64,000 nucleotides of DNA. Origin: Halohasta litorea (GTDB lineage: Archaea > Halobacteriota > Halobacteria > Halobacteriales > Haloferacaceae). The DNA lies in contig NZ_JANHDJ010000003.1 of the NCBI RefSeq assembly GCF_024494645.1, positions 124,001 to 188,000 on the forward strand. Reading direction: 5' to 3'. The stretch's first letter is position 1, and every line of letters starts with the position of its first letter. Positions 1-64,000 of the stretch are shown in pieces. The notes beneath the pieces were generated by a model. It was not told the DNA's origin, made no database searches, and was given only the letters and a program-made list of their open reading frames with translations. The translations under genes were made by a program, and so were the position numbers.

Positions 1-94
1 CCCACCCGAGGTAGCAGCCGACTCGCGGCTCGTGGACCGACGTGCTGATCGGAATCCCATTGGAGAGGCTCTGAGGAGGTTCGTGTCGGCTTTG

Positions 95-102
95 TATAAA
101 TA
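95..102 (+). promoter_or_regulatory. TATA box candidate for the AAA+ ATPase gene
   Basis: TATAAATA lies about 90 nt before the chosen ATG at 191, so the transcript would carry a leader of roughly 65 nt. A second AT-rich stretch at 112-123 could serve instead. Confidence 0.35.
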
Positions 103-190
103 CTCTCGGACCGATATTTTAAACCGGAGAACGAACCCCAGTGCCAGTCGACATGGTTACCGACTGGCTTGTGGTCTCGACTCCTCGCCG

Positions 191-2719
191 ATGAGCTACG
201 CCGCTACGCAGGACCACCTCCTCGACGAGTGTGATCGCATCGAGGCCATCCTGGAGGCCTACGAGTCCGACGAGCCGAACGCATCGGCCGAGACGCCAAC
301 GGCGTCGGACGATACGGGGTCAACGGTCACCGGTGAGCGACTGATTCGGGAGCCCGCGGCGCTCCCGCTGGCGCTGCCGGCGGCGGCTCGCCAGGAGATT
401 ACCAAGCGGACCGAAACGATCCGCGAGCAGTGCCGAAAAACCGACGCGACGCGGCTGCGCTTGCGTGTGCTTGCCGAGACGTGTGAGTTGTCGCGCCGAC
501 ATCTGGACGTGCTCATGTTGGCGATGGCCCCGGAGTTCGATGAGTCGTTTGCGAGACGGTTCCAGGAGCTTCAGAACCACCAGTCACTCGACCGACCGAC
601 CCCGCTTTTTATCGAAGACCTCTTCGGTCGCACACGGGCCGAACAGATCGCTGCGGGAGCCCTCATCAGCAGCGACTCGCCGCTCCGTCGGCACGACCTC
701 ATCGAACTTCAGCCGAGTCCTGCTCCCGCGGTCGGCAGCCGCCGTCAGCGCATCACAGTTGCCGATCGGATCGTCGAGTATCTCAAAGGCTACGACGGCG
801 TCGACCCCGATCTCGATGCCACGCTGTCCGAGCACGCCCGGGGAAACCACAGCCAACGGGGGCTGGTCGACTGCGAGGCCACAGCCACCCTCTCGGAGCT
901 TGCTGTCGACGACGCGCTCGGCGAGCGGCTCACGTCGCTTTCGGCGGCTGACGGCGGCCACCGCTGCTACTGGTATGGCCCCGCAAGCGAGAAACACCGG
1001 GCCGTCGAGGCCGTCTGTCCCACCGATCGGTATTTAAAAATCGACCTCGCGGCCGCACTCGACGCCGGTGTGCTCGACTGGCTGGGCCGGGAGGCCGCCC
1101 TGCTCGGTCGACCGCTCCACCTGTATAATGCGACCATGGCGACGGAGAGTCCGGAGACGCCGACGCTGGAAGCCGTTTTCGACGTGCTTGCGAACCTCGA
1201 TCAGTCGGTTTTCGTGACGGGCCGCGAGTCCTGGACACCAACCGAAACCATGTCGACGGAGATCGACGCCATCATCGAGTTTCCCTACCCCTCGGTCGAC
1301 CTCAGACGGGAGTTCTGGCAGAGCCATGCGGCCGAGCTTCCCGACGAGGTCGAGCCGAGGGTACTCGCCGGGACGTTTCGACTCACCCACGAGCAGCTCC
1401 GGGCGGCGCTGTCGACGGCCCGGTCGTTCGCCGACGGCGAGGTGTTGACTGCCGACGACATTTATACCGGCTGTCGTGCGCAGTCGGCCGACGAGTTGGC
1501 CGAGTTGGCCGACCGCATCGAGCCCGACAGCGAGTGGGACGAAATACAGGTACGGCCGGAGACGAGGCGGAAACTCCGACTCGTGCGGACCCACATCGCC
1601 CAGCAGGCCCGGATCTACGACGATTGGGGCTTCGCCGAACAGTTCAGCCGCGGCACCGGCGTTGTCGGGCTGTTCGAAGGCCCCTCGGGGACCGGCAAGA
1701 CGATGGCCGCCGAAATCCTCGCGGGCGATCTCGGGATGGACCTCTACCGGATCGACCTCTCGTCGGTGGTCTCGAAGTACATCGGCGAGACCGAGGAGAA
1801 CCTCGAAGAGATTTTCGAGGCCGCAACCAACGCGAACGCCATCCTGCTGTTCGACGAGGCCGATGCCGTCTTCGGCGAGCGAGGCGAGGTTTCGGATTCC
1901 ACGGACAGATATGCCAACGCCGAGGTGAACTACCTGCTGCAGCGGATCGAAACCTACGACGGCGTGGTGCTGTTGACGACCAACTACGCCTCGGCGATCG
2001 ACTCGGCCTTCCAGCGCCGACTCGATCACACGGTATCATTTAAACAGCCACAGCAGTCGACCCGGAGTGCGATCTGGCAGGATATCTTCCCCGAAGACGC
2101 GCCGCTCGGCGAGATCGACTACGGGTTTCTGTCTTCGTTCGAGTTTACCGGCGGCCGAATTAAACAGATCGCCCAGACGGCTGCAATTTTGGCGGCCGAC
2201 GAGGCGCAGTCAAACGAGCCAACCATCGAGATGCGGCACCTTGTGAGAGCTATCCAGCAGGCCTTCGAATCCAGCGGCCGGATGGTCGACCCATCGACGT
2301 ACGAGCCGTACCAACACCTGCTGTACGACGGCTCGGCGACCGGAGACGAGGGGCCTAACCACGAAAACGAGCGTGAGGGCGACACACAGCCACCCGGCCG
2401 AAGCCCCGAAGCGGTCGTCCGGGGGTTCGTCGATCGGCTCGACAGCGGTGATCCGGCGATTCACGACCTCTACCATCCACGGGCGGTCGCCGACCCGGTT
2501 TCGCGGAAGGAACTCCGCCGGGCGAAGACAGTCGACCACTCGATCGAAGGTGACGTCGACCGAATCGAAACAGCGTCCGATCGGGTCGTCGTCGCGTTCA
2601 CTCAAAAGTGGGACGGGTCGACGACCGAGACGACGGCCGAGCTCCGACCCGAAGATGGCTCCTGGAGACTGTTCGATCTGCAACGCGAAGCGTCGGCGGA
2701 GCGTGTCGGCAGCCGCTGA
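191..2719 (+). CDS. AAA+ ATPase of the contractile injection system (Afp15-like) type with C-terminal NTF2-like domain
   Basis: The 842-residue protein has a degenerate first AAA module (about residues 240-430, no usable Walker A), then the linker CRAQSADELAELADRIEP and a full AAA+ module: Walker A GPSGTGKT near residue 497, Walker B ILLFDEAD near 551, and the segment VSKYIGETEENLEEIF. This two-module layout and linker match ATPases that sit at the end of extracellular contractile injection system loci, by memory of the family. Residues about 735-835 look like a small NTF2/SnoaL fold, an unusual extra. The frame is open from base 32, but the ATG at 191 is chosen because protein-like acidic sequence starts there and a TATA-like box lies upstream. 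Cargo and partners cannot be seen; the left neighbour is outside the window. The ATPase call is firm, the system assignment is inference. Confidence 0.85.
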   Translation: MSYAATQDHLLDECDRIEAILEAYESDEPNASAETPTASDDTGSTVTGERLIREPAALPLALPAAARQEITKRTETIREQCRKTDATRLRLRVLAETCELSRRHLDVLMLAMAPEFDESFARRFQELQNHQSLDRPTPLFIEDLFGRTRAEQIAAGALISSDSPLRRHDLIELQPSPAPAVGSRRQRITVADRIVEYLKGYDGVDPDLDATLSEHARGNHSQRGLVDCEATATLSELAVDDALGERLTSLSAADGGHRCYWYGPASEKHRAVEAVCPTDRYLKIDLAAALDAGVLDWLGREAALLGRPLHLYNATMATESPETPTLEAVFDVLANLDQSVFVTGRESWTPTETMSTEIDAIIEFPYPSVDLRREFWQSHAAELPDEVEPRVLAGTFRLTHEQLRAALSTARSFADGEVLTADDIYTGCRAQSADELAELADRIEPDSEWDEIQVRPETRRKLRLVRTHIAQQARIYDDWGFAEQFSRGTGVVGLFEGPSGTGKTMAAEILAGDLGMDLYRIDLSSVVSKYIGETEENLEEIFEAATNANAILLFDEADAVFGERGEVSDSTDRYANAEVNYLLQRIETYDGVVLLTTNYASAIDSAFQRRLDHTVSFKQPQQSTRSAIWQDIFPEDAPLGEIDYGFLSSFEFTGGRIKQIAQTAAILAADEAQSNEPTIEMRHLVRAIQQAFESSGRMVDPSTYEPYQHLLYDGSATGDEGPNHENEREGDTQPPGRSPEAVVRGFVDRLDSGDPAIHDLYHPRAVADPVSRKELRRAKTVDHSIEGDVDRIETASDRVVVAFTQKWDGSTTETTAELRPEDGSWRLFDLQREASAERVGSR

Positions 2720-2728
2720 GACGGTGTG

Positions 2729-2738
2729 AATATATAAG
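2729..2738 (+). promoter_or_regulatory. TATA box of the thiR-like transcription unit
   Basis: AATATATAAG is centred about 30 nt before the ATG at 2764 and 59 nt before the regulator ATG at 2793. Normal archaeal spacing puts the transcript start at or next to 2764, so the first codon on the mRNA would be that of the ten-codon leader ORF. Confidence 0.55.
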
Positions 2739-2763
2739 ACCCCGACGTGAGTAGCTCCTTCAA

Positions 2764-2796
2764 ATGAGTGCCATGTATCAACGGGGTGACCGATGA
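2764..2796 (+). CDS. Possible ten-codon leader ORF (MSAMYQRGDR) overlapping the thiR-like start
   Basis: ATG at 2764 opens a ten-residue frame whose TGA (2794-2796) shares ATGA with the regulator start codon at 2793. A TATA box 30 nt upstream makes this ATG the likely leaderless start. The 4-nt overlap would allow coupled translation. There is no proof that it is translated. Confidence 0.35.
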   Translation: MSAMYQRGDR

Positions 2797-3710
2797 CCCT
2801 CCAGTTGCCGAGCGAGATCGTCGTCGATCGGTTTCTGCCGACCGTCCGCTCGATGCTGGCGGTCGAACTCGACGATCGGGGGCTGGCCCAACAGGAGATT
2901 GCCGCCAAACTCGGGATCTCCCAAGCCGCCGTCAGCAAATACCTCAGCGGGAAACAGACGGGCGAGCCGCGGTTTGCCGAGGACCCCCGGATGGTCGAGA
3001 CTGTCGAGTACATCGCCGAGGGGTTCGCCACCGGGACGCTCGACGACTACGAGGCGCTGTCGGAGCTCCTGGATCTGATCGAGGCCTTCGAGGACCGCGG
3101 GCCGATCTGTGCAGTCCACGAAGAGGAGATGCCCGCACTGGCGGGGATGGGCTGTGACCTCTGTGTGCGCGGCCAGGATCACCGACTCCAGGCCGAACGC
3201 GACGTGCTGCGGAACGTTCGCCACGCCGTCCGGCAGTTCGCCAATACGCCCGCGGTCGGCGACCACGTGCCGAACGTCGGCTCGAACATCGGGATGGCGC
3301 TGCCCGCCGCCGACGAGGAGACCGACATCGCGGCCGTTCCGGGTCGGGTCCACGCGATGGGCGGCCGGGTCAACGTCCCCTCGAACCCCGAGTTCGGGGC
3401 CTCCCAGCACGTCGCCCGAACGATTCTGGCCGTGATGGCCGTCGACTCCGAGATCCGCGGCGCGGTCAACCTCGCGACCTCCGAGGCGCTGCTCGATTCG
3501 GCCGCCGAACAGGGGCTCGATACGGTCGTCTTCGATGCGAGCTACGAGAACCGCACCGAGCGGATTCGGGCGCTCCTGGAGGATCGAGGAAGCGTCCCCC
3601 GAGTACTCTACCACGAGGGTGCCTTCGGGATCGAGCCGATCACCTACGTCGTCGGCACGAGCGCGGTCGAAGCGGTCGAAACCGCGATCGACTGTCTGCG
3701 GACCGCGTAG
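2793..3710 (+). CDS. thiR: HTH-ThiN domain regulator, ThiR-like repressor of thiamine genes
   Basis: The 305-residue protein has an N-terminal helix-turn-helix (about residues 30-55, QQEIAAKLGISQAAVSKYLSG), a short Cys-containing middle part (CAVHEEEMPALAGMGCDLC) and a C-terminal ThiN domain (from about residue 130, with VGSNIGMALP, GRVNVPSNPEFGASQHVAR and HEGAFGIEPITYVVG). ThiN alone is a thiamine-phosphate synthase fold. Fused to an HTH in archaea it is known as the thiamine-phosphate-responsive repressor ThiR. The thiamine-type ABC importer at 53.6-57.6 kb is a plausible target but is far away. The start follows the leader ORF with an ATGA overlap; no strong SD is seen. Confidence 0.85.
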   Translation: MTLQLPSEIVVDRFLPTVRSMLAVELDDRGLAQQEIAAKLGISQAAVSKYLSGKQTGEPRFAEDPRMVETVEYIAEGFATGTLDDYEALSELLDLIEAFEDRGPICAVHEEEMPALAGMGCDLCVRGQDHRLQAERDVLRNVRHAVRQFANTPAVGDHVPNVGSNIGMALPAADEETDIAAVPGRVHAMGGRVNVPSNPEFGASQHVARTILAVMAVDSEIRGAVNLATSEALLDSAAEQGLDTVVFDASYENRTERIRALLEDRGSVPRVLYHEGAFGIEPITYVVGTSAVEAVETAIDCLRTA

Positions 3711-3748
3711 GCGATGTCTTTATTTTCCACGGTGTGGCTAGATATAGC

Positions 3749-4024
3749 ATGGACGACACAGCGACGAGCGAGGCCGCGGAACCAGAGATCGACGAGGAGG
3801 AGTCGCTCGACGAGTTGGTGAACTACCTGACGCCCCGCCGGGACAACGAGATGATGGCGACCTACCAGAACACGACCTCGATCGCCTGTCCGGCCTGCGG
3901 CGACCCCTTCGACTATCTGGTTGTCTGTAAACAGGACCAGACCAGCCTCTCGCTGTCGGACGTGATGGACCTCTGTGTGAGCGCCGACCACGACGGTCGC
4001 CCGTTCCTCTTTACCCACGAGTAG
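3749..4024 (+). CDS. Small conserved haloarchaeal protein with CPACG zinc-knuckle half
   Basis: This is a 91-residue acidic protein. The N-terminal 30 residues are rich in Glu/Asp, followed by TSIACPACGDPFDYLVVC with one CxxC pair plus a third Cys. It ends in HDGRPFLFTHE. I recall similar haloarchaeal proteins loosely labelled flagella cluster protein, but nothing here ties it to motility. The ATG at 3749 is preferred over an in-frame GTG at 3734. It lies 38 nt after the thiR-like gene in the same direction, with a TATA-like TAGATATAG directly before it. Confidence 0.75.
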   Translation: MDDTATSEAAEPEIDEEESLDELVNYLTPRRDNEMMATYQNTTSIACPACGDPFDYLVVCKQDQTSLSLSDVMDLCVSADHDGRPFLFTHE

Positions 4025-4123
4025 CCCGCGAAGCGACAGTCCGGATTTCCCCATGGGAATAGATCCCAATAGAGCCATGGCGGCGACACAAAGGCTTTGT
4101 CGGCCGCCACGAAGAAGCCGATA

Positions 4124-4711
4124 ATGGTGATCGCAGCACCGGTCGTCGCGACCTTCGGGCTGGTTCTGTTATATGGCGTCCTCCAACCGACCCATCGCGG
4201 TCCGGCGGCAACCTTCTGGAACCGGGGCCGGGCGGCGGTGTTGCCAGGACTCGACCGGCTGGCCACTCGGCTCGGCGTGGGGTATGCGGCCTACGAACTC
4301 AAACCGCGGGAGTATGCGGGCCGGATCGATGCGCCCGTCGAGGACGTCGACCGGCTGCTTGCGGCCCACGGCTTCGAGCGGATGCCGCTGTCGGCGTGGA
4401 AAACCCTCCCCGACGGCCGCAGCGAGGCCGGATCGTGGGCCCGGCGTGACGGGGTGTTGGCCGACCGACAGCTCCACGTCATGCTGTTTCGAACCGAGGA
4501 TGGGGCAACGGACGTCTACGCCCACGACGAGTTCAACGCGTTTCATCCGCGCTACGCTGCCGAACACTACCACGGGGTCGATTACTGTCCACAGACGGGC
4601 TGCCAACAGCTCCAGGAGCTCATCGGCGAGTATCTGCACCACCCTCAGACAGAGCCACCGGGTGGGGCCGACCGGCTGGACGACGATACGGAGCCGCCGG
4701 GGTTTGCGTAG
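4124..4711 (+). CDS. Membrane-anchored haloarchaeal protein of unknown function
   Basis: The 195-residue product has one N-terminal hydrophobic segment (about residues 2-22, AAPVVATFGLVLLYGVLQP), probably a signal anchor. A soluble domain follows, holding SWARRDGVLADRQLHVMLF, HDEFNAFHPRYAAEHYHG and a CPQTGC motif. His and Cys residues near the end could bind a metal, but I do not recognise the family. The ATG at 4124 is preferred to a TTG at 4097. It is followed after 43 nt by the GCS2-family gene, so the two may be co-transcribed. Confidence 0.7.
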   Translation: MVIAAPVVATFGLVLLYGVLQPTHRGPAATFWNRGRAAVLPGLDRLATRLGVGYAAYELKPREYAGRIDAPVEDVDRLLAAHGFERMPLSAWKTLPDGRSEAGSWARRDGVLADRQLHVMLFRTEDGATDVYAHDEFNAFHPRYAAEHYHGVDYCPQTGCQQLQELIGEYLHHPQTEPPGGADRLDDDTEPPGFA

Positions 4712-4754
4712 CGTCGGCCAACGGGCGCAGACGGAGCCAGAAGCACGAAACCCT

Positions 4755-6302
4755 ATGGAACCGGACACAGTACCAGCAGGTATGGACTCCGTGGTGGCGA
4801 CCGTCCGGCGGGCGCTCGACGACGACACGCAGGCGACGTTCGACCGGCGGGTCGCCGAGCAGGCCGACCGGCTCCGAGCCGAACTCGACAGGGGAGCCTT
4901 CGACAGCAGCGGGTTCGCCGTCGGGTTGGAGCTCGAACTGTACGCGGTCGGTGGGACGGGCGCGCTCACACGGATCGACGAGACGGTCTTCGCCGATAGA
5001 ACATATACCCGGGAGATCGGCCGTCACAACGTCGAGCTCAACGCCAGCCCCCAGCGGTTCGATTCCGCGGGTGTCGAGGCCCAGTCAGCCGAACTGCGGG
5101 CGGCAGTCGGCGGGCTCCAGGAGACGCTGTCAGAACACGGCCAGCAGGCGATCCTCGATGGGATGTGGACGATCCCACCCACCGAAGGGAGCCTTTCGTA
5201 TCTTGATTCGATCGACCACCACGGCGACATCCGGATGGCGACCAATATGCCAGCCAAGCCACGCTACTGTGCGATGGACAACACGCTCCGCCGGGCAGCC
5301 GACGGCGCGATCGAGATCACGGTGCCAGGCGCAGACCACCGGTTTTCGACGATCCTCGTCGAGTCGCTGACGACCTCGATCCAACCCCATCTTCAGGTCC
5401 CCGACACCGACCGGTTTCCGACCTATTTCAATGCGGCCGTCAGAACGCTGGGGCCGGTGCTCGCGCTGTCGACCAACTCGCCGTTTCTGCCCGGCGACCT
5501 CTACAACGCCGTCGAGGACCCCCAGCGGCTGGTCGCGGAGACGCCGCACGAACTCCGGATTCCGATCTTCGAGGGGACGGTCAACGTCGGCGACGGTCCC
5601 AAAGCCTGCTGTCCGCGGGATATCGAGACGCCGACCGATATCGTCGACCGCGTCGTCGACGACTGGACCTGCGGGCCGTTCCTCAGCGAGTGGGCCGAAA
5701 CGCCGACCGACGAGACGGCCGCCGCGGTCGAACCCTACTGGGAGTTCACCCACAAGTACGGCACCTACTGGCGCTGGGTGCGGCCGATCCTCGGCGGCGA
5801 TGCGGCGGGCGACGGCGGCTCGCTCCGCATCGAGTACCGCCCGCTGCCGACCCAGCCGACCGTCCAGGACGTGTTGAGCCTCCACTGGCTCACGACCGGA
5901 CTGGTTCGGGGAATCGTCGCCGCCGACCACCCGCTCGTCGAGTTGGACTGGACCGATGCCGAAGGGAGCTTCTACAACGCGGTCGACGACGGACTCGACG
6001 CCGAGTTGTCCTGGATCACCACCGACGGCGAGCCGACGAGTGACCCTCAGGAGATCTATCCCGACCTGTTCGATCTCGCTCGGCGCGGCCTCCGAGAACA
6101 GGGCCTCGGCGACGGCGAGATCGAGCGGCTGCTCGCACCGATGGTCGACCGCTGGGAGCGCAGAGCGACGCCGAGCCAGTGGAAGAAAGCACGTGTACGC
6201 GAGGAACTCGACAGCGGAGCCTCGCTCACTGGGGCGATCGCAGCCATGCAGACCGACTACATTGCACACAGCCAGCGCGGCGAGCCGTTTGCCGACTGGT
6301 AG
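4755..6302 (+). CDS. GCS2-family glutamate-cysteine ligase-like carboxylate-amine ligase
   Basis: The 515-residue protein carries GCS2-fold motifs: GLELELYAVG (ATP/Mg-binding strand, about residues 57-66), EIGRHNVELNASP, MATNMPAKPRYCAMDN, LALSTNSPFLPGDLYN and SLRIEYRPLPTQPT. This family joins glutamate to an amine, classically cysteine. Haloarchaea use gamma-glutamylcysteine as their main thiol, so a role in thiol metabolism is possible, but this long form is not clearly the characterised GshA and the substrate is open. The frame stays open far upstream; the ATG at 4755 is chosen because upstream codons overlap the preceding gene in another frame and look random. Confidence 0.8.
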   Translation: MEPDTVPAGMDSVVATVRRALDDDTQATFDRRVAEQADRLRAELDRGAFDSSGFAVGLELELYAVGGTGALTRIDETVFADRTYTREIGRHNVELNASPQRFDSAGVEAQSAELRAAVGGLQETLSEHGQQAILDGMWTIPPTEGSLSYLDSIDHHGDIRMATNMPAKPRYCAMDNTLRRAADGAIEITVPGADHRFSTILVESLTTSIQPHLQVPDTDRFPTYFNAAVRTLGPVLALSTNSPFLPGDLYNAVEDPQRLVAETPHELRIPIFEGTVNVGDGPKACCPRDIETPTDIVDRVVDDWTCGPFLSEWAETPTDETAAAVEPYWEFTHKYGTYWRWVRPILGGDAAGDGGSLRIEYRPLPTQPTVQDVLSLHWLTTGLVRGIVAADHPLVELDWTDAEGSFYNAVDDGLDAELSWITTDGEPTSDPQEIYPDLFDLARRGLREQGLGDGEIERLLAPMVDRWERRATPSQWKKARVREELDSGASLTGAIAAMQTDYIAHSQRGEPFADW

Positions 6303-6442
6303 GATGTGATTACGGCGACTGTGCAGCCGGTAGACTGTGGCTACCTACCGTTCGGCTTTTATAACTGAGTCGAGGTCTGCAGTGTCACGGCGTCGTCAAC
6401 AGGTGCGCAGAGTAGGAAACAGCTACTCGGAGTAGTTTGGGG

Positions 6443-6583
6443 CTACTCGTGGTGCGAGACGGCCGCCTCGCAGTACGGACAGCGGTCGGGATACTGACGC
6501 CCATCGACCGCTGGCACGCCGTACTCGGCGTTGTCCGGAGTCTGCCGCCGAAGCCGCCGCCCACAGCTGGGACAGTGTTTCAT
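6443..6583 (-). CDS. 46-residue double zinc-knuckle protein
   Basis: A short gene reading MKHCPSCGRRL at the start and DRCPYCEAAVSHHE at the end. CPSCG and CPYC give the four cysteines of a compact zinc ribbon or knuckle, typical of haloarchaeal micro-zinc-finger proteins. A TATA-like GATATACG lies about 25 nt before the start (near 6608), which supports a leaderless mRNA. It is divergent from the P450 gene. Function unknown. Confidence 0.75.
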   Translation of the reverse strand: MKHCPSCGRRLRRQTPDNAEYGVPAVDGRQYPDRCPYCEAAVSHHE

Positions 6584-6704
6584 CAGTGGCGCTTCGGCGC
6601 TGCGTATATCAACTCACCGCCTCGGGATACTATTTTGTGATGTTGAGAGTCAGCGAATCCGACGGCTGCCAACGGTTAGGGAACTGAACTGCCACAATGA
6701 ATAT

Positions 6705-7934
6705 ATGAGTGCAGCCGACCCCAGCCGACCGGCAGTGAGCTTTCCCGAAGCGTTGTCGAGCCGCGAGCAGTGGCTCGAACCGTTCGGCTGGTATCGGGAG
6801 ATGCGAGCCGACTCGCCGGTTCGGTACGACGCCGACCGCGAACTGTGGGACGTGTTCCGGTACGACGACGTGAAATACGTCCTGGACAACGACGGACTGT
6901 TTTCGGCTGATCCGGCGACCGCGGGGTTCGGCGAGGAGATCGCCGACTCGGAGGGCGAACCGCCGCCGGTGTTCGATACGATGCTGTTCGCCGATCCGCC
7001 GGAACACGACCGGCTCAGGGGTGTCGTCGCGGAGTTCTTCAGCCCGCGTGCAATCAACGAGCAGGCCGATCGCATCAGGGGATTGACCGAGAGGTATCTC
7101 GACGATCTCAACGACGAGTTCGATCTCGTCTCCGAGCTGGCGTATCCGATGCCGGTCGACGTGATCGCCGAGATGCTGGGCGTCCCGACCGACGACCGCG
7201 CGATGTTCAAGCGGTGGTCCGACACCTTGATCGAACGGCCTGAGGCGACCACCGAAGCCGAGATGGAGTCCTTCCAACAACGCCAGCGGGAGACCCAACG
7301 CGAGATGAGCGAGTATTTTTCGTCGTTGATCGAGACGCGGCGGGCCGATCCACAGGACGACCTTATTACGGCGATCATCGACGCCGAGGTCGACGGCCAC
7401 CGCCTTTCGGAGCGGGAAATGGTCGGCTTCTGTACCCTGCTGTTGGTCGCGGGCAACATCACGACCACGAACCTGATTACGAACGCCATGCGGTGTTTCA
7501 CGTCACGGTCCGGTCTGTTCGACGAGTTCCGGAGCGGCGAGACGGAACTGTCGACCGCCATCGAGGAAGCCCTCCGCTACCGGTCGCCCGTCCAGGCGCT
7601 GTTCCGGGTGACGACCGAACCGATCGACCTCGGTGGTCGGGAGATTCCGGCTGGCGAGGGAGTGGTGGCGTGGCTCGGCTCGGCCAACCGCGACGAACGG
7701 ATGTTCGACCGCCCCGACGAGTTCGTTCCGGATCGGCAACCGAATCAACACCTCTCGTTCGGCTACGGCACCCACTACTGTCTGGGCGCGCCGCTGGCTC
7801 GGCTAGAGGCGAAGATCGCCCTTGAGTCGCTGCTCGAACGGTTCGAGACGATCGAGCCGGTCGAGACCGACCTCCGGCCGATCCGGAGTTCGTTTATATA
7901 TGGTGTTGAAAAGTATCCGCTTCGGATCCGGTGA
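6705..7934 (+). CDS. Cytochrome P450, bacterial soluble class
   Basis: The 409-residue product has the I-helix AGNITTTN (about residue 248), the K-helix EALRYRSP (ExxR, about 287) and the heme-ligand loop FGYGTHYCLGAPLARLEAK with Cys near 359. It is a single-domain monooxygenase that needs external ferredoxin partners; none is adjacent. The most similar class in memory is the CYP107/CYP109-like bacterial group; the substrate is unknown. The ATG at 6705 gives MSAADPSRPAVSFPEAL, a normal P450 beginning; codons further upstream are not protein-like. Confidence 0.9.
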   Translation: MSAADPSRPAVSFPEALSSREQWLEPFGWYREMRADSPVRYDADRELWDVFRYDDVKYVLDNDGLFSADPATAGFGEEIADSEGEPPPVFDTMLFADPPEHDRLRGVVAEFFSPRAINEQADRIRGLTERYLDDLNDEFDLVSELAYPMPVDVIAEMLGVPTDDRAMFKRWSDTLIERPEATTEAEMESFQQRQRETQREMSEYFSSLIETRRADPQDDLITAIIDAEVDGHRLSEREMVGFCTLLLVAGNITTTNLITNAMRCFTSRSGLFDEFRSGETELSTAIEEALRYRSPVQALFRVTTEPIDLGGREIPAGEGVVAWLGSANRDERMFDRPDEFVPDRQPNQHLSFGYGTHYCLGAPLARLEAKIALESLLERFETIEPVETDLRPIRSSFIYGVEKYPLRIR

Positions 7935-7952
7935 ACGAATCGTAGCGACTGC

Positions 7953-9698
7953 CTACTCGTCGTCGACGAGTCCAGGATTGGTCACTGCGCCTTTCGCCGC
8001 CGAGCCGAAGTCGCGGGCGTACTTCGCCAGCACGCCGTTGGTGTAGTTCGGCGGCCGCGGCTCCCACGCTTCGCGGCGGGCGTCGAGTTCCGCGTCGGAG
8101 AGGTCGACCGACAGTTCCCGTTCGGGGATGTCGACGGTGACGGTGTCGCCGTCTTCGAGCAGGCCAATGGGGCCGCCGTCTTTGGCTTCGGGAGCAACGT
8201 GGCCGATCATCGGGCCACGCGTTGCACCCGAGAATCGGCCGTCAGTGAGCAGTGCCACGTCGTCCTCGTGGCCCGCGCCGACAACGGCCGCGGTAACGCC
8301 GAGCATCTCCCGCATCCCGGGGCCGCCGCGTGGACCCTCGTTGCGGATGACGAGCACGTCGCCCGATTCGATGTGGCCCTCCTGGACGTAGGCCATCGCA
8401 TCCTCCTCGTTTTCGAACACGCGGGCCGGGCCCTCGTGGTGGAACTTGTCGTCGCCGGTCACCTTCAGGACGCCGCCGTCGGGCGCGAGGTTGCCGGTGA
8501 GGATCTTGATCGCGCCCTCCTCGGAGTAGGGGTCGTCGACCGTATAGAGGTAGTCGGCCTCGATGGCATCGTCGTCGGGAATCAGTCCCTCCGCTTCGAG
8601 ATGCGCCAGTTCCTCGGCGATGGTGCGACCGGTGACGGTCATCGCGTCGCCGTGGATCAGGTCGGCCTCCAGGAGGCGGCGCAGGACGATCGGCACGCCG
8701 CCGATCTCGAAGAGATCGTACATCACCCGGGTGCCGCCGGGCTGGAGGTTGGCGATCTTCGGTGTCCGGCGGGAGATCTCGTCGAACTCCGTGATATCGA
8801 GGTCGATGCCAGCTTCGGCGGCCATCGCGAGGATGTGAAGCACGGCGTTGGTCGAGCCGCCAGTGGCGACCTGGAGGGCGATGGCGTTCTCGAAGGATTC
8901 CTTGGTAAGGATATCCGAGGGTTTGCGGTCGTTTTCGATGGCGTCGACGGCGATCTCGCCGGCGCGCTCGGCGATCTCGTAGCGATCCTCGTGTTCGGCC
9001 GGGGCGGCCGCCGAGCCGAGCGGGGCGAGGCCGAGGGCCTCGCTGACCGAGGCCATCGTGTTGGCGGTGAACATCCCGCCGCAGGAGCCCGCGCCGGGAC
9101 AGGCGTGGCGCTCCATCTCGTCGAGTTCGTCTTCCTCCATCTCGCCCTGAGCGACCGCGCCGACGCCCTCGAAGACGTTTTGGACCGTGATCTCACGGCC
9201 GTCGTGTTCGCCGGGCATGATCGAGCCGCCGTAGAGGAAGACCGAGGGGAGATCCGTCCGGATCGAGGCCATCATCATCCCCGGCATGTTCTTGTCACAG
9301 CCGCCGATGGTGACGAGGCCGTCCATCCGCTCGCCAAACGAGACGAGTTCGACGGAGTCGGCGATCATCTCACGGGAAATAAGTGAGGCCTTCATCCCCT
9401 CGGTGCCCATCGAGATCGCATCCGAGATGGTGATCGTCCCGAACTCGATCGGCATGCCGCCGAACTCGTCGACACCCTCGTAGGCGGCCTCTGCCACGTC
9501 GTCGAGGTGGACGTTACAGGGCGTGATGTCGGCGGCGGGGTTGGCGACGCCGACCATCGGCGACGAAAGGTCCTCGTCATCATAACCCATCGCCCGGAAC
9601 ATCGCCCGGGATGGGGCCTGATCGGTACCCTCGGTGACTTCGCTGCTCCGCAGATTCGGGTCTTTGCCCGACTGCTCGCGTGGTTCCTGCTTGCTCAT
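7953..9698 (-). CDS. ilvD: Dihydroxy-acid dehydratase
   Basis: The 581-residue enzyme converts dihydroxy-isovalerate or dihydroxy-methylvalerate to the 2-oxo acids of valine and isoleucine synthesis. The three Fe-S ligand cysteines are visible: Cys61 (TPCNVHL), Cys134 (GGCDKNMPG, with the Lys of the active site two residues on) and Cys206 ([16 protein letters not shown]). The C-terminal part has [12 protein letters not shown] and [14 protein letters not shown]. Length and order are as in the family. It stands alone, convergent with the P450 gene; no other ilv gene is next to it. Confidence 0.97.
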
Positions 9699-9804
9699 GG
9701 CAGTCAGTTACACCCAGCGACTTAAAAGTCCTCGAATACCGACGAGCGGGCGACAGGCGACCGAAACCGGGAGGGCTTTGGCCCGCGAGCGACGACTTCC
9801 GACA

Positions 9805-10125
9805 ATGAGTTCCGATTCCAGCGGTCCGGCCGACGGCGACACTGGCTACGTCCACCGGCCGGAAGGAGTCGAAGAGGCCGACTCGGCCAGCGGCTCCGAA
9901 CCCTACACCGGCGAGCCGGAGGGCGAGGGGTTCGGCAAACAGGGCTGGCTGCTCGTCGCTGGCGTCGTGGTCTGCTTTCTGGTGATTCCTGGAGCGATCT
10001 ACCTGTATCCGACCGCCCCGGCCCAACTCGGCTGGACCTTCTTTGCGACGTTCCTCGCCTTGCCGCTGGTCCCGGCCGTCCTGCTCGGCCTCCTGGCGGT
10101 GTGGTCGATGCAAGCGGCCTCGTAA
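9805..10125 (+). CDS. Small two-helix membrane protein
   Basis: The product has 106 residues: an acidic N-terminal half (about residues 1-46) followed by two hydrophobic helices, GWLLVAGVVVCFLVIPGAIY (about 48-67) and TFFATFLALPLVPAVLLGLL (about 79-98). ATG at 9805 is chosen where the acidic haloarchaeal N-terminus begins. It is divergent from ilvD and convergent with the radical SAM gene. Conserved in type with other haloarchaeal membrane proteins; role unknown. Confidence 0.7.
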   Translation: MSSDSSGPADGDTGYVHRPEGVEEADSASGSEPYTGEPEGEGFGKQGWLLVAGVVVCFLVIPGAIYLYPTAPAQLGWTFFATFLALPLVPAVLLGLLAVWSMQAAS

Positions 10126-10152
10126 AAAGCTGCGACAGTTCCGTCTCGTGTC

Positions 10153-11346
10153 TCAGTCCGCGGTAACGATCCCGATCTCCTCGTCGGAGAGGTAACACTG
10201 TGGGTCCGGCGCGAACAGATCGTCGTTGACGGTCTGTGAACGGAGCGGCGAGCCACCCCGGCAGATTTCCTTGTACTGACAGTCGGCACACCGGCCGGTG
10301 AGATACTCGGTGCGGTTGCGGAGTTTTCGGAGTACTGGGTCGGATTCATCGGTCCAGATCTCGCCGAACGTTCGCTCCCGGACGTTGCCGACCGTATAGT
10401 TCTGCCAGAACTGGTTGAGGTGTACGTCGCCGGTGGGGTCGACGTCGGCCACACGTTCGCCGGTCGGGTCGCCGCCGTTCTGCCGGAGGTAGGCCTCGAC
10501 TTCTTTCGCCTGGGCCTCGCCCAGCTCCCGGCGGGCGTACTCGACGAGGAACCCGGCGTCGGCGTAGTTGCCGACCAATAGCGTCTCGATCTCCTCGCCG
10601 CGGTCGTGGTACTCCCGGGTCAGGTCGCACAGTGTCTCGACGGCCTCGCGTTTCTCTTCAGGCGTTAGGTCGGCGTCGACAATCTCCGCGCCACGGCCAC
10701 CGTAGTCGAGGTGGTAGAAACAAAAGCGGTCGACGCCCACGTCGGTCAGGAGGTCGATAATGCCCTCCAGGTCGGCGTCGTTGTACTTGGTGATCGTATA
10801 CCGGAGCCCGGTTTTGAGGCCGACATCGAGACAGGCCTCGATGCCGCGGACCGCGGCCTGAAACGCCCCTTCCTCGCCGCGGAACTCGTCGTTGCGAGCT
10901 TCCAGGCCGTCGACCGAGACGCCCGCGTATTTGAGGCCCGCCTCCTTGAGCTCGCGGGCTCGTTCGCGGGTCAGCAGCGTGCCGTTGGTCGACAGCACGG
11001 GCCGGATGCCGAGATCGGTGGCATACGCGACCAGTTCGGCGAGATCCTCGCGGACGAGCGGTTCGCCGCCGGAAAACAGCACGACCGGGACGCCGAAATC
11101 CGAGAGCTGTTCGAGGAGGTATTTCCCCTCGTCGGTCGACAGTTCCTCGGGAGCGGGCTCGTCGCACGCGCCAGCATAACAGTGGCTACAGTAGAGGTTA
11201 CACTGTTGGGTCATGTTCCAGACGACGACCGGGCGGCGCTGCTTGGACTCGGTGATCTGGGGCTTCGAGGACTCCTCGGCGGCGGCATACCGGAGCCCGT
11301 CGCTTTCGGCATCGAGGTCACAGAGCAGTTTGCTTATCGAGATCAT
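10153..11346 (-). CDS. ahbC: Radical SAM/SPASM protein, probable 12,18-didecarboxysiroheme deacetylase AhbC
   Basis: The 397-residue protein has the radical SAM cluster CNLYCSHC (Cys49, 53, 56), the SAM-binding FSGGEPLVR, and a C-terminal SPASM region CADCQYKEICRGG. The start MISISKLL, followed by RPVVVWNMTQQCN and the ending CYLSDEEIG resemble AhbC, the enzyme removing acetate side chains in the siroheme-dependent heme pathway of archaea. AhbD and NirJ-type relatives are the main alternatives. No other heme gene is adjacent. It would act in the cytosol. Confidence 0.8.
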   Translation of the reverse strand: MISISKLLCDLDAESDGLRYAAAEESSKPQITESKQRRPVVVWNMTQQCNLYCSHCYAGACDEPAPEELSTDEGKYLLEQLSDFGVPVVLFSGGEPLVREDLAELVAYATDLGIRPVLSTNGTLLTRERARELKEAGLKYAGVSVDGLEARNDEFRGEEGAFQAAVRGIEACLDVGLKTGLRYTITKYNDADLEGIIDLLTDVGVDRFCFYHLDYGGRGAEIVDADLTPEEKREAVETLCDLTREYHDRGEEIETLLVGNYADAGFLVEYARRELGEAQAKEVEAYLRQNGGDPTGERVADVDPTGDVHLNQFWQNYTVGNVRERTFGEIWTDESDPVLRKLRNRTEYLTGRCADCQYKEICRGGSPLRSQTVNDDLFAPDPQCYLSDEEIGIVTAD

Positions 11347-11468
11347 CCCAACGGTCGACCGATTCGAGCAGATCTACATAACCGTCCGGCGGATTCCCAG
11401 TTCACGGGAGCGCCAGCCGAACACCTCCGAGAAGACCGGGTGCGGACAGCCGAGTGCCGACTGACCGC

Positions 11469-12887
11469 TCAGAGTAGCATCCCGCTCGTCTGGATATAGA
11501 AGTAGACCGTCAGCGTCGCCGCCATCGTCCAGTGGCCGACGCTCACGTCGCCCCGCCCGTCGACCATGGTCTTGATGATCGGATAGCTGATGATGCCGAC
11601 GGCGATCCCGTTGGCAATCGAGTAAGTCAACGGGATGACGGTCACGGTGAGCGCCGCGGGCACCGACCAGGCCGGATCGTTCCAGTCGATATCGGCGACG
11701 CCTTTGAACATGATGATCCCAACGACGACCAGCGCGGTGAACGACGCGTACGCCGGGATCGCCGCGGCGATCGAGACGAACGGGAGCATAAGCAGGAACA
11801 GCCCGGCGACCGTCAGGGCGGTCAGTCCCGTTTTCCCCCCGGCCTCGACACCGGCCGACGACTCGATGAACGTCGTGATCGTCGACGTCCCGAGCATCGC
11901 TCCGACGGTCGTCCCAATTCCGTCGGCCATCAGCGGTTTATTAATATCGGGAAGTTTGCCATCGTCGTCGAGGAAATCACCGTACTGGCCGACACCGATC
12001 AGCGCGCCAGCGGTGTCGAAGAAGTCGACGAAGAAGAAGGTTAGCACGACGAGCCCGAAGGTCAGCGGCTCGATATCCGAGAAGCCCTCAAGGAACGCCC
12101 CGGCCAGCGGCGTGATATCGTACTGAATACCGGTGACAAGCGAGACAGCCCCCTCCTCGCTTAGTCGGGTGAGGACGGATTCATCCACGAGGACGCCCGG
12201 CCCGACGAGCCCCGCAAACGTTGCCGCATACCCTGCGAGCGCGGTCGTGATGACGCCGATGAGGATCGCGCCGGTCATGCCGCGTGCCCACAGGATCAAG
12301 ATTAATGCCGCCCCGAGTGCGCCCAGCAGCGCGACCGGGTTCGATCCGATATCGCCGAGGGTGACAAGCGTTGCCTCGTCGGCGACGACGACCTGGAGTT
12401 CCTGGAGACCGATCATCAACAAGAAGACGCCGATACCCGCCCCGACTGCGAACTTGACCGGTTCGGGAAACAGATTGATGATGTACTCCCGCGCGCCGGT
12501 GATTGTGAGGAGTATGAAGATCACTCCCTCGACGAAGACGGCCGCGAGCGCGGTTTGCCATGGAACGCCGAGACCCCCTGCCCCAACTCCCACGACTGTA
12601 AACGCAAAGTAGGCGTTGAGGCCGAGTCCGGGAGCGAGGCCGAACGGACGGTTCGCATACAGCCCCATCACGACCATCGCAATCGCGGAGGTGATGATCG
12701 TGACGATCGCGATCATCTGGAAGACTTCCGCGTCGGAATACCCCTCGATGCTGATCGCCGCAGACAGTATCTGCGGATTAACGACGATAATATACGACAT
12801 CGCGAAAAACGTCGTCAGCCCGGCAACCAGTTCTGTTCTGACGGTTGTCCCGTGTTCACTGAGACCGAAGTACGATTGTAACCCCAT
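11469..12887 (-). CDS. NCS2/AzgA-like purine permease
   Basis: The 472-residue product has about 12-14 membrane segments. Motifs include AGLTTFFAMSYIIVVNPQ near the start, GLNAYFAFTVVG, FFFVDFFDTAGALIGVG and SAGVEAGGKTGLTALTVAGLF, as in the AzgA branch (adenine/guanine/hypoxanthine proton symport). The ATG at 12887 gives MGLQSYFGLSEHGTTVRTE, the normal start; codons upstream are random. AT-rich sequence at 12900-12960 probably holds the promoter; a 12-bp palindrome ATCGATATCGAT sits at 12966-12977. Confidence 0.9.
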   Translation of the reverse strand: MGLQSYFGLSEHGTTVRTELVAGLTTFFAMSYIIVVNPQILSAAISIEGYSDAEVFQMIAIVTIITSAIAMVVMGLYANRPFGLAPGLGLNAYFAFTVVGVGAGGLGVPWQTALAAVFVEGVIFILLTITGAREYIINLFPEPVKFAVGAGIGVFLLMIGLQELQVVVADEATLVTLGDIGSNPVALLGALGAALILILWARGMTGAILIGVITTALAGYAATFAGLVGPGVLVDESVLTRLSEEGAVSLVTGIQYDITPLAGAFLEGFSDIEPLTFGLVVLTFFFVDFFDTAGALIGVGQYGDFLDDDGKLPDINKPLMADGIGTTVGAMLGTSTITTFIESSAGVEAGGKTGLTALTVAGLFLLMLPFVSIAAAIPAYASFTALVVVGIIMFKGVADIDWNDPAWSVPAALTVTVIPLTYSIANGIAVGIISYPIIKTMVDGRGDVSVGHWTMAATLTVYFYIQTSGMLL

Positions 12888-13085
12888 CGATAGTGCATAG
12901 AACTGGCAGGGTTCCCTACTTAAGCTATTTGATACATTCTTTAATAAAATCAACATATACAGAACATCGATATCGATTGTTCAAGATAGATGGTCGAAAG
13001 GCAGCTATTCGGACCTCCAAGAGGGTTTCAGTAGCGTCGACCGTTTTCAGCGCAATAAAAAAGATGCCTCGCGCGTCCGGGTCAA

Positions 13086-14429
13086 CTACTCGGTTATCTG
13101 ATGGATGTTACCGTTCCGGCTGAGATGCATATCGCGGCCGACCTCGTAGCCGAAGGCGTTGGCGGTGTCGACGTAGCCCGACAGCCCCTTGAGGTTCTGG
13201 TGGGCCGGGATCAGCTCTTTCGGCTGCAGGGCATCGAGCATCTGGTAGTGGCCCTCCTGGCGGAGGTGGCCCGAAACGTGGATGTCGTCGTAGATGCGTG
13301 CGCCCTGCATTTTGAGGAGGCGCTCGGACTGATACCGGTTGCCCTCGTTGGTCGGCTCGGGGATGATCCCCGCCGAGAAGATCACCTTGTCGCCGTTGTC
13401 GAAGTCGTAGTTGGTCTCGCCGCGGCCCATCCGGGTGAGAAGCGCGCGTGGCTCGCCCTGGTGGCCCGTCACAATCGGCAGGAAGTTCTCCTTGCCGTCT
13501 TTCATGATGCGGTTGAGGCTCTGGTCGATGGCCCGTCGATGACCGTACATCTCGATATCGTCCGGCAGGTCGACGTCCAGATGGCTCGCCGTGCCGGTGT
13601 ATTTCTCCATCGACCGACCCAGCAGGATCGGTTTGCGGCCGATCTCCTGGGCGAACTCAAGCAAGCTGGAGACGCGGGCGATGTGGCTTGCGAACGTCGT
13701 CGCCACCATCCCGCCGTCGTAGTCTTCGAGGCTGAGCATGGTGTCGTGGAGCTCCTTTCGGGCGACCGACTCGGAGGGGGTTCGGCCCTTCTTGTTGGCG
13801 TTGGTACAGTCCTCGATGTAACAGAGGACGCCGTCGCCCTCGCGGCCGATCTCCTTGAATCGCTGCATGTCGAACGGATCGCCAAGGACGGGGTCGTGGT
13901 CGATGCGTTTGTCGAGGCCGTAGACAATGGCCCCTTCAGGGGTGTGGAGCACCGGATTGATGGCGTCGATCGTCGAGTGGGTGACGTTGACGAACTCCAT
14001 GTCGACCTGGTCGCCGATCCGCATGGTTTCGCCCGCGTTCATCACCTGGAGGTCGTTGCCGACGTCGAACTTGTCCTCGTCGCGGATCTGCTCGCGGACG
14101 AGTTCGATGGTAAAGGGCGTCGCAACGACGGGCGCGTCGTAGCGGTGGGCGAGTTTGGGGATCGCACCGATGTGGTCGAGGTGGCCGTGGGTCGGGACAA
14201 TGGCCTTGATCTCGCCGTCGAGTTCGCTCATCACGCGGTCGTCGGGGATCGCGCCCATGTCGATGAGGTCCAGACTGTGCATGCGCTCGGTCTGGACGTT
14301 GTCGTGAATCAGTACCTGCGAGAGGTTGAGGCCCATATCGAAGACGACGATGTCGTCGTCCATCCGGACCGCCGTCATCTGTCGTCCAACTTCTTCGTAG
14401 CCGCCAACTGTTGCGATTTCGATTTCCAT
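13086..14429 (-). CDS. rnj: Ribonuclease J, beta-CASP metallo-beta-lactamase 5'-3' exonuclease
   Basis: The 447-residue protein has the catalytic signature THGHLDH (His81-His86), the following metal-ligand regions ([19 protein letters not shown]), the beta-CASP segment and the C-terminal motif [11 protein letters not shown] with PAHQNLKG. Archaeal RNase J degrades RNA 5' to 3' and acts in mRNA turnover and rRNA trimming. It is shorter than bacterial RNase J because it lacks the C-terminal oligomerisation domain, normal for archaea. It starts [17 protein letters not shown] as in relatives. Confidence 0.93.
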
Positions 14430-14656
14430 AGGTATGCCGAACGGAAGCGGTTCACGCGCACACAGCGGCGGAAATCGAGAGGATCAATGCAGGCCGAAAG
14501 CGAACCGCAGGAGGTCGCCGGAGCCGAGGACCCGATTCGATGTTCCGCCGCTACTGTACGGGAACCGCGCGTTGGTTACCTTCATAGCTGACCCCGAGAC
14601 GTAAATAGCCGATGACTCGTGGTGACCGACCGGCGTCGACGACGCGTCGGTGTCGA

Positions 14657-14827
14657 CTACTCGTCGAACGGCATGAATCGGCCGTTGATATCCCACTCGT
14701 GAATACAGTAGATGCTGCCCGGCTCGTCGTCGGCGATCTCCCACGAGTCGGTCGTCGGATTCCACTGCTCAGCTCTCCCACACCGTTCACACGTCCTGTC
14801 TGTCGGTCGACGAAGCGCTGCGCTCAT
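14657..14827 (-). CDS. HEWD family zinc protein (56 residues)
   Basis: The product has CERCG near residues 13-17 and the family hallmark CIHEWDINGRF with a short acidic end. Three cysteines and one histidine could bind one zinc. HEWD proteins are short, widespread in haloarchaea and without known function. A TATA-like TATATTTAAAT lies about 30 nt before the ATG on this strand (centre near 14858), so the mRNA is probably leaderless. Confidence 0.8.
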   Translation of the reverse strand: MSAALRRPTDRTCERCGRAEQWNPTTDSWEIADDEPGSIYCIHEWDINGRFMPFDE

Positions 14828-14949
14828 ATCGGAATCGGAGGCCGTCCTCGGATTTAAATATACCTTGTCGGAAGCCGCGCCGGTCGAGACAGGAGGCCCA
14901 CAGCCGAACCTGCGACCCGATCCAGAACCGCCGAGTATTCATATGTGTG

Positions 14950-14994
14950 ATTTTATTCGGATAAAATTGTGTATTTAACCTTAAATTGGGTTAA
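14950..14994. repeat. Two AT-rich inverted repeats between divergent small zinc genes
   Basis: ATTTTAT (14950-14956) pairs with ATAAAAT (14961-14967) across a 4-nt spacer. TTAACC (14975-14980) pairs with GGTTAA (14989-14994) across 8 nt. They lie in an AT-rich stretch 35-110 nt before the rubrerythrin-like gene. They could be operators or DNA-bending sites; no regulator is assigned. Confidence 0.45.
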
Positions 14995-15030
14995 TAAATT
15001 AGAGTATATTAGCGTATACCGGCGAAAAGG

Positions 15031-15037
15031 TTTATAC
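15031..15037 (+). promoter_or_regulatory. TATA box of the rubrerythrin-like gene
   Basis: TTTATAC is centred 28 nt before the ATG at 15062, the spacing expected for a leaderless haloarchaeal mRNA. Confidence 0.6.
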
Positions 15038-15061
15038 GTTGAATGATTTCTAAGCTGTCGT

Positions 15062-15217
15062 ATGATACCGAATAACGCGGCTGTCGACCCCTACACACCG
15101 GAGACGAACTACTTCGAATGTCTCGACTGCAGTCGCCGGACGACGAGCGACAAGCGACTGGCGACCTGCGGCGAGTGCGGTGGCCAGCTCCGAAACATTG
15201 CCGTCCCGCGGGAATAA
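15062..15217 (+). CDS. Rubrerythrin-like domain small zinc ribbon protein (51 residues)
   Basis: The sequence contains VDPYTPETNYFECLDCSRR and CGECGGQLRNIAVPRE, two CxxC pairs forming a rubredoxin/zinc-ribbon fold. Haloarchaeal proteins of this size and ending are annotated as rubrerythrin-like domain proteins, but the diiron part is absent. A well-placed TATA box supports the start. It lies between two short AT-rich palindromes and the DUF368 gene, with which it is convergent. Confidence 0.85.
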   Translation: MIPNNAAVDPYTPETNYFECLDCSRRTTSDKRLATCGECGGQLRNIAVPRE

Positions 15218-15242
15218 CGTAGTCGGCCAACACCCCGACCAG

Positions 15243-16208
15243 CTACGCGGGCTGTGAGCTACTCGGCTCGATCCCCCCAGCCAGCCGGTCGACGACGAGG
15301 ACCGCGGCCGCGCCGCCGACCGCAAACAGCAGAAACAGCCCGACCGTTTCCACAGTCCAGACCGTACCCGCGTCGGCCAGTTCGATCGTCGTCTGTTCGA
15401 CCGGGGCCCGCAGCGCGCCGACGATGAGACTCACCAAAAACACCAGCGTCGCCTCCCGGTAGCGGTCAAGCGCCCAGCGCACGCTGTGGGCGATCGTCAA
15501 CAGACCGACGACGCCGCCAGCCATGAACGTCACCACGGGCGTTGCGGTGTCGACGACTGCACTGATACCCCCGCCGTTGAGAACGCCAGCCAGCGCGTCG
15601 GTAAACTGGCTCAGTGCGTTCGACATGAACTCGTATTGGCCGAGCATGAGCAGCAGCAACGACCCTGAGACACCGGGGAGGATCATCGCACTCACCGCCA
15701 GCCCCCCGGCGGCGAAGATCACCGGCAGCGACGAGCCAAGTGCCCCGGCCGCGTAGCCTGACAGCAGAAACGCCAGCAGGAACCCCCCGGTGGCGGCCGC
15801 CTGTCGACCGCGTGTCGCCAGCGAGACGTGGCTGTAGAGGACCGCCGCCGAGGCCCCGATCAGCCCGAAAAAGAAGCCGTAGGTCTCGACCGGGTTGGTC
15901 TCCAGGAGGACCGCAATAACCCGGAGGACGGTCACGACCGCCGTTGCAATGCCAGCACCCAGCGCGAGGAGGAACGGCGTATCGATCTCCCGAAGCGCCG
16001 CCAGCGCCTCTGGTCGCCCCTCGGCTCGCAGCCCGCCGAGAAGGGTGCGGAGCCGACTGGGGTCGACGGCGGTGATCGCCCCGATCAGTCGTTCGTAGAT
16101 CCCCGTTATCAGCGCGATGGTCCCACCGGAAACCCCGGGGACTGCATCCGCCGCCCCCATACCGAGGCCGCGGAGGTAGATACCAACCAGATCGCGGAGT
16201 GTCGTCAT
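15243..16208 (-). CDS. DUF368 polyprenyl-phosphate translocase (PopT-like)
   Basis: The 321-residue membrane protein has about 8-9 hydrophobic segments and the duplicated hallmark of DUF368: DAVPGVSGGT (about residues 21-30) and LPGVSGSLLLLMLGQYE (about 177-193). Bacterial DUF368 members have been shown to return undecaprenyl phosphate across the membrane after glycan transfer. By analogy this one may recycle dolichyl phosphate. It directly follows aglB on the same strand (137 nt gap), which fits that role. Start at 16208 (MTTLRDLVG) is preferred over 16235. Confidence 0.88.
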   Translation of the reverse strand: MTTLRDLVGIYLRGLGMGAADAVPGVSGGTIALITGIYERLIGAITAVDPSRLRTLLGGLRAEGRPEALAALREIDTPFLLALGAGIATAVVTVLRVIAVLLETNPVETYGFFFGLIGASAAVLYSHVSLATRGRQAAATGGFLLAFLLSGYAAGALGSSLPVIFAAGGLAVSAMILPGVSGSLLLLMLGQYEFMSNALSQFTDALAGVLNGGGISAVVDTATPVVTFMAGGVVGLLTIAHSVRWALDRYREATLVFLVSLIVGALRAPVEQTTIELADAGTVWTVETVGLFLLFAVGGAAAVLVVDRLAGGIEPSSSQPA

Positions 16209-16344
16209 TACCAACCGATGGGGGACCGAAGGCATTGGTAGTTCGGGTTTATCAGCATCCGAACGAGTCAGTTGCCAATAAATGAATCAGAAAACAATCG
16301 ACTGCGGACGCGACTGCGAATAAATAGGTTAGCTGGCGGTCCGA

Positions 16345-19300
16345 TTACGCACCGCTTTCGACTGCTGTTTCGCTCTCGGGGACATCGACTGATTGGTCTG
16401 TGAGTTCGACATCGACGGCGCTGTCATCCACACCGACGACCTGTGCCTCCTCAACCGATGCAGTGCCGCCTTCCCCGGTATCGCTACTGAAGACGTACTG
16501 GCCGGTTGCTTGTACGCTCGTGTTGGTGTAGCCGTTTTCCGGGCCGAACTCGTCGTACCCCGTCGTGGAGTACGGCAGCGTCATCTCGAAGTTCCCCTCG
16601 GCGTCGGCGGTCGCATACTGGGAGTAGGTGAACGTCTCACCGGATTCGGGAATCTCCATCTCGACGGTCGCACGGACTTCCGTGTCGGGTTCAGCACCCG
16701 TGCCGTCGACAGTTGCCCCGGGAACCCGTTCGAAGGTTTTCACCCAGCTCGGGCTCGTTTTAATGACCTGATTGATGTCGAGGTTGGTCGCTTGGGCCTG
16801 GTAGAACACCTCACTTTGGAAGTCACGAGAGCTTCTGAGCGCGTTCGATTCGGCGGTGTTGACCAGTCGGTAGTGTTCGAGCGCGTCGACGCGCTCGGTC
16901 GGGTTCGCACCGATTCCGCCGAGTTGGGCGTTCGGTGTCTCGTTGACGTAGTCTCGGGCCTCATCGAGCGTGTCAAACGTTTGGACACCCGACTCCGGAT
17001 CGAAGCCGGGGACGGTGACCTGTTGGCCGCTGCTCGTCTGGGCGGTCTGCGGCTCAGTCTCGACGACGATTGGATCGGGGTCGACCGCGCTCCCATGGTA
17101 GTTATACAGCCGGATCATCTGGCTGTCGTAGTACCGCTGGGTGCGGAGCGTGATCGGCTGGCCGAGCTGTTGTTGACCCTGTTGGCCCTGCACAAGCGGA
17201 TAGGTCTGTTCGATGAAATCACTCTCGCTGACATTATTGTTGAAGACGATCGGCGCACCGAACTTCGAACTCGGCGAGATCATTTCCCAGTCGACCATCA
17301 CGTACCGGGTCTGTCCGTCTTCACCCATCTTCTCGTTGAGGGCGTCGGCAGCTTCCTGTTCGGACGGAGCCAACAGGTAGTTAGCCGCCTCAGTTGCACC
17401 CTGCTGGAAGGGATTAGCGTTCGGAATCCGTTCGCCCTGAGTTGTGATCCAGTGGCCGTAGTCCCACCATGATTGGACACCGTAGGCTCCCTCGGGATAG
17501 TCGAAGTCACCGTCGTCAGGGCGATCATAAGCACCGTAGTGTTCCATGGCGTTGTCAGCACCGCCGAGTTCACCGGGTTGGGGAGTCTCGCTGCTCATCC
17601 ACTCGAACGTATCGTCCCACTGAGTGACTGCTCCTGGACCGTTTCGGTCGGCCGTAGCCCACGCCGACCCCGCGAAGGGAACCAACAGCGGTGCGGTTAC
17701 GACGAGCAGCACTGCCACTGCAACCATCACCTGCCAGCCTTCGAGGCTCTGTATCGACGCCCGCAGCGATTCACCGGCGGCCGTCACGTCCAGATAACCG
17801 AACACCTGACCGACGAAGATTGCCGTGAATACCGCAACGACGACTGCGAGGTAGTAGTTGAACCGCACCTGTGTGAACGCGGCTGACGTAATGAATGCCG
17901 CCCAGACGATGAGATACAGCTCCGCCGCATCGTACCGGTGGCGCAGCGTTGCACCGACAAGAATGCCGGACGCAATGAGCAGCCCGATGATCTGCCAACT
18001 GGTGCCGAACACTCCGGCGATCGTTTCGAACACAGGGGTTGCGAGATAGATCAAGCCAATGGTGGCAAGGGAGCCGACAACGTAGCCCGTGTCCCTGATA
18101 TCATCGCTCCGGATGAGCGGGCGAGCCAACACGACGATTGCCGCGATGACGGCGGTGAAGAAGGCGAGCCCGTACTCGGTGTAGATGAAATTGAAAGCGG
18201 ACTGTCGGGCAAGCGGCGGCGCTGCTTCACCGATAGTCTGCGCATTGGCAGTCGCACTGAAGCCGACCCGCGTGATGAGTGATGAGAGGAGTTGCTGAAC
18301 GAAACTCGAAAAGATCACGGCCAGCACGGCCAGAATTCCGACGACTGTAACGGGATACAGCAAGAGATCGATATCACGGTCATCCCATACGCGTGCGAGC
18401 GCAGCGAGGAAGACGCAGCCCAGCGCAACACCGAGCGGCAGGACCACGTGGAGCAGTGAGTTACTCGTTGCGCCTCCGATCGTGAACTGATTGAGCGGGA
18501 CGAACATTAGCAGCCCGGTGACAGTCATCGACACAGCACCGACAAACGCGATCGGCTCCGGACTCGATCCGTGGTAGACGTCGCTCGTGAGTTTGACCGC
18601 AAAGAAGATACCGGTAAATCCGACCAGGAGAATGCCCGGCGGCCACGCCCACATATAAAGCGCGGCCGCGACGCCAGCCGCAACCGAGTAGGCCAGTGGT
18701 CGACGGAGCGCGTCGAAATCACGGTCGGCAACCAGCTCCCAGACCGGCTGTTCTCGTTGTGCGACCGAAAGCGCGACAACGAAACCCAGCACACCGAGCG
18801 TCTGGAAGAAGACTTCGGCCGCATGGTGGTCGTAGAATCCGACCAGCGAGTAGTTGAGGAACGTTCCTGGAAGGAGTGCGAAGACGACGACTCCGACGAG
18901 AGCAGGGCCGCGCCCGGCGAACCGTGCGGCGATATAGTAGGCCGGAACGACAGCCGCTGCAGCAAATACAGGGGCCGCAATGAGCATGATCACTCCGGCG
19001 TACTCCCCGGATGGGTTACCGAAACTCGTCAGGAGGATAAATCCAGAGACGATCTGATCGTAGAGCGTCCCGAACTGTGCCGAACTCGTTCCCGAGGGGT
19101 AGTTCGTCAGCGGATCGAACGGCATCGTCCAGGGGAAGTTGTCCAGGAGATACGACGTCTGTCGGAAATGATACCACGGGTCGTTTCCGCGGAACGTAAC
19201 GCCCCCGTTAGTTTGGAAGTTACCGAGCGCACGAAGACGAACGGCCAACATGAACGCAATGACAGCACCCAGCACTGGCACGTGGTAGAGTTCTTTCAAT

Positions 19301-19362
19301 GCCTCGCCGAGCGAGTCGGCCTGTGTTGCGTCCCGAACGGAGTCGACGATCGCGTCTTTCAT
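16345..19362 (-). CDS. aglB: Oligosaccharyltransferase AglB (STT3 family)
   Basis: The 1005-residue catalytic subunit of archaeal N-glycosylation transfers the dolichyl-phosphate-linked glycan to Asn in Asn-X-Ser/Thr outside the cell. The N-terminal half has about 13 membrane segments with the acidic motifs RGNDPWYHFRQ and FYDHHAAEVF in outer loops. The WWDYG sequon-binding motif lies near residue 630 (SWWDYGHWITTQGERIPN), followed by a large soluble domain ending in ESETAVESGA. The ATG at 19362 (MKDAIVDSVRDATQADS) is preferred; upstream codons look random. It is divergent from the AglG-like gene through a 121-bp gap. Confidence 0.97.
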   Translation of the reverse strand: MKDAIVDSVRDATQADSLGEALKELYHVPVLGAVIAFMLAVRLRALGNFQTNGGVTFRGNDPWYHFRQTSYLLDNFPWTMPFDPLTNYPSGTSSAQFGTLYDQIVSGFILLTSFGNPSGEYAGVIMLIAAPVFAAAAVVPAYYIAARFAGRGPALVGVVVFALLPGTFLNYSLVGFYDHHAAEVFFQTLGVLGFVVALSVAQREQPVWELVADRDFDALRRPLAYSVAAGVAAALYMWAWPPGILLVGFTGIFFAVKLTSDVYHGSSPEPIAFVGAVSMTVTGLLMFVPLNQFTIGGATSNSLLHVVLPLGVALGCVFLAALARVWDDRDIDLLLYPVTVVGILAVLAVIFSSFVQQLLSSLITRVGFSATANAQTIGEAAPPLARQSAFNFIYTEYGLAFFTAVIAAIVVLARPLIRSDDIRDTGYVVGSLATIGLIYLATPVFETIAGVFGTSWQIIGLLIASGILVGATLRHRYDAAELYLIVWAAFITSAAFTQVRFNYYLAVVVAVFTAIFVGQVFGYLDVTAAGESLRASIQSLEGWQVMVAVAVLLVVTAPLLVPFAGSAWATADRNGPGAVTQWDDTFEWMSSETPQPGELGGADNAMEHYGAYDRPDDGDFDYPEGAYGVQSWWDYGHWITTQGERIPNANPFQQGATEAANYLLAPSEQEAADALNEKMGEDGQTRYVMVDWEMISPSSKFGAPIVFNNNVSESDFIEQTYPLVQGQQGQQQLGQPITLRTQRYYDSQMIRLYNYHGSAVDPDPIVVETEPQTAQTSSGQQVTVPGFDPESGVQTFDTLDEARDYVNETPNAQLGGIGANPTERVDALEHYRLVNTAESNALRSSRDFQSEVFYQAQATNLDINQVIKTSPSWVKTFERVPGATVDGTGAEPDTEVRATVEMEIPESGETFTYSQYATADAEGNFEMTLPYSTTGYDEFGPENGYTNTSVQATGQYVFSSDTGEGGTASVEEAQVVGVDDSAVDVELTDQSVDVPESETAVESGA

Positions 19363-19483
19363 TAGTTTGTCACAGATACAAACAGTCAATAAGGCTTGTG
19401 AAACTGTGCGTGGGATCCCAGTGATCAACGGTACCTATCACCGAGTCGAAACAGCTAAACGAACACCGAAATTCACGTAGAAT

Positions 19484-20404
19484 GTGCACGTGTCGGTCGT
19501 CCTCTGTACGTACGCGGAAGATATGTACAACCATTTCAGGGAGGCAGCCGACAGCATCCTCTCGCAAACGTATGGATCTGTGGAGCTTGTCGTGATCGTC
19601 GACGGCACGGAGGCCGTGTACGATCAGGTCGTTGCTGACTACGGAACGCGCGACGACGTCGTGATCCAGTGTAACGAGGAGAATATCGGGCTACTCGAAA
19701 GTCGAAACCGGGGAGCCAGCGTAGCCAGTGGGGATGTCGTGGCGTTTATTGATGACGATGCCGTGGCGGACGAACGGTGGATCGAACGGCTGGTTCGGGC
19801 CTACAAGGACGAAGAGGCGATCGCTGCTGGCGGTAGTATGACACCGCTGTGGGTTGCCGGGAAGCCGTCGTTCCTGCCGGAGGAGTTCCATTGGCTTATC
19901 GGCGTGACTCACCGCGGGTTTGCCGAGGAACCGGGAGAGGTACGGAACACGTTCGGATCGAACATTTCGTTTCGGGCGGACGTGTTTGAGGCTCTCGACG
20001 GCTTCGATACAGATATTGGTGGACGAAAAGGTGATCGGAACCTACAGGGTGGTGAGACGGAACTGTGTGCACGGCTACATGACCAATATGGACGTGGTGT
20101 GTGGTACGAGCCTGAGGCCGAAGTAGGCCACAAGGTATTCGACTACCGAACACGACCCGAGTGGCTCCTCCAGCGGGCGTTCTGGCAGGGATACTCGAAA
20201 CGGGCAATGGAAGTCCTCGTTCCCGAATCGAATACTGAAGAGTCGGCGTATCTCGTCGATCTCCTCGTTCGACATATGCCCGCCCGGTTATCGAACGCTA
20301 TCCGAGGACCGTCGCTGATCGAAGCGACGAAGTTACTCATGCTTTTCGTGTTTACCTCGTGTGTCGGACTCGGATATCTGTACGCATTCACACAGTGGCG
20401 GTAG
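19484..20404 (+). CDS. aglG: GT2 glycosyltransferase, AglG-like
   Basis: The 306-residue protein has a GT-A fold: SVVLCTYAEDMY at the start, DDD at residues 90-92 (FIDDDAVADERW), the acceptor-side motif FGSNISFRADVFEALDGFD, and GGETELCARL. A C-terminal hydrophobic segment (about 282-301) anchors it to the membrane. In Haloferax volcanii aglG lies beside aglB and adds the second sugar, a hexuronic acid, to dolichyl phosphate. Position and sequence here support that identity, though the sugar may differ. The start is GTG at 19484; the overlapping ATG at 19482 is in another frame. Confidence 0.85.
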   Translation: MHVSVVLCTYAEDMYNHFREAADSILSQTYGSVELVVIVDGTEAVYDQVVADYGTRDDVVIQCNEENIGLLESRNRGASVASGDVVAFIDDDAVADERWIERLVRAYKDEEAIAAGGSMTPLWVAGKPSFLPEEFHWLIGVTHRGFAEEPGEVRNTFGSNISFRADVFEALDGFDTDIGGRKGDRNLQGGETELCARLHDQYGRGVWYEPEAEVGHKVFDYRTRPEWLLQRAFWQGYSKRAMEVLVPESNTEESAYLVDLLVRHMPARLSNAIRGPSLIEATKLLMLFVFTSCVGLGYLYAFTQWR

Positions 20405-20442
20405 TCACAACGATTTAAACAACGGGTGATATCGTGGATAGC

Positions 20443-21600
20443 ATGGACGCCGGAATCGAGACTGATCGGTCGGTCTGTGTGGTTACACATCCCCTGTCGA
20501 CCGCGAGCGAAGCGGCTGTCGGTGGGCTTCTGGGGGTTGTGTCCGCGGCTGCGAGTTCAGTCTCTCTGATAACCGCGAACCTCCCCGAGGACTCCGATGT
20601 ATGGGACAGCTACGAGGTGTGTGAAATAAGCAGCTCGGAAACGGGGGAGTCAGTCGGCACTGCAGCAGTACGATTCATACGGAACCAGATACGGATGTGC
20701 AGCGAACTCCGACGGCGCGACGAGGAGATCGTGCTGTTCTTTGGTGCCGTATCCTACCTGCTACCGATACTGCTGTCACGACTGTTAGGAAAAAGGGTCA
20801 TCGTCGAACCGCGGGGGAACGTCCCCGATTCCCTCTACCGGATCTGGGCTGACCGCCTCCCCGATCGGTTGGCGTTCCTGCTTTCACGGCCGGTGTGGCT
20901 ACTTGAACGCGCTGGCTACCTCGCCTCCGATGCCATCCTACTGCTTTCACCATCAATGGCCGACGATCTCGATCTGCAGGCTCCGAGATACCAGCACAAA
21001 ATCCACGAACACGGCGCGCGGCCGGTCGACATCGATCGGTTTGCGCCGACGACACCGTTCGCCGACCGTGAGCGAACGATCGGCTACCTCGGCCGCCTCG
21101 ACGAGGAGAAAGGCGTCGACGTGCTGACCGAGGTGGTGAAACAGCTCCCCGACGACATCGAGTTCGTCTTCGTCGGCGATGGTACTCTCCGGCCACGGAT
21201 CGAAAACGAACTGGCCGAGAAGATCGACCGTGGTAGCGTCAGACTCCCCGGCTGGGTCGACCACGACGAGGTTCCAGCGTTCCTCGGCAGCTTCCGTCTA
21301 CTGGTGATGACCTCACGCACCGAAGGAGTGCCGACGACGGCGCTCGAATCGATGGCCTGTGGAACACCCGTCTGTGCGACTCCCGTCGGCGGGATTCCGG
21401 ACGTCGTCCACGACGGTGAAACGGGGTGGCTGCTCGAGGACGAGTCGGCGGCGGAGATAGCGGCTCGCATCGAGCGGCTGGTGCGTAACGACGAACAACT
21501 TGAGGCGGCAAGCCAGCGGGCTCGATCGTTCGTCGTCGAGCAGTATGGGTTCGATGCCGTCGTCGAGAAGTATCGGCGCGTCTTCGCGTCGGTCCGATAG
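20443..21600 (+). CDS. GT4 glycosyltransferase
   Basis: The 385-residue protein is a GT-B-fold retaining enzyme. The N-terminal domain has EPRGNVPDSLY; the C-terminal domain has IGYLGRLDEEKGVDVL (nucleotide-sugar side), FVGDGTLRPRI, and the EX7E region RTEGVPTTALESMACGTPV with TPVGGIPDVV. It follows the AglG-like gene by 38 nt on the same strand and probably acts on the same lipid-linked glycan. ATG at 20443 is preferred; an in-frame GTG at 20434 is the alternative. GC content is normal for the genome. Confidence 0.9.
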   Translation: MDAGIETDRSVCVVTHPLSTASEAAVGGLLGVVSAAASSVSLITANLPEDSDVWDSYEVCEISSSETGESVGTAAVRFIRNQIRMCSELRRRDEEIVLFFGAVSYLLPILLSRLLGKRVIVEPRGNVPDSLYRIWADRLPDRLAFLLSRPVWLLERAGYLASDAILLLSPSMADDLDLQAPRYQHKIHEHGARPVDIDRFAPTTPFADRERTIGYLGRLDEEKGVDVLTEVVKQLPDDIEFVFVGDGTLRPRIENELAEKIDRGSVRLPGWVDHDEVPAFLGSFRLLVMTSRTEGVPTTALESMACGTPVCATPVGGIPDVVHDGETGWLLEDESAAEIAARIERLVRNDEQLEAASQRARSFVVEQYGFDAVVEKYRRVFASVR

Positions 21601-21635
21601 CTACATTGATTTACCCGAGTGGACAACAGCAGCCC

Positions 21636-21830
21636 ATGTCACGGACTATCGAGTTGGACGACGATCTGTACGCTCGGCTCGACGGGCGAGCGACGAACAA
21701 CGGCTTCGAGTCGACCGAGGAGTACTGTCAGATGGTGCTCCGGACAGTGTTGGAAGAACTCGAAGACGGCGGAACAGCGATGGATCAGGACGTCGAAGAC
21801 CGTCTCGAAGACCTCGGCTACCTCAGCTAG
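21636..21830 (+). CDS. 64-residue ribbon-helix-helix-like protein with LGYL tail
   Basis: The start SRTIELDDDLYARLDGRA is a beta-strand plus helix like a ribbon-helix-helix protein; FESTEEYCQMVLRTVLEEL is the second helix. The end VEDRLEDLGYLS matches the C-terminal tails of the AlkP-fold proteins nearby (LEDLGYM, LKELGYL, LEALGYK). Whether it binds DNA or an AlkP-fold partner is open. It lies 35 nt after a GT4 gene and is convergent with an AlkP-fold gene: the palindrome CTAG at 21827-21830 contains both stop codons. Confidence 0.75.
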   Translation: MSRTIELDDDLYARLDGRATNNGFESTEEYCQMVLRTVLEELEDGGTAMDQDVEDRLEDLGYLS

Positions 21831-23362
21831 AACGCCGCCCGGACGGCCCGGCGGACACGCCGTTTTTCGAGGGCCGTCTCGTCTATGACCTCGTAGGACG
21901 GCTCCCGTTGGGCCGAGTCGCTGTTCGGATCGAACACATCGCCCCGAACCTCGCCGTCCATATCGGTTGGAACGTCGTAGCCACGCAGATGCAACAGCGT
22001 CGGTGCGAGATCCAGTATACTGAGCGTCTCGGCTGATCCCGTCTCGAAGCTCGGGCCGGTCGCGACGAACAACCCCTCGCGTTTGTTTTCCCCCTTCCAG
22101 CCGTCGTCGGCCGGATCGCTGAACACCTGCTGGCGTCCGATGCTTCCCTGAATGTGGACGCCGTTACGCTGGTCAATCACGATGTCGGGAATTTCGTTGC
22201 TGTACTCACCCGAATAGACGTCTTCGCCACGGTGGACGGCCGTCGCAACTGGTCGTCCATCAGGGCCAGTCAGCGATTCGAGCCGCTGTATCACCTCGGT
22301 ACGGAGTTGCTCGTATCGGTCAGCATCGCGGCCGACCGTGAGATAGATCGGTCCCTGTCCGCTTGCGACAACATCGGTCCGATCCCAATCGATGTTCGAG
22401 GTCTTGCTCTCTCTGGGGAGTTCTCCCTGCTCGTCGGGAATGAGATCCAGGAGGAACTGTGGGGCGAGGCGAACCGCGAGCGCCTGTAGCCCGAACGCCG
22501 AGAGGAGTCGAAGGAGCCGGTCACGATTGATTCCGAGACGGTGGACGAGTTTCGCTGCATCCGCATCGAGTGTGAGATAGCCCTGTTGTTCCAACCAGGA
22601 ATTGATGTGGAACACGGTATCGACCGCCGTCGACCCGTGATCGCTCATCAACACAACATCGTGACCCTCATCAAGGAACCAGCCGAGGTGATCGTCGATG
22701 ATCTTCCACCCACGAAGGGTATACTCGTCGTCCCAGAGATAGTGTTGAAGCGAATTGATGTAGAAGGTCGTTACCTGAAGGAATGTCAAATCGTACTCCT
22801 CGAAGAGCTCACGGGCGACGGTGAACCGCGTCTCCATCACCTCGAGGATCTCCTCGGCGGCTTTATCCGGAGTCGCTCGTAGCTCGTTTTTGATGGTGAC
22901 GCGGTAGTCGTGATCCTCGATGAGTCGGTCTTCGAGTGCCTCCGGGTAAGCAAACCCCTCGTTTCTGCCGTCCGGTGCGCCAGCGATCACGAATTCGTCG
23001 ACGTTTTTGGGCGGATAGGTAGTCGGCACCCCCATGACACCCGGCCGCTCGTGATCCGAGAGGATCTCCCAGTACTCCCGCTGTCTGTGTTTGCGATCCT
23101 GTGGATAGTAGATGCGCCGGTCGTCGACGTCGATGTTCTCCCACCAAAAGATGCCTAACTTCCCGGGGTTTTTGCCCGTCGCATACGCTTTCCAGTTCGG
23201 AGATGTCACCGGCGGCAGGACGGATTCGAGATCAGCGGTTATCCCCGTCTCTATGGCCTGTTCGATGTTCGGTAACTCACCGGCTTCGATCCAGGGCTCG
23301 AGGAGTTCGAAATGAGCACCGTCGAGTCCGAACACGACAGTACGGGGGCGTTCATCAGCCAT
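21827..23362 (-). CDS. AlkP-superfamily phosphodiesterase/nucleotide pyrophosphatase-like protein
   Basis: The 511-residue protein has the NPP-type core: metal-binding VVFGLDGAHFELLEPW near the start, a likely Thr nucleophile in PPVTSPNWKAYATGKNPG, VVLMSDHGSTAV (metal Asp-His) and LSILDLAPTLLHLRGYDVP near the end. Such enzymes hydrolyse or transfer phosphoryl or sulfuryl groups. In this locus the substrate is probably a lipid-linked sugar or nucleotide sugar, which is inference. There is no signal peptide, so it may act in the cytosol. ATG at 23362 (MADERPRTVV) is preferred over 23407. Confidence 0.88.
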   Translation of the reverse strand: MADERPRTVVFGLDGAHFELLEPWIEAGELPNIEQAIETGITADLESVLPPVTSPNWKAYATGKNPGKLGIFWWENIDVDDRRIYYPQDRKHRQREYWEILSDHERPGVMGVPTTYPPKNVDEFVIAGAPDGRNEGFAYPEALEDRLIEDHDYRVTIKNELRATPDKAAEEILEVMETRFTVARELFEEYDLTFLQVTTFYINSLQHYLWDDEYTLRGWKIIDDHLGWFLDEGHDVVLMSDHGSTAVDTVFHINSWLEQQGYLTLDADAAKLVHRLGINRDRLLRLLSAFGLQALAVRLAPQFLLDLIPDEQGELPRESKTSNIDWDRTDVVASGQGPIYLTVGRDADRYEQLRTEVIQRLESLTGPDGRPVATAVHRGEDVYSGEYSNEIPDIVIDQRNGVHIQGSIGRQQVFSDPADDGWKGENKREGLFVATGPSFETGSAETLSILDLAPTLLHLRGYDVPTDMDGEVRGDVFDPNSDSAQREPSYEVIDETALEKRRVRRAVRAAF

Positions 23363-23423
23363 AGGTGCGATTAGACGGATCGACGCATATATCTTTATCA
23401 CCTCCATTCTACTACTGAATCAG

Positions 23424-24332
23424 ATGACGGCGACCGCTAGGATAAGTGTCGAGATCGAGCTAGGGTGGGGGTTTCACGACAAGAAACCCCCATCGGCAGT
23501 CGCTGAACTGAGCGACGACGGCAGTGCCGAACGTGCGGCACTGCGATGGCTGCTGGATCTGTGTGACGAGTTCGGGATTCCGATCACGTTCAACATGGTC
23601 GGTCATCTGCTGCTCGACTCGTGTGACGGCGACCACGACGGTCCCCATCCCGACGATTGGTTCGACCGTGATCCAGGAACCGATGCCGACACCGACCCAC
23701 TGTTTTATGCACCCGAGATGGCCGAGTGGATTCGAGACGCCGAGGTCGACCACGAACTCTGTACCCACACGTTCAGTCACGTCCTCTGTGACGAGGTGAG
23801 CGATGCCGTCCTCAACTGGGAGTTGGATCGTGTCGCCGAACTCCACACAGAAGATGTCGTCTCGCTGGTCCCACCTCGCCACCGGAAACCGCCGTCAGAC
23901 CTCCTCCAGCGACACAGCATTGGCGTGCTGCGGCTGCCAGTCGACGAACGCCCGCCGTCGAACCCCCTCGGACGGTACCTCTGGACACTCACCCGAAACA
24001 ACCCCCTCGACGAGCCGACCACCGTCAACGGCGTCGTCGAAACGTACATTTCGCCGGTGATGACGCTGAGCGCGCCGTATCTTTCCCGCGGTGTATCAGC
24101 CCCACATCCAGCCTACCGTCTGCTACCTGAAGCCATTCGTCAGAGACGGCACGAAGGGTTCCTGAAATCCGGGCTGGACGCGGCGATACGTACGGAGTCG
24201 GGGGTCCACTACTGGACACATCTATACAACATTGCCCACCGTGCCCAACGGCAGCCGCTCCGCCGATTTATGATGCAGCTCGGTCGGAACGAGGGGATTA
24301 CAACGGACCGGATGGCGGACCTCACGAGATAG
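23424..24332 (+). CDS. Polysaccharide deacetylase-like (NodB-type) protein
   Basis: The 302-residue protein starts TARISVEIELGWGFHDK, where NodB enzymes have their Asp motif but this one has Glu. It keeps the metal-binding HxxxH (HTFSH, about residues 115-119, in HELCTHTFSHVLC) and ITFNMVGHLLLD in a TIM-barrel-like order. It may remove an N- or O-acyl group from a glycan, or be a non-catalytic relative because of the changed first motif. It is divergent from the upstream AlkP-fold gene and stops directly against the next one (24332/24333). Confidence 0.75.
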   Translation: MTATARISVEIELGWGFHDKKPPSAVAELSDDGSAERAALRWLLDLCDEFGIPITFNMVGHLLLDSCDGDHDGPHPDDWFDRDPGTDADTDPLFYAPEMAEWIRDAEVDHELCTHTFSHVLCDEVSDAVLNWELDRVAELHTEDVVSLVPPRHRKPPSDLLQRHSIGVLRLPVDERPPSNPLGRYLWTLTRNNPLDEPTTVNGVVETYISPVMTLSAPYLSRGVSAPHPAYRLLPEAIRQRRHEGFLKSGLDAAIRTESGVHYWTHLYNIAHRAQRQPLRRFMMQLGRNEGITTDRMADLTR

Positions 24333-25322
24333 TCACATATAGCCGAGGTCTTCGAGGTGCTGTTGGACCTCACGGCCCTTCTCGCCCTCACCGATCCGAG
24401 TGTGTGATTCCTGCTGTGCGGGCGTGTGATCCGTCTCGGAAAGCTCGGTTTCGACGGCTGATTTCAGATCGAGAATCGACTCGATATCGGCAATCAATCG
24501 CTCGTCGGTAGCCGCAACCGCGGCGGTCTCGGTGTGTTCACCCTCTTGGAGTCCGTGGTCGCTCACGAGCAAGAGTTCGTCGTCGTCGCCAAGGTCGGCC
24601 CGGAGTTCACCGACAAACTCGTCGAACTCCCTGTAGGCCCGTTCCTGTAGCCCCGGTTCGGCGTACGAAACGTGGCCGATCAGATCCAGCCCGCTGGTGT
24701 ATCCGAACACGAGTTCGTATCGTTGACCCCTGAGGGCTCGCCGTGTCAGTGCGATCCGTACCATCGACATCTCCATACAGCGTTCGTAGAACTTACCCGG
24801 ATCGGATGTCGTGTGCCGATGGTCGGTTTCGTCCTCCAGATCGAGCTGGAACAGCTCGCCCATGTTCTTCCGGAGTTCGTGTTCCCTGTCTTCGTCGTCG
24901 GGATCAACAACGTAGTTCGGGATCCCGATCGCCTTCGAGGTTGCGTCATCAAACACCGTTTCGAGTACGTGTTCCTCGTAGTAGGAGGCGGGCGTCCTGA
25001 AGTTCCCCTCGTCGGTGTTGTCGAGTAACCACGCACCCAACTTGACCTGTACCTGCTTCGGGAGTAGGACCGTCGACAGCCGACTGGCTGCACTGAATAC
25101 CGGGTTCTCCCATGCGAGGCCTTCTTTGAGCTCAATCCCGTGAGCTTCGGGCGGCAATCCGGTGATGATGCTGGGCCACAGCTCGTGAGTGCTCGGTCGA
25201 CCAGTCTGCGAGGAGAGGACGGTGTCGATCTCTTTGGAGGCGTCTAAACAGAGATTCGGGTGCTCCTCTCCGTCGAGAATATCCGGATCTAACGCATCGA
25301 TTCCGAGGACAACTATGCTCAT
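24333..25322 (-). CDS. AlkP-superfamily protein with LGYM tail
   Basis: The 329-residue protein has VVLGIDALDPDIL (first metal site), a Thr at the nucleophile place (GRPSTHELWPSIITGLPP), GYTSGLDLIGH, and LLLVSDHGLQEGEHTE (second metal site). It ends HLEDLGYM. It is short and lacks a signal peptide. It belongs to the type I phosphodiesterase group; the substrate is unknown. It is convergent with the deacetylase-like gene. GC content is still close to the genome average, unlike the following gene. Confidence 0.85.
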   Translation of the reverse strand: MSIVVLGIDALDPDILDGEEHPNLCLDASKEIDTVLSSQTGRPSTHELWPSIITGLPPEAHGIELKEGLAWENPVFSAASRLSTVLLPKQVQVKLGAWLLDNTDEGNFRTPASYYEEHVLETVFDDATSKAIGIPNYVVDPDDEDREHELRKNMGELFQLDLEDETDHRHTTSDPGKFYERCMEMSMVRIALTRRALRGQRYELVFGYTSGLDLIGHVSYAEPGLQERAYREFDEFVGELRADLGDDDELLLVSDHGLQEGEHTETAAVAATDERLIADIESILDLKSAVETELSETDHTPAQQESHTRIGEGEKGREVQQHLEDLGYM

Positions 25323-25524
25323 TTAGATACACCAGTGTTCCCACGATGAGTTCGTGCTGATGTCAATATAGTCCTATAGTCTTCAATAGATATAAATGAT
25401 GGCTGAAGAGGGCGAATAGCAATAATGAAATGCATCATCAGCCGCTGGGTAATACAACAATAAACGCCTTTTGATATACACACATATTATATCTTGTCAT
25501 ACATATTGTCAGAGAATCTATTTA

Positions 25525-27024
25525 TTACAAGTAGCCGAGTTCTTTCAATCGAGATTTAGTTTCCGGCGCTGTGTCGACTCCGGAGAGAGTCGATAGTTGC
25601 TCGCACGCATCGCGAGCAGTTCGAACAACAGTCGTCGGAGCCGTTTCGATCTCAGCTTGTTCGTCGGCATGGAAAGCTAGTTCTGTACCATCAGATTCGA
25701 TGATTATTCGCCAGTCGTCTTCATACGCTGCGACAGAATTCACCGAGACACGCTGGCGCAAGTAGCTACGATCAATGTCCGGATATCTGTCGTAGAATTC
25801 GTTGTCTCCTAATGCAGGATACTCGCAGACGACTGGTTCAGAATCGGGTTCGACAGGTGTAACGTCCTCCGTCGGAACGTCCGGATCACTAGCCTGTAGG
25901 AGGAAATCATAGACATCTTTAACCGAAACTAACTCTTCGATATTTCCGTTTAGTTCCGGATGTGAAATAACAAACGGAACGCGAGCAAGAGCGTCACTGA
26001 TAGATGCTTCATGACCGAAACGCTGTCGACCCATGCAGTCAGTTTCGCCGAGGTTTTCTCCATGATCGCCAACGACGACGATTGCAGTCTCGTCTCGAAT
26101 ACCCGCCTCATCAACAGCATCAACCAGCCGCTGGATGTGGCGATCTACAGATTCCACAGAAGCAGCATACATATGACGGAGTGTCTCGAGATCACTATCG
26201 TCGACAGCGTCGTTTTGTACGAGACGGATAAACTCCCACGGAGCTGCAACATCGTCGTTGAGTCGTTCAAACTCCGACTTCGAAATACGGTGTCCGAGAT
26301 GTTTTCGCTGGAGATCAGGAGGTGATTGATACGGTCGATGAGTATCCATATAGTTGGCAAACATAAAGAACGGCTGATCTCTGGGTGCCTCCTTGTGAAT
26401 CCTCTCTTCAAGCAGTGTTGTGTTTTTTTCGGGCGAATAGCTGTGTTGTGGGTTCGGTACGAACGTCTGATGGGGAATACGAGTGAGTTGAGGTAGGTAC
26501 CGACGTGAGAACGCATTTATTCCAACACTGGCGAGGTTCAAACTGCTCTGTAGAGGACGGTCATGTCTCAGACAGGCTTTGATAACCGATGTCGCCATAT
26601 CCGATGTGGACATATTGTCATCACGATTCCGAAGGTACGTATACGTGTCAAGACCCTTTGGGAAAGGCTCTGGTGTCTGCGTATATCGGAACGTATCGAA
26701 TGCTCTGTCGAATTGCCAGAGTGGACTCACAAACCCGTTACCCGAAACGCCATGCGTTGAGTAGCCCCGCTCCGAAAACTGGTCAATGAGATCTGTCGGA
26801 GCCGTCGACTGGCTAGGTTGTGTAATACCATGTTCGTGTGGATATTTTCCGGTGAAAATTGAGGCATGTGATGGTTGGGTCCATGTTGCGGGTGCAACCG
26901 CGTTCTCAAACCAGACGCCATCTCTACCCAACTGCCGAAGATGTGGTGCGTGATCACGTGCGCGGTCTACCCGACAGGCATCCAACACAAGCAAGATAAC
27001 GTTTGGCTGTGAAGCAGTAGTCAT
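25525..27024 (-). CDS. Sulfatase-like AlkP-superfamily protein with Thr at the nucleophile site
   Basis: The 499-residue protein reads NVILLVLDACRVDRARD (metal site), WTQPSHASIFTGKYPHEHG (nucleophile loop), MFANYMDTHRPYQ, AIVVVGDHGENLGE and VPFVISHPEL, the order seen in sulfatases. The residue expected to be Cys/Ser for formylglycine is Thr (TQPSH), as in phosphoethanolamine or glycerol-phosphate transferases, so it is probably not a classical sulfatase. It ends RLKELGYL. A 202-bp AT-rich gap separates it from the previous gene. It may decorate the glycan with a phosphate- or sulfate-linked group (inference). Confidence 0.87.
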   Translation of the reverse strand: MTTASQPNVILLVLDACRVDRARDHAPHLRQLGRDGVWFENAVAPATWTQPSHASIFTGKYPHEHGITQPSQSTAPTDLIDQFSERGYSTHGVSGNGFVSPLWQFDRAFDTFRYTQTPEPFPKGLDTYTYLRNRDDNMSTSDMATSVIKACLRHDRPLQSSLNLASVGINAFSRRYLPQLTRIPHQTFVPNPQHSYSPEKNTTLLEERIHKEAPRDQPFFMFANYMDTHRPYQSPPDLQRKHLGHRISKSEFERLNDDVAAPWEFIRLVQNDAVDDSDLETLRHMYAASVESVDRHIQRLVDAVDEAGIRDETAIVVVGDHGENLGETDCMGRQRFGHEASISDALARVPFVISHPELNGNIEELVSVKDVYDFLLQASDPDVPTEDVTPVEPDSEPVVCEYPALGDNEFYDRYPDIDRSYLRQRVSVNSVAAYEDDWRIIIESDGTELAFHADEQAEIETAPTTVVRTARDACEQLSTLSGVDTAPETKSRLKELGYL

Positions 27025-27162
27025 ACAAAGAAGATAGATCCAATAGCAATTAAAATATTGATTGATGAAACAGAATTAACCATCACCACAAGATGGCGTT
27101 GTTCCAGTGAATCAATAATAAATATAGAAGCAGTTTTTTATCCTCACTCATATAGGTCAGTT

Positions 27163-28887
27163 ATGACCGTCTCTTACATCTTAACATTTCGCCCATCCGG
27201 TATCGATCTATATCACAATCATGATCCAAGCGCGGCTATCTTTCGCGATGGAGAACTAGTTTTTGCAGCCGAGGAAGAACGGTACACACGACAGAAGCAC
27301 GGAGAAAACCAGTTCCCAGACAACGCAATTCAGGCATGTCTAGATTTTTGTGGCATCGAACTCCACGAAGTTGATAAAATTATCATCCCTGACGATCTCC
27401 GTCTGCGACGTCATTTCCTCCCGCATCGTCTGAAGAGTAGTGTTTTCAATTCTGAAAGCTCGTTACAGACGCTCTATTGGTTGAATTCGTTATTAGTAAA
27501 TCATACTCGATCACATTTTACGCCGGTGGAGCCAGTGCGACGGCATCTATCGAATACAAATCAACAGGTGCCACCAATCGAAGCCAAATCACACCATGCG
27601 TGCCACGCGGCAAGCGCGTTTCATCCCTCCGAGTTCGATAGAGCGCTTGTGGTTACAATCGATGGAGTCGGTGAGTACGACTCAACAGTTGTTTGGAGAG
27701 GTGACGAAAGCGGGATCGAACGACTCCGAACGTACAATTATCCGAACAGTTTGGGGTCGTTCTTCGGTACGGTCACCGAATTCCTCGGCTATCGGAAAAA
27801 CAACGGTGAAGGAAAGGTTATGGGACTCGCTCCCTACGGCAATCCAAACACGGATATCGCCGCAACACTGCGTAGTGCCGTCGATACGGGCGTAGAGTAC
27901 GATGTGACAGAGATAGTCGATCCTAAGCCCGGACAGACAATCGACGTTGCGAATCTTGAACGGTTGTTCGGCCGTCAGCGAAAAGAGACGCCGACAGAGT
28001 TCACACAGTGGGAGAAAGATCTCGCGTACGAAGCTCAAAAACTTCTCGAAGAGATTGTAACTGGAATTGTGACGTATTATGTGAATAAAACGGGTATCAA
28101 TAACGTCGCACTAGCAGGTGGTGTCGCACTGAACTGTAAACTGAACAAGGCAGTAATGGACTTAGACGAGGTCGACAACGTATTTATACAGCCGGTAGCT
28201 GCGGACAACGGGCTCGCTCTCGGTGCAGGATATCTAGAGCAGAACCCAACCGATGTCGAACCAATGACGGATGTGTACTATGGCGACGAGTTCGAGACGG
28301 CGGAGATCCGCAATCTCCTTGAAACCAATAAGATAGACTACTATGAGCCGGATGATCTAGAACAGACGGTCGCTGAGCGACTTGCCGACGGAGAGCTCGT
28401 CGGATGGTTCCAAGGGAGGATGGAACTCGGCCCACGAGCATTGGGTAACAGAAGCATTCTCGCTGATCCACGAACAGAGTCCTCTCGAGATCGTGTCAAT
28501 GAATTTGTGAAACATCGCGAGGGATGGCGTCCGTTTGCACCCTCGTTACGGTATGAAGACGCCGACGAATACTTAGAGGACGCTGTTGAGTCACCATTTA
28601 TGATTAAAACGTTTGATATTCCTGAACACAAATGTGACGAGATCGCGGCTGTTATCCACCCCAACGACGCGACAACTCGCCCACAAACGGTTCGATCGAA
28701 CCAGAATCCACGATACCACGCGCTACTCTCAGCGTTCGCAGACATCACCGATGTGCCCGTTCTTCTCAACACATCATTCAACGATCACGGCGAACCAATC
28801 ATCAGGACGCCAAAAGAAGCCATCAAAGCCTTCTACGCAATGGGGCTCGATATTCTCGTACTCAATGACTTGATAATTGAAAAATAA
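27163..28887 (+). CDS. NodU/CmcH/TobZ family O-carbamoyltransferase
   Basis: The 574-residue protein has the N-terminal Kae1-like carbamoyladenylate domain, DPSAAIFRDGELVFAAEEER, HHACHAASAF (metal-binding His) and GEGKVMGLAPYGNP, with LAGGVALNCKLN. The C-terminal YrdC-like domain shows QGRMELGPRALGNRSILADP, REGWRPFAPSLRYE and LLNTSFNDHGEPI. Such enzymes move a carbamoyl group from carbamoyl phosphate to a sugar hydroxyl. The ATG at 27163 follows a TATA-like TTTTTTATCC (27134-27143) at leaderless spacing; the open frame from 27058 is not protein-like. It begins a run with two GT4 genes. Confidence 0.93.
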   Translation: MTVSYILTFRPSGIDLYHNHDPSAAIFRDGELVFAAEEERYTRQKHGENQFPDNAIQACLDFCGIELHEVDKIIIPDDLRLRRHFLPHRLKSSVFNSESSLQTLYWLNSLLVNHTRSHFTPVEPVRRHLSNTNQQVPPIEAKSHHACHAASAFHPSEFDRALVVTIDGVGEYDSTVVWRGDESGIERLRTYNYPNSLGSFFGTVTEFLGYRKNNGEGKVMGLAPYGNPNTDIAATLRSAVDTGVEYDVTEIVDPKPGQTIDVANLERLFGRQRKETPTEFTQWEKDLAYEAQKLLEEIVTGIVTYYVNKTGINNVALAGGVALNCKLNKAVMDLDEVDNVFIQPVAADNGLALGAGYLEQNPTDVEPMTDVYYGDEFETAEIRNLLETNKIDYYEPDDLEQTVAERLADGELVGWFQGRMELGPRALGNRSILADPRTESSRDRVNEFVKHREGWRPFAPSLRYEDADEYLEDAVESPFMIKTFDIPEHKCDEIAAVIHPNDATTRPQTVRSNQNPRYHALLSAFADITDVPVLLNTSFNDHGEPIIRTPKEAIKAFYAMGLDILVLNDLIIEK

Positions 28888-28889
28888 GA

Positions 28890-30062
28890 ATGGCCACAGA
28901 CACCAGAAAGCGTATCGCGTTCGTGACAGCTGCCGATCTTTCCGGGACAACCGGTGACAGCGTTGCAACTAAAGAGATTGTGGGTGCACTCGCGGACCGT
29001 CCCGACGTCGAGGTCGAGTTGTTTAGTCAGACACCGACAAAGGAACTTCCAGCTGAGATCGAAACCGCAGTCCAACGGGCAACAGCGCTTCCAGAGAAGC
29101 CAAATGAGGCAGCCACGTGGCGAACCCTCATTTGGCACGGCCGTCTTCAGACAGCATTAGCCTGGCAGCTCGGTTGGGCTATTGGTGACCGCCAGTTCGA
29201 TCTCGTTATTACAAGAATCAATCCCTCTATGATCTTTCCACCACTGCTTGCTAGCGCAACCCGAACACCATACTCAATTCTCGTCCGAGGTATGGTCTCA
29301 CGGAATCTTTCTTTCGGCCGGATCGTGGACCGTGTCGTCTGTCTCAATTCCCGACTCGCAGACAACGCATACGTCGCCTACCAAGAGGTCAAAGAGATGG
29401 TCGATCGCTGTCGACCGCCAACCAAACCCCCGTCGACTGTTGTGCCAAACGCGGTCGACCCGGAGGTGTTCCATCCCATCGAGAGGACAGAACAGCGAGA
29501 TGCTCTCGGCATCGACCCCGACGAGTTCGTTGTCGGATTCGTCGGGACACTACACAAACGCCACAAAACTGAGCTACTACTGCGCGGTGCAGCAGAGTCC
29601 AACTGCGATGTTTCAATTCTGATTGTCGGGGATGGACCGGAACGGGAACACTTGGAAGCCGTTGCTGACCAAGTCAGTACTGGTGGAAAGATTCAGTTTA
29701 TCGGTGCAGTTGCTCACAGCGAGGTTAATCAGTACATCTCTGCATGTGACATTTGTTACGGAGTCGTCGACCCCGATCGACCATCAAATCCGATTAAATT
29801 ATACGAATATCTCTCGTGTGAACGGCCGGTCATTACCTCCACAACTGACGAACTGGAATTCATTCGGCGTGAGAACTTCGGATCGGTACTTGATACCTTG
29901 TCGCTGGAGTCTGTCAGAACTGGAATTGAACAGCTGGAAGCACTCTCACCAACTGAAAGACAAGAGATGGGCCATCGTGCGAGAAACTATATCCGGAACA
30001 ATCATACATGGTCAGCATTCACTCATATCGTCTGCCCAAATGAGAGAGACAATGACAAATGA
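28890..30062 (+). CDS. GT4 glycosyltransferase
   Basis: The 390-residue GT-B enzyme begins only 2 nt after the carbamoyltransferase stop, so both are on one mRNA. It shows VVPNAVDPEVFHPIE, VVGFVGTLHKRHKTELLLRG (donor-binding domain), ILIVGDGPEREHLE and a C-terminal EX7E-like region DPDRPSNPIKLYEYLSCERP. The order is normal for GT4. The very C-terminus (HIVCPNERDNDK) is short compared with relatives that end in an extra helix. Donor sugar and acceptor are unknown; a step in the lipid-linked glycan of this locus is likely. Confidence 0.9.
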   Translation: MATDTRKRIAFVTAADLSGTTGDSVATKEIVGALADRPDVEVELFSQTPTKELPAEIETAVQRATALPEKPNEAATWRTLIWHGRLQTALAWQLGWAIGDRQFDLVITRINPSMIFPPLLASATRTPYSILVRGMVSRNLSFGRIVDRVVCLNSRLADNAYVAYQEVKEMVDRCRPPTKPPSTVVPNAVDPEVFHPIERTEQRDALGIDPDEFVVGFVGTLHKRHKTELLLRGAAESNCDVSILIVGDGPEREHLEAVADQVSTGGKIQFIGAVAHSEVNQYISACDICYGVVDPDRPSNPIKLYEYLSCERPVITSTTDELEFIRRENFGSVLDTLSLESVRTGIEQLEALSPTERQEMGHRARNYIRNNHTWSAFTHIVCPNERDNDK

Positions 30063-30170
30063 ATTTTAGATGCGGCAGAGCATTTCCTATAGAATTCTAT
30101 ACAGTATTTGATCTACACGAATTACAAAGTTTGATATCTACCGATATAAAAACAGAACAGAACAGAACAT

Positions 30171-31400
30171 ATGCAAATAGCCTACTTAGTCAACGACTTC
30201 CCGAGTGCTAGCTCTCCTGCACGTATTAATCAGATCGAAGGGATGTTTGAGAGGGGATACGACATTCACATTTATGCATCACAACGTCCTCCTGAACAGG
30301 ATTACGCCCCAGTTGATGAAATGGTTTCTGATCGGATAGAGTATACGACAATACCAAAGACGAAACTGAAACGATTGTCTCACAGTAGACCACATCTTTC
30401 ACGAATTATTGCAACGGATCCAACGAAACTGACAGTGCTTGCAAATTCGTTTCGGTTCGGACGGGACGCACTCTCATTGCATCCTATTTATAAAATGTCA
30501 CCAATGATTGGAGAATCGTTCGATATTATCCATGCTCATCGAGGAACTACAGCTAGAATCGGAGCGATTCTCAAAGAAGCTGGCGTCTGTGATAACCTTG
30601 TGTCGACATTTCACGGATACGGCGTGCGACAGGCAAGAGAAGATCCCCAACGGTACCAGCATCTCTTTGAGACGGGAGATCACTTTATGGGAGTTTCGAA
30701 ACACATATGTGATGAACTTGCAAATTTAGGTGTTGATAAACAAAAGATCAGCCGCCATTTTAATGGGATTATAATGAGCAACTTCTCATTTCGATGGACA
30801 GATACAGTAGATTCTGTTCCCGATCCGGTCAAAATAATCACAGTAGGAAATCTGAAACCAATAAAAGGGCACAAATATGGGATTAAAGCACTAGCAAAAT
30901 TGCATCATAATGTAGATGTCGATTTAGAATATCACATTGTCGGTGGGGAATCAAACCGGGAAACACGCGACAAGCTGGGATCGCGAAAGGAACAACTGAG
31001 CAAACAAGCAGATGAACTTAATATCGCTGACAAAGTCATATTTCACGGTCATATACCTCGACAAGATGTGATAACGAAACTTGACAACTCACACATATAT
31101 GTGTTGACAAGTATAGAAGAAGGATTACCAACAGTACTGTTGGAAGCACAAGCCGTTGGTCTCCCAGTCGTAACGACCGACGCAGGAGGGGCCGAAGACG
31201 CAGTAAGCGAGAGTGCTAGAATAGTGCCACCTCGTGACGTAGATAGACTGTATGAGAACCTACGGAGTCTTATTGAAATTCCAGAACAGTGGCCAGAGAT
31301 AGGTAAAAAGGGCAGACATTTTGTGGAAAATAATTTCAGCACAGATGCGCTTAATGATGATCTCGTGGAGATCTACGAAAGAGTAGCGGCAGCTGAGTGA
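30171..31400 (+). CDS. GT4 glycosyltransferase, AT-rich
   Basis: The 409-residue GT-B enzyme has MQIAYLVNDFPSASSPARINQ, IIHAHRGTTARIGAIL and FHGYGVRQAREDP in the acceptor domain, then IITVGNLKPIKGHKYGIKAL, HIVGGESNRETRD and TSIEEGLPTVLLEAQAVGLP (EX7E) with TTDAGGAEDAV. Its strongly AT-biased codon use is among the most deviant in the window. A TATA-like GATATAAAA lies about 24 nt before the ATG, followed by a triple AGAAC repeat (about 30154-30168). It converges on the small AlkP-fold gene. Confidence 0.92.
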   Translation: MQIAYLVNDFPSASSPARINQIEGMFERGYDIHIYASQRPPEQDYAPVDEMVSDRIEYTTIPKTKLKRLSHSRPHLSRIIATDPTKLTVLANSFRFGRDALSLHPIYKMSPMIGESFDIIHAHRGTTARIGAILKEAGVCDNLVSTFHGYGVRQAREDPQRYQHLFETGDHFMGVSKHICDELANLGVDKQKISRHFNGIIMSNFSFRWTDTVDSVPDPVKIITVGNLKPIKGHKYGIKALAKLHHNVDVDLEYHIVGGESNRETRDKLGSRKEQLSKQADELNIADKVIFHGHIPRQDVITKLDNSHIYVLTSIEEGLPTVLLEAQAVGLPVVTTDAGGAEDAVSESARIVPPRDVDRLYENLRSLIEIPEQWPEIGKKGRHFVENNFSTDALNDDLVEIYERVAAAE

Positions 31401-31423
31401 CTTTATATTTCAATAAATAATTA

Positions 31424-32323
31424 TTATTTATAACCGAGTGCCTCTAATCTGTGTTCTACCGTCTCAGAATCCATCTTTTCCATATTTATAGGGGGTTCTG
31501 AGACAGTATCTCGTCTTTCTCCAGAGATCTCGATCCAAGGGACTCGTGTTAGATTCGGGTGAGGGAAATCGATAATATGTCCATACATCCGCATCGGTAT
31601 CGGAAATCCTCGCTCACCGATGAGGTTCGCATGATCTGCGGTCATCACCGTTTTTCCTTTTAGATATCCAACTAGCTTATCTGCGGATTCAAGTACGATT
31701 TCATGGTTTTCCTCGTACGCCTTCAGGAGCTTATGTCTTGGAATTTTGTTACCCCACATCTGTTCGTTCCAAGGGTGAGGAGAATCAGCACCTCCGAGTT
31801 CAGTACCGATACCAGCAGCAATATCTTTTCCTGTAGGACCGAGGAACGGATAATGTGGTTGCATGAAGTGAACCACAAGGCGTTTGTCAGGGAATTTTTC
31901 GCGGGCCTCTTTCGCCTTCTGCACAACAGCTTCGGGAGGGACCGTCTCTAATTCTTTGTCCCAATGGGTATCAAGAAGGTTCCATACTGCGTGGAAACTC
32001 TTGAGATCCAACGTGGTCCCTGAGTGTGGGTTGGCGGTCACATATACCGTGTCGTGATTCTCTTTTTTATTGAAAACCTTCTGCATAAACCCTCCGCTGT
32101 AGCTAGCTGGCATCTCAACTGTATCAAAGTCCGAATTCTCCATGTGACCTTTGACATATTTTTTTGTATATTCAGGTCTGGCAGCGTCGACAATCAATAG
32201 ATTGTCCCAATCCTCTTGCATGGGATCGAAATCAGAGAACCCATACCTAAAACGATACCAGAATCTGTTGATTCGTATACACTTCTGTAAAAATTCTTTT
32301 TTGATAGTGTTAAGAGCCCACAT
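31424..32323 (-). CDS. Small AlkP-like domain protein with LGYK tail
   Basis: The 299-residue protein has WDNLLIVDAARPEYTKKYV (first metal-like site), VVHFMQPHYPFLGPTG and TVMTADHANLIGERG (Asp-His metal-like site), and ends RLEALGYK. It resembles haloarchaeal alkaline-phosphatase-like proteins found in glycan clusters. A clear nucleophile loop is not evident (MPASYSGGFM stands in its place), so catalysis is uncertain. Low GC. It is downstream of the flippase gene on the same strand (62-nt gap) and may be co-transcribed with it. Confidence 0.78.
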   Translation of the reverse strand: MWALNTIKKEFLQKCIRINRFWYRFRYGFSDFDPMQEDWDNLLIVDAARPEYTKKYVKGHMENSDFDTVEMPASYSGGFMQKVFNKKENHDTVYVTANPHSGTTLDLKSFHAVWNLLDTHWDKELETVPPEAVVQKAKEAREKFPDKRLVVHFMQPHYPFLGPTGKDIAAGIGTELGGADSPHPWNEQMWGNKIPRHKLLKAYEENHEIVLESADKLVGYLKGKTVMTADHANLIGERGFPIPMRMYGHIIDFPHPNLTRVPWIEISGERRDTVSEPPINMEKMDSETVEHRLEALGYK

Positions 32324-32385
32324 GTAAATTCGTTCTACTCCGTGCTATTCCGTTATCTGGCTATGAACCTTTCCATATAATTAAA

Positions 32386-33819
32386 TCAGTTGAGATTCCA
32401 AGGTAGATTCCGAACAAGTACTCCCCGAAACCTCCCAGATAGGACATATATAATTGTAAAATAGATCACAGCACCGAAGGATATAAGTAAAAGGAGAGAA
32501 ACTATGGTCTCAGCAGATTCTACCTCGTTGATTTGAATCATGCCTTTTGCGCCATACACCCCCACTGCCATGATAACGGCAGATATGATTTGTCTAACTA
32601 TTTCTCGGATAGGCGTCTTGAATTTGACCATCCGATTCAGTTGTATATATGATATGAATGTCCCGATGAACATGGTAAAGGCCGTGGCTACAGCCGCTCC
32701 GATCCAGCCAAAAAAGTAGACAAGTGCAACATTCATTACAACGTTCGTCGATATTAGAACGGCGTTGATTTTGAATGTGATATCTGGTCTGTTGAGTGCA
32801 TTTATTGCACCCATCATCTGTTGTTGGTATGTGTAGAGAAGTGTTGCCAAAATAAGAATTCCCAGAACAGATGACCCCCTTACGAACTCACCTCCATAGA
32901 TCAACATTATATAATCTCCGAGTACTATTCCTCCAAGCAGTCCTGGCGTCACGATCAGACCGGTGAACGCAAGTGAGTCGTTTACGTAGCCCGCTATTTC
33001 ATCTTCATCTTCTTCGGGGTCAAGACCACTAATTTCGGGGAAAAGAGTGTTCCTAACAGCCATCCCGAAGAGTTCGAGGAATCTAGCGATAGTCCAAGCC
33101 ACACCATAGACACCAACAAGAGACGAAGGCACTAGCGCTCCGAGCACCAGTATATCGGTGTCATTGTAGGCCCGATTCTTTACAGATCCAAGCCACGAGA
33201 ACTTCGCATATTCGAAGAGACTAGAAATGTGCTTCCTCTTCGGCGTCGTTAGACTGGAAGATATGAATCCAGATCCGATTAAGCCAGAAGCTATTTCACC
33301 CAGTAAGTAACCAACTATCATACCCTCCAGACCAAACTCAAAATAAACTAGCGTTAACTGTGAGATGCTACTTATTATGAGGTTTGTAGGGGATAATAAA
33401 CCGGAGATATGCACTTTGGCCTCTCCCGTGAGTGCTGATTGTATGTATGATGAGAATAATCCAGAAAGCAAGAGCAGGACGACGAAGAACCATACCTCCA
33501 CCCCCACATAATTATCCACAACCTGTCGAAACAGGATTATTGCAGTCGAAAATATAATGGCAAAAAGGCCGATGACTAGCCATCCAACAGTGAAAAATTC
33601 CGATTGCTGTCTACCCTCGCTAATCCGCTTAGTAACAGCTGTTGATACCCCTATATTGCCGCCTAGTTTTAGCCACGCGACTAACGACATAGTAACAGTA
33701 TAAAAACCAATTACTTCTGCACCCAAAACTCGCGCAAAGTATATTGTTGTTATGAATCCCAAAACGGATGCAAACAGTTTAGATACAAAGACCACACCAG
33801 CCTTTTGACCTATCCTCAT
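32386..33819 (-). CDS. Wzx-type oligosaccharide flippase (MOP superfamily)
   Basis: The 477-residue protein has about 14 predicted membrane segments and little else. It begins GQKAGVVFVSKLFASVLGFITTIYFARVLGAEVIGFY, shown here only as its hallmark: GF-x-TT-x-YFARVLGAE. Loops such as SAVTKRISEGRQQSEFF and NDTDILVLGALVPS are as in polysaccharide biosynthesis exporters. It may flip the dolichyl-linked glycan, like AglR or Agl15 in Haloferax. A 7-bp inverted repeat overlaps its TATA region (33846-33865). AT-rich like its neighbours. Confidence 0.9.
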   Translation of the reverse strand: MRIGQKAGVVFVSKLFASVLGFITTIYFARVLGAEVIGFYTVTMSLVAWLKLGGNIGVSTAVTKRISEGRQQSEFFTVGWLVIGLFAIIFSTAIILFRQVVDNYVGVEVWFFVVLLLLSGLFSSYIQSALTGEAKVHISGLLSPTNLIISSISQLTLVYFEFGLEGMIVGYLLGEIASGLIGSGFISSSLTTPKRKHISSLFEYAKFSWLGSVKNRAYNDTDILVLGALVPSSLVGVYGVAWTIARFLELFGMAVRNTLFPEISGLDPEEDEDEIAGYVNDSLAFTGLIVTPGLLGGIVLGDYIMLIYGGEFVRGSSVLGILILATLLYTYQQQMMGAINALNRPDITFKINAVLISTNVVMNVALVYFFGWIGAAVATAFTMFIGTFISYIQLNRMVKFKTPIREIVRQIISAVIMAVGVYGAKGMIQINEVESAETIVSLLLLISFGAVIYFTIIYVLSGRFRGVLVRNLPWNLN

Positions 33820-33845
33820 AGTATGATCTCTATTTCCGGGACGAG

Positions 33846-33865
33846 ATACTTATACAGTTAAGTAT
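33846..33865. promoter_or_regulatory. Inverted repeat overlapping the flippase promoter
   Basis: ATACTTA (33846-33852) and TAAGTAT (33859-33865) form perfect 7-bp arms around TACAGT. On the minus strand the region also supplies the TATA-like TATAAGTAT about 30 nt before the flippase start. A protein bound here would block the promoter. No regulator is known for it. Confidence 0.4.
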
Positions 33866-33968
33866 TAATACTCATCAGACTTCCGTATCGCTCGGAACGT
33901 CTGGCTTCTCCAAGATAAGAGGAGGTAGTACATGATCTCATTCAGTATCATTCCGGTAATATCCACAG

Positions 33969-34991
33969 CTAGTCTCTTGACAATCCGTATTCTTCATCGG
34001 TGAACAATTGGTTTATCGATTCGGATACCGAATATTTCGGAACCCAATAGAGGTTGTTTCGTGCTTTAGATATGTCGACACCGAACTCCTCGACCATCGT
34101 CTCGGCCGCTCGTGGATTCTCGACGAGTTCTACGTCGACCTCCGTTCCGAGTTCGTCCGCGGCTGCCTCACGAACGACCTCCGCAACCGACAGCACACTC
34201 ATATCCTCCTCACCTGCGACCTCATAGGTCTCCGTACCGGTAATACCGCTCTCCAGCTGCTCTAACAGCCGTTCGGCACTCCGTACATATACCCGTGCGA
34301 CATCGACAACGTGAACAAAGTTCCGTGCCTGTGTCCCTGGTTCGTACACGGTCAGCGGCTCGCCAGCAAGCGCACGGTCGACGAAGAAATTGATCACTGT
34401 CGGCTTCCGAACAGTCGTCCCGTCGACCTCATGCTCGCCATACAGATTCGATTTCAAAAACAGATGCGCCGGGAACGCACCCTCGGCGAACCCCTCGATC
34501 GTCCGCTCGCTGATCGCCTTCGTTCGACCGTACCAGTTGAGCGGGTCCCGCGGCTGGTCGGCGGTAATAGGGAACGACTGGGGATCACCAAGCACAGCCA
34601 TACTAAACGGAAACGCCATTGCAGCACTGTTTTTCCGGCAGAACCACGCGACGTTATTCGTTCCTTGAATGTTCACCTCATAAGCGAGATCGGCGTTCTC
34701 CTCGCAGTCGTCGACACCACTAATCGCCGCGAGATGGCAGACGACATCCGCACCCGCAAGCGCATCCTCCAGCCAATCCCGGTTCCGAACGTCGACGTGG
34801 TCGATCTCGACATCGCCGACCGAGTCGACCTGCCCGCGGTACTGGTTGTCGATAGCGATCAGCTCCCACTCCGGGTGAGCCTCCTGCATCTCGACGATGA
34901 CACGACTCCCGATGTAGCCGGCCGCGCCGGTGATCGCGATCGTCGGGTCGTCGATCGGTGCGTCCGTCTCCGTATCGGCATATTCAGTCAT
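33969..34991 (-). CDS. SDR-family NAD-dependent sugar-nucleotide epimerase/dehydratase
   Basis: The 340-residue extended SDR has ITGAAGYIGSRV (Rossmann GxxGxxG), VVCHLAAISGVDDCEENADLAYEVN, the active-site pair Ser in PFSMAVLGDP and YGRTK, and LKSNLYGEHEVDG. It is third in a tight operon of three SDR genes: its start overlaps the previous stop by 4 nt (ATGA). It probably makes or modifies an activated sugar for the glycan; the product sugar cannot be read from sequence. GC returns to normal here, so it lies just outside the AT-rich segment. Confidence 0.88.
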   Translation of the reverse strand: MTEYADTETDAPIDDPTIAITGAAGYIGSRVIVEMQEAHPEWELIAIDNQYRGQVDSVGDVEIDHVDVRNRDWLEDALAGADVVCHLAAISGVDDCEENADLAYEVNIQGTNNVAWFCRKNSAAMAFPFSMAVLGDPQSFPITADQPRDPLNWYGRTKAISERTIEGFAEGAFPAHLFLKSNLYGEHEVDGTTVRKPTVINFFVDRALAGEPLTVYEPGTQARNFVHVVDVARVYVRSAERLLEQLESGITGTETYEVAGEEDMSVLSVAEVVREAAADELGTEVDVELVENPRAAETMVEEFGVDISKARNNLYWVPKYSVSESINQLFTDEEYGLSRD

Positions 34992-35944
34992 ACGTTAACA
35001 GCCTTCTTGGATTGTAGTTCGTCAGCCATATCTCGAATCCCGTCTCGAAGCGTCCATTCGGGCTCGAAGCCTGTTTCGTCGAGCCGATCGAAGTTGACGT
35101 GGTAGGACGGACCGGGATGTTCGTCTTCGAGATACGTCACGTTCAGTTCGCGGTTGAGTTCCTCGCGGACGATTTCGGCGATTTCCGAGATACGGTAGTT
35201 GGCATCGTTCGAGCCGACGTTGTACACCTGCTGTGGCCACTGGTCCGGTTCCAGCGCGGCGTGAGCATAAGCACGGGCGGCATCACGAACGTGAATAAAC
35301 GGTCGCCAGTTGCTCCCGTCGCCGTAGACCGTCAGCGGTCGGTTAGTGAGTCCACGGAACACGAAGTGGTTCACCACGAGGTTGAACCGAACGCCGGGTG
35401 ACCAGCCGTAGTTGGTGCTCATCCGGAGTGCGGTGCCGTCGAACCCGTACTCGTCGACAGCCTCGCCAAGCAGTTCCTCGGCGGCGACTTTCGACTCCGC
35501 GTAGGGGTTGAGGGGGTTCTGCGGCGTTTCCTCGTCGATGTCCGTGCTTGCCGCACGCCCGTAGTTGTTACACGAGGATGCGACGACGACGTTGTCAATA
35601 CCGAACTTCCCGGCCGCGGTGAGCACGTTTTCGGTCCCGTCGCGGTTGACCGCGAATGTCTCGGCACGTCGATCGTGGGTCGAGGCCGCGCCAGTAATCG
35701 CCGCGAGATGAATCACCGCGTCGACATCTCGTGTCGCGCTTTCGACATCACCATACTCGCGGACATCTCCACGGCGGAACGTCAGTGCATCCGTCACGCT
35801 CCCAGCGAGGTTTGCTGGCGATCCCGTGACCAGCGAATCGAACACGACGACTTCGTCGACGCGAGAGTCATCGAGCAGAGATGGAACGAGCGCACTGCCG
35901 ATGTATCCACAGCCACCCGTGACGAGTACTCGAGTGTTACTCAT
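34988..35944 (-). CDS. SDR-family NAD-dependent sugar-nucleotide epimerase
   Basis: The 318-residue extended SDR has VLVTGGCGYIGSAL, VIHLAAITGAASTHDRRAE, the catalytic region SSCNNYGRAASTDIDEETP and YAESK, then GVRFNLVVNHFVFRGL and GSNWRPFIHVRDAARAY. It is the middle gene of the three-SDR operon, overlapping the upstream gene by 8 nt and the downstream gene by 4 nt. It is close to UDP-glucose 4-epimerase-like and NDP-sugar epimerase branches; exact chemistry unknown. Confidence 0.88.
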   Translation of the reverse strand: MSNTRVLVTGGCGYIGSALVPSLLDDSRVDEVVVFDSLVTGSPANLAGSVTDALTFRRGDVREYGDVESATRDVDAVIHLAAITGAASTHDRRAETFAVNRDGTENVLTAAGKFGIDNVVVASSCNNYGRAASTDIDEETPQNPLNPYAESKVAAEELLGEAVDEYGFDGTALRMSTNYGWSPGVRFNLVVNHFVFRGLTNRPLTVYGDGSNWRPFIHVRDAARAYAHAALEPDQWPQQVYNVGSNDANYRISEIAEIVREELNRELNVTYLEDEHPGPSYHVNFDRLDETGFEPEWTLRDGIRDMADELQSKKAVNV

Positions 35945-37085
35945 CGGTCAACACGCCAGGGAGGAACCGGTCTTCGTGGGCGGCGATCCGATCTTGTTCC
36001 TCGACGAGTGTCCCAAGAACGTCGCGAATACCTGCTTCCAACTCTTGACGTTGTCCCCCAACGAGTTCGAGAAACCGATCGTTTTCCATCTTCATTTTGT
36101 GCTCTTCGTCCTCGTTGCGTGGGTTCTCATAGTGTTTCACCTCGGCATCGAGATCGAACTCCGCGCCGACCTCGGCGATCGTCTCGGCGAGTTCGACGAT
36201 TGCCACGGGACGGGTCACCTGATTGTAGATGTCGATCCCGTCGTCGCCGGAGTGACCCTCCTCGACGAGTCGGACGAGGCTCTCGACGGTGTCTTCGAGA
36301 CTGACCATCGGTTTCCGCTGTTCACCCTTGCCGTAGACGGTGATCGGGTAGCCAGCGACCGCCTGCGCGCAGAACCGGTTGACGACGGTCCCGAAGTAGT
36401 AGTCGAAGTCGAATCGTGTCAGGCTGTCGTGAGCACGAGTTTCGTCGGTTTCAGTTCCGTAGACGATCGCGGTGCGAACCTCACTCATCGGGAACTCGAA
36501 CTGCGACTCGGCGAGTCGCATATTCGCTGCATCGAACGACTTCGTCTGGTGGTACCAGCTACCGCCCATCGCCGGAAACGGTACATCGTCGCTGCCGCCC
36601 TCGCGGTCGACCGATAGACCACCTTCGGGAATCGGGAAGTGAGGTGCTCCGTAAATCCCGGTCGTCGTGGTTTCGATGAAGTGTGTCTCGTCGAGTCCAC
36701 ACTCATGGAGGCCGTGGAGGAGGTTAAGATTCATCGAGATATTGTTCCGCTGAGTATACAGTGCGCGCTCGCCGTTGATCGACGAGTAGGGCGCACTCGG
36801 CTGTGAGGCCGCGTGCAGGACGGTATCGGGCTCGTGGGTGTCGAGCAGTTGGATGACGAAATCGCGGTCAGCAAGGTCGCCCTCGATGAGACTCAAATTC
36901 TCGACGGATTCGAACCGGTCTTCCGGCTCCTCGATTCGCGTCGCCGAAACGCTCCCCGATTCCGCGACCCATTCGCGTCGTGCGAAGTTGTCGACGCAGA
37001 TGACACGCTCGTCGAGTCGATCTGCCAGTCGGAGTGCAGTCGGCCAGCCCAGATACCCGTCGGCACCGGTAAGTAGTACAGACAT
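35937..37085 (-). CDS. SQD1/Agl3-like UDP-sulfoquinovose synthase family protein
   Basis: The 382-residue SDR matches the SQD1 pattern in order: TGADGYLGWPTALRLADR, HAASQPSAPYSSI, TTTTGIYGAPHFPIPEGG, MGGSWYHQTKSFDA (Tyr-x3-Lys), VRTAIVYGTETDETRAHD, DYYFGTVVNRFCAQAVAG, ITVYGKGEQRKPMVSLEDTV and YENPRNEDEEHKMK. SQD1 makes UDP-sulfoquinovose from UDP-glucose and sulfite; Sulfolobus Agl3 does this for N-glycans. The match suggests a sulfonated sugar, but related SDRs with other products exist. It is first in the SDR operon, with a TrmB-type palindrome two bases before its start codon. Confidence 0.85.
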   Translation of the reverse strand: MSVLLTGADGYLGWPTALRLADRLDERVICVDNFARREWVAESGSVSATRIEEPEDRFESVENLSLIEGDLADRDFVIQLLDTHEPDTVLHAASQPSAPYSSINGERALYTQRNNISMNLNLLHGLHECGLDETHFIETTTTGIYGAPHFPIPEGGLSVDREGGSDDVPFPAMGGSWYHQTKSFDAANMRLAESQFEFPMSEVRTAIVYGTETDETRAHDSLTRFDFDYYFGTVVNRFCAQAVAGYPITVYGKGEQRKPMVSLEDTVESLVRLVEEGHSGDDGIDIYNQVTRPVAIVELAETIAEVGAEFDLDAEVKHYENPRNEDEEHKMKMENDRFLELVGGQRQELEAGIRDVLGTLVEEQDRIAAHEDRFLPGVLTDE

Positions 37086-37086
37086 C

Positions 37087-37107
37087 GTTACTCAGAATTT
37101 GAGTAAC
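37087..37107. promoter_or_regulatory. TrmB-type operator at the SDR operon promoter
   Basis: GTTACTCA-GAATT-TGAGTAAC is a perfect palindrome with 8-bp arms. It fits TACT-N8-GAGTA, the published TrmB recognition pattern in Halobacterium. It occupies the space between a TATA-like ATTTATAA (minus strand, about 37111-37118) and the ATG at 37085, so binding would block transcription initiation. The sister site is at 38197-38215, on the other side of the TrmB-family gene. Confidence 0.7.
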
Positions 37108-37274
37108 CAATTATAAATGTATTGTGTTCTGTCTCTCAATAATGAAATCCGGACCGTACGGTAATCTACTCGGGATATTCTGGTTCGCGGTGAGCAGAAC
37201 GTTCGAAGTACGCTCCTCAGCAGTGAAGAACAGCGGAACAATCCAGACAGTGATCTCAGATACCAGACAGGTAC

Positions 37275-38123
37275 TCACACCGAGCCGACGGATCGGCTCT
37301 CGTGGTTCCAGAGGAGATCGAAATACTGCCACAATCCGGCAACGAACGCCGGGTTTTCGGTGACAGCAGCCTGTCGGAGATGGTTCGGAACTTCCTCCTG
37401 CTCGACGAGCAACAGCCCTTGTCCCGTCTCGTAGTGGAGATCCGGATCAACGAACGTCCCCCGCCACGGCAGGACTCGATCGGTGACCCGAACAGTTACC
37501 GACGGGAACTGTTCGGCGAGTACTGATCGAATCTCCTGTTGTTGACGGCTGTTTTCCGTAGTGAGGTGTTCTTGAGAGAGCATGAGAATGTTAATTATCA
37601 CGCCGCGATCGACGGCCTCTCGCATAGCAGGCCCGACGGTTTCAATATACCCGAAACTCTTAGTGAGCATACAGACCTTTTGATCGGCTTCCCGCAATAG
37701 CCGCCGTGTCTCACGCTCGCTCGGCTCGCCGACGTCGACCACGTGGAACAGATCTTCCGTCGGACTCAGTTCATCAACCGACCGATCCTGGACCGGTGTG
37801 TAGGAGTCGATGAACGACTCGGCAACGCGGTCGACATCGTGTTTGAACTGTTCGTAGGCGTCTTGTCGGTTCGTAATCGCACGGTCGACGATTTCGCTTG
37901 GGTCGTGCGGCTGGTACTGTTTCGGGCGTCCAGGAATCACTTTCACGAATCCGGCTTCCGACAGCGAGTCGAGGACACCGTAGATCCGTGCTTTCGGTAT
38001 GCCCGTCGCTTCGGCGAGATCGGGGGCAGTCGTTCGACCGAGCAATAATAGTTCTTCGAGTGCCGCTTCTTCGTACTCGGTAAGATCAAGCTTTGAAAAG
38101 AACGCATCGACGGAATCGGACAT
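37275..38123 (-). CDS. TrmB-family transcriptional regulator
   Basis: The 282-residue protein has an N-terminal TrmB winged helix (about residues 8-75: LDLTEYEEAALEELLLLGR, DLAEATGIPKARIYGVLDSL, GRPKQYQPHDP) followed by an amphipathic helix and a C-terminal PLD-like regulatory domain (KVCMLTKSFGYIETVGPAMREA). TrmB proteins sense sugars and control sugar metabolism. Two TACT-N8-GAGTA palindromes flank the gene, one at the SDR operon and one at the divergent small gene, so these are likely direct targets. ATG at 38123 (MSDSVDAFFSKLDLT) is preferred over 38168; a TATA-like ACTTATC lies about 25 nt before it. Confidence 0.9.
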   Translation of the reverse strand: MSDSVDAFFSKLDLTEYEEAALEELLLLGRTTAPDLAEATGIPKARIYGVLDSLSEAGFVKVIPGRPKQYQPHDPSEIVDRAITNRQDAYEQFKHDVDRVAESFIDSYTPVQDRSVDELSPTEDLFHVVDVGEPSERETRRLLREADQKVCMLTKSFGYIETVGPAMREAVDRGVIINILMLSQEHLTTENSRQQQEIRSVLAEQFPSVTVRVTDRVLPWRGTFVDPDLHYETGQGLLLVEQEEVPNHLRQAAVTENPAFVAGLWQYFDLLWNHESRSVGSV

Positions 38124-38171
38124 AGTAGGCCGTCCTCGTGCAACGGATAAGTAGATGGTGTTACGCAAAAG

Positions 38172-38180
38172 TTTTATATT
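38172..38180 (+). promoter_or_regulatory. TATA box of the 37-residue gene
   Basis: TTTTATATT is centred about 32 nt before the ATG at 38208. The predicted transcript start falls inside the TrmB-type palindrome. The reverse reading AATATAAAA could also serve the divergent regulator gene. Confidence 0.55.
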
Positions 38181-38196
38181 TCACCCCTACACAACT

Positions 38197-38215
38197 TTAC
38201 TCAGAATATGAGTAA
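38197..38215. promoter_or_regulatory. TrmB-type operator overlapping a start codon
   Basis: TTACTCA-GAATA-TGAGTAA has perfect 7-bp arms and fits TACT-N8-GAGTA. It differs from the site at 37087-37107 by one base in the spacer and by the outermost arm base. The ATG of the 37-residue gene (38208-38210) is inside it. It is about 75 bp upstream of the TrmB-family start, so autoregulation is possible too. Confidence 0.7.
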
Positions 38216-38321
38216 CCAAAAAGGGCGGGAACAAACCGAGGAAACATATCTGTCCGAACTGCCGGATGGTGCGGGCTGTACGGAGATCTGGGAACACCTT
38301 TCGGAGCAGCGCGACGAATAA
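38208..38321 (+). CDS. 37-residue small protein under a TrmB-type operator
   Basis: The frame reads MSNQKGREQTEETYLSELP, then DGAGCTEIWEHLSEQRDE. It is acidic with one Cys and no membrane segment. The sentence-like motif GCTEIWEHLSEQR resembles small haloarchaeal proteins I have seen, but I cannot name a family. A TATA box at about -32 and the palindrome over the start codon support a real leaderless gene. It is divergent from the TrmB-family gene and 63 nt before glmU, which has its own TATA-like box. Function unknown; a sugar-regulated role is inferred from control only. Confidence 0.6.
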   Translation: MSNQKGREQTEETYLSELPDGAGCTEIWEHLSEQRDE

Positions 38322-38355
38322 AGCAGTACTTGAACCCGACTCACTTCAAACAGAA

Positions 38356-38362
38356 CTTAAAT
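38356..38362 (+). promoter_or_regulatory. TATA box candidate for glmU-glmS
   Basis: CTTAAAT is centred 26 nt before the glmU ATG at 38385, the spacing for a leaderless mRNA, so glmU-glmS can be transcribed separately from the small upstream gene. Confidence 0.45.
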
Positions 38363-38384
38363 CACCGCAGATACCACTGTCCAA

Positions 38385-39599
38385 ATGCCACATACACCAT
38401 CTTCATCTGCCAGCCGCCCGCACTCAGCAATCGTGTTGGCCGCCGGCGAGGGAATACGGCTTCGCCCCCTGACGGCAAACCGGCCGAAACCGATGCTCCC
38501 GGCCGGAACACGCCCGATTCTCGAACACGTTCTCAATGCGCTGATCGATGCTGGCGTCGACGACATCCATCTCGTCGTCGGTTACCAAGCCAATCGGGTC
38601 CGATCACATTTCGGACCGACCTACCGTGATGTTCCGATTACCTACCATACACAGGACAACCAACTCGGGAGCGGCCACGCGCTGCTCCAGGCTCGGGATG
38701 GGCCCGACGGGTCGTTTCTACTCGTCAACGGCGACCAGATCATCGACCATCGGATCGTCGAAGCGGTCGGTGATGCCCACGAGACCGCCGGGACGCTGGC
38801 GGTCGTCGAGGGGCCCGAAGCAGTCGACTACGGTGCGGTCCATCTCGACGGCGACGAGGTGACGGAACTCATCGAACAGCCCGCCAGCGGCGATTTTCGG
38901 TTATTCAACGCTGGGGTGTACGCGTTCACCCAACAGATCTTCGAAACGCTCGATACGCTGTCAGTCGAGCGTGGTGAACTCCCGCTGACCGCCGCTATCC
39001 AGCAGTTGATCGGCGACCGTTACGACATTCGTGCCGTTCGGACCGACCATTTCTGGATGGATGCGACCCACCCATGGGACCTGTTGTCGTTGTCCCGGGA
39101 ACTGCTCACCCGGGGGTGGGTCGACGCCCCAGCCGTCGACAGTGACATTTACGTCGACGACGCCGCACACGTCCACCCCGAGGCGACGTTAGTTGGCCCA
39201 GTCGTCGTCGACAGCGACGCCGTGATCGAGCCCGGAGCAGTCGTCGGCCCCTACGCCGCCATCGGCGCGAGTTCGACAATCGGCTCGGGATCAGTCCTCC
39301 GTGATGTCGTCATCGACACCGACACCACTATCGGCCCCAACACTACTGCAATCGAACTGGTCGCCGGACAGGGCTGTGTGATCGGTGCCGGACTCACCGC
39401 CGGGGGTGGCCCAGCCGATGTCGTCCTGGACGACCAAGTCTACAGCGACGTCGACCTCGGCGGTGTGATCGCCGACCGTGTCGACGTCGGTGGCGGTGCG
39501 ACGCTTGAACCAGGAGCCCTAATCGGCCCCGAAGCAACAGTCGGAACCGGCGTCGTCGTCCGCGGCCGTATCGATGCCGGCAGCGAGGTGGTCCGCTGA
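38385..39599 (+). CDS. glmU: Bifunctional sugar-1-phosphate nucleotidyltransferase/acetyltransferase, GlmU-like
   Basis: The 404-residue protein has an N-terminal nucleotidyltransferase (AIVLAAGEGIRLRPLTANRPKP, LVNGDQIID) and a C-terminal left-handed beta-helix of hexapeptide repeats (from about residue 255: HVHPEATLVGPVVVDSDAVI and on). In archaea such proteins make UDP-GlcNAc from glucosamine-1-phosphate. The next gene, glmS, overlaps its stop by one base (TGATG) and makes glucosamine-6-phosphate, which fits. The acceptor side is also seen in glucose-1-phosphate thymidylyltransferases, so the substrate is strong inference from context. Confidence 0.88.
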   Translation: MPHTPSSSASRPHSAIVLAAGEGIRLRPLTANRPKPMLPAGTRPILEHVLNALIDAGVDDIHLVVGYQANRVRSHFGPTYRDVPITYHTQDNQLGSGHALLQARDGPDGSFLLVNGDQIIDHRIVEAVGDAHETAGTLAVVEGPEAVDYGAVHLDGDEVTELIEQPASGDFRLFNAGVYAFTQQIFETLDTLSVERGELPLTAAIQQLIGDRYDIRAVRTDHFWMDATHPWDLLSLSRELLTRGWVDAPAVDSDIYVDDAAHVHPEATLVGPVVVDSDAVIEPGAVVGPYAAIGASSTIGSGSVLRDVVIDTDTTIGPNTTAIELVAGQGCVIGAGLTAGGGPADVVLDDQVYSDVDLGGVIADRVDVGGGATLEPGALIGPEATVGTGVVVRGRIDAGSEVVR

Positions 39600-41395
39600 T
39601 GTGTGGGATCGTCGGCTGTATCGGCCGCGGCGACCACACTGTCGACGTCCTGATGGACGGGCTGCGGAGCCTCGAATACCGCGGCTATGATTCGGCCGGG
39701 ATCGCCGTCGGTCCCTCAATGGAGGTCCTCCGCAAGTCCGGCGAACTCGACGCGCTCACGGAGGTCGTCGAGGCCAACGGGCCGACCGGCACCTACGGGA
39801 TCGGCCACACCCGCTGGAGCACCCACGGCCCACCGAATGATCGAAACGCCCACCCACATACCGACGAGACCGGTCGGGTCGCTGTGGTCCACAATGGCAT
39901 TATCGAAAACTACGGCGAACTCAAGGCCGACCTCCAAGCAACGGGTGTTACCTTCACCAGCGACACCGACACCGAGGTCGTCCCACACCTGATCGCCCAA
40001 GCGATCGACGCCGGTGCCGACCCCGAAACCGCTTTCCACGACACGGTCGACCGCTTGGAGGGCAGCTACGCCATCGCAGCGATTATCGAGGGCAGCGAGA
40101 CCGTCTATGCTGCTCGACAGGGCTCGCCACTCGTCGTCGGTGTCGGCGATGGCTGTACCTATCTGGCAAGCGACGTGCCAGCGTTCGTCGAACACACCCG
40201 CGATGTCGTCTTCCTTAACGACGGCCACCGGGTGATCGCCACAGCCGACGGCTACACCGTACTCGACGGGGATCGCGAGCCGGTCGACGTCGAGATCGAG
40301 ACCGTCTCCTATACGGCCGAAGCCACCGGGAAGAGTGGCTACGACCACTATATGCTCAAAGAGATCCACGAACAGCCGACTGCACTCCGGCAGTGTTTCT
40401 CCGGCCGCAGCGACGCCCTCGAAGGCACAGTGACACTGGAGGAGATCGATGGAATTCCACAACCGAACGCGGTCCAGTTCGTCGCCTGCGGGACCTCCTA
40501 TCACGCTGCCCTCTACGGCGCGGCGATCCTCCGAGAGATGGGGATTCCGGCCGAAACGTATCTCGCCAGCGAGTACGCGCTGTCGCCGCCGCCCGTCTCG
40601 CTGGGGACGCTCGTCGTGGGCATCACCCAGAGCGGCGAAACAGCCGACACGCTCGCCGCGCTCCGGGATGCCAAAGGCCGCGGTGTCAGCACACTCGCGC
40701 TCACAAACACGGTCAACTCGACGGCCGCCCGTGAGTGTGATCACGCGGTCTACATCCGCGCCGGACCAGAAATCGGGGTCGCCGCGACCAAGACCTTTTC
40801 TTCGCAGCTCGTGGGGTGTAATCTACTCGCCGAGGAGCTGGTCGATGGGCCACGGGATCTCCGCCCGCTCATCGAGTCGCTTCGGAATCTGCCGGACGAT
40901 GTCCAGTCGATCCTGGATACCTCGGCCGCCGAAGAGCTCGTCGAAGAGTATGCCGACAGCGAGGCCTACTTCTTCATCGGCCGCGGGACGAACGTCGCGG
41001 TCGCCCTGGAAGGCGCACTCAAATGCAAAGAGATCAGCTACGAACACGCCGAGGGGTTCCCGGCGGGCGAACTCAAACACGGCCCGCTTGCGCTCGTGAC
41101 GCCCGACACGCCGGTGTTCGCAGTTGTCACTGGTGACGACGAGCGTGCCCGGAAGACGCTCGGCAATATCAAGGAAGTCCAAGCTCGTGGGGCACCGGTA
41201 ATTGCGGTCACGGATGGCCAATCCGACGCCGCCGAGATCGCTGATGAGACGCTCATGATTCCAGAAACTGACGAACGGGCGGCTCCTGTTCTCGCCAACA
41301 TCCAACTACAGTTGTTCTCGTACTATCTGGCCAATGCGCTGGGTCGACCCATCGACAAACCGCGGAACCTCGCCAAAAGCGTGACTGTCGAATAG
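39599..41395 (+). CDS. glmS: Glutamine-fructose-6-phosphate aminotransferase (isomerizing)
   Basis: The 598-residue enzyme forms glucosamine-6-phosphate, the entry to UDP-GlcNAc. The N-terminal Ntn glutaminase has catalytic Cys2 (MCGIVGCIG), LRSLEYRGYDSAGIAV and HTRWSTHGPP. Two SIS domains follow, with CGTSYHAALYGAA, ITQSGETADTLAALR and FIGRGTNVAVALEGALKCKE, and the ending PIDKPRNLAKSVTVE is the family hallmark. It is translationally coupled to glmU and convergent with aglF (3-nt gap). Confidence 0.97.
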   Translation: MCGIVGCIGRGDHTVDVLMDGLRSLEYRGYDSAGIAVGPSMEVLRKSGELDALTEVVEANGPTGTYGIGHTRWSTHGPPNDRNAHPHTDETGRVAVVHNGIIENYGELKADLQATGVTFTSDTDTEVVPHLIAQAIDAGADPETAFHDTVDRLEGSYAIAAIIEGSETVYAARQGSPLVVGVGDGCTYLASDVPAFVEHTRDVVFLNDGHRVIATADGYTVLDGDREPVDVEIETVSYTAEATGKSGYDHYMLKEIHEQPTALRQCFSGRSDALEGTVTLEEIDGIPQPNAVQFVACGTSYHAALYGAAILREMGIPAETYLASEYALSPPPVSLGTLVVGITQSGETADTLAALRDAKGRGVSTLALTNTVNSTAARECDHAVYIRAGPEIGVAATKTFSSQLVGCNLLAEELVDGPRDLRPLIESLRNLPDDVQSILDTSAAEELVEEYADSEAYFFIGRGTNVAVALEGALKCKEISYEHAEGFPAGELKHGPLALVTPDTPVFAVVTGDDERARKTLGNIKEVQARGAPVIAVTDGQSDAAEIADETLMIPETDERAAPVLANIQLQLFSYYLANALGRPIDKPRNLAKSVTVE

Positions 41396-41398
41396 CTG

Positions 41399-42145
41399 TT
41401 AGTTATCAGCAGATGCTATTTCTTTGGACTCTCTTTTTTCCTGTAGCCGTCGCTCAGCCTCATCTCGATCCTCCGGATAGCCGATATCCATCCGCCAGCC
41501 ATCGAGTCCGATCGCATCAATCGTTCGCCCCGAGCGAATCAACAGATCGATCGCCTCACTGATCTCGTACTCGTTGCGGTTCGAGGGCTGGACCAGATGA
41601 CACGCGTGGAAGATCGCGGGGGTGAACGTATAGAAGCCAGTCATCACGAGATTCGATGGCGGCTCTTCAGGTTTCTCGACGACATCCGTGATTTCGCCGT
41701 ACTTGTTTGTATCACAGACACCGTACCGGGAGGCGTCCTCCCAGTCGACTTCCTCGACCAAGAACGCCGCATCCGCACGATCCTCTCGCTGGCGACGAAC
41801 GACATCCTCCAAGTTAGCCTCGAAGATGTTGTCGCCGAGAATCAGCATGAAGTCGTCGTCGATGTGTTCTTCGACGCTCAGCAGAGCATGAGCGAGACCC
41901 TTTTGTTCGCGCTGGTGGGCGTAGGTGATCGGAATGCCCTCGTACTCATCACCGTAGTGATCAATGATCACTTCTTTGAGATAGCCGACGACCACGACGA
42001 GTTCGTCCGCCCCGAGGTCGACGAGTTGGTCGAAACAGTGGGTGAGGATCGGCTGGCCGTCGACTTCGACCATCCCTTTCGGTTTGTCCTCGGTGAGTGG
42101 GCGAAGCCGCGTGCCCTTCCCGGCAGCGAGTACAACTGCTTGCAT
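41399..42145 (-). CDS. aglF: Glucose-1-phosphate uridylyltransferase AglF-like
   Basis: The 248-residue single-domain nucleotidyltransferase has MQAVVLAAGKGTRLRPLTED and KPKGMVEVDGQPIL, LILGDNIFEANLED, YGVCDTNKYGEITDVVEKPE and GWRMDIGYPEDRDEAE. It closely resembles Haloferax AglF, which makes UDP-glucose for the hexuronic acids of the N-glycan. Its divergent partner is aglM, the next step in that path, through a 100-bp shared promoter region. Confidence 0.88.
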   Translation of the reverse strand: MQAVVLAAGKGTRLRPLTEDKPKGMVEVDGQPILTHCFDQLVDLGADELVVVVGYLKEVIIDHYGDEYEGIPITYAHQREQKGLAHALLSVEEHIDDDFMLILGDNIFEANLEDVVRRQREDRADAAFLVEEVDWEDASRYGVCDTNKYGEITDVVEKPEEPPSNLVMTGFYTFTPAIFHACHLVQPSNRNEYEISEAIDLLIRSGRTIDAIGLDGWRMDIGYPEDRDEAERRLQEKRESKEIASADN

Positions 42146-42245
42146 ACACAGAAGAAACTAATCAGAGTACAAAGACTTTCTCATCGTTGTATAATTCGTT
42201 ACAGTATCAGAACGTTCATACTCACCTCCCCAAACACCTCATACA

Positions 42246-43529
42246 ATGCATATCACCGTCATCGGGAGCGGCTATGTGGGGACGACGGTTTCGGCGTGTT
42301 TCGCCGAAATGGGCCATACAGTGACGGCGATCGACATCGACCAAGGGATCGTCGACACGCTCAACGGTGGCGAGGCACCGATCAGCGAACCGGGCCTCGA
42401 TGAGCTCATCGCCAAACACGCTGGCGGTCGATTCACTGCCTCGACAAGCTACGATGCAGTCCCCGAAACGGATATCACCTTCCTGGCGATCGGCACGCCC
42501 TCAAACGCCGACGGCAGTATCGACCTTGCAGGCCTTGAAGCGGCGGCCAAAGCGACCGGCGAAGCACTTGCCCAAAAGAGCAACCGGCATCTTGTCGTCA
42601 TCAAAAGCACCGTCACTCCGCCGAGTATCCGAGCGGTACTCGAACCGGCGATCCGTTCGGGATCCAACGACAATGCAGCCATCGACATCGCAACCAATCC
42701 CGAGTTCCTCAGAGAGGGGACAGCGGTTTCGGACTTCCAGGACCCCGACAAGCTCGTCGTCGGCACGGACTCCGAGTGGGCAACCGACCGGCTCACAGCC
42801 GTCTACGAACCACTTCTCGACTCTGAGATGCCGATCGTCGACACCGATCCCGAGACCGCAGCGATGATCAAGTACGCCAACAACGCCTTTCTCGCCTCGA
42901 AAATCAGTCTGATCAACGATCTGGGGAACATCTGCAAGGAGTTCGGCCTCGATGCCTACGAGGTCGCCGACGCGATCGGCCTCGACGACCGGATCTCCGA
43001 GCAGTTCCTCAGAAGCGGTGTCGGCTGGGGCGGCTCCTGTTTCCCGAAAGACGTCAACGCACTCATCGCCGCCGCCAAAAGCGAGGGATACGAACCAGCC
43101 ATGCTCGAAGCCGCCGTGACGGTCAACGACCGACAGCCCGACCGACTGGTAGCGGCCCTCCAGGAGCACGTCGATCTTGAGGGAGCCCGAATTGCCGTGC
43201 TTGGGCTCGCGTTCAAACCGGACACCGACGACATTCGGAACTCGCGGGCGATTCCCGTGATCGACGCGCTGCAAGCAGGCGGTGCCGATATCGTCGCGTA
43301 CGATCCCGTTGCGGCCGAGCAGATGGCCGACCGGTTCCCCGATATCGAGTACGCCGAGACGGCCGCCGAGGCGCTCACGGGAGCCGATGGCGTGGCAGTA
43401 GTCACCGACTGGGAGGAGTTCAGCGAGCTCGACGAGGAGTTCAATACGATGTCGACACCAGTTGTAGTGGATGGTCGACGCTGTATCGAACGTCGTGATG
43501 GGATCGTGTATGAAGGATTAACGTGGTGA
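42246..43529 (+). CDS. aglM: UDP-glucose 6-dehydrogenase AglM-like
   Basis: The 427-residue enzyme oxidises UDP-glucose to UDP-glucuronate with two NAD. It has the Rossmann VIGSGYVGTTV, AIGTPSNADGSID, NPEFLREGTAVSDFQ, the catalytic Cys near residue 265 in GWGGSCFPKDVNAL, and the C-terminal LGLAFKPDTDDIRNSR. AglM of Haloferax supplies glucuronate for N-glycosylation, and pairing with aglF here supports the same role. Length is normal. Confidence 0.93.
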   Translation: MHITVIGSGYVGTTVSACFAEMGHTVTAIDIDQGIVDTLNGGEAPISEPGLDELIAKHAGGRFTASTSYDAVPETDITFLAIGTPSNADGSIDLAGLEAAAKATGEALAQKSNRHLVVIKSTVTPPSIRAVLEPAIRSGSNDNAAIDIATNPEFLREGTAVSDFQDPDKLVVGTDSEWATDRLTAVYEPLLDSEMPIVDTDPETAAMIKYANNAFLASKISLINDLGNICKEFGLDAYEVADAIGLDDRISEQFLRSGVGWGGSCFPKDVNALIAAAKSEGYEPAMLEAAVTVNDRQPDRLVAALQEHVDLEGARIAVLGLAFKPDTDDIRNSRAIPVIDALQAGGADIVAYDPVAAEQMADRFPDIEYAETAAEALTGADGVAVVTDWEEFSELDEEFNTMSTPVVVDGRRCIERRDGIVYEGLTW

Positions 43530-43581
43530 GAACCTGTTTCGTTCCGCAGTCGTTTTACATACGCTACTGTAGCCACTGGTA

Positions 43582-45384
43582 ATGACCGACAGCACCGACC
43601 ACGAAGATCTCACGTGGGGCGAGAAGTTGGCGGCCCTCCGGCGAGTTGCCAGCTACCGGCCGACGTTTACTGCGGGCCTCATCATACTTGGTGGCTTCGT
43701 TGCTGCCCTCGAAGGCGTCGGCCTCGGGTTTATTCACCCGATCATCGAGGTCGCACAGGCCGAGGGCCCGGTCGACAGTGGCGGCCCGGTGTTGGAGACG
43801 TTCCTCCGGATCTACGACCTGCTCGGCATCCCGTTCGAACTCGGCTATCTGCTTGTCGGCGTGACGGCCGTAATGACGGTCCGGTACACGCTGTCGTTTC
43901 TCGTCGCGTGGCTAAAGGCGTATCTCGCCACAGCCTACGAGGCAGCACTACGGACCCGCGCCTTCGATGACGCGCTTGGGGCCCGTGTCGGCTACTTCGA
44001 TGCGGAGGGCTCCGACGACATCCTCAACGCGATCATCACTGAAACGCGGTTCTCCGGGCAAGTGATCGAGAAGGGCGTAGCGACCATGGAGCGACTGTTT
44101 CTGGTCGGGATGTATCTCGCCGTAATGGTGTACATCACACCGTTGATGACCGGGCTGGCGGTCGGCTTACTGGGGACGATCACCCTCGTGCTTCGGGTCG
44201 GGATCGAACCAGCGGTCACCGTCGGCACGCGCGTTGCGGAGGCCAACGAGCGGGTCCAGACTGCAGTACAGGCGGGGACACAGGGCATTCGCGACGTCAA
44301 GCTCTTCCGGATGTCCGAAGAGCTCTTCGAGAACTTCCAAAACGCGATCGACCAGTTCCGTACCTCCGAAGTCGCCATCTCGCGGAACGAGGCGGCGATC
44401 ACCAACTTCTACCAGCTGGCGGCTGCGGTCACCATCTTCGTGCTGATCTACGTCGGGTTCGTCTTTTCGGGCCTCGAACTCGGCGAACTCGGCATCTTCC
44501 TCATCGCCATGTTCCAGCTGGCCCCGCGAGTGAGTACGCTCAACAGCCAACTGTACAGCCTTGAGGGAGCGCTATCCCATCTCGTCCGCACCCATGAGTT
44601 CCTCGATCGACTCGACGATCGACAGGAGGCAAGCGGTGACCGGCCGGTGTCGTCGGTCGACGAGATCTCGTTTGAGAACGTCGAGTTCGGATACACCGAC
44701 GAAGAGCGTGTCCTCGATGGTGTCTCCTTCGGTGTTTCCCGCGGCGAGTTCGTCGCCTTTGTCGGCCAATCTGGAGCCGGGAAGTCGACGATCGTCTCGC
44801 TGCTCGCGCGGCTCTACGACCCCGACGACGGCGAGATCACTGCCGACGGCATCCCGATCGACGAGTTCGATCTCGACCAGTGGCGCGGACGGATCGCGGT
44901 CGTCCGGCAGCGGCCGTTCATCTTCGACGATACCCTCGAACGCAACATCACGATCGGCAACCGCGAAGCCACCCGCCGAGATGTCGAACGGGTCTGTGAG
45001 ATCGCCATGGTCGAGGAGTTCCTCGACGAACTGCCGAACGGGTACGACTCACAGCTCGGCGATGACGGCGTCCGGCTCTCGGGCGGCCAGCGCCAGCGGA
45101 TCGCCGTCGCCCGTGCGCTGCTGACCGACGCCGACTTCCTCGTTTTGGATGAGGCGACGAGCGATCTTGACTCCGGCCTGGAGCGTGACCTCCAGGCGTC
45201 GATCGAATCAATGGATCGTGAGGTCGGCATTATCGCGATCGCCCACCGGCTCTCGACCGTGCGGAACGCCGATCGAATCCACACGCTTGATGACGGCCAG
45301 ATTGTCGAATCCGGCACTCATGAGGAACTCCTGGAGCAAACGGGCTCCTACGCCAAGCTCTACGAAATGCAGTCGCGTCAGTAA
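43582..45384 (+). CDS. MsbA/PglK-like ABC exporter (fused permease-ATPase)
   Basis: The 600-residue half-transporter has six membrane helices (about residues 25-320) and an ATPase domain with Walker A GQSGAGKST near residue 395, signature LSGGQRQRIAVARALL, Walker B FLVLDEATSDLD and the H-loop IAIAHRLST. Such exporters move lipids, drugs or lipid-linked glycans; bacterial PglK flips N-glycan precursors. It is 52 nt after aglM with its own TATA-like TTTTACAT, so a role in flipping glycan lipids is plausible but not shown. Confidence 0.9.
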   Translation: MTDSTDHEDLTWGEKLAALRRVASYRPTFTAGLIILGGFVAALEGVGLGFIHPIIEVAQAEGPVDSGGPVLETFLRIYDLLGIPFELGYLLVGVTAVMTVRYTLSFLVAWLKAYLATAYEAALRTRAFDDALGARVGYFDAEGSDDILNAIITETRFSGQVIEKGVATMERLFLVGMYLAVMVYITPLMTGLAVGLLGTITLVLRVGIEPAVTVGTRVAEANERVQTAVQAGTQGIRDVKLFRMSEELFENFQNAIDQFRTSEVAISRNEAAITNFYQLAAAVTIFVLIYVGFVFSGLELGELGIFLIAMFQLAPRVSTLNSQLYSLEGALSHLVRTHEFLDRLDDRQEASGDRPVSSVDEISFENVEFGYTDEERVLDGVSFGVSRGEFVAFVGQSGAGKSTIVSLLARLYDPDDGEITADGIPIDEFDLDQWRGRIAVVRQRPFIFDDTLERNITIGNREATRRDVERVCEIAMVEEFLDELPNGYDSQLGDDGVRLSGGQRQRIAVARALLTDADFLVLDEATSDLDSGLERDLQASIESMDREVGIIAIAHRLSTVRNADRIHTLDDGQIVESGTHEELLEQTGSYAKLYEMQSRQ

Positions 45385-45451
45385 CTGAAATAGATAGTAA
45401 ATCACTCCACACACCCCCAGAACCGGCCCGGAATCTCGGAGCCGATCCGGA

Positions 45452-45997
45452 TTAGAGATATTCGGAGTCGACCTGCACCGAGAATTCGACGTCCTCGCGT
45501 CGCCGACCCTCGACGTCGGCCACCGCACGCTGGACGACGCGCTCGGCCTCGTTTTTGATCAGCGGGATCACCTTCTTGAGTACCCAGCCCCACGAGACGA
45601 GCGTCGGGAGGTTCACCGCACTACCGTCGGCCGACTCCGGGTCGAAATCGATCCGCAGGTCGACGTCACAGGCGATCGTAGCATCGTCGGGTGCGTCCGC
45701 GGGTAGCTCTTCGCGTTCCTCGACGCGCCAGTGGCCGTTGGCGTTGAGATCCTTGATCACCCGCCAGTCGATCTTTTCGGGCGGGTCGACGTCGACGACC
45801 TCCGAGTGAGCCGTGTATTTCAGTTTCCACCACGCGAAGTTGAGCGCATACTGGGTGCCGACCCCGCCGTCGCCCTGGAGGGTGTCGACGCCGGTGAGGT
45901 ACTCCGAATATCGCGCATAGCGGGGGAAATCCAGGAGCACCTCGTAGACCGTCTCGGGGGCCTCGTAAATCACCGTACTGACGACGATCGTATCCAC
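45452..45997 (-). CDS. SRPBCC (START-like) family protein
   Basis: The 181-residue protein reads STVIYEAPETVYEVLLDFP and RYARYSEYLTGVD, then YTAHSEVVDVDPPEKIDWRV, typical of the polyketide-cyclase/START-like helix-grip fold that binds hydrophobic ligands. The start is GTG at 45997. It stands alone, convergent with the ABC exporter. Ligand unknown. Confidence 0.85.
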   Translation of the reverse strand: MDTIVVSTVIYEAPETVYEVLLDFPRYARYSEYLTGVDTLQGDGGVGTQYALNFAWWKLKYTAHSEVVDVDPPEKIDWRVIKDLNANGHWRVEEREELPADAPDDATIACDVDLRIDFDPESADGSAVNLPTLVSWGWVLKKVIPLIKNEAERVVQRAVADVEGRRREDVEFSVQVDSEYL

Positions 45998-46089
45998 GCC
46001 AACGGGTTCGGACGGGGGACTCTTATACCTTCACGAGAATCGGGCGGCGAATTCCACAGTCACTTATGGCAGTATCGCGACCGTGGGGT

Positions 46090-46374
46090 ATGGTCGAAAC
46101 GGAAACCTACACCATCGAGGGACCGAGCGGCGATACCGAAGACGTCGAACTGCCCGCGGGCTTGGTCGACACCCTCGCCGAACAGGGCGAGGAGCCGACA
46201 CAGGTCATCAGCGATATCGTGGTGCAGGCGCTCGCCCAGCACTCCCACGCGCTGGTCCACCACTCGCAGGGCGAGACGCCGTCGGATCTCGTCGACATCA
46301 ACGAGACGATGGAGGAACTCTTCGAGGACCGCTTCGGGATGCCGCTGGCCGAAGCGATGGGTCACGACCACTAA
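46090..46374 (+). CDS. Small acidic haloarchaeal protein of unknown function
   Basis: The product has 94 residues: VETETYTIEGPSGDTEDVEL, a predicted helix ending in HSHALVHHSQGE and a C-terminal EELFEDRFGMPLAEAMGHDH. Several His residues could bind metal. The ATG at 46090 has a TATA-like CTTATGG about 28 nt before it, which favours it over the ATG at 46066. It is convergent with the metal ABC importer operon, 38 nt away; no function is assigned. Confidence 0.7.
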   Translation: MVETETYTIEGPSGDTEDVELPAGLVDTLAEQGEEPTQVISDIVVQALAQHSHALVHHSQGETPSDLVDINETMEELFEDRFGMPLAEAMGHDH

Positions 46375-46412
46375 CTCGGCCAGCAACCCGATCCGACGGA
46401 TCGAACCGCGAC

Positions 46413-47510
46413 TCAGCGCGTCGACATCGCAGTAACACCGTTTTTCGAGAGCGCAATCGCCAAGAGATAGATCACGATCCCGGCCATCACGATCGAGCCA
46501 CCCGACGGCAGGCTCATCGCGATCGAGAAGGCGAAGCCCGCGAGGATCGCCGTCTCCCCGAAGATGACCGAGAGATACATCGTCTCCCGGAAGGAGACGG
46601 CGATCTGTGAGGCCGCCGCCACCGGCACGACGAGCATCGCGGCGACCAGAATGATGCCCAGCACCTGCATCGCCCCGACGACGACGACCGCTGTCATCAC
46701 GACCAGCAGCGTGTTGTAGCTGTTGACCGGCAGCTGGGCGACGCGGGCGGCCTGCTCGTCGAACGTGATGAAGAGCAACTGCTTGTAGTTGAACAGCACT
46801 CCGGCGACGACGAGGACGCTCAAGATCGCCATCATGCGCGCGCCGTCAACGGTTACCACCGCGAGACTCCCGAACAGGTACCCCTCGATGCTGATCCCCG
46901 TCAGGCCGCGACCGTAGCTGATCAGCAGCGTCCCCAGGGCGAAACTCCCGCTGAGCATGATCGCGATCGGCACGTCGCCGTAGGTGTCGGTCCGGTCGGC
47001 GAGCCACTGGACGCCCAGCGCGCCGATGACCCCGACGATGAGCGCGCCGAACAGCAGCGAGCCGTCCCAGCCCGTCACGGCATTGAAAAGGAGGCTCACC
47101 GCGACGCCCGCGAAGGCGGCATGCGCCAGCGTTTCGCCGATCAGCGCCATCTCGCGGTGGACGAGGAAGCTCCCGACGAGCGGGGCGACGATCCCAATGA
47201 GGACGCCCGTCGACAGTGACTGCCACATGAATGGATGCTTAAAGACGTTCGTGCCGAGGGAGAGGTCCAGGAGCCGCCCAGCGATCCGGAACTGCTCGTA
47301 GGCGGTCGACGCATACGGCAGCTCCTGGAGCCAGTAGAGTCCGATAAAGCCGAGCATCACGACTGCGAGCAGGCCGACGATCCCGAGGGCGAGGAGTTCG
47401 ACCGTTTCGCGGGTCGTCCCTCGGGTGCGGAGCCGACCCAGCGGCCCCGAGGGAGTGCCGTCTGCGGCGGTGGGTGCGGTGCTGTCGGTGGGAGATGTGT
47501 CGGTGCTCAT
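46413..47510 (-). CDS. Zinc/manganese-type ABC transporter permease
   Basis: The 365-residue ABC-3 family permease has about eight to nine membrane helices after an unusually long Thr/Pro-rich N-terminus (about 40 residues). Motifs: HPFMWQSLSTGVLIGIVAPL, GSFLVHREMALIGETLAHAA (coupling region) and FDEQAARVAQLPVNSYNTLL. It is last in the metal importer operon; its ATG overlaps the ATPase stop by one base. Zn2+ or Mn2+ is the usual substrate. Confidence 0.92.
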   Translation of the reverse strand: MSTDTSPTDSTAPTAADGTPSGPLGRLRTRGTTRETVELLALGIVGLLAVVMLGFIGLYWLQELPYASTAYEQFRIAGRLLDLSLGTNVFKHPFMWQSLSTGVLIGIVAPLVGSFLVHREMALIGETLAHAAFAGVAVSLLFNAVTGWDGSLLFGALIVGVIGALGVQWLADRTDTYGDVPIAIMLSGSFALGTLLISYGRGLTGISIEGYLFGSLAVVTVDGARMMAILSVLVVAGVLFNYKQLLFITFDEQAARVAQLPVNSYNTLLVVMTAVVVVGAMQVLGIILVAAMLVVPVAAASQIAVSFRETMYLSVIFGETAILAGFAFSIAMSLPSGGSIVMAGIVIYLLAIALSKNGVTAMSTR

Positions 47511-48250
47511 TAGTGATCGTGGTGGACGACGCGACCCGAGACGCCGTAGGCCTCCGTGAGGGCCTCGCTGTCGACGAAGGATTCGGTGTCGCCGTGGTGG
47601 AAGAGTTCGGTGTTGATACAGGCGATGCGGTTGGCGCGGTCGGTGACGACGCCGATATCGTGTTCGATCAGGATGATCGTGATCCCGTCGGCGTTGAGAT
47701 CATCCAGGAGTTGATAAAACGCATCGCGGGATTCGGCGTCGACGCCGACGGTCGGCTCATCGAGTGCCAGCAGGTCTGCTTCACTTGCGAGCGCGCGGGC
47801 GATGTAGGCCCGCTGGCGCTGGCCGCCCGAGAGATCGCTCATCCGGCGGTCGGCCAGATCGGCGATGCCGACGGTTTCGAGAGCGTCGTCGACCGTCTCG
47901 TAGTCGTGGGCCGACAGCCGCGAGTGGCCGACGTGGGCGAACCGGCCCATGGTAACGTTCTCCTGGACGGTGACGGGCATCGACCCCGACTGGCTGGTCG
48001 ACTGCTGGGAAACGTAGCCAATGCGGTGGCCGTCGTCGAACTCGCTCACTGGCTCGCCGAACAGCTCGACGCTCCCGCTGTCAGGGTCGTGGAGCCCCAA
48101 CATGAGATGCAACAGCGTCGTCTTGCCCGAGCCGTTGGGGCCGATGAGGCCGAGGAACTCCCCGGCCTCGACGTCGAGAGTGATGTCGCTGACGGCGGGA
48201 GTCTCCCCGTAGGCGAACGTCACCGAATCGAGACTGATGACCGGATTCAC
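47510..48250 (-). CDS. Zinc/manganese-type ABC transporter ATPase
   Basis: The 246-residue protein has Walker A GPNGSGKTTLL, Q-loop VSQQSTSQSG, signature LSGGQRQRAYIARAL and Walker B LLALDEPTVGVD, then LIEHDIGVV. The GTG at 48250 gives MNPVISLDSVTFAYGE, the normal family start; no ATG lies in a sensible place and the longer frame runs into the preceding gene. It sits between the binding-protein gene (50 nt upstream) and the permease gene. Confidence 0.92.
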   Translation of the reverse strand: MNPVISLDSVTFAYGETPAVSDITLDVEAGEFLGLIGPNGSGKTTLLHLMLGLHDPDSGSVELFGEPVSEFDDGHRIGYVSQQSTSQSGSMPVTVQENVTMGRFAHVGHSRLSAHDYETVDDALETVGIADLADRRMSDLSGGQRQRAYIARALASEADLLALDEPTVGVDAESRDAFYQLLDDLNADGITIILIEHDIGVVTDRANRIACINTELFHHGDTESFVDSEALTEAYGVSGRVVHHDH

Positions 48251-48300
48251 GGTGTGTACAGTGACGGGTTGGCCAGCAGCGTGTTTAGTATGTTCATTTC

Positions 48301-49425
48301 TTACTCCGCGCCGAGGGCCTGGCGGAACGCCGGGAGCGTGACCTGTTGCATCTGGTCGATGAACCCCCAGTCGTTGTCGGCCCACTCTCTGAGCGTTCCG
48401 GCTCCGGCGGTGACTGCCATCGTCTCGGTTGCGCTGTTGCTGTTCTCGACGATCGTGTTGGCGAGTCGGTCGGACTCGAAGCGGTCATACAGGATCACGT
48501 CGATCCCACTTTCGTCGACGAGGTCGAGCGTCTCGGAGATCTCCGTTTGGGAAGGACTCGCATCCGGTGAGATCCCGGCGACAGTGTGGATGTCGAACCC
48601 GTATCGGGCTTCGATATAGGCGAACGACGAGTGCGTAGCGAGAACGACCGTCGACCGCTCGGCGTCGTCGAGGAGCTCCTGGAACTGCGAATCGAGCTCG
48701 GCGAGTCGCTCGTTGTAGGCGGCCGCGTTGGACTCGTAGCTCTCGCTGTTGTCGGGGTCGATCTCGGCGAACCCTGTGGCGATAGTCTCGACCATCTCCT
48801 GGGCGAGCACGGGGTCGACCCAGACGTGGGGATCGAGCTGGCCGCGGTCGACCTCGCCGTCCATTGGCTCATCGTGCTGTTCGCCCATCTCCCCGTCGTG
48901 CTGTTCATCCATCCCCTCGTTGTGCTGTTCGTCGTCGGTCTCGTTGTGCTGTTCGTCGTCGGTCTCGTTGTGCTGTTCGTCGTCTTCCTGGTGCGTGTCC
49001 CCCTCGTGTTGGTCGGTTTCGCCCTCGTGGTCGTGGCCACTTTCGATCATCCGCGATTCGAGGCCGTCGAGGGCGTCGATGGCTGCGACAGTCTCGTAGT
49101 CGGCTTCGAGCGTCGAGGCGAGATCCTGGGCCCACGAGAACTCCGGCGTATCGAGATACACGAAGGCGTTGGTCGAGGCGACCTCCCGCGGGAGATCGCC
49201 GTCGGGCTCCCAGCCGTGGCCCAACTGGCCGAAGTCGACCGGGTTCTCGATCGTCGCTTCGTCTCCGGCAACTGCTTGGGACCAATCCCAGAGCGCGAAG
49301 AAGGCTGCGTACGCCGAGTCGAACTCCCCTTGGCCACCGGCCACGTCGTCGAGACAGCCAGCCAACCCACCGAGTGCCAGCGTGCCAGCACCACTCTTGA
49401 TCGCGGTCCGCCGAGTCAGGTTCAT
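48301..49425 (-). CDS. Zinc/manganese-type ABC binding lipoprotein with His/Asp-rich repeats
   Basis: The 374-residue ZnuA-family protein starts with a Tat lipoprotein signal: TRRTAIKSGAGTLALGGLAGC, read as RR plus lipobox LAGC. The metal loop between the lobes is expanded with His and acid repeats (DDEQHNET repeated, then MDEQHDGE and MGEQHDEP), followed by QLDPHVWVDPVLAQEM, the family metal-ligand motif. LATHSSFAYIEARYGFD gives another ligand. ATG at 49425 is preferred; TATA-like TTTTTATTGG (minus strand, 49446-49455) is 26 nt before it. First gene of the operon. Confidence 0.93.
   Translation of the reverse strand: MNLTRRTAIKSGAGTLALGGLAGCLDDVAGGQGEFDSAYAAFFALWDWSQAVAGDEATIENPVDFGQLGHGWEPDGDLPREVASTNAFVYLDTPEFSWAQDLASTLEADYETVAAIDALDGLESRMIESGHDHEGETDQHEGDTHQEDDEQHNETDDEQHNETDDEQHNEGMDEQHDGEMGEQHDEPMDGEVDRGQLDPHVWVDPVLAQEMVETIATGFAEIDPDNSESYESNAAAYNERLAELDSQFQELLDDAERSTVVLATHSSFAYIEARYGFDIHTVAGISPDASPSQTEISETLDLVDESGIDVILYDRFESDRLANTIVENSNSATETMAVTAGAGTLREWADNDWGFIDQMQQVTLPAFRQALGAE
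48919..48990. repeat. 24-bp coding tandem repeat in the metal-binding loop
   Basis: A 24-bp unit occurs at 48919-48942 and 48943-48966 identically, with a third diverged copy at 48967-48990. It encodes DDEQHNET-type repeats on the minus strand. Unit length is a multiple of three, so copy number can change without frameshift. Confidence 0.85.
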
Positions 49426-49445
49426 ACCCTGTCTAATAGCTCTAC

Positions 49446-49455
49446 CAATAAAAAT
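49446..49455 (-). promoter_or_regulatory. TATA box of the metal importer operon
   Basis: Read on the minus strand it is TTTTTATTGG, centred 26 nt before the ATG at 49425. AT-rich DNA upstream to about 49510 could hold a metal-regulator site, but I see no clear palindrome. Confidence 0.5.
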
Positions 49456-49689
49456 ACTATTATCTAAGATCCTTATTTTATTAATCTGGCTCAAATAGAG
49501 TGTTCGAGTTATTATATCCCCGCTCGTAGGCGAGTACCTGATGACTTGTCCACTGCCCCATTGCCATCCACAGCTACACGCACTCGGCGACTAAATATAA
49601 CGAACAATCACGGGTGAGATGATATATCAATCACCATGTCAGATCCGGCACACCGTACTTTAAGAACGTCGGTGGGGTATATACGGACG

Positions 49690-51783
49690 ATGGGAACCCT
49701 AACCGAGCTATTCGCGCCGGAACGCATCGCAGTTGTCGGTGCGACCGCACGCGAGGGGTCGATCGGACGGGCCGTCACCAGTAATCTGGTGTCGGAGTAC
49801 GATGGGACGGTCGTCCCGGTCAACCCCAACTATGATGAGGTGTTGGATCTCCCCTGTGTCGACGAGATCGGGAAGGCCGACGCCGATATGGCCGTGATCG
49901 TCGTCCCGCCGAAGATCGTCATTCCCGCCCTCGAACAGACGGGCGAGGCGGGCGTGACGAACGTTGTGGTCATCACTGCCGGGTTCGGCGAGACCGGCGG
50001 CGACGGCGCGAGCCGCGAACAGGAACTCAAAGAGATCGCCGCGGAGTACGACCTGGATCTCGTCGGGCCGAACAGTTTGGGCATCATGTCGACCTCCAAC
50101 GGGATGAACGCCAGTTTCGGGCCGGAGAGCCCCGAACCCGGCTCGATGTCCTTTATGAGCCAGTCGGGGGCGTTCATCACAGCGGTCCTGGATTGGGCCA
50201 ACGACGAGGACGTCGGCTTCAAGGACGTCGCCTCGCTGGGCAACAAAGCAGTGTTGGACGAGACCGACTTCGTCGACCACTGGGGCCAAGATCCGGACAC
50301 CGATGTCATCATCGGCTATCTGGAGGGGATCTCCGAGGGTCGTGACTTTATCGACACCGCCCGCGAGGTCACCCAGGATACGCCGATCGTCCTCGTGAAA
50401 TCCGGGCGAACCGACGCGGGCGCACAAGCAGCGTCCTCACACACCGGAACCATCGCTGGCTCCGAGCAGGCCTACGAGGCCGGGCTCGATCAGGCGGGCG
50501 TCCTGCGGGCCGAGTCGGTCCAGGACCTCTTCGACGCCGCCCAGATGCTGGCCAACCAGCCCGTCCCCGAGAACAACGACATCGCGGTCATCACCAACGC
50601 GGGTGGCCCGGGCGTAATGTCGACCGACGCCATCGGCGACTCCGACCTGGAGATGGCGACGTTCAGCCAGGAGACCCTCGACGAGTTCTCCGAGCAGTTA
50701 CCGCCTGAAGGGAACATCTACAACCCGGTCGACATCGTCGGCGACGCCGACGTCGATCGGTTCGCCGATGCGCTGGACATCGCTCTGGCCGACGACAACG
50801 TCGGCTCGGCGATGGTGCTGTCCTGCCCCACGGCAGTCCTCGACTACGAGCAGTTGGCCGAAGAGACCGTGAAGATGCGGGAGAAACACGGCAAACCCGT
50901 GGCGGCCTGCTTCATGGGTGGCGAAAGCGTCGATGCCTCCGCCGAAATTCTCAGCGACGCCGGGATCCCGAACTACTTCGATCCCTCACGCGCTATCGGC
51001 GCGCTCGACTCGCTGTGGGAGTACCGCGGCATCCAGAACCGCGAGTACGAGGCACCCGCGGACTTCGACGTGGACCGCGAGGCGGCTCGCGAGATCCTCG
51101 AACGCGTCGAAGAGCGCTCGGACAACCGCCTCGGCGTCGAAGCGATGGGCCTTCTGGAAGCCTACGGGATTCCGATGCCCGACAGCGAGATCGTCGACTC
51201 GCCCGAAGACGCCCGCGAGGTCGCCGAGCGGATCGAGGGCGACGTCGTCATGAAGATCGTCTCCCCCGACATTCTCCACAAATCCGACATCGGCGGCGTC
51301 AAAGTCGGTGTCGCCGACGAGGAGGTCCCGGACGCCTTCGAGGACCTGATCACCCGGGCGCGGAACTACCAGCCCGACGCCAATCTGCTCGGCGTACAGG
51401 TCCAGGAGATGTCGGACCTCGATGCTGGGACCGAAACCATCGTCGGGATGAACCGTGATCCGCAGTTCGGCCCGCTGATGATGTTCGGGCTGGGCGGGAT
51501 TTTCGTGGAGGTCCTCGAAGATACGACCTTCCGGGTCGCACCGCTCTCGGAGCCGGAAGCCCGTGAAATGACAGAAGAAATCAAGACAGCGCCGCTCCTA
51601 CGTGGTGCACGAGGACGGGATCCGGCCGATGTCGACGGGATCGTCGAGACCATCCAGCGGCTCTCGCAGCTGGTCGCGGACTTCCCGGCGATCATGGAGT
51701 TCGACATCAACCCGCTGGTCGCAACGCCCGACGGCGTCGATGCCGTCGATATCAGACTCACCGTCGACCCTGAAGAACTATGA
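49690..51783 (+). CDS. acd: ADP-forming acetate-CoA ligase, fused alpha and beta subunits
   Basis: The 697-residue enzyme interconverts acetyl-CoA, ADP and phosphate with acetate, CoA and ATP. The N-terminal CoA-binding part has AVVGATAREGSIGRAV and VGPNSLGIMS; the phosphohistidine is in SSHTGTIAGSE. The C-terminal ATP-grasp part has EAYGIPMPDSEIV, VVMKIVSPDILHKSDIGGVK and EFDINPL. Fusion of both subunits is normal in haloarchaea. The ATG at 49690 (MGTLTELFAPERIAVVG) is used; TACTTTAAG about 25 nt upstream fits a TATA box. It overlaps the next gene by 4 nt. Confidence 0.93.
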   Translation: MGTLTELFAPERIAVVGATAREGSIGRAVTSNLVSEYDGTVVPVNPNYDEVLDLPCVDEIGKADADMAVIVVPPKIVIPALEQTGEAGVTNVVVITAGFGETGGDGASREQELKEIAAEYDLDLVGPNSLGIMSTSNGMNASFGPESPEPGSMSFMSQSGAFITAVLDWANDEDVGFKDVASLGNKAVLDETDFVDHWGQDPDTDVIIGYLEGISEGRDFIDTAREVTQDTPIVLVKSGRTDAGAQAASSHTGTIAGSEQAYEAGLDQAGVLRAESVQDLFDAAQMLANQPVPENNDIAVITNAGGPGVMSTDAIGDSDLEMATFSQETLDEFSEQLPPEGNIYNPVDIVGDADVDRFADALDIALADDNVGSAMVLSCPTAVLDYEQLAEETVKMREKHGKPVAACFMGGESVDASAEILSDAGIPNYFDPSRAIGALDSLWEYRGIQNREYEAPADFDVDREAAREILERVEERSDNRLGVEAMGLLEAYGIPMPDSEIVDSPEDAREVAERIEGDVVMKIVSPDILHKSDIGGVKVGVADEEVPDAFEDLITRARNYQPDANLLGVQVQEMSDLDAGTETIVGMNRDPQFGPLMMFGLGGIFVEVLEDTTFRVAPLSEPEAREMTEEIKTAPLLRGARGRDPADVDGIVETIQRLSQLVADFPAIMEFDINPLVATPDGVDAVDIRLTVDPEEL

Positions 51784-52856
51784 ACACGCTACTCATCACC
51801 GCAACCGAGGAAAGCACCGGCAAGACCGCCATCGCCCTCGCCTTGGCGACGATCGCCCACGAGCGCGGCCAGTCGGTCGGCTACATGAAACCGAAAGGCA
51901 CCCGCCTGCAGAGCAACGTCGGCAAAACGCTCGACGAGGACCCCATGCTGGCACGGGAGCTCCTGGATCTCGACGCCGAGATGCACGAGCTCGAACCCGT
52001 CGTCTACTCGCCGACGTTCATCGACGGCGCAATGCGCGGCCGCGAGGACCCCGCCGAACTCCGCGAGCAGATCCGAACCCAGTTCGACGGCCTCGCCGAG
52101 GGACGCGACCTCATGGTCGTCGAGGGCGGCGGCTCGCTCACCACGGGCGGCATCGTCGACCTCACCGACGCCGACATCGCCGAACTGCTCGATGCCAACG
52201 TGGTGTTAGTCGCCGACTACACCCAGCCAGCCGACATCGACGGCATTCTGGCGGCGGTCGACGACCTCGGCGAGAACCTCGCTGGCATCGTCTTCAACCG
52301 GATCGCCGACACCGCCTTCGAAGAGCTCAACAGCGACGTGATCCCGTTCCTCGAAAGCCGTGGGATCGAGGTCTTCGGTGCGGTCCCACAGGAGACCGAT
52401 CTCGCGGGTGTCAGTATCGCCGATCTTGCCGACGAGCTCGGCGCGGACACGCTGACCGACATCGAGACCGACGCGGTCGTCGAGCGGTTCCTCGTCGGCG
52501 CGATGGGTGGCGACGAGGCACTGCGCTACTTCCGGCGGGCTCGCGATGCGGCAGTCATCACCGGGGGCGACCGTTCGGACATCCACACCGCCGCGCTGGA
52601 AGCCTCGGGCGTCAAATGCCTCATTCTGACCGGGGGCCACCGACCCTCGCCTGCGATCTTGGGCCGGGCCGCCGAGGCCAACACGCCGGTGCTCCAGATC
52701 AACACCGACACGCTCACCGCGGTCGAACGCGCCGAGTCGGTCGTCCGAAGCGGCCGCACGCGGGACCGACGCACCGTCGAGACGATGGCCGACCTCCTCG
52801 GCGAACGTGTCGACCTCGATGCGCTGATCGGCAGCGAAGTCGCCACCGACGAGTAG
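51780..52856 (+). CDS. BioD-like/DRTGG domain protein (phosphotransacetylase N-terminal homolog)
   Basis: The 358-residue protein starts with a BioD-like P-loop domain (ITATEESTGKTAIALALA, VEGGGSLTTGGIVDLTD) and ends with a DRTGG domain (from about residue 215). The same two domains form the regulatory N-terminus of bacterial Pta, but no Pta catalytic domain follows. The ATG overlaps the acd stop by 4 nt (ATGA), so the two proteins are probably made together. A regulatory or sensing role for acetate/acetyl-CoA flow is inferred from this pairing. Confidence 0.87.
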   Translation: MNTLLITATEESTGKTAIALALATIAHERGQSVGYMKPKGTRLQSNVGKTLDEDPMLARELLDLDAEMHELEPVVYSPTFIDGAMRGREDPAELREQIRTQFDGLAEGRDLMVVEGGGSLTTGGIVDLTDADIAELLDANVVLVADYTQPADIDGILAAVDDLGENLAGIVFNRIADTAFEELNSDVIPFLESRGIEVFGAVPQETDLAGVSIADLADELGADTLTDIETDAVVERFLVGAMGGDEALRYFRRARDAAVITGGDRSDIHTAALEASGVKCLILTGGHRPSPAILGRAAEANTPVLQINTDTLTAVERAESVVRSGRTRDRRTVETMADLLGERVDLDALIGSEVATDE

Positions 52857-52923
52857 TCGGCTCCTGCGGCGTGATTTTATAAACGACGAGAAAACAGTTC
52901 TGTTAGCTGCTCTATAACTAATT

Positions 52924-53097
52924 ATGGTCGATCGTCCACGACTGCAGAACAGCATCGTCTACGGCGGAGTTGTCGCGTTCGCCCTTGCCCTGCTCGTCCC
53001 GGACCCGACAGGGGCGGCGTTCGTGTTTCTTTTTCCGATACTCACGCTCATGGGGACACTGCTTTTCTACTGGACCGGCTGGTTCGTCACCGAATAA
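52924..53097 (+). CDS. 57-residue two-helix membrane protein
   Basis: The sequence VDRPRLQNSIVYGGVVAFA begins helix one; helix two is AFVFLFPILTLMGTLLFYW. Both helices are joined by VPDPTGA. AT-rich DNA precedes the ATG. It is 67 nt after the BioD/DRTGG gene and convergent with a regulator gene. Typical of small haloarchaeal membrane proteins; function unknown. Confidence 0.65.
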   Translation: MVDRPRLQNSIVYGGVVAFALALLVPDPTGAAFVFLFPILTLMGTLLFYWTGWFVTE

Positions 53098-53109
53098 GTC
53101 GAAACCGAA

Positions 53110-53463
53110 TCAGTGGTCTTCGTAGGCCAGGTTCATCAGCCACTGCGAGAAGGAGTCGCTCTGGGGGTTGACCTCCTCTTCGCCGATAAACGGCGAGAGC
53201 ATATCCCCGGCCATCAACAGTCGGAAGTCGAGATCCCGCGCGGCGGGTTCGAGATAGTAGGTGTTGTGGCCGTTGTAGACGGTATCCTCGCGTTTGATGA
53301 GCCCCGAGTCGACCAGTGCCTCGGCAATCCGGCTTCCCTTCCGAGAGGAGACATCGAGTTCCTTCCAGAAGTCGCTCTGATGAATCCCACCCGTCTCACG
53401 AATCAGTTCCAGCCCACGATACTCGTCTTCAGAGAGACTGTCTTCGATCTCGGCGGCACTCAT
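53110..53463 (-). CDS. Winged-helix transcriptional regulator (MarR-like)
   Basis: The 117-residue protein has a wHTH: LSEDEYRGLELIRETGGIHQ and DFWKELDVSSRKGSRIAEAL (recognition helix), with the wing NGHNTYYLEPAARD. It ends in an acidic tail. It is divergent from the thiB-like operon through a 159-bp gap and could control it, though similar proteins are general regulators in haloarchaea. No effector domain is visible. Confidence 0.82.
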   Translation of the reverse strand: MSAAEIEDSLSEDEYRGLELIRETGGIHQSDFWKELDVSSRKGSRIAEALVDSGLIKREDTVYNGHNTYYLEPAARDLDFRLLMAGDMLSPFIGEEEVNPQSDSFSQWLMNLAYEDH

Positions 53464-53622
53464 ATGTTCCTACTCCGGACGCGAATCGTTTAACAGTTTA
53501 GGAAACGACCGGGATGGCCCATCGACACGTCGGTCGAACCCCGTCCACGGGGAGATCGTTCTGAGCAGCTGATAGGACACACAACGAGTAGTTAAAGTAT
53601 TCCCGAGTGAAACCACCGAAGT

Positions 53623-54678
53623 ATGAAGCGACGGACGTTCCTCACACACGGCGCTGGGAGTGTGGCGGGACTCTCTGCACTGGCGGGCTGTATCGGTGAA
53701 ACCGAGGACTCGGGCCAAACACTGACTGTCGCGGCCTACTCCTCGTTTACCGGCGAGGACACCGCGGGCAACTGGCTCAAATCCGCGTTCGAATCCGAAA
53801 ATCCCGAAACGACCGTCGAGTTCCAGACGACCGAAACCGGCGTCAACGAGTTCATCCAACGCCGATCGGAGGACGCACCGATCGACGCGGACCTGTTTGT
53901 CGGCCTCAACACGGGCGAGCTCGTCCAGGCCGACGAACAGCTCGACGATTCGCTGTTCGCCGCAACGGACGACGAAGTCGACGGGAGCGGGGCGGTCAAA
54001 CCCGATCTGGACTTCGACCCCGACGGTCGTGTCGTGCCGTACGATACGGGCTACATCAGTCTCGTCTACGACGAGGGCGAAGTAGCGGAACCGGCCACCT
54101 TCGACTCGCTGTTGGACCCCGAGTACGAAGACGGGCTGATCGCTCAGAACGCCCAACAGTCCGATCCTGGCCGGGCGTTCCTGCTGTGGACGATCAACGA
54201 GAAAGGCCCCGACGGCTATCTCGACTACTGGAGCGAGCTGGCCGACAACGGCGTTCAGATCCTCTCTGATTGGGGAACCGCCTACGAGGCCTACCAGGAC
54301 GAGGAGGCCCCAATGGTCGTCTCCTACTCCACCGATCAGGTGTACTACAACGGCGAGGGCGTCGACACCTCCCGCCATCAGGTCGGCTTCCTCAACGACC
54401 AGGGGTATGCCAACCCCGAAGGAATGGCCCAGTTCGTCGACGCCGACAATCCCGAGTTGGCCCGCGAGTTCATGTCGTTCATGCTGACAGAGGAGGCCCA
54501 AGCCGAGATCGCCACCCGAAACGTCCAGTTCCCCGCCGTCGAGGGTGTCGACCCCGGCGGCGAGTTCAGCGAGTTCGCCCTCGAACCGCCCGAGGCCGTC
54601 ACCTACAGCTACGACGAGCTGGTCGGCAACGTCAGCGGCTGGATCGACGAGTGGGCCCGCCAGATCGTGAGCAACTGA
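53623..54678 (+). CDS. thiB: ThiB-like thiamine-binding lipoprotein of an ABC importer
   Basis: The 351-residue protein has a Tat lipoprotein signal (KRRTFLTHGAGSVAGLSALA, then GC). The mature part resembles bacterial ThiB in order: LTVAAYSSFTGEDTAG, VVPYDTGYISLVYDEG, DPGRAFLLWTINEKGPDGYL, DWGTAYEAYQDEEAPMVVSY and the ending WIDEWARQIVSN. It would bind thiamine or its phosphates outside the cell. Iron-binding proteins are an alternative within the wider fold. TATA-like GTTAAAGT is 28 nt before the ATG. It is followed after 2 nt by the permease gene. Confidence 0.85.
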   Translation: MKRRTFLTHGAGSVAGLSALAGCIGETEDSGQTLTVAAYSSFTGEDTAGNWLKSAFESENPETTVEFQTTETGVNEFIQRRSEDAPIDADLFVGLNTGELVQADEQLDDSLFAATDDEVDGSGAVKPDLDFDPDGRVVPYDTGYISLVYDEGEVAEPATFDSLLDPEYEDGLIAQNAQQSDPGRAFLLWTINEKGPDGYLDYWSELADNGVQILSDWGTAYEAYQDEEAPMVVSYSTDQVYYNGEGVDTSRHQVGFLNDQGYANPEGMAQFVDADNPELAREFMSFMLTEEAQAEIATRNVQFPAVEGVDPGGEFSEFALEPPEAVTYSYDELVGNVSGWIDEWARQIVSN

Positions 54679-54680
54679 CC

Positions 54681-56465
54681 ATGCGCCCCAAGGCGTCCCG
54701 ACTGCTCCCGGTCGGGGTCGCCGCCATGCTTGCAACGCTCGTCGCCGTGTTCTACTACCCCGTCGGCAGCGTCCTCAGTAGTGCCATCTACGCCGGTGGT
54801 CGACTCACCGTCGACCCGCTCGTGGCCGTCCTCGGCGACCCCTTTTATACCGGTGCAGCACACTCGCTGGTGACCGACCCGGCGAGCGTGCCGGGTGGAG
54901 TTGTAGGCTGGATCGACGCCGGGATGCCCCGCGTAGAGTTCGGCCTGTTCGGGTTTACGGCCTATCAGGCGCTGCTGTCGACGGTCGTGAGCGTCGCCGT
55001 CGGGCTCCCGGGGGCCTACCTGCTGGCACGCTTCGAGTTTCCGGGCCGGGCGTTCCTCCGGTCGGTGACGATTCTGCCCTTTGTTATGCCCTCTATACTG
55101 GTCGCAGTCGGCTTTCTGGCGATGTTCGGCTACACCGGTGTCGTCAACGATCTGCTGGGACTGGTGGGACTCGGCCCCCTAGAACTGGTGGGGACGCTGA
55201 AGGTCATCATCCTCGCCCACGCCTTTTATAATGCGCCGCTGGTGACACGGCTGGTGACCGCCGCCTGGGAGTCGGTCGACACCCGGCGCGTCGAGACCGC
55301 CCGCACACTGGGTGCGTCGCCACTGCAAGCGTTTCGTGACGTGACGCTCCCGCAGCTCGTCCCCGCAGTCCTCACGTCGGCAGTGCTCACGTTCATTTTT
55401 ACCTTCATGTCGTTCCCGATCGTTCTCGCCCTCGGCGGGCTCGAACTGGCGACCGTCGAGGTGTGGCTGTTTTCCCGCGTCCAGAACCTCGCGCTGGCCG
55501 AGGCGGCGACGCTGGGAGCCATCGAGACGGCCCTCTCGCTGGGATTGATCTACGTCTACTTACGGTTCGAGGCCACCCAGATCAGTGCCCACGGCGAGGG
55601 ACGCACGCGGGCGAGAACTCCGCTTTTCGTCGGCTGGCGATCACTAGTCGACCCCCGACGGGTCGGCCTCTTGGCCTACAGCCTCGTGGCCGGTGTCCTT
55701 TTCGTCGGCCCGCTGGCGAGCCTCGTTATAGAGAGCCTAACAACGCCGGACGGAGCGTTCACCCTCGACTACTACGCCTTTTTGATCGCCCAGCAGGCCT
55801 CGGCAGCCGTCGGGACGGTCCAACCGCTGGCAGCGATCACTAACTCCCTGCTGTTCGGGGTGGGGGCGTTACTGTTGGCACTCCCGATGGGTGTGCTCGT
55901 CTCGGTGGTGGCCACCCGGGAGAGTCGTGGCTCGCGGCTCGCCGAGGCACTGTTGACCGCGCCGCTGGCTGTCAGCGGGATCGTCCTCGGGCTTGGGATG
56001 CTTCGAACGCTCGTCTTCGGGACGACGGCATTCGGTCACCGGCTCACGATCACGGGCCCGGTTGTGATCGTCGCGGTCCACGCCGTCGCGGCCTACCCCT
56101 TTGTTACACGGAACGTAACTCCAGCGTTGAGCGGGATCGACGATCGGCTCGTCGACGCCGCCCGGTCGCTGGGAGCCTCGCGGTCGACCGCGCTGGTCGA
56201 CATCGAACTCCCGCTGATCGTACCGGCGTTGGTCGCCGGGGCGGCGTTCGCCTTCGCGATCAGTATCGGCGAGTTCGACTCGACAGTGTTGTTAGCCGAG
56301 GGCGTCGACAGTGCGACGATGCCGGTCGCACTCGAACGCTACACCGCCAACCGCTCACTGGGGCCGAACCTCGGGCCAGCGACCGCGATGGGAACGGTCC
56401 TGCTGGCCGTGACAATCGTTAGCTTCGTCTTCATCGATCGCGCGGGGAGGCGCTGGGAGCGATGA
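54681..56465 (+). CDS. thiP: ThiP-like ABC permease, tandem domains
   Basis: The 594-residue permease holds two BPD_transp domains (each about six helices) with EAA-type coupling loops: ESVDTRRVETARTLGASPLQ in the first and DDRLVDAARSLGASRSTALV in the second. Fused permeases of this sort serve thiamine (ThiP) and iron importers. The ATG at 54681 follows the thiB-like stop by 2 nt; the longer open frame from 54270 overlaps thiB and is discarded. It overlaps the ATPase gene by 4 nt. Confidence 0.88.
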   Translation: MRPKASRLLPVGVAAMLATLVAVFYYPVGSVLSSAIYAGGRLTVDPLVAVLGDPFYTGAAHSLVTDPASVPGGVVGWIDAGMPRVEFGLFGFTAYQALLSTVVSVAVGLPGAYLLARFEFPGRAFLRSVTILPFVMPSILVAVGFLAMFGYTGVVNDLLGLVGLGPLELVGTLKVIILAHAFYNAPLVTRLVTAAWESVDTRRVETARTLGASPLQAFRDVTLPQLVPAVLTSAVLTFIFTFMSFPIVLALGGLELATVEVWLFSRVQNLALAEAATLGAIETALSLGLIYVYLRFEATQISAHGEGRTRARTPLFVGWRSLVDPRRVGLLAYSLVAGVLFVGPLASLVIESLTTPDGAFTLDYYAFLIAQQASAAVGTVQPLAAITNSLLFGVGALLLALPMGVLVSVVATRESRGSRLAEALLTAPLAVSGIVLGLGMLRTLVFGTTAFGHRLTITGPVVIVAVHAVAAYPFVTRNVTPALSGIDDRLVDAARSLGASRSTALVDIELPLIVPALVAGAAFAFAISIGEFDSTVLLAEGVDSATMPVALERYTANRSLGPNLGPATAMGTVLLAVTIVSFVFIDRAGRRWER

Positions 56466-57604
56466 CGACCACCGACGGCAACAGCAAGGGAGCCGACAAC
56501 ACGGCGGTCGAAATCACGGAACTCGGCGTCGACTTCGGGAGCGTCACAGCCCTCGCCGACGTTTCGCTGTCGATCGACGACGGGGAGTTTTTTACGCTCG
56601 TCGGCCCCTCCGGCTGCGGCAAGACGACACTGCTGCGGTCGATCGCCGGACTGGAAACCCCCTCCCGTGGCAGTGTATCCCTTGGCGGCCAAGACGTGAC
56701 CGACGAGCCACCCGAGGAACGGAACGTCGGGATCGTCTTCCAGGACTACTCGCTGTTTCCCCACCTGAGCGTCGCCGAAAACGTCGCCTACGGGCTGCAG
56801 TTCCACGATCTGTCGGAGAGCCGCGACACCGAGGCGCGTGTCACGGAGCTCCTGGAGCTGGTCGACCTTGCGGGATTCAGCGACCGCGAGCCGGGCCAAC
56901 TGTCGGGTGGCCAAAAACAGCGCGTTGCGTTGGCGCGGGCACTCGCTCCCGAACCCGACGTGCTGCTGTTGGATGAACCGTTGTCGGCTCTCGACGCCCA
57001 GCTTCGCAAGGAGCTCCGGGTCCAGATCAAAACCATCCAGCGGGACCTCGGGATTACGACAGTGTACGTGACCCACGATCAGGCCGAGGCGCTGGCGATC
57101 AGCGACCGGATCGCCGTCATGCGGAACGGGCGGCTCCAGCAGGTCGACACGCCGGAGACGGTGTACCGCCAGCCCGCCTCGCGGGCGGTCGCCGAGTTCA
57201 TCGGCGACAACAACGTTTTCGAGGGGAACGTTGCCGACGACGGCCGACACCTCGACGTCGGCGGGACGCTGGTACCGCTTCCCGAGGGGGGCAACCGAGC
57301 GGCCGGGCAATCCCGTACCGTCTCGATTCGCCCGGAAGCACTGTCAGTGACCGACGGCCAGCGGGCCGACGCGCCGACGCTGTCAGCGAGAGTCGAAACC
57401 GTCGAGTTCCTCGGGGACGCCTACCGCGTGCACTGCCGGTGGAACGACCGATCGATCGTCGTGAAGACGGCTGCAACGACACCGCCGGAGGGCGCAGTCG
57501 ACCTGCAGTTCGACGCCGAAGACGTCCACATCCTGGAGCCTCAACGATCGGGCTCGACCCGTTCGAACTCGGTCCGACAGGGCGGCCCATCGGCGAACCA
57601 GTAG
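56462..57604 (+). CDS. ABC transporter ATPase of the thiB-thiP operon, with TOBE domain
   Basis: The 380-residue protein has Walker A GPSGCGKTTLL (about residue 48), Q-loop VFQDYSLFPHLSV, signature LSGGQKQRVALARALA and Walker B VLLLDEPLSALD. A C-terminal TOBE domain (about residues 290-365) regulates or couples transport. ThiQ of Enterobacteria is only about 230 residues; this is the longer PotA/CysA type. Last in the operon. Its 3' end overlaps the convergent NRDE gene by 64 bp. Confidence 0.9.
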   Translation: MTTTDGNSKGADNTAVEITELGVDFGSVTALADVSLSIDDGEFFTLVGPSGCGKTTLLRSIAGLETPSRGSVSLGGQDVTDEPPEERNVGIVFQDYSLFPHLSVAENVAYGLQFHDLSESRDTEARVTELLELVDLAGFSDREPGQLSGGQKQRVALARALAPEPDVLLLDEPLSALDAQLRKELRVQIKTIQRDLGITTVYVTHDQAEALAISDRIAVMRNGRLQQVDTPETVYRQPASRAVAEFIGDNNVFEGNVADDGRHLDVGGTLVPLPEGGNRAAGQSRTVSIRPEALSVTDGQRADAPTLSARVETVEFLGDAYRVHCRWNDRSIVVKTAATTPPEGAVDLQFDAEDVHILEPQRSGSTRSNSVRQGGPSANQ

Positions 57605-58284
57605 CGGCCGACCACCTCCTCGCTGTCTTCGAGCTGGATCAGCGAGGCCGACCGCGTGCCGAAGCCGTCGCCGTGGACGCAGACGCCGTACTCGTGGTCG
57701 CCGAGTGCCTCGCCCGCCCGGTCGAGCCAGTCGCTGGCCGTCTCGCCGTCTTCGGGTTCGAGGGCCGTCCGGAGGGCGCTTGCGTTGGCGGCCTGCTGTC
57801 GGCCCACCTCGGGACGGGCCTCGGGTTCGAAGAATGCGCCATCCGCGCCGACGTTGACGACGACGTGGACGCCGGGGTCGAACGCCGTGACCGCGAGCTC
57901 GCCGTCCCACTCCAGGAGCACCGCGCGATCGGCGTCCGCGACGACGAGGTTGAAGCCCGCATACGTTTCCTCACTGGTCGACGCCCGCACGTGGTCGATT
58001 GCCGCGGTGGCCGACGGCAGTGCGAGACAGTCAGCGACGAGTTTGCCCCGCGAGCGGCCCCCCTCGCGGTCGATCCAGCGGTTCGTGATTGCGACGAACA
58101 CCCCCTCGTGGTTGTAGCCGATCCAGGTCCCGCCTGCGGTGCTGTCCCGCGGCGCGATGGCGGCCGGCTCCGCGCGGAACCGAGCGGGAGGCTCCGAGGG
58201 TCGGCCCAGCGCCTCGTCACGGTTGGCGGCGGCGACGACCGGCGAGTCGGGAAACAGCTGCCAGGCGACGAGGAGTGTACACAC
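57541..58284 (-). CDS. NRDE family (TANGO2-like) protein
   Basis: The 247-residue protein begins CTLLVAWQLFPDSPVV and ANRDEALGRPSEPPARF, the NRDE hallmark, with GGTWIGYNHEGVFVAITNR next. It may be an Ntn-hydrolase fold with Cys2 exposed after Met removal. GTG at 58284 places this Cys second; TATA-like TTTTATATG (minus strand, 58305-58313) is 25 nt before it and supports the choice. TANGO2 relatives have been linked to heme or lipid handling, but the archaeal role is unknown. It overlaps the convergent ABC ATPase gene by 64 bp. Confidence 0.88.
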   Translation of the reverse strand: MCTLLVAWQLFPDSPVVAAANRDEALGRPSEPPARFRAEPAAIAPRDSTAGGTWIGYNHEGVFVAITNRWIDREGGRSRGKLVADCLALPSATAAIDHVRASTSEETYAGFNLVVADADRAVLLEWDGELAVTAFDPGVHVVVNVGADGAFFEPEARPEVGRQQAANASALRTALEPEDGETASDWLDRAGEALGDHEYGVCVHGDGFGTRSASLIQLEDSEEVVGRYWFADGPPCRTEFERVEPDR

Positions 58285-58503
58285 GGCCGACAGTAGCACA
58301 CCGTCATATAAAAGGATGAGTCCCGGCGGAGTCGTCTTGTTTCGGTAACGGAGACGCCGGAGAGCCGACGACTGACGCCGTGTTGCTGCGGTTCCGGCGA
58401 GATGGCCACATTGCGAACTGAAGCCGTTCGAGCTGCTGTTTTCGAGGGACTGACGGACGGGGAAGTTGACAAAGCTAAAGTCCGTCTACCTCCGTTCGTC
58501 TCC

Positions 58504-58509
58504 AAGGAG
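58504..58509 (+). promoter_or_regulatory. Shine-Dalgarno site for proC
   Basis: AAGGAG lies 8 nt before the ATG at 58518. A clear SD is uncommon among first genes in this window and implies a 5' leader on the proline operon mRNA. Confidence 0.55.
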
Positions 58510-58517
58510 CCCACAGA

Positions 58518-59294
58518 ATGACACAGATAAGCGTTGTTGGCTGCGGAAACATGGGGGGCGCATTTATCAAGGGCCTCCAGGAGTCGGGCGAACACACGGT
58601 GACTGCCTGCGATGTCGACCCGGATGTTCTCGACGCCATCGCACCCTACTGCGATGAGACCACCACCGAGCTATCGGTGGCCGCCGAGGCAGAGGTGGTC
58701 GTCCTCGCGGTGAAACCGGATCTCGTCGGCGCGATCCTCCCGGATCTCGAACTCGACGCCGACCAGACGCTGCTGTCGATCGCCGCGGGCGTCCCGACCG
58801 ACCTCCTCGAATCGGAGACCGACGCAAGGGTCGTTCGGATCATGCCGAACCTCGCGGCCGAATACGGGATGATGGCCGCCGCCGCCACCGAGTCGACGGT
58901 CACCGACGAGGTCCGGGCGATCCTGGATGCGGTCGGCGAGTTCGTCGAGGTCCCGGAGGCCCAGATGGACATCGCCACCGCGGTCAACGGCAGCGGCCCC
59001 GCCTTCGTCTTCTATCTCATCAATGCGATGGCGAAGGCTGGCGTCGACGGCGGGCTGAGCGAGGCCGATAGCCGGACGCTCGCTGCACAAACCTTCAAGG
59101 GCGCAGCCGAGACCGTCCTCAACTCCGAGAAATCCATCGAGGACCTGATCGAGGCGGTCTGTTCGCCCAACGGGACGACCATCGAGGGGATGGAGGTCCT
59201 GTGGGACAGCGACGTCGAGGCGGAACTCGGCGAGGCCGTCGCCGCCGCCGAGGAGCGCTCGAAGGAGCTGGCGCGGGACGCCGACGGTGAGTGA
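58518..59294 (+). CDS. proC: Pyrroline-5-carboxylate reductase
   Basis: The 258-residue enzyme carries out the last step of proline synthesis. It has the NAD(P)-binding VVGCGNMGGAF, VVLAVKPDLV, RIMPNLAAEYG, and the family signature region GSGPAFVFYLINAMAKAGV with SPNGTTIEGMEVL. It is first of proC-proB-proA, with a clear SD. The gap to proB is 12 nt. Confidence 0.96.
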   Translation: MTQISVVGCGNMGGAFIKGLQESGEHTVTACDVDPDVLDAIAPYCDETTTELSVAAEAEVVVLAVKPDLVGAILPDLELDADQTLLSIAAGVPTDLLESETDARVVRIMPNLAAEYGMMAAAATESTVTDEVRAILDAVGEFVEVPEAQMDIATAVNGSGPAFVFYLINAMAKAGVDGGLSEADSRTLAAQTFKGAAETVLNSEKSIEDLIEAVCSPNGTTIEGMEVLWDSDVEAELGEAVAAAEERSKELARDADGE

Positions 59295-59306
59295 GGCGGT
59301 CGACCA

Positions 59307-60170
59307 ATGAGTGAAACAGTCGACGACGAGGCGGCCGACGAGCACGCAGTCGACCGCGAGACGGTCGATCGGACCCGCGAGCAGGCAGCCGACGCCGACC
59401 GGGTCATCGTCAAAGCCGGGACCAACTCGCTGACCGACGCCGAGTCGAACCTCGACGACGAGAAGCTCGACAAACTGGTCGACGATCTGGTCGACCTCCT
59501 GGACCGCGGCAAAGAGATCATCCTCGTCTCCTCGGGGGCCGTCGGTGCCGGAAAAGGTCGCGTGGGGAACGGCGAGGAGACCCTCGAAGAGCTCCAGGCG
59601 CTGTCGACGGTGGGCCAATCGCACCTCATGCGACGCTACACCGAGAGCTTCGAGCGCCACGGCTACACGGTCGCCCAGATCCTGCTCACCCAGGACGACC
59701 TGGAGAACCCCGACCGTTTTACCAACTTCCACAACACCATCGAGACCCTCCTGGAGTGGGGTGTCGTGCCCATCATCAACGAAAACGACGCGATCGGCAC
59801 CGAAGAGCTGCGGATCGGCGACAACGACATGATCTCGGCATCCATCGCGGTGGGTGTCGGTGTCGACCTGCTTGTCACGCTCACCGACGTTGGTGGGGTC
59901 TACACGGGGAATCCGAAGGAGGACGACAGCGCAGCGCTGATCGATGCGGTCGGCGAGAACTACGGCTACGTCCAGGGGCTCGTCGACGAGAGCGCAGGCG
60001 AGGAGTTCGGCGGTATTCAAACCAAGGTCTCGGGGGCCCGGACGGTGAGCGAACACGGGATTCCCGCGGTGATCGCCAAGTCGACCGAGCCCGAGGTCTT
60101 GGAACAGATCGCCACGCAAAAAGCCGTAGGAACCATATTCGTTCCCATCAACGGTGGACACAATGAGTGA
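59307..60170 (+). CDS. proB: Glutamate 5-kinase without PUA domain
   Basis: The 287-residue kinase phosphorylates glutamate as the first step to proline. Motifs: [62 protein letters not shown] and [19 protein letters not shown]. An acidic extension of about 30 residues precedes the core, and the C-terminal PUA domain of bacterial ProB is absent. It overlaps proA by 8 nt. Confidence 0.95.
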
Positions 60171-61506
60171 ACCTACAACCGAAGAGAAGGTAGCGGAGGC
60201 CGAGCGGGCCGCACTGCAGCTCGCGCAGTGTTCGGAAGCCGAACGGAACGCAGCCCTCGAATCGATCGCCGACGCGATCGAGGCCCACAGCGACGAGATC
60301 CTCACAGCGAACGAGGAAGACGTCGAGGAGGCCGAGGAACTGCTTGAAAAGGGCGAATACACCCAGGCGCTCGTCGACCGGCTCGCCTTATCCCACTCGA
60401 AGCTCGAATCGATCGCCGAGATGGTCCGCAGCGTCGCCGGACAGGACGACCCCCTCGGGAAGACCCTCGAAGCTCGGCGGCTCGACGAGGACCTCGAACT
60501 CTACAAGCAGTCGGTGCCGATCGGCGTCATCGGGACGGTCTTCGAGTCCCGGCCCGACGCGCTGGTCCAGATCGCCGCGCTCAGCCTCAAATCCGGCAAC
60601 GCGGTCATCCTCAAGGGCGGCAGCGAGGCCAGCGAGTCGAACCGCGTCCTCTACGAGATCATCGAGGAAGCCACCAGCGACCTGCCAACGGGATGGGCCC
60701 AACTGATCGAAGCCCGGGCCGACGTGAATGCGCTGTTGGAGATGGACGACTCGGTCGACCTCCTCATGCCGCGTGGGAGTTCCGAGTTCGTGAGCTACAT
60801 CCAGGACAACACCTCGATTCCCGTCTTGGGTCACACCGAGGGCGTCTGTCACGTCTACATCGACGAAGACGCCGACCTCTCGATGGCCGCCGAGGTCGCC
60901 CACGATGCGAAGGTCCAGTACCCAGCGGCCTGCAACGCCGCCGAAACCCTCCTGATCCACGAGTCGGTCGCCGCCAATTTCCTGCCGGAGATCGTAGACC
61001 GGTACGAAGAGTCGGGCGTCGAGATGCGCGGCGACGCCCGCGTACGCGACATCGTCGACGTGGACGCCGCCACTGACACCGACTGGTCGACCGAGTACGG
61101 CGATCTCGAAATCTCGCTGAAGATCGTCGATTCGATGCCCGAGGCAGTCGACCACATCAACGAGCACGGCTCGAAACACACCGACTCGATTATTACCCAA
61201 GATGGCGACACCGCGAGCGTCTTCATGCAGGGGATCGACTCGGCGAGCGTCTTCCACAACGCCTCGACCCGCTTTTCGGACGGCTACCGCTACGGCCTCG
61301 GCGCGGAGGTCGGCATCTCGACGGGCAAAACCCACGCCCGCGGCCCGGTCGGCCTCGGCGGGCTGACGACCTACCAGTACTTCATCGAGGGCGACGGCCA
61401 GATCGTCGCCAGCTACTCCGGTGCCAACCCGCGGGCGTTCGTCCACGAGGAGTTCGACGGCGAGTGGACGCCCGGTCGGCTCAGCGGATCGCGGATCGAG
61501 CAGTAA
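60163..61506 (+). CDS. proA: Gamma-glutamyl phosphate reductase
   Basis: The 447-residue aldehyde dehydrogenase-fold enzyme reduces glutamyl-5-phosphate to the semialdehyde. The catalytic Cys is in [14 protein letters not shown]; other motifs are [49 protein letters not shown] and GRPVGLGGL-type [15 protein letters not shown] near the end. ATG at 60163 lies inside the last codons of proB, so the two are translationally coupled. It is last in the operon. Confidence 0.96.
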
Positions 61507-61580
61507 GTACCACCGACTCCGCTGTCGGGTCAAGCAACTCTCGGGCGAGACCATTTATCCGTTCGATGCCAACGGGGCCC

Positions 61581-61745
61581 ATGCTACGACTGCGGTTTTT
61601 CGTCTGTCAGCAGTGTGAAACCGTGTTTGCCGATCCTGAAAGGCCACCACCGTGTTCCTGTGGCACCGACGTACCGATGAGAGAGATCACCGGCGACGTC
61701 CAGACTGAACCGTACTTTACCGAGTTACGTGATGTCGACACGTGA
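61581..61745 (+). CDS. 54-residue zinc-ribbon protein
   Basis: The sequence LRLRFFVCQQCETVFADPE followed by CSCGT gives two Cys pairs (CQQC, CSC) in a small zinc-ribbon layout, then PMREITGDVQTEPYFTELRD. It is 74 nt after proA. ATG at 61581 is chosen; an in-frame ATG at 61566 is possible. Typical haloarchaeal micro-zinc protein with no known role. Confidence 0.72.
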   Translation: MLRLRFFVCQQCETVFADPERPPPCSCGTDVPMREITGDVQTEPYFTELRDVDT

Positions 61746-61942
61746 CCAGAGAGTGAACGAACCCGACGGAGGGGTCGCTATCACTCGGTGGTGACGAATG
61801 CGGACGACGGTTTCACAGTGTCCGATACCCGGCGAACGCCGTCGATCTGTCTCCCGGCGTAGAGCGAACAGAAGAACACACAAAGATGGAACGCCATGTA
61901 CGGAACCCTCTCTGCTGGCGGGACGCAATGGCCTGTTATCCG

Positions 61943-63304
61943 CTATTCTACTGGCCGGATCGTCGCTGCGATGCCCCCACCGGGCCGCAGCGTCGGCGTC
62001 GCTCGGAGATCGTCGAGCGCCCCGTCTTCGACGTCGACATCGAAGCGCTGGACGATCGCCGCCAGCGCCAACCGCGCGCCCGTGATCGAGAACTGTCGGC
62101 CGATACAGGCGTGGGGGCCGCTACTAAAGGGGAAGTAGGCCTCCACGGACTGCGGTGACCGATCTTCCCATCGGTCGGGATCGAACGTCGCTGGATTCTC
62201 GAAATAGCGCCGGTCGCGGTGGATCGACCACTGGGGCATGATGATCGCCGCCCCCTCCGGAACCCGGTACTCGCCGAGCCGCACGTCCGCCGAGGCCTGC
62301 CGGAAGACGGCCCAGGCGGCGGGGTACAGCCGGAGGGCCTCCTGGAACACCCGACCCGTGTATTCGAGCTCCGAAACGTGCTCGTAGCTCGGCGTCTCGT
62401 CGCCGATGACTGCATTGGCCTCCTCGCGGACGCGCTGTCGAATCTCGGGATGCTGCGACAACAGACACTGCGTGTAGGTCAACGACAGCGCGGTGGTCTC
62501 GTGACCGGCGATCAGGAACGTCGCCACCTCGTCGCGGATCTGGTTCGGCGGATACTCCACGTCGGGGTCGTCCTCGGCCAGCAGTAGCATCGTCAGCATA
62601 TCTTTCGGCCGCTCGTCGGCATCCGGATCGCGGGCCGGGAGGTCCTCGCGGCGGCGCTCGATGAGTTCTTCGGCGAGGCCCAAAATCCCCTCGGCAGCCT
62701 CCTCGAACTCGGGATCGGTTCGGGTCGGGACCCACTCGGGGGTGACCGCATCGAGGCCAAACTCGAACTCGTCGCCAGCGACCCGCATCCAGGAGTGGAA
62801 CTGTTCGGCCCGCTCGCGGCCGATGTCCTCGCCGAGCAGAATCTCGCTTGCGACCCGGACGGTCAGCGCAGTCATCTCGCCGTGGAGGTTCCGGGAGATC
62901 GAGTCGCCCTCGGTGATGGCGGTCGACCATTCCTCTACCAGCGTCGAGACGCGTCGGCCGACCGTGTTGGCGTAGGCACGGACCTGCGGGCCCATGAACG
63001 CCGGGCCCATGATACCGCGCTGTTGTTCCCAGAGGTCGCCCTCGCTTTGGACGAGGCCCTGAGTGGCGATCAGCGCCGCCGGACCGCTGGCCGGAACGCG
63101 GCTGAACTCCGCGGGACGGGACAGCGCGTCATGAACGAGCTCGGGGTTCGTCACGACCACCAGCGGCGCGCGACCGGGAATGGGCACCGCCGCGACGTCG
63201 TCGAACCGTGCTTGCATCGCCTCGATAAACCGGAAGGTGTCGTCACCGAACCGGAGTGCGTTTATGAGCCCTGACTCCGGTGGATTCGGCAGCTCGCGTC
63301 CCAT
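61943..63304 (-). CDS. Cytochrome P450, CYP174-like
   Basis: The 453-residue P450 has AGHETTALSLTYT (I helix), EALRLYPAAWAVFR (ExxR), and heme loop FSSGPHACIGRQFSITGARL with Cys near residue 400. The longer length and PERF-like WEDRSPQSVE region resemble the haloarchaeal CYP174 / CYP102-like branch, distinct from the P450 at 6.7 kb. Redox partner and substrate unknown. It is divergent from the universal stress protein gene. Confidence 0.9.
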   Translation of the reverse strand: MGRELPNPPESGLINALRFGDDTFRFIEAMQARFDDVAAVPIPGRAPLVVVTNPELVHDALSRPAEFSRVPASGPAALIATQGLVQSEGDLWEQQRGIMGPAFMGPQVRAYANTVGRRVSTLVEEWSTAITEGDSISRNLHGEMTALTVRVASEILLGEDIGRERAEQFHSWMRVAGDEFEFGLDAVTPEWVPTRTDPEFEEAAEGILGLAEELIERRREDLPARDPDADERPKDMLTMLLLAEDDPDVEYPPNQIRDEVATFLIAGHETTALSLTYTQCLLSQHPEIRQRVREEANAVIGDETPSYEHVSELEYTGRVFQEALRLYPAAWAVFRQASADVRLGEYRVPEGAAIIMPQWSIHRDRRYFENPATFDPDRWEDRSPQSVEAYFPFSSGPHACIGRQFSITGARLALAAIVQRFDVDVEDGALDDLRATPTLRPGGGIAATIRPVE

Positions 63305-63392
63305 ACACCCTAGAAGGGACGGCGGGGCTTGTAGGTTCGGCCCTGACTGTCCGGGGGATGGAATTAAGCGGCGGGCCGACCAGTATTAAATC

Positions 63393-63833
63393 ATGTACGA
63401 TACGATCCTCGTGCCGACCGACGGCAGCGACACCGTAGAACAGACGCTCCCCCACGCGATCCGGCTCGCTGCCGACACCGGTGCGACGATTCAGGCCCTC
63501 TACGTTGTCGACACACGGGCGATCCACGCCGCCGACGCCGACGAGCGCGAGGCCGTCGAGACCGACCTCGAAGCGGCGGGCCAGCAAGCCGTGGAAACGA
63601 TCGCCGACCGGGCCGCTGCGGAAGGAATCGAGTTCGAAACCGCAGTCAGACGCGGCACCCCCGACAAGGAGATCGTCCGCCACGCCGAGGAATCGGACAG
63701 CGATGTCATCGTCATCGGCACCGACGGAAAGACACCGCGCGAAAAGCTGCAAGCCCTCGGCAGCGTCTCCGAGCGGGTCGTCGACAGCGCGCCGATCCCG
63801 GTGTTCGTCATCAAGGGCAAAGACGTCGCCTGA
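63393..63833 (+). CDS. Universal stress protein UspA family
   Basis: The 146-residue protein starts YDTILVPTDGSDTVEQTLPH and ends IPVFVIKGKDVA. The ATP-binding glycine motif is GTDGKTPREKLQALGS, with one residue more than the usual G-2x-G-9x-G(S/T), so nucleotide binding is probable but not certain. USPs bind ATP or AMP and support stress survival. A TATA-like TATTAAAT precedes the ATG directly. Confidence 0.92.
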   Translation: MYDTILVPTDGSDTVEQTLPHAIRLAADTGATIQALYVVDTRAIHAADADEREAVETDLEAAGQQAVETIADRAAAEGIEFETAVRRGTPDKEIVRHAEESDSDVIVIGTDGKTPREKLQALGSVSERVVDSAPIPVFVIKGKDVA

Positions 63834-63888
63834 TGGACCACAGCAGTGAACGACACGCTTAACCGCGAAACGGCGTGAAAGGAGAGTA

Positions 63889-63918
63889 ATGAGTACCGCC
63901 CCGGAGGTGTCGGCGTGA
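63889..63918 (+). CDS. Possible nine-codon leader ORF (MSTAPEVSA) before the probable elp3
   Basis: ATG at 63889 follows GGAGAG closely and opens a nine-residue frame. Its TGA shares GTGA with the GTG start at 63915. It could be a coupled leader ORF, or the true start of the next gene interrupted by a frameshift; the sequence alone does not decide. Confidence 0.3.
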   Translation: MSTAPEVSA

Positions 63919-64000
63919 GCTCCGAGACCGCCAGCGAAGCCGATCCGTTCCGGCAGGCCTGCGAGGCACTCGTCGACCGGATCATCGACGGCGAGATCGA
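63915..64000 (+). CDS. 5' end of a gene cut by the window, possibly elp3
   Basis: From GTG at 63915 the frame is SSETASEADPFRQACEALVD and RIIDGEI, running off the end. An N-terminal segment of the type FxxACExLVxRIxxGEI resembles haloarchaeal Elp3, the radical SAM/acetyltransferase that modifies tRNA wobble uridine. Only 28 residues are visible, so the identity is a guess. Confidence 0.4.
   Translation, partial: MSSETASEADPFRQACEALVDRIIDGEI

Follow-up and report, generated by a model that had tools for sequence, protein, structure and literature searches.

Transcription factors of the TrmB family repress when bound downstream of a TATA box and activate when bound upstream of it (PMC10817205). 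The haloarchaeal proteins VNG1451C of Halobacterium salinarum and TrmBHar of Haloarcula hispanica are global, glucose-sensing regulators of gluconeogenesis, ∼350–360 aa long; they contain a sugar-binding module, act on many targets and recognize the pattern TACT-N7-8-GAGTA (PMC3794607, PMC4158304). Of the seven contacts that TrmB makes with sugar, six fall within residues 305–326 (Asn305–Glu326 of Pfu TrmB; PMC4158304). In Thermococcales, TrmB is instead a local repressor encoded beside the mal operon, and TrmBL2 (264 aa) is an abundant chromatin protein that covers coding and intergenic DNA. On the enzymatic side, an operon of SqdB and two GalE-like genes is known from Haloquadratum walsbyi, where a role in sulfolipid was proposed (PMC1544339). 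Haloarchaeal SQD1-like enzymes form a distant cluster IV, and Arg101 and Met145 are essential in the Sulfolobus enzyme Agl3 (PMC4388408). Here, we describe a Halohasta litorea locus that joins these two themes; our literature search found no paper describing its 282-aa TrmB-family protein or the operator next to it.

The preliminary description of the window (the whole 64,000-nucleotide stretch of H. litorea DNA that was analysed) placed two near-identical palindromes on either side of a TrmB-family gene, one between the TATA box and start codon of an SQD1-like operon and the other over the start codon of a small gene. All of these placements hold (Table 1). The core of Operator 1, TTACTCAGAATTTGAGTAA, occupies 37088–37106 and grows to 21 bp with the flanking G/C; it is enclosed by the TATA-like ATTTATAAT and the ATG at 37085. 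Operator 2, TTACTCAGAATATGAGTAA, spans the start codon (ATG at 38208) of a gene of 37 codons, whose TATA-like element is TTTTATAT. The exact pattern TTACTCA-N5-TGAGTAA is found twice in the window and in none of 100 dinucleotide-preserving shuffles. A scan of the whole 3.81 Mb genome, which the preliminary description had proposed as a check, likewise returned just these two copies, both flanking the regulator gene, and no random scatter. Looser patterns behave differently: allowing two mismatches gave 9 sites in the genome against 13 for the reversed pattern, and TACT-N8-GAGTA gave 11 against 11–16 in controls. Since both counts are at background level in H. litorea, such loose scans cannot define a regulon, and only the exact pattern or its R/Y-relaxed form is informative. 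The fit of both sites to TACT-N8-GAGTA, although correctly noted before, does not imply binding by global TrmB, since the operator also occurs where that TrmB is missing. Across promoters, the operator consensus is GTTACTCR-N5-YGAGTAAC.

Table 1. Features of the H. litorea regulator locus, in window coordinates
Feature	Position	Strand	Remarks
SDR3	33969-34991	-	GalE-like SDR, 340 aa; overlaps SDR2, same operon
SDR2	34988-35944	-	GalE/dehydratase-like SDR, 318 aa; overlaps SDR1, same operon
SDR1	35937-37085	-	UDP-sugar enzyme resembling SQD1/SqdB, 382 aa; leads the target operon; 235 bits to 1qrr
Operator 1	37087-37107	.	GTTACTCA-GAATT-TGAGTAAC; after the TATA box of the SqdB-like operon, before its ATG
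TATA-like element of SqdB-like operon	37110-37118	-	ATTTATAAT; from sequence
TrmB-family regulator	37275-38123	-	282 aa; wHTH, coiled helix and PLD-like domain; PF01978 E 2.6e-18
TATA-like element of microprotein	38172-38179	+	TTTTATAT; from sequence
Operator 2	38197-38215	.	TTACTCA-GAATA-TGAGTAA; over microprotein start codon, upstream of regulator
Conserved microprotein	38208-38321	+	37 aa, MSNQKGREQTEETYLSELPDGAGCTEIWEHLSEQRDE; invariant D-G-x-G-C-x-E-x-W and R

The regulator is a genuine TrmB-family protein with a TrmBL2-like build. Its N-terminal winged HTH scores 66.1 bits against PF01978 (cut-off 25.6), and the DNA-recognition tyrosine of the family, Y48 here, is invariant among orthologs. 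Scores against the sugar-sensing equivalogs are far below their cut-offs (NF047392, 42.9 bits against 500; NF040851, 42.5 against 600), as is that against the TrmBL2 equivalog (49.5 against 530). An AlphaFold model built with 68 orthologs (pLDDT 90) finds its closest fold in TrmBL2 (5box, Z 17.5 over 255 residues, with a high rmsd that stems from domain orientation), and the architecture is that of TrmBL2, a wHTH and a PLD-like domain without the sugar subdomain. Model residues 125–280 of 282 align to residues 110–242 of 2f5t (Z 14.6), which leaves none to cover 2f5t 243–338, the sugar-contact subdomain. The suggestion that the regulator is sugar-responsive is therefore not supported: this TrmBL2-like protein has no counterpart of TrmB residues 305–326. 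The C-terminal domain nonetheless retains many invariant residues (including P219, R221, G222, D226, R250, T255 and N257), which suggests that the PLD-like domain likely binds a ligand.

Comparative genomics ties the palindrome to this regulator and to SDR1. Among 392 Halobacteriales genomes (regulator homologs counted at E up to 1e-30), the exact motif occurs in 95, the regulator in 137, and SDR1 in 161; 94 of the 95 motif-bearing genomes encode the regulator and all 95 encode SDR1, while the reversed-motif control appears in a single genome of the 392. Within one genus (g2), the motif is present in all eight regulator-bearing genomes and in none of the 24 others. A relaxed operator, with up to two mismatches allowed and with at least 20 of the 22 regulator-bearing genomes lacking the exact motif, precedes SDR1 in 22/22 genomes with the regulator versus 1/18 without it; in one promoter (L225) the best-scoring copy is 91 nt upstream of SDR1, with a near-copy at the start codon. 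A profile search of the regulator-less SDR1 genomes found no close regulator. On the SDR1 tree, regulator presence changes nine times, and at least five of these changes have good branch support. The operator goes with the regulator in 4.8 of 5 independent pairs and never in reverse (p 0.06, with few pairs). The lone exception among the 18 (G150, L247) has a perfect operator before SDR1 and a best regulator homolog at only E 1e-22, possibly reflecting a recent loss or a substitute regulator. In another genome (G348, L065), the regulator homolog carries in-frame stops (C1:2351639-2352115), and the operator before the adjoining SDR1 is intact.

The placement of the operator is constrained as well. 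In 76 distinct SDR1 promoters, a set partly chosen by motif, the operator ends 0–5 nt from the start codon (2–3 nt in 69), and a TATA-like AT-rich box is conserved ∼9–17 nt 5′ of it. At loci fetched by the regulator alone, 34 of 35 SDR1 genes have an operator with at most two mismatches. Haloarcula-like genomes encode the SDR1 operon far from the regulator, and the operator still stands directly before SDR1. At the other target, an equivalent of Operator 2 marks the microprotein start in most regulator loci; it persists where the microprotein is unlinked from the regulator (L176, and L179 at a distance of 130 kb) and where the microprotein diverges from SDR1 (L151). The relaxed operator occurs 36 times in 30 genomes, against none for the control, and the inspected sites precede SDR1 or the microprotein with one exception. 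The predicted regulon essentially consists of the SDR operon and microprotein transcription units.

We consider it very probable that the 282-aa protein is a dedicated, pathway-specific regulator of both palindromes that most likely represses the SDR1 operon and the microprotein. In the proposed mechanism, a regulator dimer would bind GTTACTCR-N5-YGAGTAAC at one site that separates the TATA box of the SqdB-like SDR operon from its first ATG and at another on the start codon of the microprotein gene, divergent from its own. Binding would keep both units silent until a ligand of the PLD-like domain released the protein. Repression is the most likely outcome, judged by site position, because both sites cover the point where transcription of leaderless genes is expected to begin; taken with the repression by TrmB-family proteins downstream of TATA boxes, this geometry predicts it for SDR1 and the microprotein alike. 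The earlier proposal of a local repressor thus fares well as to local control, given the co-occurrence, the fixed position and the absence of the operator without the regulator, and its repressive sense is predicted from where the sites lie. Overall, the local-regulator reading is well supported by these comparisons of sequence.

The regulator might instead activate at one or both sites, or act mainly on its own gene, with the microprotein a by-product of the divergent promoter. TrmB proteins can activate from upstream positions, and Operator 2 is upstream of the regulator's TATA-like element. This location makes autoregulation possible, and the role of Operator 2 could also be activation of the regulator. 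At SDR1, however, the operator follows the TATA box and abuts the start codon in 76/76 promoters, Operator 2 stays with the microprotein even when this is unlinked from the regulator, and the microprotein is conserved at the protein level. We thus regard activation or predominant autoregulation as unlikely.

A second alternative, which we consider very improbable, is that the palindromes are operators of the global glucose-sensing TrmB and that the neighbouring TrmB-family gene is incidental. The sites do match the published pattern and H. litorea does encode a canonical TrmB, but the NF047392 survey finds canonical TrmB in 330 of the 392 genomes, whereas the motif is far rarer and tracks the 282-aa regulator; global TrmB is thereby rejected as the explanation of the motif distribution. 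Six genomes without canonical TrmB (G076, G153, G222, G011, G012 and G022) keep the operator. Moreover, none of the 15 ChIP peaks of Haloarcula hispanica TrmB is at an SqdB/SDR operon (PMC10817205 Table 2), a comparison relevant only if that strain carries the operator. That the palindromes are a conserved leader or start-codon sequence rather than protein-binding sites is scarcely credible: Operator 2 does overlap microprotein codons 1–3 (ATG AGT AA), but the same palindrome lies outside coding sequence 2–3 nt before SDR1, its half-sites are conserved across SDR1 promoters while the 5-bp spacer varies, and genomes that lack the regulator have lost the palindrome though they retain SDR1.

The target operon probably serves a sulfonated surface sugar. 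SDR1 aligns end to end with Arabidopsis SQD1 (1qrr), and the SDR catalytic triad T/Y/K is invariant in ∼114 haloarchaeal SDR1 sequences. Compared with known UDP-sulfoquinovose synthases it is nonetheless divergent: it scores 330.9 bits against NF041015, under the cut-off of 575, and unlike Agl3, the haloarchaeal set has Pro and Thr throughout at the positions of Arg101 and Met145. UDP-sulfoquinovose is the likely, though not certain, predicted product. It could plausibly feed N-glycans, as the preliminary description supposed, with use in lipid as the alternative. For sulfoquinovosamine, which Haloarcula glycans may contain, our literature search returned no support. Several neighbours hint at an amino-sugar product. 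In H. litorea, the genes after that of the microprotein (38385-41395) encode a GlmU-like nucleotidyltransferase and GlmS, both of which also adjoin SDR1 in two other loci (L231 and L247), and in one genome (G208, L188) the operator precedes a sugar nucleotidyltransferase, the single exception among the relaxed sites inspected.

The microprotein defines a family of its own. Its 74 different sequences share the consensus HLxDVxDGxGCxEIWExLSExR; across 25 aligned members, the residues D, G, G, C, E, W and R never vary. Pfam and NCBIfam contain no family for it. The AlphaFold model consists of two short helices only (pLDDT 79). Every one of 30 haloarchaeal genomes tested encodes a member; in H. 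litorea the best match is at this locus (E 1e-18). In regulator-less genomes, the microprotein is near SDR1 in 9 of 18 cases and directly upstream of or overlapping it in one genus (g46). Because it keeps the operator when unlinked and stays near SDR1 without the regulator, the microprotein appears to follow SDR1 and not the regulator, and its functional partner is most likely the SqdB-like pathway, not the regulator. The small Haloarcula hispanica TrmB targets HAH_0188 and HAH_2805 were considered as possible equivalents, but gene context does not support this: HAH_2805 is divergent from ribC, whereas in Haloarcula the microprotein gene diverges from that of the regulator.

Paralogs away from SDR1 have a different setting. 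In 21 of 24 such loci, a gene for a ferredoxin-dependent nitrite/sulfite reductase lies no more than 1.5 kb from the paralog, and a DUF7119 gene recurs in the same neighbourhood. H. litorea itself has a 71-aa paralog (L168/L283, C23:424264-424359, - strand) adjoining both a nitrite/sulfite reductase and a DUF7119 gene. The best model for the neighbouring reductase is ferredoxin-nitrite reductase, below cut-off, so it could be a nitrite reductase. We infer that sulfite may be the common link between the SDR1 copy and the reductase paralog. More speculatively, the family might handle sulfite or other sulfur species through the GxGC cysteine, with a housekeeping paralog serving the reductase, an operator-controlled copy serving the SqdB-like enzyme, and the TrmBL2-like regulator sensing not a simple sugar but the status of sulfur or nucleotide sugars. 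We rate this full scheme as possible but doubtful.

Two further palindromes were noted in the H. litorea genome. One, TACTCT-N5-AGAGTA (C28:17207-17223, L285), lies between divergent phosphomannomutase-like and sugar-1-phosphate nucleotidyltransferase genes and is a candidate site for another TrmB-family protein. The other, TATTTACT-N8-AGTAAATA (C32; L018 position 2627), is close to the gene of a 360-aa TrmB paralog, next to which a solute-binding protein is encoded.

These results, obtained purely by comparison, define a haloarchaeal regulon in which a single regulator and a single 21-bp operator serve two targets, in a constant geometry from which repression is predicted. They give the SqdB-like operon, present in two-fifths of the genomes surveyed (161/392), a putative specific switch open to testing in Haloarcula and Halorubrum, which are culturable, and they link a microprotein family lacking a Pfam or NCBIfam entry to sulfite-related genes. 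Dedicated TrmB-family control with a microprotein partner appears to be new, and the pairing appears to be kept across haloarchaea.

The known systems each share part of this arrangement. VNG1451C and TrmBHar have the same TrmB wHTH and TACT...AGTA half-sites, but the present regulator has 282 aa, no sugar-binding module, about two targets and a 43-bit match to NF047392 (cut-off 500). The Pyrococcus/Thermococcus mal-operon TrmB is likewise encoded beside its target operon and uses a palindromic promoter operator, TACT-N3-AGTA; it differs in spacing (N3, here N8), binds maltose/trehalose, and targets transporters. The H. walsbyi sqdB-galE-galE operon is the same three-gene SDR operon, and the locus of strain J07HQW1 (L164) carries the operator, whereas the regulator, operator and microprotein are not described in the operon paper (PMC1544339). 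Finally, TrmBL2 shares the wHTH, long helix and PLD-like domain without a C-terminal sugar subdomain. A dedicated local regulator thus has the same build, a point relevant to what the PLD-like domain senses; here the build is associated not with non-specific chromatin binding but with a specific palindrome, conserved and present about twice per genome.
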